Assembly: GCF_011620665.1 (NCBI RefSeq)
Contig: NZ_WOYQ01000037.1
Span: 1 to 38,468 of the forward strand
Direction of reading: 5' to 3'
Origin: Microbacterium sp.
Lineage (GTDB): Bacteria > Actinomycetota > Actinomycetes > Actinomycetales > Microbacteriaceae
Length of the DNA stretch: 38,468 bases
The translations under genes were made by a program, and so were the position numbers. Under the pieces are notes generated by a model. It saw nothing but the letters and a program-made list of their open reading frames with translations, searched no databases and was not told the origin of the DNA. Every line of letters begins with the position of its first letter. Position 1 is the first letter of the stretch. Positions 1 to 38,468 of this stretch are shown piece after piece.

Positions 1-2
1 AG

Positions 3-128
3 GTCGCACAGCTCGCTCAGGTCCGCGCGCTGGCAGATCGGGTCGCGGTCGTCCCCCTGCTGCCGGAAGAGCCGACCGGCCCCGCGCGGCTATCCGCCTT
101 GACCCGCGGCATCCCTCAGCCCGCATAG
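3..128 (+). CDS. C-terminal end of an unidentified protein, possibly ArsA-like ATPase (partial)
   Basis: An open frame enters from the left edge and stops at TAG 126-128, giving 41 residues. The text runs VAQLAQVRALADRVAVVPLL, followed by an acidic Pro-Glu-Glu-Pro segment and a basic-hydrophobic tail. The codons have the GC-rich third positions expected of a real gene in this genome. The hydrophobic strand followed by a proline turn resembles the end of ArsA/GET3-type anion-transporting ATPases of actinobacteria, but 41 residues do not settle the family. It is convergent with the amidohydrolase operon, whose last stop is at 259. Confidence 0.4.
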   Translation, partial: VAQLAQVRALADRVAVVPLLPEEPTGPARLSALTRGIPQPA

Positions 129-258
129 GGCGGCGCAGGTCTCGATCGCGGCGGTGGTATCGGGTAGGCGGTGCGAACGCACCGAACGGCTCAAGACGGG
201 CGCGCCGATCCCGGAAGCGCTCCGTCGTGTGCAGCTCTTCTCTCGTCGATCACATCGA
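129..258. other. Convergent intergenic region with a weak hairpin
   Basis: This 130-bp gap separates two convergent genes. The only structure I see is a 6-bp stem at 169-184 (CGGTGC, loop GAAC, GCACCG), which has no T-tract on either side. It may be a weak bidirectional terminator. No gene is apparent. Confidence 0.35.
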
Positions 259-1512
259 TCAATGCTCGTGACCGAGTGAGCCCGGACCGGCTGACGCATT
301 CGTCGCCAGCGACTCGAGCTCGGGGTACGGGTCCGGAACAAATCGCGTACCGGAGGCCACGACGAGGAAAGGACGACGCAGGCATGTCAAATCGGCAGCA
401 GGGTCACCCGTGACGCCGATGAAGTCGGCAAAGGCGCCGGGCCGGAGCGCGCCGATCTGACCCGCGAGTCCGAAGGATTCGGCGGACACGACGGTGGCTG
501 CGTGAAGTACGTCTTCCACTGGCATGCCTAGGGCAGCCAGGGCCTCGAGCCCCGCCGCATATGCGAAGTGGGGAGCAAGATCGATACCCGCATCCGTGCC
601 GGTGACAATGCGAACTCCCCGCGCGCGCAGTTCCTGCACGATCATTGCGACGTGATCGACGAAGCCCCCCGCTCCGGCCTTGAGCATCTGCCAGGCCCGC
701 ACGTTCAGTGTCAAAGACACGTAGACGCCGCGGGCGGCGATCTCATCGGCGAGGGCCGCATCGAATCCCATCGAGCCGTCGGATGCGACGAATGTGCAGT
801 GTTCGAGTGCATCGATGCCTCCACGTACGGCATTCCGGATGCCTTCGATGCCGTGGGCATGCGCGACCGCCCTTTTCCCCAACCGGTGCGCATCGCTCAC
901 CGCGAGTGCCAGCTCCTCCTCGGAGTATTGTGCGAACCACGGGGCGCTGCCCTTGGTCATGAAGCCGCCGGTCGACATGATCTTGATCGAGTCGGCGCCG
1001 TGCTCGTGGTGCCTCCGCACCGCCTTACGCAATTCGTATGCGCCGTCCGCCTCGCCGCCCATGAACCAGCAGTGACCTCCGGTCGGGGTGAGCGGCGCGC
1101 CCGAGGCGATCAGGCGCGGGCCACGCGCATCACCGCGCAGTATCGCATCGCGGACCACGACGTCGAGGTAGCTGCGCGCACCGAGATCTCGCGCCGTCGT
1201 CACCCCGGCGCTCAGCAGCTCGCGCGCACTGCGAAGCATGAGAACCAACTGGTCCGAATCGGTCTCTGACATCATCCGCTGGACGGGGTTCGGCCCGCCG
1301 TCGAAGCCGAGGTGTACATGCGTGTCGACCAGACCGGGCATGAGAGTGCCGTCGAAGCGCGTGGGCGCAATGTCCTTGAAAGTTGCAGGGAGATCCGCGG
1401 TTGGCCCGACCCACTCGATGAGCCCTTCGTCGTTGACCACGACACTGCCATCCCCGATCGTGCCAGTATCCGTATGGGTCCGTACCCGATCGGCGGAGTA
1501 GATCGTCGTCAT
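259..1512 (-). CDS. Metal-dependent amidohydrolase (imidazolonepropionase/Xaa-Pro dipeptidase-like), paralog 1
   Basis: This 417-residue amidohydrolase-superfamily enzyme is predicted to hydrolyse an amide or peptide-like bond at a binuclear metal centre in the cytoplasm. All superfamily ligands are visible: H65 and H67 in HVH, a probably carboxylated K177 (SIKIMSTGG), H218/H220 (AHAHG), H238 (EHC) and D307 (TGTDAG). The N- and C-terminal ends form the usual small beta-sandwich around the TIM barrel. Length is normal for the subgroup of prolidase-like, imidazolonepropionase-related hydrolases. Its ATG overlaps the stop of the upstream paralog in ATGA (1509-1512), so translation is probably coupled. 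It is the last gene of the transporter operon. The exact substrate cannot be read from sequence. Confidence 0.88.
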   Translation of the reverse strand: MTTIYSADRVRTHTDTGTIGDGSVVVNDEGLIEWVGPTADLPATFKDIAPTRFDGTLMPGLVDTHVHLGFDGGPNPVQRMMSETDSDQLVLMLRSARELLSAGVTTARDLGARSYLDVVVRDAILRGDARGPRLIASGAPLTPTGGHCWFMGGEADGAYELRKAVRRHHEHGADSIKIMSTGGFMTKGSAPWFAQYSEEELALAVSDAHRLGKRAVAHAHGIEGIRNAVRGGIDALEHCTFVASDGSMGFDAALADEIAARGVYVSLTLNVRAWQMLKAGAGGFVDHVAMIVQELRARGVRIVTGTDAGIDLAPHFAYAAGLEALAALGMPVEDVLHAATVVSAESFGLAGQIGALRPGAFADFIGVTGDPAADLTCLRRPFLVVASGTRFVPDPYPELESLATNASAGPGSLGHEH

Positions 1513-2759
1513 GGCATCGTTCCTTCAAGCTTCGAGAGCATCAGTTCGGTATATGCACGATCGGGGGCGGCGACATCCACCGGATCAGGGATGAATGCGC
1601 TACCCCGCGCCATCACGAACCTCAGGTCTCGCAGCGCGGAGATATCGGTCAGGGGATCACCGCTGACCGCGATGAGATCAGCGGATGCTCCCGCAGCCAA
1701 CTCCCCGGCGACGCCTTCCAGCCCAAGCGCGGCTGCGGCGCGCGAGGTGGCTCCGACGAGTACTTGCTCCTCCGGGATGCCGAGAAGCACCGAAGTCTCG
1801 AGGCCGCCGGCGAAGTTGCCATGTGGAACTCCGTCGATTCCGGAGTCGTTGCCGGCGATCAGTTTGACCCCTCGCTCGTACATGAGCTTCACGGGCGGTC
1901 GGAAGTCCGGGTTGTGGCGCATCATCGCCGGCAGGTTCCACGTCGTCGTGGCGCAGACGAAGATGCCGCGCGCGACGATCTCGTCGATGACCGCAAGATC
2001 CGGGGCGACGACCGCGCCATCCGCGATGAACGTGCAGTGTTCGATCGTATCGACGCCGGCGGCCACAGCGCGCTGGATGCCTTCCACCCCGTGCGCGTGC
2101 GCGGCGACTTTCTTCCCCAGGCGGTGGGCCTCCTCGACGATCGCCGAGATCTCTTCGACGGAGAACTGCGCGAACCACGGCGCGCTCTTGGCCGTCATGA
2201 ACCCGCCGGTGGCGTTGACCTTGATGAGATCGACGCCATCCTTGTGGTGTGAGCGAACCAGCTTGCGCAGCTCATCGGGAGAGTCGGCGCGGGCGTGGTT
2301 CTGCCAGGTGTGTCCGCCGGTCGTGGTGAGCTGAGCGCCCGCGACGAGGATGCGCGGTCCTCGCACGAGGCCTTCTTCGACGGCATCGCGCACCTCGATA
2401 CTCAAGTTGTCCCGCGCTCCGAGGTCTCGCGCGGTCGTGACGCCGACGCTGAGCAGCTCGCGCGCGGACGCAATCATGACCGCGACGAGGTTCGGAGCCG
2501 ACCGAGCGAAAGATCGAGCTTTGGTGCCGTCCCGTCCGTCATACGACAGATGCGCATGCGATTCGATCAGCCCGGGCAGGATGGTGGCTCCCGGGAAATG
2601 GCGTGCCGGGGTGGCGGTGTACTCGGCGGGCAAGTCGACCGCGGCCCCGACCCATGCGATCTCTCCCTCAGACACGACGACCGCTCCGTCGACGATTGTC
2701 GACCCCGGCATACCGCGCCAGACTGCGTCGGCAGTGTAGACGTGTGCGTCCTGTCTCAT
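1509..2759 (-). CDS. Metal-dependent amidohydrolase, paralog 2
   Basis: This 416-residue amidohydrolase is clearly paralogous to the next gene. They share near-identical blocks such as ARELL-S-GVTTARDLGAR and TGGFMT-SAPWFAQ. Metal ligands are H68 and H70 (HAH), K180 (LIKVNATGG), H221/H223 (AHAHG), H241 (EHC) and D305 (GNDSG). There is no signal peptide, so it acts inside the cell, presumably on a substrate brought in by the peptide-type ABC transporter encoded just upstream. The start overlaps the stop of the ATPase gene in ATGA (2756-2759). The two paralogs differ most after the barrel's sixth strand, in the segment likely to shape the substrate pocket. Confidence 0.88.
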   Translation of the reverse strand: MRQDAHVYTADAVWRGMPGSTIVDGAVVVSEGEIAWVGAAVDLPAEYTATPARHFPGATILPGLIESHAHLSYDGRDGTKARSFARSAPNLVAVMIASARELLSVGVTTARDLGARDNLSIEVRDAVEEGLVRGPRILVAGAQLTTTGGHTWQNHARADSPDELRKLVRSHHKDGVDLIKVNATGGFMTAKSAPWFAQFSVEEISAIVEEAHRLGKKVAAHAHGVEGIQRAVAAGVDTIEHCTFIADGAVVAPDLAVIDEIVARGIFVCATTTWNLPAMMRHNPDFRPPVKLMYERGVKLIAGNDSGIDGVPHGNFAGGLETSVLLGIPEEQVLVGATSRAAAALGLEGVAGELAAGASADLIAVSGDPLTDISALRDLRFVMARGSAFIPDPVDVAAPDRAYTELMLSKLEGTMP

Positions 2760-4375
2760 GCGACCAGATCCCTTCCAGGAATCGCCGCGAGCAACTCGCG
2801 GGTGTAATCGTCAGCGGGCGTGGTGAATACCTGCTCGACGTCGCCGACCTCACGGACGACGCCGAACTTCATCACCGCCACGCGATGCGAGAGTTGCCGT
2901 ACGACGGCGAGGTCGTGCGAGATGAACAGAATCGTCACTCCCAGGTCGTGCTGCAGCTCGGTGAGCAACTGCAGCACTTGGGCCTGCACCGAGACATCGA
3001 GGGCGCTGGTGGGCTCGTCGCACACCAGCAGGTCGGGCGAGAGGGCCAGTGCACGGGCGATGGCCACCCGCTGGCGCATACCACCCGAGAGCTCTTCGGC
3101 CCGCTTCCGTGCCGTCTCCGCGGGAAGCGAGACTCGATCAAGCAGCTCGAGTACGCGCGCCCGCTGTTCGCGCTTCGACCCGACGCGGAACGCCCTCAGA
3201 GGTTCCTCGATGATTGCGGACACGGTGTAGCGGGGGTCAAGAGATGCATAGGGGTTCTGGTACACGACCTGCATGCGCCGTCGCAGTGCACGGAGCCCGG
3301 CAGGTCTCAGCGTCGACATCGGGGTGCCGTCGATGAATACCTCACCCGAGGTCTGCCTCTCGAGTTGCAGCACGATGCGCGCCAGCGTCGATTTGCCCGA
3401 ACCGGACTCGCCGACAAGGCCGAGCGTCTCCCCGCGCCGAATGTCCAAGGTCACGTCGTCGACCGCAGTCAGCGCTCCACCACCGGGAAGCGGGAACTGC
3501 TTCGTCACGCGTTCCAGGCGGACGACGCGATTGTCCGCGGCCCCGGCCGTGCGCAGCGTTGGTGCTTCGCGCACGGATGGGGTCGCGAGGCTCGGCGCAG
3601 CCGCCAGCAGCTTCTGGGTGTATGGATGCTGGGGATTCGCCATGATTTCGGTGGACGGCCCCTCCTCGACGATCTCCCCCTTGCACATCACGATGACGCG
3701 CTGTGCTCTGTCTGCGGCGACGGCGAGGTTGTGGGTGATGAGCAGCATGGCCGTGCTGTGCACCGCGATCATCTCGTCGATGTGATCAAGGATCTGCCGC
3801 TGCACCGTCACGTCCAGCGCGCTCGTGGGTTCGTCGGCGATCACGAAGCGAGGTGTGCAGGCGAGTGCCATTCCGATGAGCACGCGCTGCCGCATGCCTC
3901 CGGACAGCTGGTGGGGATACTGCTGGGCGCGCTGCTCGGGATCGCTCAGCCCTGCTTCCTGGAGGATGCGTACCGCTTCGCGCGCGGCGGCCGCCTTCGG
4001 CAGCCCCCGGTGTATCCGAAGCGGCTCCGCGACTTGGGGGCCGATCTTCGTCACGGGGTTGAGCGAGACCGTCGGGTCCTGCGGGACGAGCCCGATGGCA
4101 TCTCCGCGCAGCCCGCGCCAGGCCCGGTCGCCGAAGCGGGAGACATCCATGTCGTCGAACGTCACAGTGCCGGCCGTGATGGATCCGTTGTGCGCGAGCA
4201 TGCCGATGAGCGCCTGGGCGACGGTGGTCTTGCCCGACCCGGACTCCCCGACGATGGCGACGACCTCGCCGGGGGCGATGTCGAACGAGACACCGTGCAC
4301 AGCCTCTCGCGTGATACCGCGCGAGGTGTACGAGATCCGAAGCCCCCGTACGCTGACCAGCGGTTGCGTGGTCAC
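2756..4375 (-). CDS. Fused double ATP-binding protein of a peptide-type ABC importer (DppD-DppF fusion)
   Basis: This 539-residue protein has two complete nucleotide-binding domains in tandem. The first has Walker A GESGSGKTT near residue 45, the signature LSGGMRQRV and Walker B ending VIADEPTSALD. The second repeats these as GESGSGKST, LSGGMRQRV and LLVCDEPTSALD. Separate OppD- and OppF-like subunits are commoner, but fused forms are widespread in actinobacteria. The start is GTG at 4375: the upstream in-frame stretch overlaps the permease gene and encodes Arg/Pro-rich nonsense, while the GTG sits in a GTGA overlap with the permease stop. The protein should energise import by the two neighbouring permeases. 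Confidence 0.93.
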   Translation of the reverse strand: MTTQPLVSVRGLRISYTSRGITREAVHGVSFDIAPGEVVAIVGESGSGKTTVAQALIGMLAHNGSITAGTVTFDDMDVSRFGDRAWRGLRGDAIGLVPQDPTVSLNPVTKIGPQVAEPLRIHRGLPKAAAAREAVRILQEAGLSDPEQRAQQYPHQLSGGMRQRVLIGMALACTPRFVIADEPTSALDVTVQRQILDHIDEMIAVHSTAMLLITHNLAVAADRAQRVIVMCKGEIVEEGPSTEIMANPQHPYTQKLLAAAPSLATPSVREAPTLRTAGAADNRVVRLERVTKQFPLPGGGALTAVDDVTLDIRRGETLGLVGESGSGKSTLARIVLQLERQTSGEVFIDGTPMSTLRPAGLRALRRRMQVVYQNPYASLDPRYTVSAIIEEPLRAFRVGSKREQRARVLELLDRVSLPAETARKRAEELSGGMRQRVAIARALALSPDLLVCDEPTSALDVSVQAQVLQLLTELQHDLGVTILFISHDLAVVRQLSHRVAVMKFGVVREVGDVEQVFTTPADDYTRELLAAIPGRDLVA

Positions 4376-5277
4376 TGGCGGCCGCCCTTCTCCAGGGCTC
4401 GTGCCACCCGGTTCGTCGCGAGCACGAGCAGGGTGATGATGAGGCCCGGGAAGGTGACCAACCACCAGGCAGTGGCGATGAAGTCCCGCCCTTCGGAGAC
4501 GAGACGCCCCCACTCGGGTGTGGGGGCGGGCGCGCCGTAGCCGAGGAAGCTCAGCGCAGACACCGCCAGCACCGCGGTCCCGAACTCCAGCGCGGCGACG
4601 GCGACCACGGATCCTGCCGAGTTCGGCAGCACGTGCCGGAACAGGATCGTCCACCATCGGCAACCGGCCGCTTTCGCCGCCTCGACATAGAGCGATGTGC
4701 GCACCCTCAAGACGTCCGCGCGCATGAGTCGCGCGAAGTTGGCGACGCTCGCCAGCCCCACGGCGATCGCGACGTTCACGAGGCCGTATCCCAGGATCGT
4801 GATGAGCGCCATCGAGAGCAGCAGAGCAGGGATGGCGAGGACGACGTCGACGACCCGCATGAGCACGTCGTCGACCCAGCCACCGAAGAAACCGGCCGCG
4901 AGACCGAGGAGCGATCCCACGATGAGAGCGACGCCGACTGCGATGAGGATCGCCTGGATGGAGTAGACGGCCCCGTTCACGACGCGTGAATACATGTCAC
5001 GCCCAAGCGGGTCCGTTCCGAAGGGGTGCGCGGCCGACGGGGGTAGGAGGCGATCGGAGACAGCCCCGGTCAGCGGATTCACGGAGGTGAACATCTGGGG
5101 AAGGACCACCCAGGCGCTGACGATGAGCAGAAAGGCGATGGCGACAAGAAGTCCGGGCTGGTGACCCGCCCAGGCGAGCGCGCGCCGGGATGCGGAGGGG
5201 TCTTTGGGCTTGGCTTCGCGCTCGACCACGGGACTGCGCAAAGCGATCGGGTCCGGGCCGATCAGAGTGCTGGTCAT
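4372..5277 (-). CDS. ABC importer permease, DppC/OppC type
   Basis: This 301-residue membrane protein of the BPD_transp_1 family has an N-terminal OppC-like segment with one membrane span (around AWAGHQPGLLVAIAFLLIV) followed by five more spans. A conserved cytoplasmic EAA-type loop (YVEAAKAAGCRWW) contacts the ATPase. The start at 5277 (MTSTLIG) was chosen because it lies one base after the stop of the upstream permease. The longer frame would add 28 low-quality residues inside that gene. It should pair with the DppB-like subunit to form the translocation channel. Confidence 0.92.
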   Translation of the reverse strand: MTSTLIGPDPIALRSPVVEREAKPKDPSASRRALAWAGHQPGLLVAIAFLLIVSAWVVLPQMFTSVNPLTGAVSDRLLPPSAAHPFGTDPLGRDMYSRVVNGAVYSIQAILIAVGVALIVGSLLGLAAGFFGGWVDDVLMRVVDVVLAIPALLLSMALITILGYGLVNVAIAVGLASVANFARLMRADVLRVRTSLYVEAAKAAGCRWWTILFRHVLPNSAGSVVAVAALEFGTAVLAVSALSFLGYGAPAPTPEWGRLVSEGRDFIATAWWLVTFPGLIITLLVLATNRVARALEKGGRQ

Positions 5278-5278
5278 G

Positions 5279-6259
5279 TCAGGCCGCCTTGGTGTGGAGC
5301 TTGCGGGTCGGATGGAGGTTCTGCCGGATGCGCGGGTCGAGCAGGGGATAGAGCAGGTCAACGACCAGGGTTGCGATTACGAAGACGATGGCGGAGAACA
5401 CCACAACGCCCATCACCACGGGGATGTCCTGCGCGTTGACCGCATCGACCGTCATGCGCCCGAAGCCCTGCCTGCCGAAAACGGTCTCGATGACGACCGC
5501 TCCGCTGAGCAACGCGCCGAAGATCATGCCGACGATTGTCAGCACCGGCAGCAAGGCGTTGCGTACGGCATGTCGCAGCATTGCGCGCAGGCGTGAGGCC
5601 CCTTTCGCGCGGGCGGTGTCGATGAACGGCTCCATCATCACTGTGCGCAGGCTCTTGCCGAAGACTTGAGCGATCATCGCCGACACCGGGATCGCCAACG
5701 CAACCGCGGGGAGAATCGTCGAGGGGAATCCGTCATTGCCGAAAGCAGGTAACAGTCGAAGAGCGAACGAGAACAGTTGGATCAGCAGCAGCGCCGACCA
5801 GAACGTCGGGACGCTCGCTCCGACGGAGGGCAGTGAGTAGAGGAACTGGCGCAACGGACCGAAACGCGAGTACGTCGCGCAGAAGCCGAGGAGTACCCCG
5901 GCGACGACGGCGATACCGAGACCCAGCAGAGCGATCGCGACGGTCGACGGCAATGCTTCTCCGAGCATCTGCGTCACCGGCAGGCCGGTCTGGTAGGACG
6001 TTCCCCAGTCGCCCATCGTGGTCTCGAAGAGCCGAGTGAAGTACTGCACCAGGACGGGCTGGTCGAGTCCCATCTCGGCACGCAGTGCCGCGAGCTGCTG
6101 GACGCTTGCCGCCGATCCTGCCTCGCCTTGCAGGCCGCCGCTCGCAATCAGCTCGGCCGGATCTGACGGCATCAGATACAGAATGATGAAGGCGAGCGTG
6201 AATGCTGCCCAGACCACAACGAGCGCCTGACCGACTCGCCCGGCAAGGTATCTGATCAC
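5279..6259 (-). CDS. ABC importer permease, DppB/OppB type
   Basis: This 326-residue membrane permease begins with the family-typical MIRYLAGRVGQALVVVWAAF and has the large periplasmic-side loop (LDQPVLVQYFTRL...GDWGTSY) that characterises DppB. The EAA loop is IDTARAKGASRLR. The start codon is GTG at 6259, preceded by a strong GAGGAGG ribosome-binding site on the minus strand. It lies 75 bp after the binding-protein gene, across a strong hairpin (6297-6329), and one base before the DppC start. Confidence 0.93.
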   Translation of the reverse strand: MIRYLAGRVGQALVVVWAAFTLAFIILYLMPSDPAELIASGGLQGEAGSAASVQQLAALRAEMGLDQPVLVQYFTRLFETTMGDWGTSYQTGLPVTQMLGEALPSTVAIALLGLGIAVVAGVLLGFCATYSRFGPLRQFLYSLPSVGASVPTFWSALLLIQLFSFALRLLPAFGNDGFPSTILPAVALAIPVSAMIAQVFGKSLRTVMMEPFIDTARAKGASRLRAMLRHAVRNALLPVLTIVGMIFGALLSGAVVIETVFGRQGFGRMTVDAVNAQDIPVVMGVVVFSAIVFVIATLVVDLLYPLLDPRIRQNLHPTRKLHTKAA

Positions 6260-6296
6260 GGGGTCCTCCTCTCGTGTGCTGCCGGCGGGTGAGGAA

Positions 6297-6329
6297 TGCG
6301 GGGCGACGGAGGTATCCGGCCGCCCCGCA
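6297..6329 (-). promoter_or_regulatory. Intercistronic hairpin between binding protein and permease genes
   Basis: TGCGGGGCG (6297-6305) pairs perfectly with CGCCCCGCA (6321-6329). Inside it CGGA (6307-6310) pairs with TCCG (6315-6318) around a GGTA loop, giving about 13 base pairs. No T-tract follows in the direction of transcription. Known parallels are stem-loops that protect abundant binding-protein mRNA from decay or partly terminate transcription before the permease genes. That role here is inferred. Confidence 0.6.
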
Positions 6330-6334
6330 CTCCC

Positions 6335-7960
6335 TCAGGGGGTGATCCACGTGTCGTAGAGGTTGAGGCGGGTCGACGCGTCGAATTGGAAGTCGTTGAC
6401 ACCGTCGCGCACTCCGTAGGCCGCGGCGAGAGCGTGTAGCGGAACGACGTAGGCGTTCTCGAGCACGCGCTGCTGGACTTCTCCTGCGACCTCGGCCCGT
6501 GCGTCGGGATCAGGCTCGGCCGCCTGGGCCTCGAGCATTGCCTGCAGTTCGTCGTCCGCCAAGCCATACCAGTTCGCGCCCGTGTTGGTCAGCACCGATC
6601 GCAGCACGTCGATGTCGGCGCGGGTCAGGTTCCCCACCGTCGCGTCGAACGCGCCGTCTTGCAGCGCGGTGAGGAAGTCCGCGGTGGCGACCTGTGAAAT
6701 GTTCAGCCGGATGCCGATCTCGGCATACTGCTGCTGGAGCAGCTCGACCACCGGTCCATCGAAGAAGTAGGGGAAGTCGAATTCGAGCGCGACGCCATCC
6801 TTCTCGCGGATCCCGTCGCTGCCCTCGACCCAGCCGGCGTTCTCGAGCAGCGCGGCTGCACCGTCGGGGTCGTATGTCAGGTAGTCGGTGAAGTCCGCCG
6901 ACCCGGGAGTGGTGTCCGTGAGCACACCTCGTGTCGCAGCTCCTGTCGGGCCGAGAACGGTGAGGATGTCGTCGCGGTTGACGCCGATCATCATCGCCTG
7001 GCGCACTGAGGGGTCGGAGGCGAGGGCGCCAGTCAGGTTGAACATGACCGAGACGGCGAAGCCGGGGTTGGCGCGCGTCACGAGGCTGAAGCCGTTACCG
7101 GAGACGGATGCTTCATCCTGCTGCTGCACATTGTCCATGGCGTCGATCTGACCGGAGAGCAGTGCGCCGGTCCGTACTCCGTTCTCCGGCAGCACCTGGA
7201 AGGTGATCGTGTCGAGGTACGCGTCGCCGGAGTGTGCGGCCGCGCCGGGCGCCCAGTCGTACCCCGCACGCTTCTCGAGGACGGTCGAGTCATTGGCGGT
7301 GTAGCTCCTCAGCACGAACGGGCCGGTGCCGACGATGCCGGCGGCGCACCGCTCCTCAGCCGTCATCTTGGCCGTCGCGGTCGAGACCATGCCCAAAGCG
7401 ATGTTCGCCGTCGCCTCGAGGAACTGGGCATTGGGTTGCGCGAAGGAGATCTCGACGGTCTTGTCATCGATCACGGTCGCTGCGTCCAGGCCGGCGAGGT
7501 AAGGGCCCGCGACGGGTGCCTGGGCGCCCAGCGCGACGATGCCGTCGATGTTCTCCTTGACCACCTGGGCGGTGAATTCGGTCCCGTCACTGAAGGTGAC
7601 GCCGTCGCGCAGGGTGAAGGTGAACACGGTGCTGTCGTCGTTGATATCCCACGACTCGGCCAGCCATGGACCGATCTCACCGGTGTCGGGGTCCTGCTCC
7701 GTGAGCGAGTCGGTCAGCTGACGCGTGATGCTCAGCGAGGCGTTCGTGCCGATCTGCTGGTTGTCGATGCACGTCGGGTCGAGATAGGTGCCGATTGTGA
7801 GATCGCCGCCGGCAGTCGGGTCACCGACAGCCGCTTGCGTGTCGCCCGTCGCGTCACCGGCGCAACCGGCAAGTGCGAGCGTGGCCGCCAGTGCCGCTCC
7901 TGCGACAGTTGTGAGTCTGTGTGGCCAGATACCTCGGCGTGACGCGGGGCTGTGCTTCAT
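6335..7960 (-). CDS. Peptide-type ABC transporter substrate-binding lipoprotein (SBP_bac_5)
   Basis: This 541-residue extracellular solute-binding protein has a twin-arginine-poor lipoprotein signal: a charged start, a hydrophobic stretch and the lipobox LAGC near residue 33, so it should be lipid-anchored outside the membrane. The mature part has the cluster-C fold typical of dipeptide/oligopeptide/nickel binding proteins, including the conserved early LTDSLTEQDPDTGEIGPWLA block and ESWDINDDSTVFTFTLRDGV. The start at 7960 has GGAGG seven bases upstream. It is the first gene of the operon, as expected for the protein needed in excess. The fold does not specify the ligand. Confidence 0.93.
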   Translation of the reverse strand: MKHSPASRRGIWPHRLTTVAGAALAATLALAGCAGDATGDTQAAVGDPTAGGDLTIGTYLDPTCIDNQQIGTNASLSITRQLTDSLTEQDPDTGEIGPWLAESWDINDDSTVFTFTLRDGVTFSDGTEFTAQVVKENIDGIVALGAQAPVAGPYLAGLDAATVIDDKTVEISFAQPNAQFLEATANIALGMVSTATAKMTAEERCAAGIVGTGPFVLRSYTANDSTVLEKRAGYDWAPGAAAHSGDAYLDTITFQVLPENGVRTGALLSGQIDAMDNVQQQDEASVSGNGFSLVTRANPGFAVSVMFNLTGALASDPSVRQAMMIGVNRDDILTVLGPTGAATRGVLTDTTPGSADFTDYLTYDPDGAAALLENAGWVEGSDGIREKDGVALEFDFPYFFDGPVVELLQQQYAEIGIRLNISQVATADFLTALQDGAFDATVGNLTRADIDVLRSVLTNTGANWYGLADDELQAMLEAQAAEPDPDARAEVAGEVQQRVLENAYVVPLHALAAAYGVRDGVNDFQFDASTRLNLYDTWITP

Positions 7961-8039
7961 GACTACTCCTCCGGGTGCGGGATGAGCCAGAGCGACACGG
8001 CACGATGCAGGATGCGATCATGTCGGGGGCCGCTCGCCT

Positions 8040-8052
8040 CAACAGTGTGTTT
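8040..8052. promoter_or_regulatory. Operator candidate O1 (CAACA-GTG-TGTTT)
   Basis: An imperfect inverted repeat CAACA-N3-TGTTT. Its first 12 bases, CAACAGTGTGTT, are identical to the second site at 8266. On the minus strand it overlaps the -10 box and predicted start point of the transporter operon, which would suit a repressor. The likely binder is the adjacent YheO/DauR-type regulator (inference). Confidence 0.5.
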
Positions 8053-8078
8053 AAGCTAACTCGGGAAAGCTTCAACAA
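8049..8078 (-). promoter_or_regulatory. Promoter candidate for the transporter operon
   Basis: On the minus strand TTGTTG (8073-8078) and TTAAAC (8049-8054) are separated by 18 bp, an acceptable sigma-A-like pair. It lies about 90 bp before the binding-protein start and its -10 overlaps operator O1. Confidence 0.4.
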
Positions 8079-8265
8079 ACTCACTAAGCATGATCTTTTA
8101 CAAGCCGGTTACAAGTCAGCAACACGTTGTGGATGCGACCGGCAGCCCTCGTATGAGTCGCGAGGGGCTCGGGTTTATCTCTTGAACGGGGGTTTTGTGC
8201 CCTGGGCGCCGCTCTGGCGGCTCTGTTCGGGCGAGCCTTGGTGGTGGCGGAGTGGCGAAAATATG

Positions 8266-8278
8266 CAACAGTGTGTTG
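8266..8278. promoter_or_regulatory. Operator candidate O2 (CAACA-GTG-TGTTG)
   Basis: A perfect 5-bp inverted repeat around GTG. It lies 44 bp before the regulator gene, directly downstream of a weak -10-like ATATGC (8261-8266) that sits 17 bp from TTGGTG (8238-8243). The placement relative to the start point mirrors O1 on the other strand, which suggests autoregulation. Confidence 0.5.
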
Positions 8279-8321
8279 AGATACATCGATACCCATCATC
8301 CTCAATTCCTGGAGAGACGCC

Positions 8322-9074
8322 ATGAATACCTCCGCCAGCGCGCTCGACGGCGAGCTCGCCGATGCCCGAGCTCCGAGACGCACTCTCGATGGCGAGCGAC
8401 TGATCACAGTCTTTTCACGCCTCGTCGAGCCGATCGGCCGTGCCCTGCCGACCTCGAGCGAAGTGGTTCTGCACGACCTGAGCCTTCTTCCCAACTCGAT
8501 CGTTGCGGTCTTCGGAGATGTGACTGGAAGACGCGCGGGGGACCCGGCGACAGATCTGTTGCTCGAGCAGGCGGTGACCGGCTTCGCGGAGCACGACTTG
8601 GGTTATGAAACCGTCCTTTCCGACGGACGACGCATGCGCTCTTCGACGATGATCATCCGCGACGTCGCCGGCAATCCGGTCGCGGCGCTGTGCATCAATA
8701 CCGATGTCTCCGCATGGATGGCGATCAAGCAGATCGCGGACGTGATGGTCTCGGTTGCGGGTGTGAAGGAAGGCGACCGTCCTATCGCTCTTCCTCCGAC
8801 AACCGAGCCGAAGGAGATGTTCGTCCGTGATGTCGACGAGCTCGCCTCCTACCTCATCTATCAAACGATCACCGGGGTGGGTATCCCTGTTTCGCAGATG
8901 AAGAAGGAGCACAAGCTGCAGGTGGTCGCAAAACTCAAGGCGCGCGGACTTTTTCTCCTTCGGGAGGCCGTCGAGATGATCGCGGAGTCGCTCGAAGTGA
9001 GCCGGTTCACGATCTACAACTACCTCAACGAGCTCGCAGGCTCCGACGAGAGTGACAAATCTCCCGAGAAATGA
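8322..9074 (+). CDS. YheO/DauR-type transcriptional regulator (PAS + HTH)
   Basis: This 250-residue protein has an N-terminal YheO-like PAS sensor domain at about residues 25-130 (EVVLHDLSLLPNSIVAVFGD, then RDVAGNPVAALCINTDVS). A C-terminal helix-turn-helix follows at about 200-245 (LKARGLFLLREAVEMIAESL, then SRFTIYNYLNEL). The family includes DauR, which senses an amino-acid ligand through the PAS domain and controls neighbouring catabolic genes. Here it is divergent from the peptide-type importer and overlaps the C-S lyase frame, so it is the obvious regulator of both. The ligand is unknown. Confidence 0.85.
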   Translation: MNTSASALDGELADARAPRRTLDGERLITVFSRLVEPIGRALPTSSEVVLHDLSLLPNSIVAVFGDVTGRRAGDPATDLLLEQAVTGFAEHDLGYETVLSDGRRMRSSTMIIRDVAGNPVAALCINTDVSAWMAIKQIADVMVSVAGVKEGDRPIALPPTTEPKEMFVRDVDELASYLIYQTITGVGIPVSQMKKEHKLQVVAKLKARGLFLLREAVEMIAESLEVSRFTIYNYLNELAGSDESDKSPEK

Positions 9075-9100
9075 CGCTTCACCGACGAGAGGAAACAGCA

Positions 9101-10294
9101 GTGTCCCAGACCGACTTCGATGCCATCACCGAGTCCGACCTTCGTGGGGCGGGCAGCGTCAAGTGGACGATGTTCCCCGACATGATCGGCGCGTTCGTCG
9201 CCGAGATGGACTTCGGCCTGGCTCCGGCGATCAGCAGCGCCATCAAGTCCGCTGTCGACCGGGGAGTCACCGGGTACTTGCCCGCGCAGCTAGCATCCGA
9301 CATGGCCTCGGCGACGGCGACCTGGTATGCGGACACTTACGGATGGCAGGTCCCTGCGGACCGCGTCCATCAGATGCCCGATGTCATCGCCGCATTCGAA
9401 CTCACGATCGAGCGATTCACCGCGCCGGGCAGTGCCGTCATCGTTCCGACGCCGGCATACATGCCCTTCCTCATGGTTCCACCGATGCTCGGGCGCACCG
9501 TGATCGAAGTGCCCAGCTTCGAGGTTGACGGCCGCATGACGATGGACCTCGCGGGCATCGCGCGCGCCTTCGACGACGGGGCCGGGCTCATGGTGCTGTG
9601 CAACCCGCACAACCCGTTGGGCACGGTGTTCACGAAGGGGGAGCTGCTGGCACTGTCCGAGGTCGTCGCACAGAAGGGCGGGCGCGTCTTTTCGGATGAG
9701 ATCCACGCGCCCCTCGTGTACAGCCCGGCCATGCATGTGCCGTATGCGTCGGTGTCGGATGCCGCAGCGTCGCACACCCTGACGGCAGCGTCCGCGTCGA
9801 AGGCGTGGAATCTCGCCGGCCTGAAGTGCGCCCAAGTGATCCTCTCGAACGAGGCAGATGCCGCGGCGTGGGAGTCGTTCGGATCCTGGGCCGGTCACGG
9901 CACGGCCACGCTCGGCGTGTTGGCCAACACGGCTGCCTACTCGGCCGGCGGCCAATGGCTGGACAACGTCGTCGACTACCTCGACGACAACCGCAGGCTG
10001 CTTGCGGAGCTCGTGTCCGAGCATCTCCCGCTCGCGAGCATGACCCTCCCGGAGGGCACCTACATTGCCCTGATCGACTTCCGCAAGTACGGAATCGAAG
10101 GCGATCTCGGCGAATGGTTCCGCGAGCACGCCCGCGTTGCCATGACGGACGGCGCCGCATGCGGCGAAGCGGGCATCGGTCATACCCGGTTCGTGTTCGC
10201 ACTGCCTCGTCCGATCATGAGGGCGGCGATCATCAGGATGGGCAAGGCCGTGGCGGAACACGTCAATGAGCGAGAGGCCGCACCTGCTCGCTGA
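9101..10294 (+). CDS. PatB/MalY-type PLP-dependent C-S lyase (cystathionine beta-lyase-like aminotransferase fold)
   Basis: This 397-residue fold-type I PLP enzyme cleaves the C-S bond of cysteine derivatives to a thiol, pyruvate and ammonia in the PatB/MalY family. K234 in the SASKAWNLAG motif is the PLP lysine. D199 (FSDEIHAPL) binds the pyridine nitrogen, the NPHNP loop lies near 168-172, and the C-terminal arginine is in GHTRFVFALPRP. I chose GTG at 9101 because GAGAGG stands eight bases before it. An ATG at 9071 overlapping the regulator stop has no comparable site and would add ten charged residues. Co-occurrence with a peptide importer and amidohydrolases suggests processing of sulfur-containing peptide-like substrates (inference). 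Confidence 0.88.
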   Translation: MSQTDFDAITESDLRGAGSVKWTMFPDMIGAFVAEMDFGLAPAISSAIKSAVDRGVTGYLPAQLASDMASATATWYADTYGWQVPADRVHQMPDVIAAFELTIERFTAPGSAVIVPTPAYMPFLMVPPMLGRTVIEVPSFEVDGRMTMDLAGIARAFDDGAGLMVLCNPHNPLGTVFTKGELLALSEVVAQKGGRVFSDEIHAPLVYSPAMHVPYASVSDAAASHTLTAASASKAWNLAGLKCAQVILSNEADAAAWESFGSWAGHGTATLGVLANTAAYSAGGQWLDNVVDYLDDNRRLLAELVSEHLPLASMTLPEGTYIALIDFRKYGIEGDLGEWFREHARVAMTDGAACGEAGIGHTRFVFALPRPIMRAAIIRMGKAVAEHVNEREAAPAR

Positions 10295-10296
10295 GC

Positions 10297-10327
10297 GCGA
10301 CACGCCCGGGTTTGCGACACGCCCGGG
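10297..10327. repeat. Tandem 14-bp direct repeat over the S10 promoter
   Basis: GCGACACGCCCGGG occurs at 10297-10310 and again at 10314-10327, separated by TTT. The second copy overlaps the -35 box and fills most of the spacer of the rpsJ promoter. It could be a regulator site or a small duplication. Confidence 0.6.
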
Positions 10328-10340
10328 AGACACGTAGACT
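10312..10340 (+). promoter_or_regulatory. Promoter of the S10 ribosomal operon
   Basis: TTGCGA (10312-10317) and TAGACT (10335-10340) are separated by exactly 17 bp, a near-consensus actinobacterial sigma-A promoter. It lies about 290 bp before rpsJ, so the mRNA should carry a long 5' leader. Confidence 0.7.
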
Positions 10341-10447
10341 GAACCGGTTCCACATTTCTGCGCTCACGCGCGGGATCGCTGTTTCGGCAGTGCATAGGCG
10401 GCGCGACAGCGCCATCTCCTAGGCCGCGGGCAGTCAGAACACAACAC

Positions 10448-10494
10448 TCCGCTCCCACCTGGAAACAGGTTCCGCACGCGTGCGGATGAGCGGG
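10448..10494 (+). promoter_or_regulatory. Three-way-junction RNA element in the S10 leader
   Basis: The outer stem is TCCGCTC (10448-10454) with GAGCGGG (10488-10494), six Watson-Crick pairs plus one U-G. Enclosed are ACCTG-GAAA-CAGGT (10457-10470), a GNRA tetraloop hairpin, and the perfect 16-bp palindrome TCCGCACGCGTGCGGA (10471-10486). The three compact helices argue for a selected fold. Confidence 0.6.
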
Positions 10495-10517
10495 AATGAC
10501 ATCAGAACAGCGGTGCC

Positions 10518-10556
10518 CCTCGACAGGCTCGCAGACCGATAGGTCTGGGAGCGAGG
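10518..10556 (+). promoter_or_regulatory. Bulged hairpin in the S10 leader, related to the rplM leader element
   Basis: CCTC (10518-10521) pairs with GAGG (10553-10556). After a GACAG bulge GCTC pairs with GAGC, and then CAGACC pairs with GGTCTG around GATA. The 5' side contains TCGACAGGCTC, which recurs as TCGGCAGGCTC in the rplM leader. The terminal CAGACC/GGTCTG stem recurs in the infA leader. Confidence 0.5.
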
Positions 10557-10566
10557 ATCAGTGCCC

Positions 10567-10580
10567 GGCGCGCAAGCGCC
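10567..10580 (+). promoter_or_regulatory. GNRA-tetraloop hairpin before rpsJ
   Basis: GGCGC (10567-10571) pairs with GCGCC (10576-10580) around a GCAA tetraloop, about 50 nt before the rpsJ start. It is the last strong stem of the leader. Confidence 0.5.
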
Positions 10581-10631
10581 CCGTGCGTCCGATGCCCCTG
10601 AGGTACGACGCGAGAAGAGAGAGAGCAGACA

Positions 10632-10940
10632 ATGGCGGGACAGAAGATCCGCATTCGCCTGAAGTCGTATGACCATGAGGTCATCGACACGTCGGCGCGC
10701 AAGATCGTCGACACGGTGACCCGCGCAGGCGCCACCGTCGTGGGCCCCGTGCCCCTTCCGACCGAGAAGAACGTCGTGTGCGTCATCCGGTCGCCCCACA
10801 AGTACAAGGACAGCCGCGAGCACTTCGAGATGCGCACCCACAAGCGCCTCATCGACATCATCGACCCGACGCCCAAGGCTGTCGACTCGCTGATGCGCCT
10901 CGACCTTCCGGCCGACGTCAATATCGAGATCAAGCTCTGA
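10632..10940 (+). CDS. rpsJ: Small ribosomal subunit protein uS10
   Basis: This 102-residue S10 starts [19 protein letters not shown] and ends NIEIKL, full length for the family. S10 sits in the head of the 30S subunit and also acts with NusB in transcription antitermination. It is the first gene of the S10 operon, downstream of a long folded leader. An AGAGAGAG purine run precedes the ATG. The next gene follows after 8 bp. Confidence 0.98.
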
Positions 10941-10948
10941 GGCTCGTG

Positions 10949-11608
10949 ATGACTGACATCAACTCCAAGATTTCCAAGGGACTCCTCGGCACCAAGCTGG
11001 GCATGACCCAGGTCTGGGACGAGAACGGAAAGCTCGTTCCCGTCACTGTGATCGAGGTTGCCCCGAACGTGGTCACCCAGGTCCGCACTCCCGAGCGCGA
11101 TGGCTACAACGCGGTCCAGATCGGCTACGGCCAGATCGACCCGCGCAAGGTCAACCAGCCCCTCACGGCCCACTTCGAGGCTGCCGGCGTCACCCCGCGT
11201 CGTCACCTGACCGAGGTGCGCACGGCGGATGCCGGTGACTACACGCTGGGCCAGGAGCTCACCGTTGACGGCACATTCGAAGCCGGCCAGCGCGTCGACG
11301 TCGTCGGCACCAGCAAGGGCAAGGGCACCGCGGGTGTCATGAAGCGCCACAACTTCAAGGGCGTCTCCTCCTCGCACGGTTCGCACCGCAACCACCGCAA
11401 GCCCGGCTCGATCGGCGCATCGTCGACCCCGAGCCGCGTCTTCAAGGGCATGCGCATGGCCGGCCGTATGGGTGGCGAGCGCGTGACCGTCCTCAATCTC
11501 ACGGTGCACGCCGTCGACGCCGAGAAGGGTCTGCTGCTCGTCAAGGGCGCCGTCCCCGGTGCCCGAGGTCGCATCGTCTACGTCCGTAACGCAGTGAAGG
11601 GTGCCTGA
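10949..11608 (+). CDS. rplC: Large ribosomal subunit protein uL3
   Basis: This 219-residue L3 starts [20 protein letters not shown]. It carries the family signature around [20 protein letters not shown] and the GxRMAGRMG(G) loop that reaches the peptidyl-transferase centre. The ATG at 10949 was chosen over far-upstream in-frame codons that lie inside rpsJ. A GTG three bases before it is also possible. GAGG precedes the start. Confidence 0.98.
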
Positions 11609-11610
11609 TC

Positions 11611-12273
11611 ATGGCTGACTCGACTCTCGCGCTCGACGTCCTCATGGCCGACGGTAAGAAGGCTGGCACCGTGCAGCTTCCTGCCGCCGTCTTCGACGTC
11701 AAGACGAACATCCCACTCATCCACCAGGTCGTCGTCGCGCAGCTCGCGGCGGCCCGCCAGGGCACTCACTCCACCAAGCGTCGCGGTGAGGTCTCCGGCG
11801 CCGGTCGCAAGCCCTTCAAGCAGAAGGGCACGGGTAACGCCCGCCAGGGCTCGATCCGCGCGCCGCACATGACCGGTGGTGGCATCGTCCACGGCCCCAA
11901 GCCGCGTGATTACTCGCAGCGAACCCCCAAGAAGATGATCGCCGCCGCCCTGCTGGGCGCGCTCAGCGACCGTGCTCGTGGCGGGCGTCTGCACGTCATC
12001 GAGTCGTTCGCCATCGAGGGTGCTCCCTCGACGAAGGCTGCGGCATCCGTGCTTCACGCACTTTCAGCGACCAAGAATGTCATGGTCGTCATCGAGCGTG
12101 GCGATGAGATCACGGTCAAGAGCGTGCGCAACCTCGAGTACGTCCACGTGCTGACGTTCGACCAGCTCAACGCCTACGACGTGCTCGTCTCGGACGACAT
12201 CGTCTTCACCAAGTCCGCCTATGACGCGTTCGTCGCGTCCAAGGCCGGCGCGACCGAGGAGGTCTCGGCATGA
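11611..12273 (+). CDS. rplD: Large ribosomal subunit protein uL4
   Basis: This 220-residue L4 has the conserved internal loop with [20 protein letters not shown] and [13 protein letters not shown], which lines the exit tunnel. In gammaproteobacteria L4 also represses its own operon by binding the S10 leader. The folded leader here makes a similar control possible but unproven. It starts 2 bp after rplC and overlaps rplW by 4 bp (ATGA). Confidence 0.98.
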
Positions 12274-12617
12274 CCACGGCACACGTCGCTCTGAGCGGCA
12301 ATCGGCAGGGCGCCGGTTCTCCTCAGCTGAACAAGGACCCGCGCGACATCATCCTGAAGCCGGTCGTCTCGGAGAAGAGCTACGGGCTCATCGACCAGGG
12401 CAAGTACACCTTCCTGGTGGACCCGCGCGCTTCGAAGACCGAGATCAAGCTCGCGATCGAGAAGATCTTCGACGTCAAGGTCGCTGCGGTCAACACGCTC
12501 AACCGCACGGGTAAGGCCCGTCGCACCCGCTTCGGCACGGGAAAGCGCAAGGACACCAAGCGCGCCATCGTGACGCTGCGGTCGGGCACCATCGACATCT
12601 TCACGGCAGTCGGCTGA
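12270..12617 (+). CDS. rplW: Large ribosomal subunit protein uL23
   Basis: This 115-residue L23 sits at the tunnel exit, where it docks SRP and trigger factor. The core is [20 protein letters not shown] through [20 protein letters not shown]. About 22 residues precede the core ([20 protein letters not shown]), longer than in many bacteria. The ATG overlaps the rplD stop, which supports this start. Confidence 0.97.
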
Positions 12618-12641
12618 CGGTCGGGATAGAGGACAACCAAC

Positions 12642-13481
12642 ATGGCTATTCGCAAGTACAAGCCCACGACCCCCGGTCGTCGCGGTTCGTCGGTGGCGGA
12701 CTTCGCTGAGATCACCCGATCGACGCCCGAGAAGTCGCTGCTGCGCCCGCTCCCCAAGACCGGTGGCCGCAACAACCAGGGACGCATCACGACGCGTCAC
12801 ATCGGTGGTGGCCACAAGCGCCAGTATCGCGTCATCGATTTCCGTCGAGGCGACAAGGACGGTGTCGACGCCAAGGTCGCTCACATCGAGTACGACCCCA
12901 ACCGCACGGCACGCATCGCTCTGCTGCACTATGTCGACGGTGAGAAGCGCTACATCCTCGCGCCGAACAAGCTGGCGCAGGGCGACATCGTCGAGTCGGG
13001 TGCCTCGGCGGACATCAAGCCGGGCAACAACCTGCCGCTGAAGAACATCCCCACCGGTACGGTGATCCACGCCATCGAGCTCCGCCCCGGCGGCGGCGCG
13101 AAGCTGGCCCGCTCGGCGGGCGCCTCGGTGCGTCTGGTCGCGAAGGACGGCATCTACGCTCAGCTGCGTCTCCCCTCGGGCGAGATCCGCAACGTCGACG
13201 CGCGCTGCCGCGCCACGATCGGCGAGGTCGGCAACGCCGAGCAGTCGAACATCAACTGGGGCAAGGCCGGTCGCAAGCGCTGGCAGGGCGTCCGCCCGAC
13301 CGTCCGAGGTGTGGCGATGAACCCCGTCGACCACCCGCACGGTGGTGGTGAGGGTAAGACCTCCGGTGGTCGTCATCCCGTTACTCCCTGGGGCCAGGCT
13401 GAGGGTCGCACCCGCCACGCCAACAAGGAGAGCGACAAGTACATCGTCCGCCGTCGCAATGCCGGCAAGAAGCGCAAGTAG
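12642..13481 (+). CDS. rplB: Large ribosomal subunit protein uL2
   Basis: This 279-residue L2 is close to invariant length. It starts [20 protein letters not shown] and carries the peptidyl-transferase-proximal motif [16 protein letters not shown] with the key histidine. L2 is required for subunit association. The C-terminus is the usual basic tail [16 protein letters not shown] precedes the ATG. Confidence 0.99.
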
Positions 13482-13493
13482 GAGTAGAGGAAG

Positions 13494-13775
13494 ATGCCTC
13501 GCAGCCTTAAGAAGGGCCCCTTCGTCGATGAGCACTTGCTTCGCAAGGTCGTTGTTCAGAACGAAGCCGGTACCAAGAACGTCATCAAGACCTGGTCACG
13601 TCGCTCGATGATCATCCCGGCGATGCTGGGTCACACGATCGCCGTGCACGACGGACGCAAGCACATCCCCGTGTTCGTGTCCGAGACCATGGTCGGTCAC
13701 AAACTGGGCGAATTCGCGCCCACCCGCACCTTCCGCGGCCACGAGAAGGACGACAAGAAGGGGCGCCGCCGCTAA
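13494..13775 (+). CDS. rpsS: Small ribosomal subunit protein uS19
   Basis: This 93-residue S19 starts [19 protein letters not shown] and contains [20 protein letters not shown] and [16 protein letters not shown]. It binds 16S rRNA in the 30S head with S13. GAGGAAG precedes the start, 12 bp after rplB. Confidence 0.98.
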
Positions 13776-13811
13776 CGCGGTGCGTTCCAGAGAGGACAGA
13801 GGAGGAGACAA

Positions 13812-14204
13812 ATGGTGGATTCCATCGCACGCGTCAAGCACATTCGCGTGACCCCTCAGAAGGCTCGTCGTGTCGTCGCGCTCATCAAGGGCAAGCAGGC
13901 TCAGGAGGCCCTGGCCATCCTGAAGTTCGCCCCGCAGAGCGCCAGCGAGCCGATCTACAAGCTCGTCGCTTCGGCCATGGCCAACGCCCGCGTGAAGGCC
14001 GACAAGGACGGCGAGTTCCTGGATGATCAGGACCTGTACGTCGTGAACGCCTACGTCGACGAGGGCACGACGCTCAAGCGGTTCCGCCCGCGTGCTCAAG
14101 GCCGCGCCTTCCAGATCAAGAAGCGCACGAGCCACATCACGGTCGTGCTCGCGACCCCGGAGGTCGCTACCGCGTCCTCGACCGACAAGAAGGCGAGCAA
14201 GTAA
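13812..14204 (+). CDS. rplV: Large ribosomal subunit protein uL22
   Basis: This 130-residue L22 has the beta-hairpin that lines the exit tunnel ([11 protein letters not shown]-type motif, here [20 protein letters not shown]). The C-terminus has a short Ser/Thr/Lys extension. A strong GGAGG ribosome-binding site lies just upstream. Its TAA shares one base with the rpsC ATG (TAATG). Confidence 0.98.
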
Positions 14205-14965
14205 TGGGACAGAAGGTACACCCGTACGGCTTCCGCCTCGGCATCACGACGGACCACGTGTCCCGTTGGTTCTCCGACTCGACCAAGCCGGGACAGCGCT
14301 ACGCGGACTACGTGGCCGAGGACATCAAGATCCGTAAGCTTCTCCAGACGCAGCTCGACCGCGCAGGCGTGAGCGGCATCGAGATCGAGCGCACGCGTGA
14401 CCGCGTCCGCGTCGACATCCACACCGCTCGCCCCGGAATCGTGATCGGGCGCCGCGGCGCCGAAGCCGAGCGCATCCGCGCCGACCTCGAGAAGCTCACC
14501 GGCAAGCAGATCCAGCTGAACATCCTCGAGGTCAAGAACCCCGAGGCCGATGCCCAGCTGGTCGCACAGGGCATCGCCGAGCAGCTCTCCGCCCGCGTGG
14601 CATTCCGCCGCGCGATGCGCAAGGGCCTGCAGGGTGCTCAGCGCGCCGGCGCCAAGGGCGTTCGCATCCAGGTCTCCGGCCGCCTCGGCGGCGCCGAGAT
14701 GAGCCGTTCGGAGTTCTACCGCGAAGGCCGTGTGCCCCTGCACACCCTGCGCGCGAACATCGACTACGGCTTCTACGAGGCCAAGACCACCTTCGGCCGC
14801 ATCGGCGTGAAGGTCTGGATCTACAAGGGCGACCTCACCAACAAGGAGCTCGCGCGCGAGCAGGCGAACGCGCCGAAGGCGCCCCGCGGTCGCGATGACC
14901 GTGGTGGCGACCGTCGGCGCGGCCCCCGCAGCGACGCCCCCGTCGCAGAAGGAGCACCGGCATAA
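14204..14965 (+). CDS. rpsC: Small ribosomal subunit protein uS3
   Basis: This 253-residue S3 has an N-terminal KH domain ([20 protein letters not shown]) and the C-terminal S3 domain. S3 lines the mRNA entry channel and has helicase activity in the ribosome. The last 35 or so residues form an Arg/Gly/Asp-rich tail ([17 protein letters not shown]) beyond the conserved core, typical of actinobacteria. Starts and stops share single bases with rplV and rplP. Confidence 0.98.
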
Positions 14966-15384
14966 TGCTTATTCCCCGCAAGGTCAAGTACCGCAAGCAG
15001 CACCACCCCGGCCGTTCTGGCCAGGCCACCGGTGGCACGAAGGTCTCGTTCGGCGAATTCGGCATCCAGGCGCTCACGCCTGCGTATGTCACCAACCGCC
15101 AGATCGAGTCCGCGCGTATCGCGATGACCCGTCACATCAAGCGCGGTGGCAAGGTGTGGATCAACATCTACCCCGACCGTCCGCTGACCAAGAAGCCGGC
15201 CGAAACCCGCATGGGTTCCGGTAAGGGTTCGCCCGAGTGGTGGGTTGCCAACGTCAAGCCGGGTCGCGTCCTCTTCGAGGTCGCAGGCGTCAACGAGGAA
15301 CTCGCTCGTGAGGCACTGACCCGCGCCATCCACAAGCTGCCTCTGAAGGCACGCATCATCAAGCGCGAGGAGGGCGACGCATAA
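14965..15384 (+). CDS. rplP: Large ribosomal subunit protein uL16
   Basis: This 139-residue L16 starts [20 protein letters not shown] and contains [19 protein letters not shown], the loop near the A-site. Length is normal. TAATG junctions link it to both neighbours, so translation is probably coupled through rpsC-rplP-rpmC. Confidence 0.98.
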
Positions 15385-15698
15385 TGGCGATCGGCACCAA
15401 GCAGCTCGCTCCGAGCGAGCTCGACACGTTCGAAGACCAGCGCCTCGTCGAGGAGCTGCGCAAGGCCAAGGAGGAGCTGTTCAACCTGCGCTTCCAGTCG
15501 GCCACCGGCCAGCTCGACAGCCACGGCCGCATCCGTGCGGTCAAGCGCGACATCGCGCGGCTCTATACCGTGATCCGTGAGCGTGAGCTCGGCATCCGTG
15601 CCACTCCCGCTCCGGTCGAGGTGTCGGCGAAGGCGAAGAAGACCAGGGCCAAGAAGGCGGATGCCGCCGACGTGGCCGAGAAGGAAGAGGCCGAGTGA
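15384..15698 (+). CDS. rpmC: Large ribosomal subunit protein uL29, with C-terminal extension
   Basis: The first 70 residues or so are a normal L29 ([20 protein letters not shown], then [20 protein letters not shown]). A Lys/Ala/Glu-rich tail brings the total to 104 residues, where L29 is usually 60-70. L29 lies beside L23 at the tunnel exit, so the tail may protrude from the ribosome. The stop overlaps the rpsQ start. Confidence 0.96.
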
Positions 15699-16081
15699 TG
15701 GCTGACGCAACCGAGAAGAAGGCGCCCGTCAAAAGGGCGTCCGCCGCCTCCGAGGCCCCGACCACCGGTGAAACGACCGTCGGCGCCTCGGGTCATGAGC
15801 ACGGAGCCAACGACGTCCGCGATGTGAGCGCCCGTGGCTACCGCAAGTCGCGTCGCGGCTACGTGATCAGCGACAAGATGGACAAGACGATCGTCGTAGA
15901 GGTCGAAGACCGCGTGAAGCACCCGCTTTACGGCAAGGTCATCCGCCGCACGTCGAAGGTCAAGGCGCACGACGAGGCGAACACCGCCGGCATCGGCGAT
16001 CTGGTCCTCATCAACGAGACCCGTCCGATCAGCGCCACCAAGCGCTGGCGGCTGGTCGAGATCCTCGAGAAGGCCAAGTAA
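15698..16081 (+). CDS. rpsQ: Small ribosomal subunit protein uS17, with N-terminal extension
   Basis: The S17 core begins near residue 45 ([20 protein letters not shown]) and ends [12 protein letters not shown]. About 43 Ala/Lys/Glu/Thr-rich residues precede it, so the protein is 127 residues instead of the usual 80-90. I chose ATG at 15698 in a TGATG junction with rpmC. GTG at 15695 is the alternative and adds one residue. Confidence 0.95.
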
Positions 16082-16115
16082 GGCCCCGGCCTTCTTGGAA
16101 CCCAAGGAGTAACAA

Positions 16116-16484
16116 GTGATTCAGACAGAGTCTCGTCTCAAGGTCGCCGACAACACCGGCGCCAAGGAGCTGCTCACGATCCGTGTGCTCGGCGGCTCGA
16201 ACCGCCGGTACGCCGGTGTGGGCGACATCATCGTGGCGACCGTCAAGGACGCGATCCCGGGCGGAAACGTCAAGAAGGGCGATGTGGTCAAGGCCGTCAT
16301 CGTCCGCACCGTCAAGCAGACCCGTCGCGCAGACGGTTCCTACATCAAGTTCGACGAGAACGCCGCCGTCATCCTGAAGAACGACGGGGAGCCCCGGGGC
16401 ACCCGCATCTTCGGACCGGTCGGTCGTGAGCTTCGCGACAAGAAGTTCATGAAGATCGTCTCGCTCGCACCGGAGGTGATCTGA
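16116..16484 (+). CDS. rplN: Large ribosomal subunit protein uL14
   Basis: This 122-residue L14 starts at GTG 16116 ([20 protein letters not shown]) with AAGGAG nine bases upstream. It ends with the invariant [15 protein letters not shown]...KIVSLAPEV motif. It forms an inter-subunit bridge. The 34-bp gap after rpsQ marks the usual spc-operon boundary, but no obvious promoter lies there. Confidence 0.98.
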
Positions 16485-16488
16485 CCTC

Positions 16489-16848
16489 ATGGCCAAGATC
16501 AAGAAGGGTGACCTCGTTCAGGTCATCACAGGCAAGAAGCAGGACAAGGGCGGCGACCGCGGAAAGCAGGGCAAGGTGCTCGACATCCTCGTCGAGCAGA
16601 ACCGTGTCATCGTCGAGGGTGTCAACTTCGTCACGAAGCACAGCCGTGTCGGCCAGTCCGACCGCGGCAGCAGGACGGGCGGCATCGAGACGATGGAAGC
16701 CCCGATCCACATTTCCAATGTCGCCATCGTCGATCCTTCGACCAAGAAGCCGACCCGCGTCGGTCACCGCGTCGAGGAGCAGACGAAGGATGGCGTCAAG
16801 CGCAACGTACGCGTGCGCTACGCGAAGAAGAGCGGTAAGGACCTCTGA
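16489..16848 (+). CDS. rplX: Large ribosomal subunit protein uL24
   Basis: This 119-residue L24 has an N-terminal KOW motif ([20 protein letters not shown]). It is an early-assembly protein that initiates 50S folding. It lies 4 bp after rplN and shares one base with rplE (TGATG). Confidence 0.98.
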
Positions 16849-17459
16849 TGAGCACCAACACTGACGCGGCGGCCGCCCCTTCGGCCGGGGGTGCACTCGT
16901 GGCAACCCAGCCCCGCCTGAAGCAGAAATACCAGGCCGAGATCAAGAAGGCTCTGCAGGAGGAGTTCGGCTACACGAACGTCATGCAGATCCCCGGGATC
17001 GTCAAGGTCATCGTCAACACCGGCGTCGGTGAGGCGGCTCGCGACTCCAAGGTGATCGATGGTGCGGTCGAGGATCTGACCAAGATCACCGGCCAGAAGC
17101 CGATCGTGACGAAGGCTCGCAAGTCGATCGCGCAGTTCAAGCTGCGTGAGGGCCAGCCCATCGGCGCGCACGTCACCCTCCGCGGCGACCGCGCCTGGGA
17201 GTTCCTCGACCGTTTGGTCAACCTGTCGCTGCCCCGAATCCGTGACTTCCGCGGCCTGTCCCCGAAGCAATTCGACGGCAACGGCAACTACACGTTCGGT
17301 CTTCAGGAGCAGTCGGTCTTCCACGAGATCAACCAGGACAAGATCGACCGTGTCCGAGGTTTCGACATCACGGTCGTCACGACGGCGAAGACGGATGACG
17401 AAGGTCGTGCGCTGCTGCGTCACATCGGCTTTCCGTTCAAGACGGATGACTCCCAGTAA
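16848..17459 (+). CDS. rplE: Large ribosomal subunit protein uL5
   Basis: This 203-residue L5 binds 5S rRNA. The core begins near residue 22 ([20 protein letters not shown]), with a signature around [20 protein letters not shown]. About 20 Ala/Gly/Thr-rich residues precede it. It is followed by 66 bp and then rpsH. The rpsN gene commonly found at this place is absent. Confidence 0.97.
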
Positions 17460-17525
17460 GACCCCCATTGAAGGTCGGCTGGCGTGTAACGGCATCCGAA
17501 ACCGCATGAACAAAGGAAACAACAA
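17460..17525 (+). other. rplE-rpsH spacer, without rpsN
   Basis: In many bacteria the small zinc or non-zinc S14 gene lies here. These 66 bases cannot encode S14 (at least 61 codons), and no CxxC-containing remnant is visible in any frame. AAAGGA near the end is the rpsH ribosome-binding site. Confidence 0.75.
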
Positions 17526-17924
17526 ATGACAATGACAGACCCGGTCGCAGATCTGCTGACCCGTCTGCGCAATGCGAATTCGGCGCATCACGACTCCGTG
17601 TCGCTGCCGAGCTCCAAGCTCAAGACCCACATCGCGGCGATCCTCCAGCAGGAGGGCTACATCGCCTCCTGGGAGGTCTCGGACGCACGGGTCGGCCAGA
17701 CGCTGACCCTCACGCTGAAGTACGGTCCGAACCGCGAGCGGTCGATTGCGGGCATCAAGCGCGTTTCGAAGCCCGGCCTCCGCGTCTACGCGAAGTCCAC
17801 CGAACTGCCCACGGTCCTCGGCGGTCTGGGTGTCGCGATCCTGTCCACCTCCTCTGGCCTCCTCACGGACCGCCAGGCCGAGCAGAAGGGCGTCGGCGGG
17901 GAAGTCCTCGCCTACGTGTGGTGA
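17526..17924 (+). CDS. rpsH: Small ribosomal subunit protein uS8
   Basis: This 132-residue S8 starts [20 protein letters not shown]. It has the C-terminal motif [20 protein letters not shown] ending in LAYVW. It is a central 16S rRNA binder and in enterobacteria the spc-operon repressor. The start ATG follows AAAGGAAACAACAA. An internal ATG two codons later is possible. Confidence 0.97.
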
Positions 17925-17930
17925 TCTGAC

Positions 17931-18467
17931 ATGTCGCGTATTGGACGTCTTCCGATCGACATCCCCGCTGAGGTGACCATCTCGGTCAACGGGCAGGAAG
18001 TCGCGGTCAAGGGCCCGAAGGGCGAGCTCGCGCTCACCGTCGCACGCCCCATCGAGGTCAAGATCGAAGAGGGTCAGGTGCTCGTCAGCCGTCCCGATGA
18101 CGAGCGCGAGTCGCGTTCGCTGCATGGCCTGACCCGCACCCTCATCAGCAACAACATCATCGGGGTGACCCAGGGCTACACCAAGGGCCTCGAGGTCGTC
18201 GGCACCGGTTACCGCGTCGCGCAGAAGGGCGGCTCGGTGGAGTTCGCCCTCGGCTTCTCGCACCCGGTGCTCGTCGAGCCGCCCGCGGGCATCACGTTCA
18301 CGGTCGAGGGCAACAACAAGGTCACCGTGAGCGGCATCGACAAGCAGGCGGTCGGCGAGGCCGCTGCGAACATCCGCAAGATCCGCAAGCCCGAGCCCTA
18401 CAAGGGCAAGGGTGTGCGGTACGCCGGCGAGGTCGTTCGTCGCAAGGCCGGAAAGAGTGGTAAGTGA
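17931..18467 (+). CDS. rplF: Large ribosomal subunit protein uL6
   Basis: This 178-residue L6 has two repeated RNA-binding domains. It starts [20 protein letters not shown] and ends with [20 protein letters not shown]. It lies near the GTPase-associated centre. The gap to rpsH is 6 bp. Confidence 0.98.
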
Positions 18468-18469
18468 CC

Positions 18470-18829
18470 ATGGCTGTCAAGACAAAGACTCAGGCGCGTA
18501 CGCGCCGTCACGCCCGCCTTCGCAAGAAGGTCGTCGGCACCGAGCTGCGTCCGCGCCTGGTCGTGACCCGCTCGGCCCGCCACGTCTTCGTCCAGGTGGT
18601 CGACGACGCCAAGGGTCACACCCTGGCATCGGCATCCACCCTCGAAGCGGACCTGCGGGCGTTCGACGGTGACAAGACCGCCAAGGCGCGCAAGGTCGGC
18701 GAGCTCGTCGCCGAGCGCGCGAAGGCCGCAGGCATCGAGGACGTCGTGTTCGACCGCGGCGGCAACCGCTACGCGGGCCGTGTCGCGGCGATCGCCGATG
18801 GCGCCCGCGAGGGAGGTCTGAACCTGTGA
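18470..18829 (+). CDS. rplR: Large ribosomal subunit protein uL18
   Basis: This 119-residue L18 binds 5S rRNA with L5. The N-terminus is the usual basic arm ([20 protein letters not shown]). I chose ATG at 18470. GTG at 18464 overlapping the rplF stop would add two residues. It overlaps rpsE by 4 bp (GTGA). Confidence 0.96.
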
Positions 18830-19509
18830 GCGATGCAACTGTGAATGTGGAGAACACCGAAGTGACCGAGCCGACTGCTGTCGTCGAGGAGGCGCCCGTG
18901 GAGCGCGAGCGCGAGCCGCGCCGCGGTGGCCGCGAGCGCAGTCAGACGCGTGACCGCGGTGGACGCGATGCCGAGAAGAGCCAGTTCCTCGAGCGCGTCG
19001 TGACCATCAACCGGGTGTCGAAGGTCGTCAAGGGCGGTCGTCGGTTCAGCTTCACGGCGCTGGTCGTGGTGGGTGACGGCAACGGACTCGTCGGTGTGGG
19101 CTACGGCAAGGCCCGCGAGGTGCCCCTGGCCATCTCGAAGGGTGTCGAAGAGGCCAAGCGCAACTTCTTCCGTGTGCCGCGCTCCGGCTCCACCATCCCG
19201 CACCCCGTGCAGGGTGAGGCCGCCGCGGGCGTCGTACTTCTGCGTCCGGCAGCCGCCGGTACCGGTGTCATCGCCGGGGGTCCGGTGCGTGCCGTGCTCG
19301 AGTGCGCCGGCATCCACGATGTGCTCTCGAAGTCGCTCGGCTCGTCGAACACGATCAACATCGTGCACGCGACCGTCACCGCGCTCAAGCAGCTCGAGGA
19401 GCCGCGTGCCGTCGCCGCTCGTCGTGGTCTCGACTTCGACCAGGTGGCTCCGGCTCGTCTGATCCGTGCCGAGGCTGACGCCGCGGCCGCTGCAAAGGCA
19501 GGTGTCTGA
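18826..19509 (+). CDS. rpsE: Small ribosomal subunit protein uS5, with N-terminal extension
   Basis: The S5 core begins near residue 47 ([20 protein letters not shown]) and carries the dsRNA-binding fold and the [12 protein letters not shown] signature. It is preceded by an acidic then Arg-rich extension (ERERE, then [16 protein letters not shown]), bringing the length to 227 residues. S5 governs decoding accuracy and mRNA entry. The start is GTG in a GTGA overlap with rplR. Confidence 0.97.
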
Positions 19510-19694
19510 TGGCCGCGCGTCTGAAAGTGACCCAGGTAAAGTCCAAGGTGAGCGAGAAGCAGAACCAGCGCGACACGCTGCGTTCTCTCGGTCTGAAGCG
19601 GATCAACGACTCCGTCGTTCGTCCCGATGACGCGCAGACGCGCGGTTACATCCAGACCGTCGCGCACCTCGTCAAAGTTGAGGAGATCGACTGA
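19509..19694 (+). CDS. rpmD: Large ribosomal subunit protein uL30
   Basis: This 61-residue L30 of bacterial short type contains [20 protein letters not shown] and ends [14 protein letters not shown] junctions join it to rpsE and rplO. Confidence 0.97.
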
Positions 19695-20293
19695 TGGCTG
19701 AGAAGGCCGCGAAGGCGACCGAAGAGGTCGCCGTGAAGAACGCCCCCGCCCAGAAGCCGGCCGCCAAGAAGGCGCCGGCCACGAAGGCAGCGGATGCGAA
19801 GGAAGTGGTTGCGCCCAAGAAGGCATCGACGAAGAGCCACGCCGTGGCGACGCGTCCCGGCGTGCTGAAGGTGCACCACCTGCGTCCCGTCCCCGGGTCC
19901 AACAAGGCCAAGACCCGCGTTGGCCGCGGTGAGGGCTCGAAGGGCAAGACGGCCGGCCGTGGCACCAAGGGTCAGAAGGCCCGGTACCAGGTCAAGGCCG
20001 GCTTCGAGGGTGGGCAGATGCCGCTCCACATGCGCACGCCGAAGCTGCGCGGCTTCAAGAACCCGTTCCGCGTCGAGTACCAGGTGGTCAACCTCGAAAA
20101 GCTCGCGGAGCTGTACCCGACCGGCGGCGACGTCACCATCACGGACCTCGTCGCGAAGGGCGCCGTGCGCAAGAACGAGAAGGTCAAGGTGCTCGGCACC
20201 GGCGACATTTCGGTCAAGCTCACCGTGTCGGTCGACAAGGTCTCGGGCTCGGCCGAGCAGAAGATCGTCGCCGCGGGCGGTTCGATCAAGTAA
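19694..20293 (+). CDS. rplO: Large ribosomal subunit protein uL15, with N-terminal extension
   Basis: The L15 core begins near residue 57 ([20 protein letters not shown]) with the RGxKGQKAR...GFEGGQMPL motif. About 55 residues rich in Lys, Ala and Pro precede it, giving 199 residues instead of about 145-150. The extension resembles histone-H1-like Lys/Ala tails. The ATG at 19694 shares a base with the rpmD stop, so the extension is translated if coupling holds. Confidence 0.96.
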
Positions 20294-20300
20294 TCCACGG

Positions 20301-20350
20301 CAGGGGCCGGCCCGAATCTCGATTCGCTCGAGAACCGGTGCCGGTCCCTG
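20301..20350 (+). promoter_or_regulatory. Long hairpin between rplO and secY
   Basis: CAGGGGCCGG (20301-20310) pairs with CCGGTCCCTG (20341-20350), ten pairs including one G-U. Inside, CGAAT (20313-20317) pairs with ATTCG (20322-20326) around CTCG. The 134-bp gap before secY is long for this operon. The element may attenuate transcription or set a separate secY mRNA end. No T-tract follows. Confidence 0.5.
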
Positions 20351-20427
20351 TTGCCGTACGCTGGGAAACCGGTGCTCCCGAGGCACCCGCCACCACCGCG
20401 GGCGGAAATCCCACTGGAGGAAATTTC

Positions 20428-21756
20428 TTGTTCAGCGCAATCGCGCGGGTCTTCCGCACACCGGACCTCCGGCGGAAGATCGGCTTCACTCTGGGCGTCA
20501 TTGCCATCTATCGCTTCGGTGCGCACGTGCCCGCGCCGTTCGTGAGTTTTCCGAACGTTCAGGTGTGTCTCGAACAGACGGGGTCCGCCAGTGAGGGCCT
20601 GCTCTCGCTCGTGAATCTCTTCTCCGGTGGCGCGCTGCTGCAGCTGTCGATCTTCGCGCTCGGGGTCATGCCCTACATCACGGCCACCATCATCGTCCAG
20701 CTGCTCCGTGTCGTGATCCCTCATTTCGAGACTCTGTACAAGGAAGGCCAGGCGGGCCAGGCCAAGCTCACGCAGTACACGCGCTACCTGACCATCGCGC
20801 TCGCGCTTCTGCAGTCCACGACGCTCGTGACCGTTGCCCGCTCCGGCCAGCTCTTCGGCGCGACCAGCATCGCCGAGTGCAACGCGCTGCTGACCAACAC
20901 GGCCTGGTGGGCGCAGCTGCTGATGATCATCACGCTGACGGCTGGCACCGGCCTCATCATGTGGTTCGCCGAGCTCGTCACCGAGCGGGGCGTCGGCAAC
21001 GGCATGTCGATCCTCATCTTCACCTCGATCGCCGCGACCTTCCCGGCCGCCATGTGGTCGATCCAGGTGGCACGCGGCTTCGAGGTCTTCCTTCTCGTGA
21101 TCGCCGTCAGCATCGTCGTGGTGACTCTCGTCGTCTTCGTCGAGCAGTCCCAGCGCCGCATCCCTGTCCAGTACGCAAAGCGCATGGTCGGTCGCCGCAC
21201 GCTCGGCGGCACCAACACCTACATCCCGATCAAGGTCAACATGGCCGGCGTCGTGCCCGTCATCTTCGCGTCGTCGCTGCTGTACATCCCGGCGCTGGTC
21301 GCCCAGTTCAACCAGACTCCGGACGCCGACGGCAACATCCCCGGGTGGGTCACGTGGATCCAGTCCTATCTGACCACGGGCGATCACCCGTTCTACATGA
21401 TCCTGTATTTCCTGCTCATCGTCGGGTTCACATACTTCTACGTTGCGATCACGTTCAACCCGGTCGAGGTCGCCGACAACATGAAGAAGTACGGCGGCTT
21501 CATCCCCGGCATCCGTGCCGGTCGTCCCACCGCCGAGTATCTTGACTATGTACTCACCCGCATCACGCTGCCGGGCTCCATCTATCTGGGCTTGATCGCG
21601 CTGCTCCCGCTGATCGCGCTGGTGACGGTCGGCGCCAACCAGAACTTCCCGTTCGGTGGCGCGTCGATCCTCATCATCGTCGGGGTGGGGCTCGAAACGG
21701 TCAAGCAGATCGACGCGCAGCTGCAGCAGCGCCACTATGAAGGGCTATTGCGATGA
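20428..21756 (+). CDS. secY: Protein translocase subunit SecY
   Basis: This 442-residue SecY has ten membrane spans and the plug and lateral-gate regions (for example FSGGALLQLSIFALGVMPYI and EVADNMKKYGGFIPGIRAGR). The start is TTG at 20428: GGAGG lies seven bases upstream, and the following text FSAIARVFRTPDLRRKIGFT is the normal SecY N-terminus. Longer in-frame starts only add residues from the intergenic hairpin region. It overlaps adk by 4 bp (ATGA). Confidence 0.97.
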   Translation: MFSAIARVFRTPDLRRKIGFTLGVIAIYRFGAHVPAPFVSFPNVQVCLEQTGSASEGLLSLVNLFSGGALLQLSIFALGVMPYITATIIVQLLRVVIPHFETLYKEGQAGQAKLTQYTRYLTIALALLQSTTLVTVARSGQLFGATSIAECNALLTNTAWWAQLLMIITLTAGTGLIMWFAELVTERGVGNGMSILIFTSIAATFPAAMWSIQVARGFEVFLLVIAVSIVVVTLVVFVEQSQRRIPVQYAKRMVGRRTLGGTNTYIPIKVNMAGVVPVIFASSLLYIPALVAQFNQTPDADGNIPGWVTWIQSYLTTGDHPFYMILYFLLIVGFTYFYVAITFNPVEVADNMKKYGGFIPGIRAGRPTAEYLDYVLTRITLPGSIYLGLIALLPLIALVTVGANQNFPFGGASILIIVGVGLETVKQIDAQLQQRHYEGLLR

Positions 21757-22349
21757 CCTCTCGACAGGCCGCACGTTTGCTGATTATCGGGCCGCAGGGC
21801 TCGGGCAAGGGCACCCAAGGGGTGCGGATCGCCGAGTTGCTGAAGATTCCGGCGGTGTCCACCGGCGATGTCTTCCGCGCGAATGTGAAGGACGGCACCG
21901 AGCTCGGACTCCAGGTGCAGGCGATCATCGAGGCCGGCGACCTCGTTCCGGACGAGCTGACTTCGGCGATCGTGCGCGATCGCCTGGCGCAGGCGGATGC
22001 CGCATCCGGCTTCCTGCTCGACGGGTATCCGCGCAACCTCGGCCAGGTCGGCGATCTGGATGGGTTCCTCGAGGGTCGCGGTGAGCAGCTCACGGCCGTC
22101 ATCGAGCTCTCCGTCCCCCGGGACGAGTCGATCCGGCGCCTGTCGCTGCGCGCGGCCGAGCAGGGGCGCAGTGACGACAACGCGGAGTCGATCGCCAAGC
22201 GTCTCGCGATCTACGAATCCGAGACGGCGCCGATCCTCGACGTCTACCGCTCGCGGGGAATCGTCGACTCGGTCGACGGCGTCGGCTCGCTTGACGAGGT
22301 GTTCGAACGCGTCGTCTCGGCTCTCGCAGCGCGCGGCATCACGGCGTGA
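21753..22349 (+). CDS. adk: Adenylate kinase, short form
   Basis: This 198-residue adenylate kinase interconverts ATP, ADP and AMP. It has the P-loop GPQGSGKGTQ at residues 13-22, the AMP-site STGDVFRA and the FLLDGYPRN motif. The lid is the short version with no zinc-binding cysteines, as in other actinobacteria. It follows secY and precedes map by TGATG, the standard spc-end order. Confidence 0.97.
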   Translation: MTSRQAARLLIIGPQGSGKGTQGVRIAELLKIPAVSTGDVFRANVKDGTELGLQVQAIIEAGDLVPDELTSAIVRDRLAQADAASGFLLDGYPRNLGQVGDLDGFLEGRGEQLTAVIELSVPRDESIRRLSLRAAEQGRSDDNAESIAKRLAIYESETAPILDVYRSRGIVDSVDGVGSLDEVFERVVSALAARGITA

Positions 22350-23176
22350 TGGGGCTGCGCCGCTCGCTGTACAAGACTCCCGCACAGCTGCGGACGATGG
22401 TGGAGCCCGGCCTGATCACGGCGGCATCCCTCGACGCGGTGCGCGCACTGGTGGCTCCCGGCGTGACGACCGAAGAGCTGGATGCCGCGGCATCCGCCGT
22501 CATCCGCGGCCGCGGCGCGGAGTCGAACTTCATGCTCGTTCGCGGGTATCGCCACACGACGTGCATCTCGATCAACGACCAGGTCGTCCACGGCATCCCG
22601 GGCTCGCGCGTGCTGGAACCCGGAGACATCGTGTCGATCGACTCGGGCGCGCAGTTCCAGGGCTGGAACGGAGACTCTGCGATCACGGTCGTGGTGCCCG
22701 GTGGGGATCCCGCTGTGGCGACCGCGCGGCAGCGTCTGTCCGATGTGACCGAAGGATCGCTGTGGGCGGGGATTGCCGCGCTCGCCTCGGCGCGCCGCGT
22801 GGGTGAGATCGGCGATGCGGTGCAGAGCTCTATCGAGGCCCAGGGCTCGTACGGCATCCTGCGCGATTACGTGGGGCACGGCATCGGCCGCGCGATGCAC
22901 GAGGGGCCCACGGTGTTCAACTATCGCGTGCCGGACCTCGGCCCCGAGGTCAAGCCCGGGCTGTGCCTCGCGATCGAGCCGATGGTCACCGGCGGGACTG
23001 ATGTCACGTTCGTCGAAGACGACGACTGGACCGTGTCGACGGTCGACGGCAGCGACGGCGCGCACTGGGAGCACAGCGTCGCCGTGCACGAGAGCGGCAT
23101 CTGGGTGCTGACGTCACCCGACGGGGGCGCCAGCGCCCTCGCGCCCTTCGGCGTGACGCCCGTCCCCATCGCGTAG
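22349..23176 (+). CDS. map: Type I methionine aminopeptidase
   Basis: This 275-residue MetAP removes the initiator methionine from nascent proteins. The five metal ligands are visible: D98 (SIDSG), D109 (WNGDSA), H177 (VGHGIG), E210 (AIEPM) and the glutamate of HWEHSVAV. H81 (VHGIP) is the conserved active-site histidine. I chose ATG at 22349, which overlaps the adk stop. GTG at 22346 is the alternative. A palindromic repeat begins 8 bp after the stop. Confidence 0.96.
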   Translation: MGLRRSLYKTPAQLRTMVEPGLITAASLDAVRALVAPGVTTEELDAAASAVIRGRGAESNFMLVRGYRHTTCISINDQVVHGIPGSRVLEPGDIVSIDSGAQFQGWNGDSAITVVVPGGDPAVATARQRLSDVTEGSLWAGIAALASARRVGEIGDAVQSSIEAQGSYGILRDYVGHGIGRAMHEGPTVFNYRVPDLGPEVKPGLCLAIEPMVTGGTDVTFVEDDDWTVSTVDGSDGAHWEHSVAVHESGIWVLTSPDGGASALAPFGVTPVPIA

Positions 23177-23183
23177 TCCGGCG

Positions 23184-23249
23184 CGAGAAACCGCTTCTGC
23201 GGGAGACATCGCCGCAGCGCTGATTTCTCACACGTGATGTGGTTTCTCG
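23184..23249. repeat. 66-bp palindromic repeat, copy A
   Basis: The ends CGAGAAACC and GGTTTCTCG are perfect inverted repeats (10 bp if the flanking G and C are counted). Inside, CTGCGG (23197-23202) pairs with CCGCAG (23212-23217). The stop codon and last few residues (EKPHHV) of the minus-strand nuclease-like gene are encoded within it. It matches copies B and C in layout and length. Lying between convergent genes, it may act as a bidirectional terminator. Confidence 0.7.
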
Positions 23250-24250
23250 CCAGCACCGATCGCGGGCGTCGGCGCCGGCAAGTTGCGGCGGGATTCCGCC
23301 CGTAGCGTCGCGATGAGAGCGCGCTGCTCGGGGCGTTCCACGCGCACACCCGCTTGCTGAAGTGCGCGGGCGACCGGCGTCACTCGGTAGGGGTCACGCG
23401 GTTCCCATCGCGCCACGCGGTGGCCGTGTCGGCGCAGTCGATCCTCGCGGCGCTTCTCGTTCGCCAGGGCGCGGGATGCGGCGGCGGGATCGGCGAGGTC
23501 GTACTTTCCCCAGCCGTCCGCTTCGCCCACTGCGCGTGCCGCGCGGAAGGTGAAGTCGCAGCGATCCAGGGAGCCTTCGTAGCGATACTCCACCTGCGGC
23601 TCGGGCATCTCGAATCCCGCCCACAGGATGAGGGCGTGACTGACCGCCTCGTGGGGCGACTCGATCCGCTCGTCGACGAGAGCCCACACCTCCCTCTGTA
23701 TGGCCGCACCGCGCGCGGATGGTCGTTCGCGCGCGCGTTCCCGCAGCGCGGAGATGCTGAGCCTGCCGCCCTGCGCAGGCGCGACGACGGCATCCGCGGC
23801 GGCCAGCCCGTGCGCGGGGGGCAGCACCCGCGTGAGGTCGACGGCCGTGTCGAGCAGTGAGGTCACCCGGATGCCGCCGACGTCCACGACCTCGCGTGAT
23901 TGCGCCCCGGTGTGCACGCAGACGTCGCCGAATCGGCGGGACGAGGTGCGGCGCGAGTCATAGACGTGCAGATCACGGGGATGCCCGAAGAGCGGGATGC
24001 CGTGCACGACGGCGGCCGACTCGAGACACAGCGTGACGTCAGGCGCGGCGCGCAGCAGCGCATGCACCCGGACGTGGTAGCGGCGCCAGGCCGGCAGCCT
24101 CGCCCATGCGGCGGCATCGACATAGATGCCCGAGCGGACACGATGGTACTCCGGAGCGGGGACGCGGATGCCGAGCGCCCGAGCTTCCCGAGAGGTCATC
24201 AGGGCGAGCGGGGAGGTGATCGCGGCGCGATCGGAGAGAGTCTGCGGCAT
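23228..24250 (-). CDS. AbiEi-like N-terminal domain fused to a DUF559-like PD-(D/E)XK nuclease domain
   Basis: This protein of about 340 residues has two parts. The N-terminal two-thirds (SREARALGIRV, then YHRVRSGIYVD, LCLESAAVVHGIPL, IRVTSLLDTAVDL) resembles AbiEi-type antitoxin-like proteins common in actinobacteria. The C-terminal third (CDFTF, GEADGWGKY, RREDRLRRHGHRVARW) has the D...ExD-x3-K spacing of DUF559/Vsr-like PD-(D/E)XK nucleases. The substrate and role are unknown; defence or DNA repair are guesses. ATG at 24250 follows AGGAG by 12 bases. Longer in-frame extensions run through the palindromic repeat and look non-coding. It lies opposite to all surrounding genes, and its 3' end is inside repeat copy A. 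No AbiEii-type toxin partner is adjacent. Confidence 0.75.
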   Translation of the reverse strand: MPQTLSDRAAITSPLALMTSREARALGIRVPAPEYHRVRSGIYVDAAAWARLPAWRRYHVRVHALLRAAPDVTLCLESAAVVHGIPLFGHPRDLHVYDSRRTSSRRFGDVCVHTGAQSREVVDVGGIRVTSLLDTAVDLTRVLPPAHGLAAADAVVAPAQGGRLSISALRERARERPSARGAAIQREVWALVDERIESPHEAVSHALILWAGFEMPEPQVEYRYEGSLDRCDFTFRAARAVGEADGWGKYDLADPAAASRALANEKRREDRLRRHGHRVARWEPRDPYRVTPVARALQQAGVRVERPEQRALIATLRAESRRNLPAPTPAIGAGEKPHHV

Positions 24251-24351
24251 CCATTCAGGGTGCTCCTGCTCGCACGCGGCCGAAGCGATTCCGCCCGCGA
24301 TTGTGAACAGTCCGCGAGGTGATTCGCCTGGGGAGGAGGCGACGCCGTCGC

Positions 24352-24417
24352 CGAGAAACCGCGTTCCGCTCGAGAAACGTGTGCTCAGCTGATTTCTCGC
24401 GGGTATGTGGTGTCTCG
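24352..24417. repeat. 66-bp palindromic repeat, copy B
   Basis: The outer arms CGAGAAACC and GGTGTCTCG pair with one mismatch. The inner arms CGAGAAAC (24371-24378) and GATTTCTCG (24391-24399) also pair, giving a nested palindrome. CAGC-CTGATTTCTC in the centre is shared with copy A. It lies about 100 bp before the start of the nuclease-like gene, so this gene is bracketed by two copies. Confidence 0.7.
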
Positions 24418-24453
24418 AGGCCGGCGAGTCCGCAGATGGCTCACGGAGAACGC

Positions 24454-24490
24454 ATAGGGGCGGATAGGGGAAGATAGAGGCGATAAACGG
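24454..24490 (+). repeat. Four phased ATAGRGG-like repeats upstream of the DsbA-like gene
   Basis: ATAGGGG at 24454, ATAGGGG at 24464, ATAGAGG at 24474 and ATAAACGG at 24483 are spaced 10, 10 and 9 bp, close to one helical turn. They end about 25 bp before the gene start. Such phasing suits cooperative protein binding on one DNA face or a promoter element. Confidence 0.5.
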
Positions 24491-24515
24491 CAGCGAGAGA
24501 GAAGGCAGCACCAAC

Positions 24516-25202
24516 ATGGCACAGGCAGCAGCGGGCAAGACCAACTGGTTCGCCGTGTGGGTGAGCGTCGCCGTGGTCGCCGTCGTGGCACTCGTGATCG
24601 CCCTCGTCGTGTGGATGAACAACACCGCCAATGACCCGGGCACGCTCCCCAGCGGATCAGGGATCGACCAGTCGACCGGGGCGATCATCGTCGGTGACGG
24701 GGAGCAGTCGCTCGACGTCTACCTCGACTTCATGTGCCCGATCTGCGGTCAGTTCGAGTCGACCTACGGCGACGAGATCCTCGATCTGGTCAACGACGGC
24801 ACGATCACACAGAACATCCACCCGATTGCGATCCTCGACAGGTTCTCGCAGGGAACGGCGTTCTCCACTCGTGCGGCGAACGCGATGTACTGCGTGGCCG
24901 AAGCCGAACCGGATGCCGCGATCCCGTTCATGCGGGCGATGTTCGAACAGCAGCCGGCGGAGAACTCCGCGGGCCTCACCGATGACCAGATCCTCGAGAT
25001 CGCGGCCGGCGTCGGCGTCGACGGCATCGACTCCTGTGTCTCAGAGGGCACCTACACGGACTTCGTGGCGGCGATGACCGACAAGACACCGGTGCAGCCG
25101 GGATCGACGGGGGTCGGCACGCCCACCCTGGCGATCAACGGCGAGGTCATCTCGAACTCGACGATTCCGGCTGCGGGGCAGTTCGCCACGCTCTTCCCGT
25201 AA
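24516..25202 (+). CDS. Membrane-anchored DsbA-family thiol-disulfide oxidoreductase
   Basis: This 228-residue protein has one N-terminal membrane span (about residues 12-34) followed by an extracytoplasmic thioredoxin-like domain. The catalytic CPIC is at residues 74-77 within [13 protein letters not shown], and the cis-proline loop is [11 protein letters not shown]. Further cysteines near 119 and 177 may form a structural disulfide. Such proteins introduce or shuffle disulfides in secreted proteins. It lies between map and infA in the same direction, an arrangement I associate with Microbacteriaceae. Confidence 0.85.
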
Positions 25203-25216
25203 TCGGATGGGGCGGT

Positions 25217-25245
25217 TTGCCGCATCCTCCACTATCACGTACACT
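25217..25245 (+). promoter_or_regulatory. Promoter of infA and the alpha operon
   Basis: TTGCCG (25217-25222) and TACACT (25240-25245) are separated by exactly 17 bp. The predicted start point is near 25252, leaving a leader of about 90 nt before infA. Confidence 0.7.
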
Positions 25246-25253
25246 GGATCTTT

Positions 25254-25322
25254 GGTGCCTTGCGCCTTCATTGGCGTGTCATTGCACCGAACAACCCATC
25301 CACCGCAGACCGGCCGGTCTGC
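25254..25322 (+). promoter_or_regulatory. Two-hairpin leader of infA
   Basis: Hairpin 1 pairs GGTGC (25254-25258) with GCACC (25284-25288) and encloses CGCC/GGCG. Hairpin 2 is the perfect palindrome GCAGACCGGCCGGTCTGC (25305-25322). Its CAGACC/GGTCTG stem is identical to the one in the rpsJ leader at 10532-10547, with a different loop. The infA start follows 17 nt later. Confidence 0.55.
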
Positions 25323-25339
25323 CCAGCGTTAGCGAGCGT

Positions 25340-25561
25340 ATGGCGAAGAAAGACGGAGTCATCGAGATCGAGGGTGTGATCTCCGAGGCCCTGCCCAATG
25401 CGATGTTCCGCGTTGAGCTCAGCAACGGACACAAAGTCCTCGCGACGATTTCCGGCAAGATGCGGCAGAACTACATCCGCATCATCCCCGAGGACCGAGT
25501 CGTCGTGGAGCTCTCGCCCTACGACCTCACCCGCGGGCGCATCGTCTACCGCTACCGCTAG
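25340..25561 (+). CDS. infA: Translation initiation factor IF-1
   Basis: This 73-residue IF-1 is a single S1-like OB fold: [20 protein letters not shown], then [18 protein letters not shown], ending RGRIVYRYR. It blocks the A site during initiation. The ATG at 25340 gives the universal N-terminus. Longer frames run through the palindromic leader. Confidence 0.98.
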
Positions 25562-25640
25562 ACCCGGTCGAGAAGTAACGCCCCACGGTCCTGAGCTCCT
25601 CGAGGGAATCGTGCCCGGCGAAGACAGCGAAAGAAACATC

Positions 25641-25757
25641 ATGAAGGTCAACCCCTCCGTCAAGCCCATCTGCGATCACTGCAAGGTCATCCGTCGCCAC
25701 GGTCGCGTCATGGTCATCTGCAAGTCGAACCCGCGCCACAAGCAGCGCCAGGGCTGA
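25641..25757 (+). CDS. rpmJ: Large ribosomal subunit protein bL36, zinc-binding type
   Basis: This 38-residue L36 reads [20 protein letters not shown] and ends with [12 protein letters not shown]11, C14, C27 and H33 form the zinc ribbon of the C+ form, so it needs zinc. A zinc-free paralog may exist elsewhere, as in other actinobacteria. It lies 79 bp after infA and 135 bp before rpsM. AAAGAAAC precedes the ATG. Confidence 0.97.
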
Positions 25758-25811
25758 TCCGCCGACGGCAGAGGGCAGCGCGCAACTGAATACACATCGG
25801 CAGGTTCAGAT

Positions 25812-25848
25812 CCCCGCGAGGGGGGACACCCCGGGCTGGAGGCCCGGG
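25812..25848 (+). promoter_or_regulatory. Paired hairpins in the rpsM leader
   Basis: CCCC (25812-25815) pairs with GGGG (25820-25823) around a GCGA tetraloop. Next, CCCGGGC (25830-25836) pairs with GCCCGGG (25842-25848) around TGGAG. They lie about 45 nt before rpsM, whose own AGGAG site is outside the stems. They could be a site for autogenous control or a weak attenuator. Confidence 0.45.
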
Positions 25849-25892
25849 CACCGATCCTGCTCCACACCTCCACTACTCCTAGGAGATACCGC

Positions 25893-26267
25893 ATGGCACG
25901 TCTTGCCGGCGTTGACATCCCGCGCGACAAGCGCGTCGTGATCGCCCTCACCTACATCTACGGCATCGGCCGTACCCGTTCGGTCGAGATCCTCAAGGCC
26001 ACCCAGATCGACGAGTCGATCCGCGTCAAGGACCTCACCGACGACCAGCTGATCGCCCTGCGCGACCACATCGACGCCGAATACAAGGTGGAGGGTGACC
26101 TTCGCCGCGAAGTCGCCGCCGACATCCGCCGCAAGGTGGAGATCGGCTCGTACCAGGGCATCCGCCACCGCCGCGGCCTTCCCGTGCGCGGTCAGCGCAC
26201 AAAGACCAACGCGCGTACCCGCAAGGGCCCCAAGCGCACCGTCGCCGGCAAGAAGAAGGCGCGCTAA
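25893..26267 (+). CDS. rpsM: Small ribosomal subunit protein uS13
   Basis: This 124-residue S13 starts [20 protein letters not shown] and has the helix-hairpin-helix region and C-terminal motif [20 protein letters not shown]. It contacts the P-site tRNA and S19. TAGGAGA precedes the start. Confidence 0.98.
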
Positions 26268-26309
26268 GGCGCGGCCGTCGGCTCTCACAGGTTCTAGGAG
26301 AAAACGCAC

Positions 26310-26708
26310 ATGGCACAGGCCAAGTCCGCAGCGCGCAAGCCGCGCCGCAAGGAGAAGAAGAACATCGCGCTGGGCCAGGCCCACATCAAGTCGACGTTCA
26401 ACAACACGATCGTCTCGATCACCGACCCTTCGGGCGCCGTGATCAGCTGGGCGTCCTCGGGTGGTGTGGGCTTCAAGGGCTCGCGCAAGTCCACCCCCTA
26501 CGCCGCCGGCATGGCCGCCGAGTCGGCCGCCCGTCAAGCGCAGGAGCACGGCGTCAAGAAGGTCGATGTCTTCGTGAAGGGTCCGGGCTCGGGCCGCGAG
26601 ACCGCGATCCGTTCGCTGACTGCCGCCGGCCTCGAGGTCGGCTCGATCAGCGACGTGACGCCGCAGGCTCACAACGGCTGCCGTCCCCCCAAGCGCCGGC
26701 GCGTCTGA
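26310..26708 (+). CDS. rpsK: Small ribosomal subunit protein uS11
   Basis: This 132-residue S11 contains [20 protein letters not shown] and ends [16 protein letters not shown], the platform-forming tail. The rpsD gene, which follows rpsK in many bacteria, is not here. Instead 151 bp with two strong hairpins precede rpoA. Confidence 0.98.
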
Positions 26709-26713
26709 CTCTT

Positions 26714-26755
26714 CGACTGACACAGGAACCCCCTGGGCGGTTCCTGTGTCAGTCG
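26714..26755 (+). terminator. Strong 17-bp hairpin after rpsK
   Basis: CGACTGACACAGGAACC (26714-26730) pairs perfectly with the arm at 26739-26755 around an 8-nt loop. It begins 6 bp after the rpsK stop. A short T-containing stretch (GCATTTCC) follows, so termination would be partial or non-canonical. It implies that rpoA-rplQ expression is set apart from rpsM-rpsK. Confidence 0.65.
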
Positions 26756-26767
26756 GTCGCATTTCCT

Positions 26768-26790
26768 GACGGATGCCGCTGTCATCCGTC
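26768..26790 (+). terminator. Second hairpin between rpsK and rpoA
   Basis: GACGGATG (26768-26775) pairs perfectly with CATCCGTC (26783-26790) around CCGCTGT. It follows the 17-bp hairpin by 12 bp. Downstream, CATATAGC (26826-26833) could be a -10 for a separate rpoA promoter, but no good -35 is visible. Confidence 0.5.
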
Positions 26791-26859
26791 CTCACAAAAC
26801 TCAACACCTCACCACCCACACGTGTCATATAGCGGTCACGTGATCGAAAGGAACACATA

Positions 26860-27849
26860 GTGCTCATTGCACAGCGTCCCACTCTGACCGAGGAGAAGAT
26901 CGGCGAGTTCCGCAGCCGGTTCGTCATCGAGCCGCTGGAGCCCGGCTTCGGCTACACGATCGGCAACGCGTTGCGGCGCAGCCTGCTGTCGTCGATCCCC
27001 GGCGCCGCCGTCACCAGCATCCGGATCGACGGAGTGCTGCACGAGTTCAGCACCATTCCGGGAGTGAAGGAGGATGTCACCGAGATCATCCTCAACATCA
27101 AGCAGCTGGTCGTCTCTTCCGAGCGGGACGAGCCCATCACGGCGTACCTGCGCAAGACCGGCGCCGGTGAGGTCACGGCCGCTGATATCTCCGCTCCTGC
27201 CGGTGTCGAGATCCACAACCCCGAGCTCGTCATCGCGACGCTCAACGACTCGGCCAAGTTCGAGCTCGAACTGACGATCGAGCGTGGCCGCGGCTACGTC
27301 TCGGCGACTCAGAACCGCAACGAGTACGCCGAGGCGGGCCAGGTGCCGATCGACTCGATCTACTCGCCGGTGCTGAAGGTCAGCTATCGCGTCGACGCGA
27401 CCCGCGCGGGTGAGCGCACCGACTTCGACAAGCTCGTGCTGGACGTCGAGAGCAAGTCGTCGATGTTGCCCCGCGACGCTGTGGCATCGGCCGGCCGCAC
27501 TCTCACCGAGCTGTTCGGGCTGGCGCGCGAACTGAACGTCGAGGCTGAGGGCATCGAGATCGGGCCCGCACCGGTCGAGCAGGTGCTCACCAACGAGCTG
27601 TCGATGCCGATCGAGGACCTCGATCTGTCGGTTCGCTCCTACAACTGCCTCAAGCGCGAGGGCATCAACAGCGTGTCCGAGCTCGTCGCACTCTCCGAGA
27701 CGCAGCTCATGAACATCCGGAACTTCGGCCAGAAGTCGGTCGACGAAGTGCGCGACAAGCTCATCTCGCTCGGCCTGTCGCTGAAGGACTCGGTCCCCGG
27801 GTTCGACGGCGCGCACTTCTACGGCGGCTACGACGACGAAACCGTCTGA
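26860..27849 (+). CDS. rpoA: RNA polymerase subunit alpha
   Basis: This 329-residue alpha subunit has an N-terminal assembly domain ([20 protein letters not shown], then [17 protein letters not shown]) and a C-terminal DNA-binding domain near 250-310 ([20 protein letters not shown], then [16 protein letters not shown]). The start is GTG at 26860, following GAAAGGA. The end is [10 protein letters not shown], as in other actinobacteria. It binds beta and beta' and contacts UP elements and activators. Confidence 0.98.
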
Positions 27850-27892
27850 GCCGCCCGGCCCTCGCTGACATCTTTGACCTGGAGTAACTGAC

Positions 27893-28480
27893 ATGCCCAA
27901 GCCCACCAAGGGTCCCCGCCTCGGAGGCGGCCCCGCACACGAGCGCCTGATGCTTGCGAACCTCGCCGCAGCGCTCTTCACCCACAAGTCGATCACGACG
28001 ACCGAGACCAAGGCCAAGCGCGTGCGTCCGCTCGCCGAGCGCCTGATCACGTTCGCCAAGCGCGGCGACCTGCACGCTCGTCGCCGCGTGCTGGCGGTCA
28101 TCGGCGACAAGGGCGTCGTGCACGAGCTCTTCACCGAGATCGCGCCGCTCGTCGCCGACCGCGAGGGCGGCTATACCCGCATCACGAAGATCGGCAATCG
28201 CAAGGGTGACAATGCTCCCATGGCCGTCATCGAGCTCGTGCTCGAACCGGTGAACCCGAAGCCGAAGTCGGCCAAGAAATCGGCAGCGGCCCCGGTCGCC
28301 GAGCCCGCGCCCGAGGCCGAGGCCGAGGTTCCCGCGCCCGCGCCCGAGGCCGAGGCCGAGGCCGAAGAGACGCCCGCCGTCGATGAAGCCGCCGACGCCG
28401 GAGCGGAGTCGCCCGAAGAAGGCGCCGCCGCCGAGGCTGCGGCGGAGGAGGCCGTCGAGGCCCCCACCGAGGAGAAGTAG
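27893..28480 (+). CDS. rplQ: Large ribosomal subunit protein bL17, with long acidic C-terminal tail
   Basis: Residues 1-120 or so are a normal L17 ([20 protein letters not shown] type; here [20 protein letters not shown]). The remaining 70 or so residues are almost entirely Ala, Glu and Pro, with repeats of EAEAE and PAPAPEAE encoded by repeated GAGGCC units. The total of 195 residues compares with about 120-130 in most bacteria. L17 is at the tunnel exit side. A strong terminator follows within 20 bp. Confidence 0.96.
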
Positions 28481-28497
28481 GACTCTCTCCCACTTTC

Positions 28498-28538
28498 GTG
28501 AAGAAGCCCGCGCCGCGCAACGGTGCGGGCTTCTTCAC
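28498..28538 (+). terminator. Terminator of the alpha operon
   Basis: GTGAAGAAGCCCGC (28498-28511) pairs perfectly with GCGGGCTTCTTCAC (28525-28538) around 13 nt, 18 bp after the rplQ stop. The T-rich TTCTTC lies in the descending arm. The match of arms and position makes it a clear rho-independent-type terminator, and probably works on both strands. Confidence 0.85.
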
Positions 28539-28590
28539 GTCTGGGGGCAGGCCGGGTCGGACGAGATGCGGATGCTGGGGCGCGGTCGGC

Positions 28591-28602
28591 CAGACTGGAG
28601 CC
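28591..28602 (+). promoter_or_regulatory. Leaderless-type start block of the PfkB gene
   Basis: CAGACT (28591-28596) is followed by GGAGCC and then ATG. This is the TAGRCT-GG-N-GCC pattern seen also before truA and the EEP-family gene. The GGAG is only two bases from the ATG, too close for a ribosome-binding site. No clear -35 is visible. Confidence 0.4.
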
Positions 28603-29490
28603 ATGGCATCACAGGTCCTCGTGATCGGCGAAGCGCTCATCGACATCGTCGACAGCGCCGGCGAGCACCGTGAGCTCGTCGGCGGGAGTCCCGCCAACGT
28701 CGCGGTCGGGCTCGCGCGGCAGGGGCACGATGTCCGACTGCTCACCCGGCTGGGCCGTGACGCGCGCGGCTCCCGGATAGCCGCGCTCGTGGCCGCGTCC
28801 GGTGTGGTCGTCGCGGACGAGTCATGGACGGATGCCGCCACCCCCACGGCACGGGCGCGCCTCCGCGCCGACGGTTCGGCAGAGTACGAGTTCGCGATCG
28901 ACTGGAGGATTCCCGCGCCATCCCTCGGCAGCGCGTCAGCCGTTCACGCCGGGTCGATCGCTCTGTTCCTCGAGCCGGGCGGCGGCACGGTGCTCGCGGC
29001 ACTCCAGAACGCGGCCGGGCGTGCGCTCGTCACGGTCGACCCGAACATCCGCCCCTCGCTCGTGGGCGAGCACCGGGGCGCGCTTGCGCGGTTCGTGGCC
29101 GCTGCCCGCGCGGCGGACCTCGTCAAGCTGAGCGACGAAGACGCGGCATGGCTGTTCCCGGGGCTGCCGCCGGAGCAGGTCCTCGCCGAGATCGGTTCGC
29201 TCGGACCCCGGATCGTCGTGCTCACGCGCGGGGGACAGGGCGCACTCGGACTGGGACCCGGAGGGATCAGCGAGGTCCCGGCGTTCCCGGTCGATGTGTC
29301 CGACACGATCGGCGCCGGCGATGCCTACATGGCGAGCCTCATCTCCAGCGCCCTCGACGATCCTCGGATGTTCGAGTCTGCGGCGGTGTTCGAGCGGGCG
29401 CTGCGGCGGGCGGCGGTGATGGCCGGGATCACGGTCTCTCGCCCCGGCGCGAATCCCCCGACACGCGGCGAGGTAGACGCCGCTCGCTGA
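28603..29490 (+). CDS. PfkB-family carbohydrate kinase (fructokinase-like)
   Basis: This 295-residue ribokinase-fold enzyme probably phosphorylates a sugar with ATP in the cytoplasm. It has the N-terminal signature GGSPANVAVGLARQG (residues 27-41), the DTIGAGDAYMA motif with catalytic D240, and the anion-hole GAGD. Overall it is closest to bacterial fructokinases and related PfkB members. I chose ATG 28603, since the longer in-frame start lies inside the rplQ terminator. The sugar is not determined. Confidence 0.88.
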   Translation: MASQVLVIGEALIDIVDSAGEHRELVGGSPANVAVGLARQGHDVRLLTRLGRDARGSRIAALVAASGVVVADESWTDAATPTARARLRADGSAEYEFAIDWRIPAPSLGSASAVHAGSIALFLEPGGGTVLAALQNAAGRALVTVDPNIRPSLVGEHRGALARFVAAARAADLVKLSDEDAAWLFPGLPPEQVLAEIGSLGPRIVVLTRGGQGALGLGPGGISEVPAFPVDVSDTIGAGDAYMASLISSALDDPRMFESAAVFERALRRAAVMAGITVSRPGANPPTRGEVDAAR

Positions 29491-29491
29491 G

Positions 29492-29503
29492 TAGGCTGGG
29501 GCC
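29492..29503 (+). promoter_or_regulatory. Leaderless-type start block of truA
   Basis: TAGGCT (29492-29497) is followed by GGGGCC and GTG. It lies on the stop region of the kinase gene (TGAGTAGGCT). No Shine-Dalgarno sequence is present at a useful distance. A -10 six bases before the start implies an mRNA beginning at or next to the GTG. Confidence 0.5.
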
Positions 29504-30328
29504 GTGCGCCTGCGCCTCGACATCGCCTACGACGGCACCGGCTTTCGAGGCTGGGCGCGACAGCCTGAGTTGCGTACGGTGCAGGGCACGCTCGAGGCCG
29601 CGATCGCCCGCATCCTCGGCGGCAACCCGCAACTGGTCGTTGCGGGGCGGACGGATGCCGGAGTCCACGCGAGCGGACAGGTCGCCCATCTCGACCTCAC
29701 CGACGCGCAGCGCGAGCGGCTCGCCAAGGGCCGCACCCCCGAACCGCAGGCTCTGGCCGCTCGCATCAACGGTGTTCTCGGACCGTACCCGGACGTCGTC
29801 GTCCGCACGGTCTCCGAGGCCGCCGCGGGCTTCGACGCGCGGTTCTCGGCGGTCTGGCGACGCTACGAATACCGCATCGCGGATCGGGGCTACGACCCGC
29901 TCGAACGAAACCGCACGACGACCGTGAGCGCGCCGCTCGACGTCGGGGCGATGGATGACGCGGCCCGGTCTCTGCTCGGGCTCCACGATTTCGCGGCCTA
30001 CTGCAAGTGGCGCGAGGATGCGACCACGATCCGCACTCTGCTGGAGTTCGGGTGGCGTCGCAACGCTCACGGCATCCTGATCGCGAGCGTGAAGGCGGAT
30101 GCCTTCTGCCACAGCATGGTGCGCGCACTGGTGGGCGCGTGCGCGGCGGTCGGCGAGGGGCGCCTCGAGCGCGCGGACGTCGTTCGGCTCCGCGACGAAC
30201 GGCTGCGCACGAGCGCGTTCAAGGTGCTGCCGGCGCGCGGCCTCACGCTGTCGGAGGTCGGCTACCCGGCGGATGCGCTGCTCGCTGCGCGTGCCGAGCA
30301 GACCCGCGCACGCCGAGACGCAGACTGA
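29504..30328 (+). CDS. truA: tRNA pseudouridine(38-40) synthase
   Basis: This 274-residue TruA isomerises uridines 38-40 of the tRNA anticodon arm. Catalytic D51 is in AGRTDAGVHASGQVAH, and the N-terminus RLDIAYDGTGFRGWARQPEL is typical. Its place after rplQ is conserved in actinobacteria, although here the kinase gene intervenes. The start is GTG at 29504. The C-terminal ADALLAARAEQTRARRDAD is a short charged tail. Confidence 0.95.
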   Translation: MRLRLDIAYDGTGFRGWARQPELRTVQGTLEAAIARILGGNPQLVVAGRTDAGVHASGQVAHLDLTDAQRERLAKGRTPEPQALAARINGVLGPYPDVVVRTVSEAAAGFDARFSAVWRRYEYRIADRGYDPLERNRTTTVSAPLDVGAMDDAARSLLGLHDFAAYCKWREDATTIRTLLEFGWRRNAHGILIASVKADAFCHSMVRALVGACAAVGEGRLERADVVRLRDERLRTSAFKVLPARGLTLSEVGYPADALLAARAEQTRARRDAD

Positions 30329-30350
30329 GCGGATCCCAAGGTGCGACGAA

Positions 30351-30363
30351 TAGGCTGGCGCCG
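30351..30363 (+). promoter_or_regulatory. Leaderless-type start block of the EEP-family gene
   Basis: TAGGCT (30351-30356) is followed by GGCGCCG and then ATG at 30364. It shares TAGGCTGG-GCC with the truA block. No ribosome-binding site is visible. Confidence 0.5.
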
Positions 30364-31038
30364 ATGAAAGTCATCTCGTACAACCTCAACAAGCACAAGG
30401 CCGTCGGCGAGCTCGACGACCTCGTAGAGTCGACGTACGCCGACATCCTCTGCCTGCAGGAGGCGGTGACCGAGGCTCTTCCTGCCAAGATCGCCAGCCT
30501 GCAGCTGGCCGACGCCACGGCACGCAATCGCCTCGGATTGGCCGTGTACTACCGGCGGAACGCGTTCGAGGCGCTCGAGATCCGTGCCGTCGCGTTGAAG
30601 AAGTCCCTCCACGACCGCGTGCTCAAGCCCGCGGAAGAGCGGATGCTGGCGGTGCGGCTGCGCGACATCGATGACGGCCGCGACTTCACGGTCGCGAGCT
30701 TCCACGCCGCGCCGCTCACGGCGCTCAACTCGCTGCGCCGCAAGCAGATCCAGGCGGCGCTGGCGGAGCTGTCGACCCTGGGTGCGGATCTGCCGATCCT
30801 GATGGTGGGCGATTACAACTACCCCGTCTTCAAAGAGAACCTCAGCGAGAAGGTGCGTGAAGCCGGCTACGAGCTGACACTGAGCGATGCGCGGACGTAC
30901 ACCCGCTACAAGTTCTTCAAGGGTCATTACGACTTCGCGACGTCCGTCGGCGTCGACATCGGTGACATCACGACCCTGCCGCAGGGGCTGAGCGACCACC
31001 TGCCGATTCTCGTCACCGCAGAGCTGAGCCGGCGCTGA
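30364..31038 (+). CDS. Endonuclease/exonuclease/phosphatase-family protein
   Basis: This 224-residue single-domain metal-dependent hydrolase has MKVISYNLNKHKAV at the start (metal Asn), LCLQEAV (metal Glu), MVGDYNYPVF (catalytic Asp/Asn) and the terminal GLSDHLPILV (Asp-His pair). These are the diagnostic EEP motifs. There is no signal peptide, so it acts in the cytoplasm. Whether it cleaves nucleic acid or dephosphorylates a small molecule cannot be told. It lies 35 bp after truA and has its own start block. Confidence 0.85.
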   Translation: MKVISYNLNKHKAVGELDDLVESTYADILCLQEAVTEALPAKIASLQLADATARNRLGLAVYYRRNAFEALEIRAVALKKSLHDRVLKPAEERMLAVRLRDIDDGRDFTVASFHAAPLTALNSLRRKQIQAALAELSTLGADLPILMVGDYNYPVFKENLSEKVREAGYELTLSDARTYTRYKFFKGHYDFATSVGVDIGDITTLPQGLSDHLPILVTAELSRR

Positions 31039-31153
31039 GCCGGGTCACAGCCGGGAGTGTCCGCGGGCGGGGTTTCTCCGGCCCGTGCGCGTGCGCCCCA
31101 CGTGATTGCTCGATAGCGTGGGCGGAGAGCTGGCTCCATCGGAGGGACGAACC
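31039..31153 (+). other. Intergenic region before the stress-protein gene
   Basis: These 115 bp hold no gene. GGAGG (31141-31145) is the ribosome-binding site of the next gene. GATAGCGT near 31112 could be a -10, but no -35 is clear. Confidence 0.4.
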
Positions 31154-31993
31154 ATGGCTGAGAGAATCATCGTCGGTGTCGCGGGCGGACCCGTGTCGGA
31201 CCGAGCTGTGGACTGGGCAGCCGCGCGGGCGCGCGCGCGAGAGGAGAGCCTCGAGCTCATCGCCGTCGTCGGCGGCGCCGTGGGGGCCGTCGGTGAGCCA
31301 TCCGTCCTCGAGAGCGCGACTCAGGCGGCGCACGACATGCTCGATGCACAGGTCGCGCGCGTCGGACCGGGCATTCCGATCACGACGCGAGTCCTGACCG
31401 GCAACCCCGTGGCGCACCTGATCGACGCGTCGGCGGATGCCGGACTGCTGGTCATCGGCAGCGACTACCGGGGTCCGGATCACGGGCCCGCGCGCGGGCC
31501 CCATGGCACACGGATCGCGGCGGGCGCGAAGTGCCCCGTGGTCGTCGTACCCGACGTCACGCAGGTCGGGCGCTCGGGGATCATCGTGGGGCTCGACGGC
31601 TCGCCCCTCTCGGAGCGAGCCCTCGCGTTCGCGGCGAGCGAGGCCGACCGCTGGGGAGAGCCGCTCACGGCGATCAGTGTGTGGACCCCCTTGTCGGCAC
31701 CGCGCAACACCCTCGCGGTGTACCCCGACATGTATCTGGCGAATATGCAGGCGATGACGGAAGAGATGCAATCGCTCGCGCTTGCCGGCGTTTCCTCCGA
31801 CTACCCCGATCTCGTGGTCGAACGCGTGGTGGTACAGGGGCATCCATCGCAGGTGATCAATTCGCGCGCGGCCGGCGCGAGGATGATCGTGCTCGGAACG
31901 CACGGGCGTGGCGCGCTCGCACGGTTTCTTCTGGGCTCGGTCAGCCACGAGGTGCTCGAGCGGCTGGTGACGGTCACCGCCGTCGTGCGCTGA
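31154..31993 (+). CDS. Tandem universal stress protein
   Basis: This 279-residue protein has two UspA folds in tandem. The C-terminal domain has the complete ATP-binding signature G-2x-G-9x-G-S (GTHGRGALARFLLGSVS). The N-terminal domain has a degenerate version (VIGSDYRGPDHGPARGP). Two-domain Usp proteins in mycobacteria respond to hypoxia and stationary phase. The start at 31154 is set by GGAGG nine bases earlier. An upstream in-frame codon lacks such support. Confidence 0.9.
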   Translation: MAERIIVGVAGGPVSDRAVDWAAARARAREESLELIAVVGGAVGAVGEPSVLESATQAAHDMLDAQVARVGPGIPITTRVLTGNPVAHLIDASADAGLLVIGSDYRGPDHGPARGPHGTRIAAGAKCPVVVVPDVTQVGRSGIIVGLDGSPLSERALAFAASEADRWGEPLTAISVWTPLSAPRNTLAVYPDMYLANMQAMTEEMQSLALAGVSSDYPDLVVERVVVQGHPSQVINSRAAGARMIVLGTHGRGALARFLLGSVSHEVLERLVTVTAVVR

Positions 31994-32033
31994 GCGGCGG
32001 CAGTCGGCCGTGAGGCCTCCCCGGCGGCACGGT

Positions 32034-32062
32034 TTGGTCCCGGCATCCGGATGCCGTAGTGT
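32034..32062 (+). promoter_or_regulatory. Promoter of rplM-rpsI-glmM with palindromic spacer
   Basis: TTGGTC (32034-32039) and TAGTGT (32057-32062) are separated by 17 bp. Sixteen of these spacer bases (32041-32056) form the perfect palindrome CGGCATCCGGATGCCG, which could be an operator. The predicted start point leaves a leader of about 145 nt. Confidence 0.6.
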
Positions 32063-32121
32063 TGACCCTTGGTGTGCGGCTCTGCTGATCCGGCACCGCG
32101 AACGTGAGCCCTCCACTGGCC

Positions 32122-32158
32122 CTTCGGCAGGCTCAGGGACCGATGTCCCCTGGCGAAG
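32122..32158 (+). promoter_or_regulatory. Hairpin in the rplM leader, related to the S10 leader element
   Basis: CTTCG (32122-32126) pairs with CGAAG (32154-32158). The interior pairs either as CAGG/CCTG plus GGAC/GTCC or as GGGAC/GTCCC around CGAT. The 5' side carries TCGGCAGGCTCAGGGACC, close to TCGACAGGCTCGCAGACC in the rpsJ leader. It may be a copy of a dispersed actinobacterial palindromic repeat or a shared regulatory RNA motif. Confidence 0.5.
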
Positions 32159-32214
32159 CACCCCGGAGTGGGATTCACGAACCTCTCCGTTCGAATCAAG
32201 AAAGCAGCACTATT

Positions 32215-32661
32215 GTGACGCGCACCTACACCCCCAAAGCCGGTGAAGTGACCCGGGAGTGGGTCGTCATCGACGCGACCGACGTCGTCCTCGGACGCCT
32301 CGCCTCGCACGCCGCGACCCTCCTTCGCGGCAAGCACAAGCCCACCTTCGCGAACCACATGGACACCGGTGACTTCGTCATCGTGATCAACGCGGAGAAG
32401 GTCGCCCTGACCGGTCAGAAGCTCCAGCAGAAGATGGACTACCGCCACTCGGGCTACCCGGGCGGACTGCGCTCCACGTCGTACGCCGAGCTTCTGGAGA
32501 AGAACCCGATCCGCGCCGTCGAGAAGGCGGTCCGCGGAATGCTCCCCAAAAACAGCCTGGGACGCCAGCAGCTGTCGAAACTGAAGGTCTATGTGGGCTC
32601 CGAACACCCGCACGCGGCCCAGCAGCCCACCACGTACACCTTCGGCCAGGTCGCCCAGTAA
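32215..32661 (+). CDS. rplM: Large ribosomal subunit protein uL13
   Basis: This 148-residue L13 is an early-assembly 50S protein. It has [20 protein letters not shown], then [39 protein letters not shown] and the terminal [18 protein letters not shown] chose GTG 32215 because longer in-frame starts run back through the leader hairpin. A weak GAAAG lies upstream. Confidence 0.97.
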
Positions 32662-32688
32662 GCGCGACGAGAGATACAAGGACAACTC

Positions 32689-33174
32689 ATGGCGAAGATC
32701 GCTGATTCCATCGAAGAGACTCCCGAGAGCTACACCACCGAGAGCGAGGCGGCCCCGGTCGTCGCGGCCCCTCGCCCCGTGCTCTCCGTTCCCGGCGCCG
32801 CCGTCGGCCGCCGCAAGCAGGCCATCGCCCGCGTGCGGCTGGTTCCCGGCACCGGCACGATCACGGTCAATGGGCGCACGCTCGAGGACTACTTCCCCAA
32901 CAAGCTGCATCAGCAGCTGATCAACGACCCGTTCACGGTGCTCGATCTGGTCGGCGCGTACGACGTGATCGTCCGCATCTCCGGCGGGGGCCCTTCGGGT
33001 CAGGCCGGTGCGCTGCGCCTCGGCATCGCGCGCTCGCTCAACCAGATCGACGCCGAGAACAACCGCGCCACCCTGAAGAAGGCCGGCTTCCTCTCGCGTG
33101 ACGCTCGCGTCATCGAGCGTAAGAAGGCTGGTCTCAAGAAGGCCCGCAAGGCGCCGCAGTACTCGAAGCGCTAG
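32689..33174 (+). CDS. rpsI: Small ribosomal subunit protein uS9, with N-terminal extension
   Basis: The S9 core begins near residue 39 ([20 protein letters not shown]) and ends with the universal KAPQYSKR tail that reaches the P-site tRNA. About 38 acidic and Ala/Pro-rich residues precede it, giving 161 residues rather than about 130. It follows rplM by 27 bp and precedes glmM by 8 bp. Confidence 0.97.
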
Positions 33175-33182
33175 ATCGCTTC
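33165..33182 (+). promoter_or_regulatory. Hairpin spanning the rpsI stop and abutting the glmM start
   Basis: GAAGCG (33165-33170) pairs with CGCTTC (33177-33182). The TAG of rpsI is in the loop and the ATG of glmM follows immediately. No Shine-Dalgarno sequence precedes glmM, so initiation there may depend on ribosomes finishing rpsI and opening the stem (inference). Confidence 0.4.
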
Positions 33183-34526
33183 ATGGCGCTGTTCGGTACG
33201 GACGGTGTGCGTGGGCTGGCAAACGGCCCCCTCACCGCCGACCTCGCGCTCACCCTGGCCCAGGCGACTGCTGTCGTCCTGGGCCAGGGGCGTATCGCAG
33301 ACGCGCGCCGCGCGGCGGGCAAGCGGCTCACCGCCGTCGTCGCTCGCGATCCGCGCATTTCGGGCAACTTCCTCTCGTCTGCCGTCGAGGCGGGGCTCGC
33401 CTCGTCGGGCGTCGATGTGCTCGATGCCGGCATCCTCCCGACCCCCGCCGCCGCGTTCCTGATCGCCGACATCGACGCTGACTTCGGAGTGATGATCTCG
33501 GCATCCCACAATCCGGCTCCAGACAACGGAATCAAGATCTTCGCGCGGGGTGGCGTCAAGCTCCCCGACCATGTCGAGAAGCGCATCGAAGAGGCCATGA
33601 CGGGCGAGAAGCTGCGGCCCACGGGTGCCGACGTCGGTCGCGTCGAACGGTTCTCGGATGCCGAGGACCGCTATGCGATCCACCTGCTCGCGTCGCTGAC
33701 CCACCGCCTCGACGGACTGCACGTCGTGCTGGATTGCGCACACGGTGCGGCATCCGGAGTCTCGCCCGAGACCTTCCGCAATGCAGGCGCACGCGTGACG
33801 GTGATCGGCGCGGATCCCGACGGGATCAACATCAACGACGGCTACGGATCGACCCACCTCGAGCGTCTCGCGGCCGAGGTCGTGCGCACCGGCGCCGATG
33901 TCGGCATCGCCCACGACGGCGATGCCGATCGGTGCCTCGCGGTGGATGCCGCGGGCAACATCGTCGACGGCGACCAGATCATGGCGGTTCTCGCCGTCGC
34001 GATGAAGCGCGACGGGCGGCTGAAGGACGACACCCTCGTGACCACGGTGATGAGCAATCTCGGGCTGCACCGCGCGATGGAGGCTCACGGAATCCATGTC
34101 GAGACCACGGCGGTGGGCGACCGGTACGTGCTCGAGCGCATGACGGCCGGCGGGTACTCGCTCGGCGGCGAGCAGAGCGGCCACGTCATCATGAGCCGCT
34201 TCGCGACGACCGGTGATGGTGTTCTCACCGGGTTGCACCTCTGCGCCGAGATGGCGCGGACGGGGCGGTCCCTTGCGGACCTGGTCTCGGTCATGACCGT
34301 GTTCCCGCAGGTTCTGATCAACGTGCGCGGGGTCCCGCGCTCGCGGGCGACGGACGATGACGTCGTCGAGGCCGTGGAGGCCGCCTCGGCCGCACTGGGT
34401 GCCGCGGGCCGTGTTCTCCTGCGTCCCTCGGGTACGGAGCCGATGGTGCGCGTCATGGTCGAGGCGGTCACCACGGACGATGCCCGGCGCGTCGCCGAGC
34501 GCCTGGCCGAGATCGTCCGCGGCTGA
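33183..34526 (+). CDS. glmM: Phosphoglucosamine mutase
   Basis: This 447-residue enzyme converts glucosamine-6-phosphate to glucosamine-1-phosphate for UDP-GlcNAc and peptidoglycan synthesis. The phosphorylated serine is S108 in [16 protein letters not shown]. The metal loop is DGDADRC, the sugar loop is GGEQSGH, and the phosphate-binding end is [14 protein letters not shown]. It starts [20 protein letters not shown]. It is co-transcribed with rplM-rpsI. GlmS, the preceding pathway step, is encoded 2 kb downstream. Confidence 0.97.
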
Positions 34527-34549
34527 CTCTTCGGTGCTCGGCGTCAGCC
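34521..34549. terminator. Bidirectional hairpin containing both convergent stop codons
   Basis: GGCTGAC (34521-34527) pairs perfectly with GTCAGCC (34543-34549) around 15 nt. The TGA of glmM lies in the left arm and the TGA of the convergent phosphatase in the right arm. There is no T-tract. As the genes are only 17 bp apart, this is the only candidate terminator for either. Confidence 0.5.
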
Positions 34550-35485
34550 GGGCTCGTTCCAGCTGAGCGACTCGATGTAGCGCAGCAGAACGCCCTCGCG
34601 GAGCGCCCAGGGTGAGACTTCGAGCTCGTCGGCGGAGAGCGCGGTCATCGCGGTATGGAGGACGACGGCGGCCGCCACGATCTGGAAGGTGCGGTCCGCG
34701 GTGATCCCCGGCAGTTCTTGACGGGCGGATGCCGGCAGGCGCGCGAGCCGCGGAATCCACGACCCGAGCGCCGCGCGGGGCAGCAGCATCCGCTCGCTGC
34801 CGCTCCATCCCGGAGCGGGGTATCCGGCGAGTTTCGCGAGGGACCGGATGGCCTTGGACGACCCGACGATGTGGTTCGGGCGGGGCTGACCCGCCATGAG
34901 ATCGACAACCGGCGCGAGCGCTCTGCGGGCGTGTGCACGGAGATGCTCGACGGCCTTCTCGCCGGGAGGGTCGTTCGGGAGGAACTCGACTGTCGTCCGC
35001 CCCGCGCCCAGTGGCACGGATGCCGCGACCTCCGGCAGCTCATCGGCTCCGGCAGCGAGCTCGAGCGACCCGCCGCCGATGTCGAAGAGCAGGATCTGTC
35101 CGGCCGACCACCCGAACCAGCGGCGGACGGCCAAGAAGGTGAACCGTGCCTCGGACTCTCCGCCGAGAACCTGCAGCTCCTGGCCGAGGGCTTCCTCGAT
35201 CCTGGCGATGACGGCGGCGCCGTTGGTCGCCTCGCGCACCGCGCTCGTGGCCGTCGCGAGCAGTTCGACCACGTTCTCGGCCTCGGCCGTCGCGCGCGCC
35301 TGGGCCACGGCATCCACCAGCGCCGCGACACCGGGTTCGCTGATCGATCCGTCGGGCTGGAGGTAGCGCATCAGCCGCAGGACGGTGCGCTGGGAGGTCG
35401 CCGCGAGCGGACGCCCGCCGGGGTGCACATCGGCGACGAGCAGGTGGACCGTGTTCGAGCCGATGTCGAGTACTCCCAAGCGCAT
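34544..35485 (-). CDS. Ppx/GppA family phosphatase
   Basis: This 313-residue member of the exopolyphosphatase/guanosine pentaphosphate phosphatase family has the ASKHA-fold motifs VLDIGSNTVHLLVADV near the N-terminus and LLFDIGGGSLEL near residue 140. The length matches the short actinobacterial Ppx form without the C-terminal HD domain. It may hydrolyse polyphosphate or (p)ppGpp. ATG 35485 gives the canonical N-terminus. Longer in-frame starts overlap coaA. It is divergent from coaA with only 33 bp between starts. Confidence 0.9.
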   Translation of the reverse strand: MRLGVLDIGSNTVHLLVADVHPGGRPLAATSQRTVLRLMRYLQPDGSISEPGVAALVDAVAQARATAEAENVVELLATATSAVREATNGAAVIARIEEALGQELQVLGGESEARFTFLAVRRWFGWSAGQILLFDIGGGSLELAAGADELPEVAASVPLGAGRTTVEFLPNDPPGEKAVEHLRAHARRALAPVVDLMAGQPRPNHIVGSSKAIRSLAKLAGYPAPGWSGSERMLLPRAALGSWIPRLARLPASARQELPGITADRTFQIVAAAVVLHTAMTALSADELEVSPWALREGVLLRYIESLSWNEPG

Positions 35486-35505
35486 TCGATCAGCGTATCG
35501 ACAGA

Positions 35506-35518
35506 TAGAGTGGGCGCG
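35506..35518 (+). promoter_or_regulatory. Leaderless-type start block of coaA
   Basis: TAGAGT (35506-35511) is followed by GGGCGCG and ATG 35519. The whole divergent region is 33 bp, too short for a leader with a ribosome-binding site. Confidence 0.5.
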
Positions 35519-36466
35519 ATGTCCACCGAAGACGCGACGCTCGCAGTCGACTCGCTGTATCGCGAGGTCGGCCGTTCCGAGTGGGCGCGGCTGGCCGCGG
35601 GCATGCCTAATCCGCTGAGCGAGACCGAAGTCGTGCAGCTGCGCGGTATCGGGGACCGGTTGGATCTTGCGGAGGTCCGAGAGGTCTACCTGCCCCTCAG
35701 CCGGCTGCTGTCGACCTACGTCGAGAACACGAAACGGCTCGGCGCGGAGACAGCCGACTTCCTCGGGGAGCCGGACTCCACGACGCCCTTCGTCCTGGCG
35801 GTGGCGGGGTCGGTCGCCGTGGGCAAGTCGACGATCGCCCGCCTGCTGCGCGAGCTCATGAGCCGCTGGCCCGGCACGCCTCGCGTCGAACTGGTCACCA
35901 CCGACGGGTTCCTCCACCCCAACGCTGAGCTCGATCGCCGCGGGATCATGGACCGCAAGGGGTTTCCCGAGTCCTACGACCGCCGCGCGCTCGTGCGCTT
36001 CCTGATGGACGTGAAGTCCGGTGCTCCCGAGGCGCGGGCGCCGTTCTACTCGCACGTGCGGTACGACATCGTGCCTGACGCGCAGATCACGGTGCGACGC
36101 CCGGATGTCGTCATCGTCGAGGGGTTGAACGTCCTCTCACCCCCTCCGCGCCCGAACGAGATCGCCGTCAGCGACCTGTTCGATTTCTCGATCTACGTCG
36201 ACGCCGACGTCGACGACATCGCGTCCTGGTACGTCAGCCGGTTCCTGACTCTCCGCCGAAGTGCCTTCAACAACCCGAACTCGTTCTTCAAGGTGTTCGC
36301 GGAGCTGTCCGACGAGGAAGCCATGACCACGGCGATGGGGTACTGGAACCACACCAACCTTCCGAACCTGCGCGAGAACGTCGAGCCCACTCGGCACCGC
36401 GCGACCCTGATCCTGAAGAAGGGTGCCGACCACTCGGTCGAGCGCGTGCACCTGCGCAAGCTCTGA
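35519..36466 (+). CDS. coaA: Type I pantothenate kinase
   Basis: This 315-residue CoaA catalyses the first step of coenzyme A synthesis, phosphorylating pantothenate. The P-loop GSVAVGKS is at residues 97-104, followed by VTTDGFLHPN, KGFPESYD and IVEGLNVLSPP, all diagnostic of the prokaryotic type I enzyme. In E. coli this type is inhibited by CoA. ATG 35519 gives the usual N-terminus. The frame remains open for 860 bases upstream, but that part is antisense to the phosphatase gene and non-coding. Confidence 0.96.
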   Translation: MSTEDATLAVDSLYREVGRSEWARLAAGMPNPLSETEVVQLRGIGDRLDLAEVREVYLPLSRLLSTYVENTKRLGAETADFLGEPDSTTPFVLAVAGSVAVGKSTIARLLRELMSRWPGTPRVELVTTDGFLHPNAELDRRGIMDRKGFPESYDRRALVRFLMDVKSGAPEARAPFYSHVRYDIVPDAQITVRRPDVVIVEGLNVLSPPPRPNEIAVSDLFDFSIYVDADVDDIASWYVSRFLTLRRSAFNNPNSFFKVFAELSDEEAMTTAMGYWNHTNLPNLRENVEPTRHRATLILKKGADHSVERVHLRKL

Positions 36467-36513
36467 CTTCCGCCAGGGCGCTGCCCGGAAGAGTCGGCAA
36501 GGCGGATGCCGCC

Positions 36514-36526
36514 TACCATGGTCGCT
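36514..36526 (+). promoter_or_regulatory. Leaderless-type start block of glmS
   Basis: TACCAT (36514-36519) is followed by GGTCGCT and ATG 36527. No ribosome-binding site is visible. The position of this -10 supports the start that leaves Cys as residue 2. Confidence 0.45.
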
Positions 36527-38377
<1,851 letters not shown>

Positions 38378-38389
38378 CCCACCCGCCCG

Positions 38390-38456
38390 CGAGACACCTG
38401 CTGTGCCCCGAGACACCGGTCCACAGCGGGGGTCTCGGGGCAGTGACGGTGTCTCG
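38390..38456. repeat. 67-bp palindromic repeat, copy C
   Basis: The outer arms CGAGACACC and GGTGTCTCG are perfect inverted repeats. The inner arms CCCCGAGAC (38406-38414) and GTCTCGGGG (38432-38440) are also perfect. The layout matches copies A and B, with GAGACA in place of GAGAAA. It starts 12 bp after the glmS stop and may serve as its terminator. The window ends 12 bp later. Confidence 0.7.
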
Positions 38457-38468
38457 CGGTTGTGGGTT

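Follow-up and report, generated by a model that had tools for sequence, protein, structure and literature searches.

Background

Three published accounts of leaderless genes in Actinobacteria come closest to the arrangement considered here. Firstly, the main text of Zheng et al. (2011; PMC3160421) describes TA-led genes, in which a TANNNT hexamer lies about 12 bp before the start and which are read as leaderless; they were detected in 86 of the 89 actinobacterial genomes and on average account for 19.2% of the genes there. That main text contains no mention of Clavibacter, Leifsonia or any name beginning with Microbacteri. Secondly, the start sites mapped in Mycobacterium tuberculosis, as reported by Cortes et al. 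(2013; PMC3898074), are characterized by TANNNT, the absence of a -35 motif and a purine at +1, the commonest bases at -1 and +2 being C and T, respectively, and the leaderless mRNAs described there include no ribosomal-protein genes. Thirdly, the account of Shell et al. (2015; PMC4633059) describes mycobacterial translation from an RTG codon (ATG or GTG) at the 5' end of the mRNA, with no Shine-Dalgarno (SD) sequence and often conserved between orthologues.

Results and discussion

The genes and their start codons

The window, the whole stretch of 38,468 nucleotides of Microbacterium sp. DNA that was analysed, belongs to a genome of 2.2 Mb in 82 contigs, with a GC content of 68% in a sample of 342,547 bases (20 stretches and the window). 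Its truA gene most resembles those of Microbacterium spp., the 11 best named matches showing 76-79% identity. Six genes were considered (Table 1), of which pfkB, EEP and ppx are claimed at the Pfam family level only, their matches to NCBIfam models all staying below cut-off. Since longer open frames with an earlier possible start exist for all of these genes except truA, the six start codons rest on homology. In the case of glmS, the cysteine of Met-Cys-Gly, which we take to be the catalytic residue, would fix the start codon if the protein must begin with Met-Cys.

Table 1. Genes, -10 hexamers and divergent spacer of the window
Feature	Coordinates	Strand	Evidence
PfkB-family carbohydrate kinase (pfkB)	28603..29490	+	Pfam PF00294 1.3e-35
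truA, GTG start, predicted leaderless	29504..30328	+	TIGR00071 6.2e-45, above cut-off
Endonuclease/exonuclease/phosphatase-family gene (EEP), predicted leaderless or with 0-3 nt leader	30364..31038	+	PF03372 1.5e-8
Ppx/GppA-family phosphatase (ppx), predicted leaderless, divergent from coaA	34544..35485	-	PF02541 3.6e-54; TIGR03706 below cut-off
coaA, type I pantothenate kinase, predicted leaderless	35519..36466	+	TIGR00554 1.3e-128
glmS, predicted leaderless, begins Met-Cys-Gly	36527..38377	+	TIGR01135 1.1e-232; translation
CAGACT, weak -10-like hexamer, 6 nt before pfkB ATG 28603	28591..28596	+	CAGACT...ATG gap-6 peak in genome
TAGGCT, -10 hexamer, 6 nt before truA GTG 29504	29492..29497	+	Sequence; orthologue conservation
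TAGGCT, -10 hexamer, 7 nt before EEP ATG 30364	30351..30356	+	Sequence; orthologue comparison
TACGCT, -10 hexamer, 6 nt before ppx ATG 35485	35492..35497	-	Sequence; orthologue conservation
TAGAGT, -10 hexamer, 7 nt before coaA ATG 35519	35506..35511	+	Sequence; orthologue conservation
TACCAT, -10 hexamer, 7 nt before glmS ATG 36527	36514..36519	+	Sequence; orthologue and class-wide conservation
ppx/coaA 33-bp spacer, two divergent -10 hexamers 8 bp apart	35486..35518		Coordinates counted on sequence

The ORF preceding pfkB ends at 28480. Between this ORF and pfkB, a perfect 15-bp inverted repeat with a 13-nt loop and no T run was seen by eye (28497-28539). This repeat is probably a terminator, in which case pfkB would need its own promoter. 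Directly before the glmS hexamer lies a short hairpin (GGCGG-atg-CCGCC; 36501-36513), which may be due to chance in GC-rich DNA and which contains ATG 36506, an earlier in-frame start for glmS. A structured 5' UTR was considered and rejected, as no Rfam family reached its threshold in the window.

Hexamers before the six starts

A preliminary description of this DNA had placed promoter-like strings before pfkB, truA, EEP, coaA and glmS, each with a -10-like hexamer 6-7 nt before the start and no usable SD sequence. All five strings were retrieved at the positions claimed, and the lack of a usable SD was borne out by eye, the GGAG of pfkB lying just 2 nt from its ATG. TANNNT indeed precedes truA, EEP, coaA and glmS at this distance; the claim does not extend to pfkB, which has only CAGACT. 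A sixth case, ppx on the minus strand, had been overlooked; no SD at a usable distance was seen by eye before this gene either. All six starts are ATG or GTG. On both strands of the window, TANNNT combined with a coding-like RTG start was found twice at gap 6 and three times at gap 7 (the gap being counted between hexamer and start), as against five cases summed over the 29 other gaps tested, and the five cases at gaps 6 and 7 are exactly truA, EEP, coaA, glmS and ppx. Like TA-led genes, these five thus have TANNNT some 12 bp ahead of the start codon, whereas pfkB does not.

An extended -10 element (TGN before the hexamer) was not found in any of the six genes, the triplets being GGC, GAG, GAA, AGA, GCC and CGA for pfkB, truA, EEP, coaA, glmS and ppx, respectively, and C directly precedes the start in only two of them (pfkB and truA), although this base is common there across the genome. 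The possibility that the TAG of the hexamer serves as the stop codon of the upstream gene was ruled out for truA and EEP, the upstream genes of which end in TGA before the hexamer. The -10 strings previously noted for S10 (TAGACTGA; 10335) and infA (TACACTGG; 25240), under the gene names used there, are likewise present in the sequence, with no ATG in the 62 nt 3' of either. If these strings are promoters, the hexamer marks promoters generally, and its distance to the start alone makes a gene leaderless.

Genome-wide spacing

The spacing was tested in the strain's own genome by counting each hexamer followed by ATG or GTG within 25 nt. TAGGCT before ATG (n = 83) occurred 26 times at gap 6 and 23 times at gap 7 (49/83), with approximately 1.4 cases per other gap. 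Before GTG (n = 99), 31 cases were found at gap 6 and six at gap 7 (37/99), with approximately 2.6 per other gap and 3.5 at same-phase gaps. The peak was gone in the T-to-A control TAGGCA before ATG (n = 39; two at gap 6 and one at gap 7), indicating a spacing far above chance in this genome, as in TA-led genes. The glmS hexamer TACCAT before ATG (n = 18) gave two cases at gap 6 and three at gap 7. As the pfkB hexamer CAGACT before ATG (n = 96) also peaks at gap 6 (17, with three at gap 7, approximately 3.2 per other gap and 3.6 at same-phase gaps), C at the first hexamer position seems to be tolerated.

In the 342,547-base sample, 168 ORFs were obtained by a GC3 filter, not by annotation, and TANNNT was present at gap 6 or 7 in 33 of them (27 and six), with a mean of 2.4 at other gaps and a higher background at same-phase gaps (39 over 10 gaps). 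Three of the 33 TA-led ORFs are the window's own, the set being without EEP and ppx. This suggests a TA-led share of about one gene in six, which agrees with the 19.2% average of PMC3160421 but is a rough figure because the ORF list stems from a filter; the 33 of 168 filtered ORFs, likewise a rough share, are counted before background subtraction. The genes considered here do not differ in kind from the TA-led genes described in the main text of PMC3160421. No -35 box (TTG at spacers of 15-20) was found in any of the 33 ORFs. An SD-like string was present in two of the 33; the hexamer itself takes up part of the region concerned, and the count covers these 33 ORFs only. G follows the hexamer in 33 and C precedes ATG in 36 of the 49 TAGGCT...ATG cases at gaps 6-7, the corresponding numbers for the 33 TA-led ORFs being 22 (G after the hexamer) and 16 (C before the start); these are raw counts with no background computed.

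Conservation among orthologues

Orthologues were counted with in-frame starts within eight codons and TANNNT at gaps 6-8, against sliding control windows at gaps 12-32. The hexamer was present in 49/49 orthologues of glmS (control mean 6.0, maximum 27), 27/27 of ppx (0.7 and 2), 29/30 of coaA (1.0 and 3) and 74/95 of truA (1.3 and 3), counts that are not independent, as the rows represent related species. The high glmS control may be due to extra in-frame starts downstream. Rows left out comprised six duplicates, 16 without a start and one alignment beginning after residue 12 for truA, ten such late alignments and one row without a start for coaA, three duplicates for EEP, 18 rows below 55% identity and one duplicate for pfkB, and one late alignment for ppx; none was left out for glmS. 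A stricter count, restricted to the start nearest the projected one and to gaps 6 or 7, gave 64/91 for truA, 23/35 for coaA, 40/47 for glmS, 13/13 for ppx, 6/68 for EEP and 0/39 for pfkB; the 47 glmS orthologues shown all begin ATG-Cys-Gly.

None of the 20 pfkB orthologues in the main count has TANNNT at gaps 6-8. NAnnnT was found at these gaps in 12 of the 20 (control mean 4.1, maximum 9), a loose criterion by which rpsI also exceeds its control (15/51 versus a maximum of 12). Neighbouring genes served as internal controls for TANNNT at gaps 6-8, with 0/56 for rplM, 0/51 for rpsI, 0/10 for usp and 7/52 for glmM. The glmM gene (window position 33183), absent from the list of the preliminary description, thus exceeds its control maximum of 3, which raises the possibility that glmM has a leaderless promoter in part of the relatives. 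In several genomes of the same genus (L134, L135, L140-L150), a GTTYGTnnGGnnCCnCGCAAA-like stretch, possibly an operator, lies approximately 23-45 nt before the glmS start; none was noticed in the window.

The EEP orthologues behave differently, with TANNNT at gaps 8-10 in 58/67 and at gaps 6-8 in 12/67 (control mean 2.5, maximum 7), so that the mRNAs of these relatives probably start with a leader a few bases long. This accords with an alternative in which the hexamers are real promoters but the mRNAs carry leaders of 1-5 nt, translation being near-leaderless instead of strictly leaderless. Gaps 6 and 7 being both common before ATG points the same way, but GTG starts favour gap 6, an indication that transcription begins at one set position on the RTG codon, and this alternative is considered rather improbable.

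Class-wide depth of the arrangement

Across the class, 20 genomes were sampled per gene from the other genomes with a match (57 for glmS, 24 for coaA and 56 for truA), chosen with a leaning to the best matches. The arrangement is kept by glmS in 19/20 genomes, the 20 starts being located by the Cys-Gly motif itself. Outside the family, TANNNT was retrieved for coaA in only 4/20 (gaps 5-9) and for truA in only 3/20; of these three genes, glmS is therefore the sole one in which the full hexamer is widely retained. NAnnnT at gaps 6-8 was found for coaA in 13/20, windows starting at gaps 10-25 averaging approximately 2.4.

These data also bear on a further alternative, namely that truA, EEP and glmS are mainly expressed by read-through from pfkB, truA and coaA, respectively, the hexamer being a minor internal promoter. 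The distances are indeed short, the starts lying 13 nt past the pfkB stop, 35 nt past truA and 60 nt past coaA. However, no usable SD for re-initiation was seen, and the glmS hexamer persists in all 49 relatives and in the 19 of 20 genomes across the class, including genomes in which coaA is divergent, making read-through as the main route equally hard to favour.

The 12-base block

The preliminary description had further proposed a block common to pfkB, truA, EEP and coaA. The block TAGRCTGGNGCC occurs exactly in two of the five sequences and in pfkB except for the first base, which is C for T; coaA and glmS do not fit. As a genome motif it fared no better: a scan of the 2.2-Mb genome yielded two occurrences, both in the window, versus eight for a reversed-pattern control, and its GCC end is not retained in orthologues. 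On these grounds TAGRCTGGNGCC was rejected as a motif; the recurrent element is the -10 hexamer, set at a constant spacing from an RTG codon. To read the TANNNT strings as chance, or TAGRCTGGNGCC as a dedicated regulatory element, is highly implausible, since the match of two sequences and most of a third to TAGRCTGGNGCC is outweighed by its rarity and its lost GCC end, and chance is ruled out for the hexamer by the spacing peak.

Leaderless reading

The genes considered here are very probably ordinary leaderless actinobacterial genes, judging from the hexamer, its fixed spacing, the genome-wide excess, the conservation and the absence of a -35 box. Of the five leaderless transcripts predicted previously, those of truA, coaA and glmS are best read in this way, as is that of ppx, and this assignment is firm; EEP is likely leaderless, with a leader of 0-3 nt. 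The case of pfkB is weaker and uncertain, its hexamer being without T at the first position and none of the 20 orthologues having TANNNT. Additional upstream promoters giving mRNAs with leaders may exist for these genes.

As to sigma factor, exact 5' end and route of translation, these observations suggest that the primary sigma factor would recognise the TANNNT hexamer, here without a canonical -35 box, and that RNA polymerase would initiate on the first base (A or G) of the RTG start codon, 7-8 nt beyond the hexamer, so that the mRNA would begin with its start codon and be translated without an SD sequence. In M. tuberculosis as reported in PMC3898074, TANNNT without a -35 motif is found too, and the absence of ribosomal-protein genes there is matched by rplM (0/56) and rpsI (0/51) here. 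Similarly, the ATG or GTG starts, the lack of an SD and the frequent conservation between orthologues are the same as in the mycobacterial RTG genes described in PMC4633059. Whereas the reports describe transcript ends as mapped in M. tuberculosis (PMC3898074) and translation as assayed by reporters and ribosome profiling in mycobacteria (PMC4633059), the Microbacterium genes are known from their sequence in both respects. The preliminary description saw in the arrangement a start-site grammar of this genome. The signature is instead a well-known habit of Actinobacteria and not new, having been published for this group in general (PMC3160421, PMC3898074); moreover, as that description itself has it, the same -10 hexamer is also used by promoters away from starts.

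Putative divergent promoters of ppx and coaA

In the ppx/coaA spacer, each -35 position falls on the start codon of the other gene, assuming a 17-nt spacer. The two promoters may thus be mutually exclusive. Pairs of divergent TANNNT hexamers, both with an open RTG start at a distance of 5-8 nt, were found at two places in the strain's own sample (none for the control ATNNNT). The loci of relatives, 1.9 Mb in all, yielded 19 such places, including coaA/glmS pairs, assigned by sequence, at L064, L072, L079 and L082. Similarly, the glmS start motif lies divergently upstream of coaA in nine of the 20 class-level segments. Another divergent leaderless-like pair, with -10 hexamers 4 bp apart, was observed at L004:17706-17741, L011:17788-17823 and L013:17640-17675.

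A broader scenario can be put forward tentatively: glmS might be leaderless throughout the Actinomycetes, in several lineages glmS or ppx might share with coaA a spacer of a few dozen bp holding two back-to-back leaderless promoters, and ppx and coaA of the window might admit one polymerase at a time and be expressed alternately. A literature search retrieved no paper joining leaderless with coaA and glmS, and none on 'conserved leaderless' promoters of orthologous genes in Actinobacteria. For leaderless genes and mapped start sites in Microbacterium, it led to a paper on C. glutamicum, and for divergent transcription from bidirectional leaderless promoters in bacteria, to one on an archaeon.

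Conclusions

For core genes of Microbacterium, the analysis yields probable promoters and start codons, together with a rule usable for start annotation in this genus. Specialists might pursue two points, the arrangement of glmS across the class and the closely spaced divergent pairs. In Firmicutes, the glmS ribozyme provides control in the 5' UTR; a leaderless glmS, if true, would leave no space for such control. Divergent pairs as tightly packed as ppx/coaA and coaA/glmS would offer a clean test of exclusion between opposing leaderless promoters.
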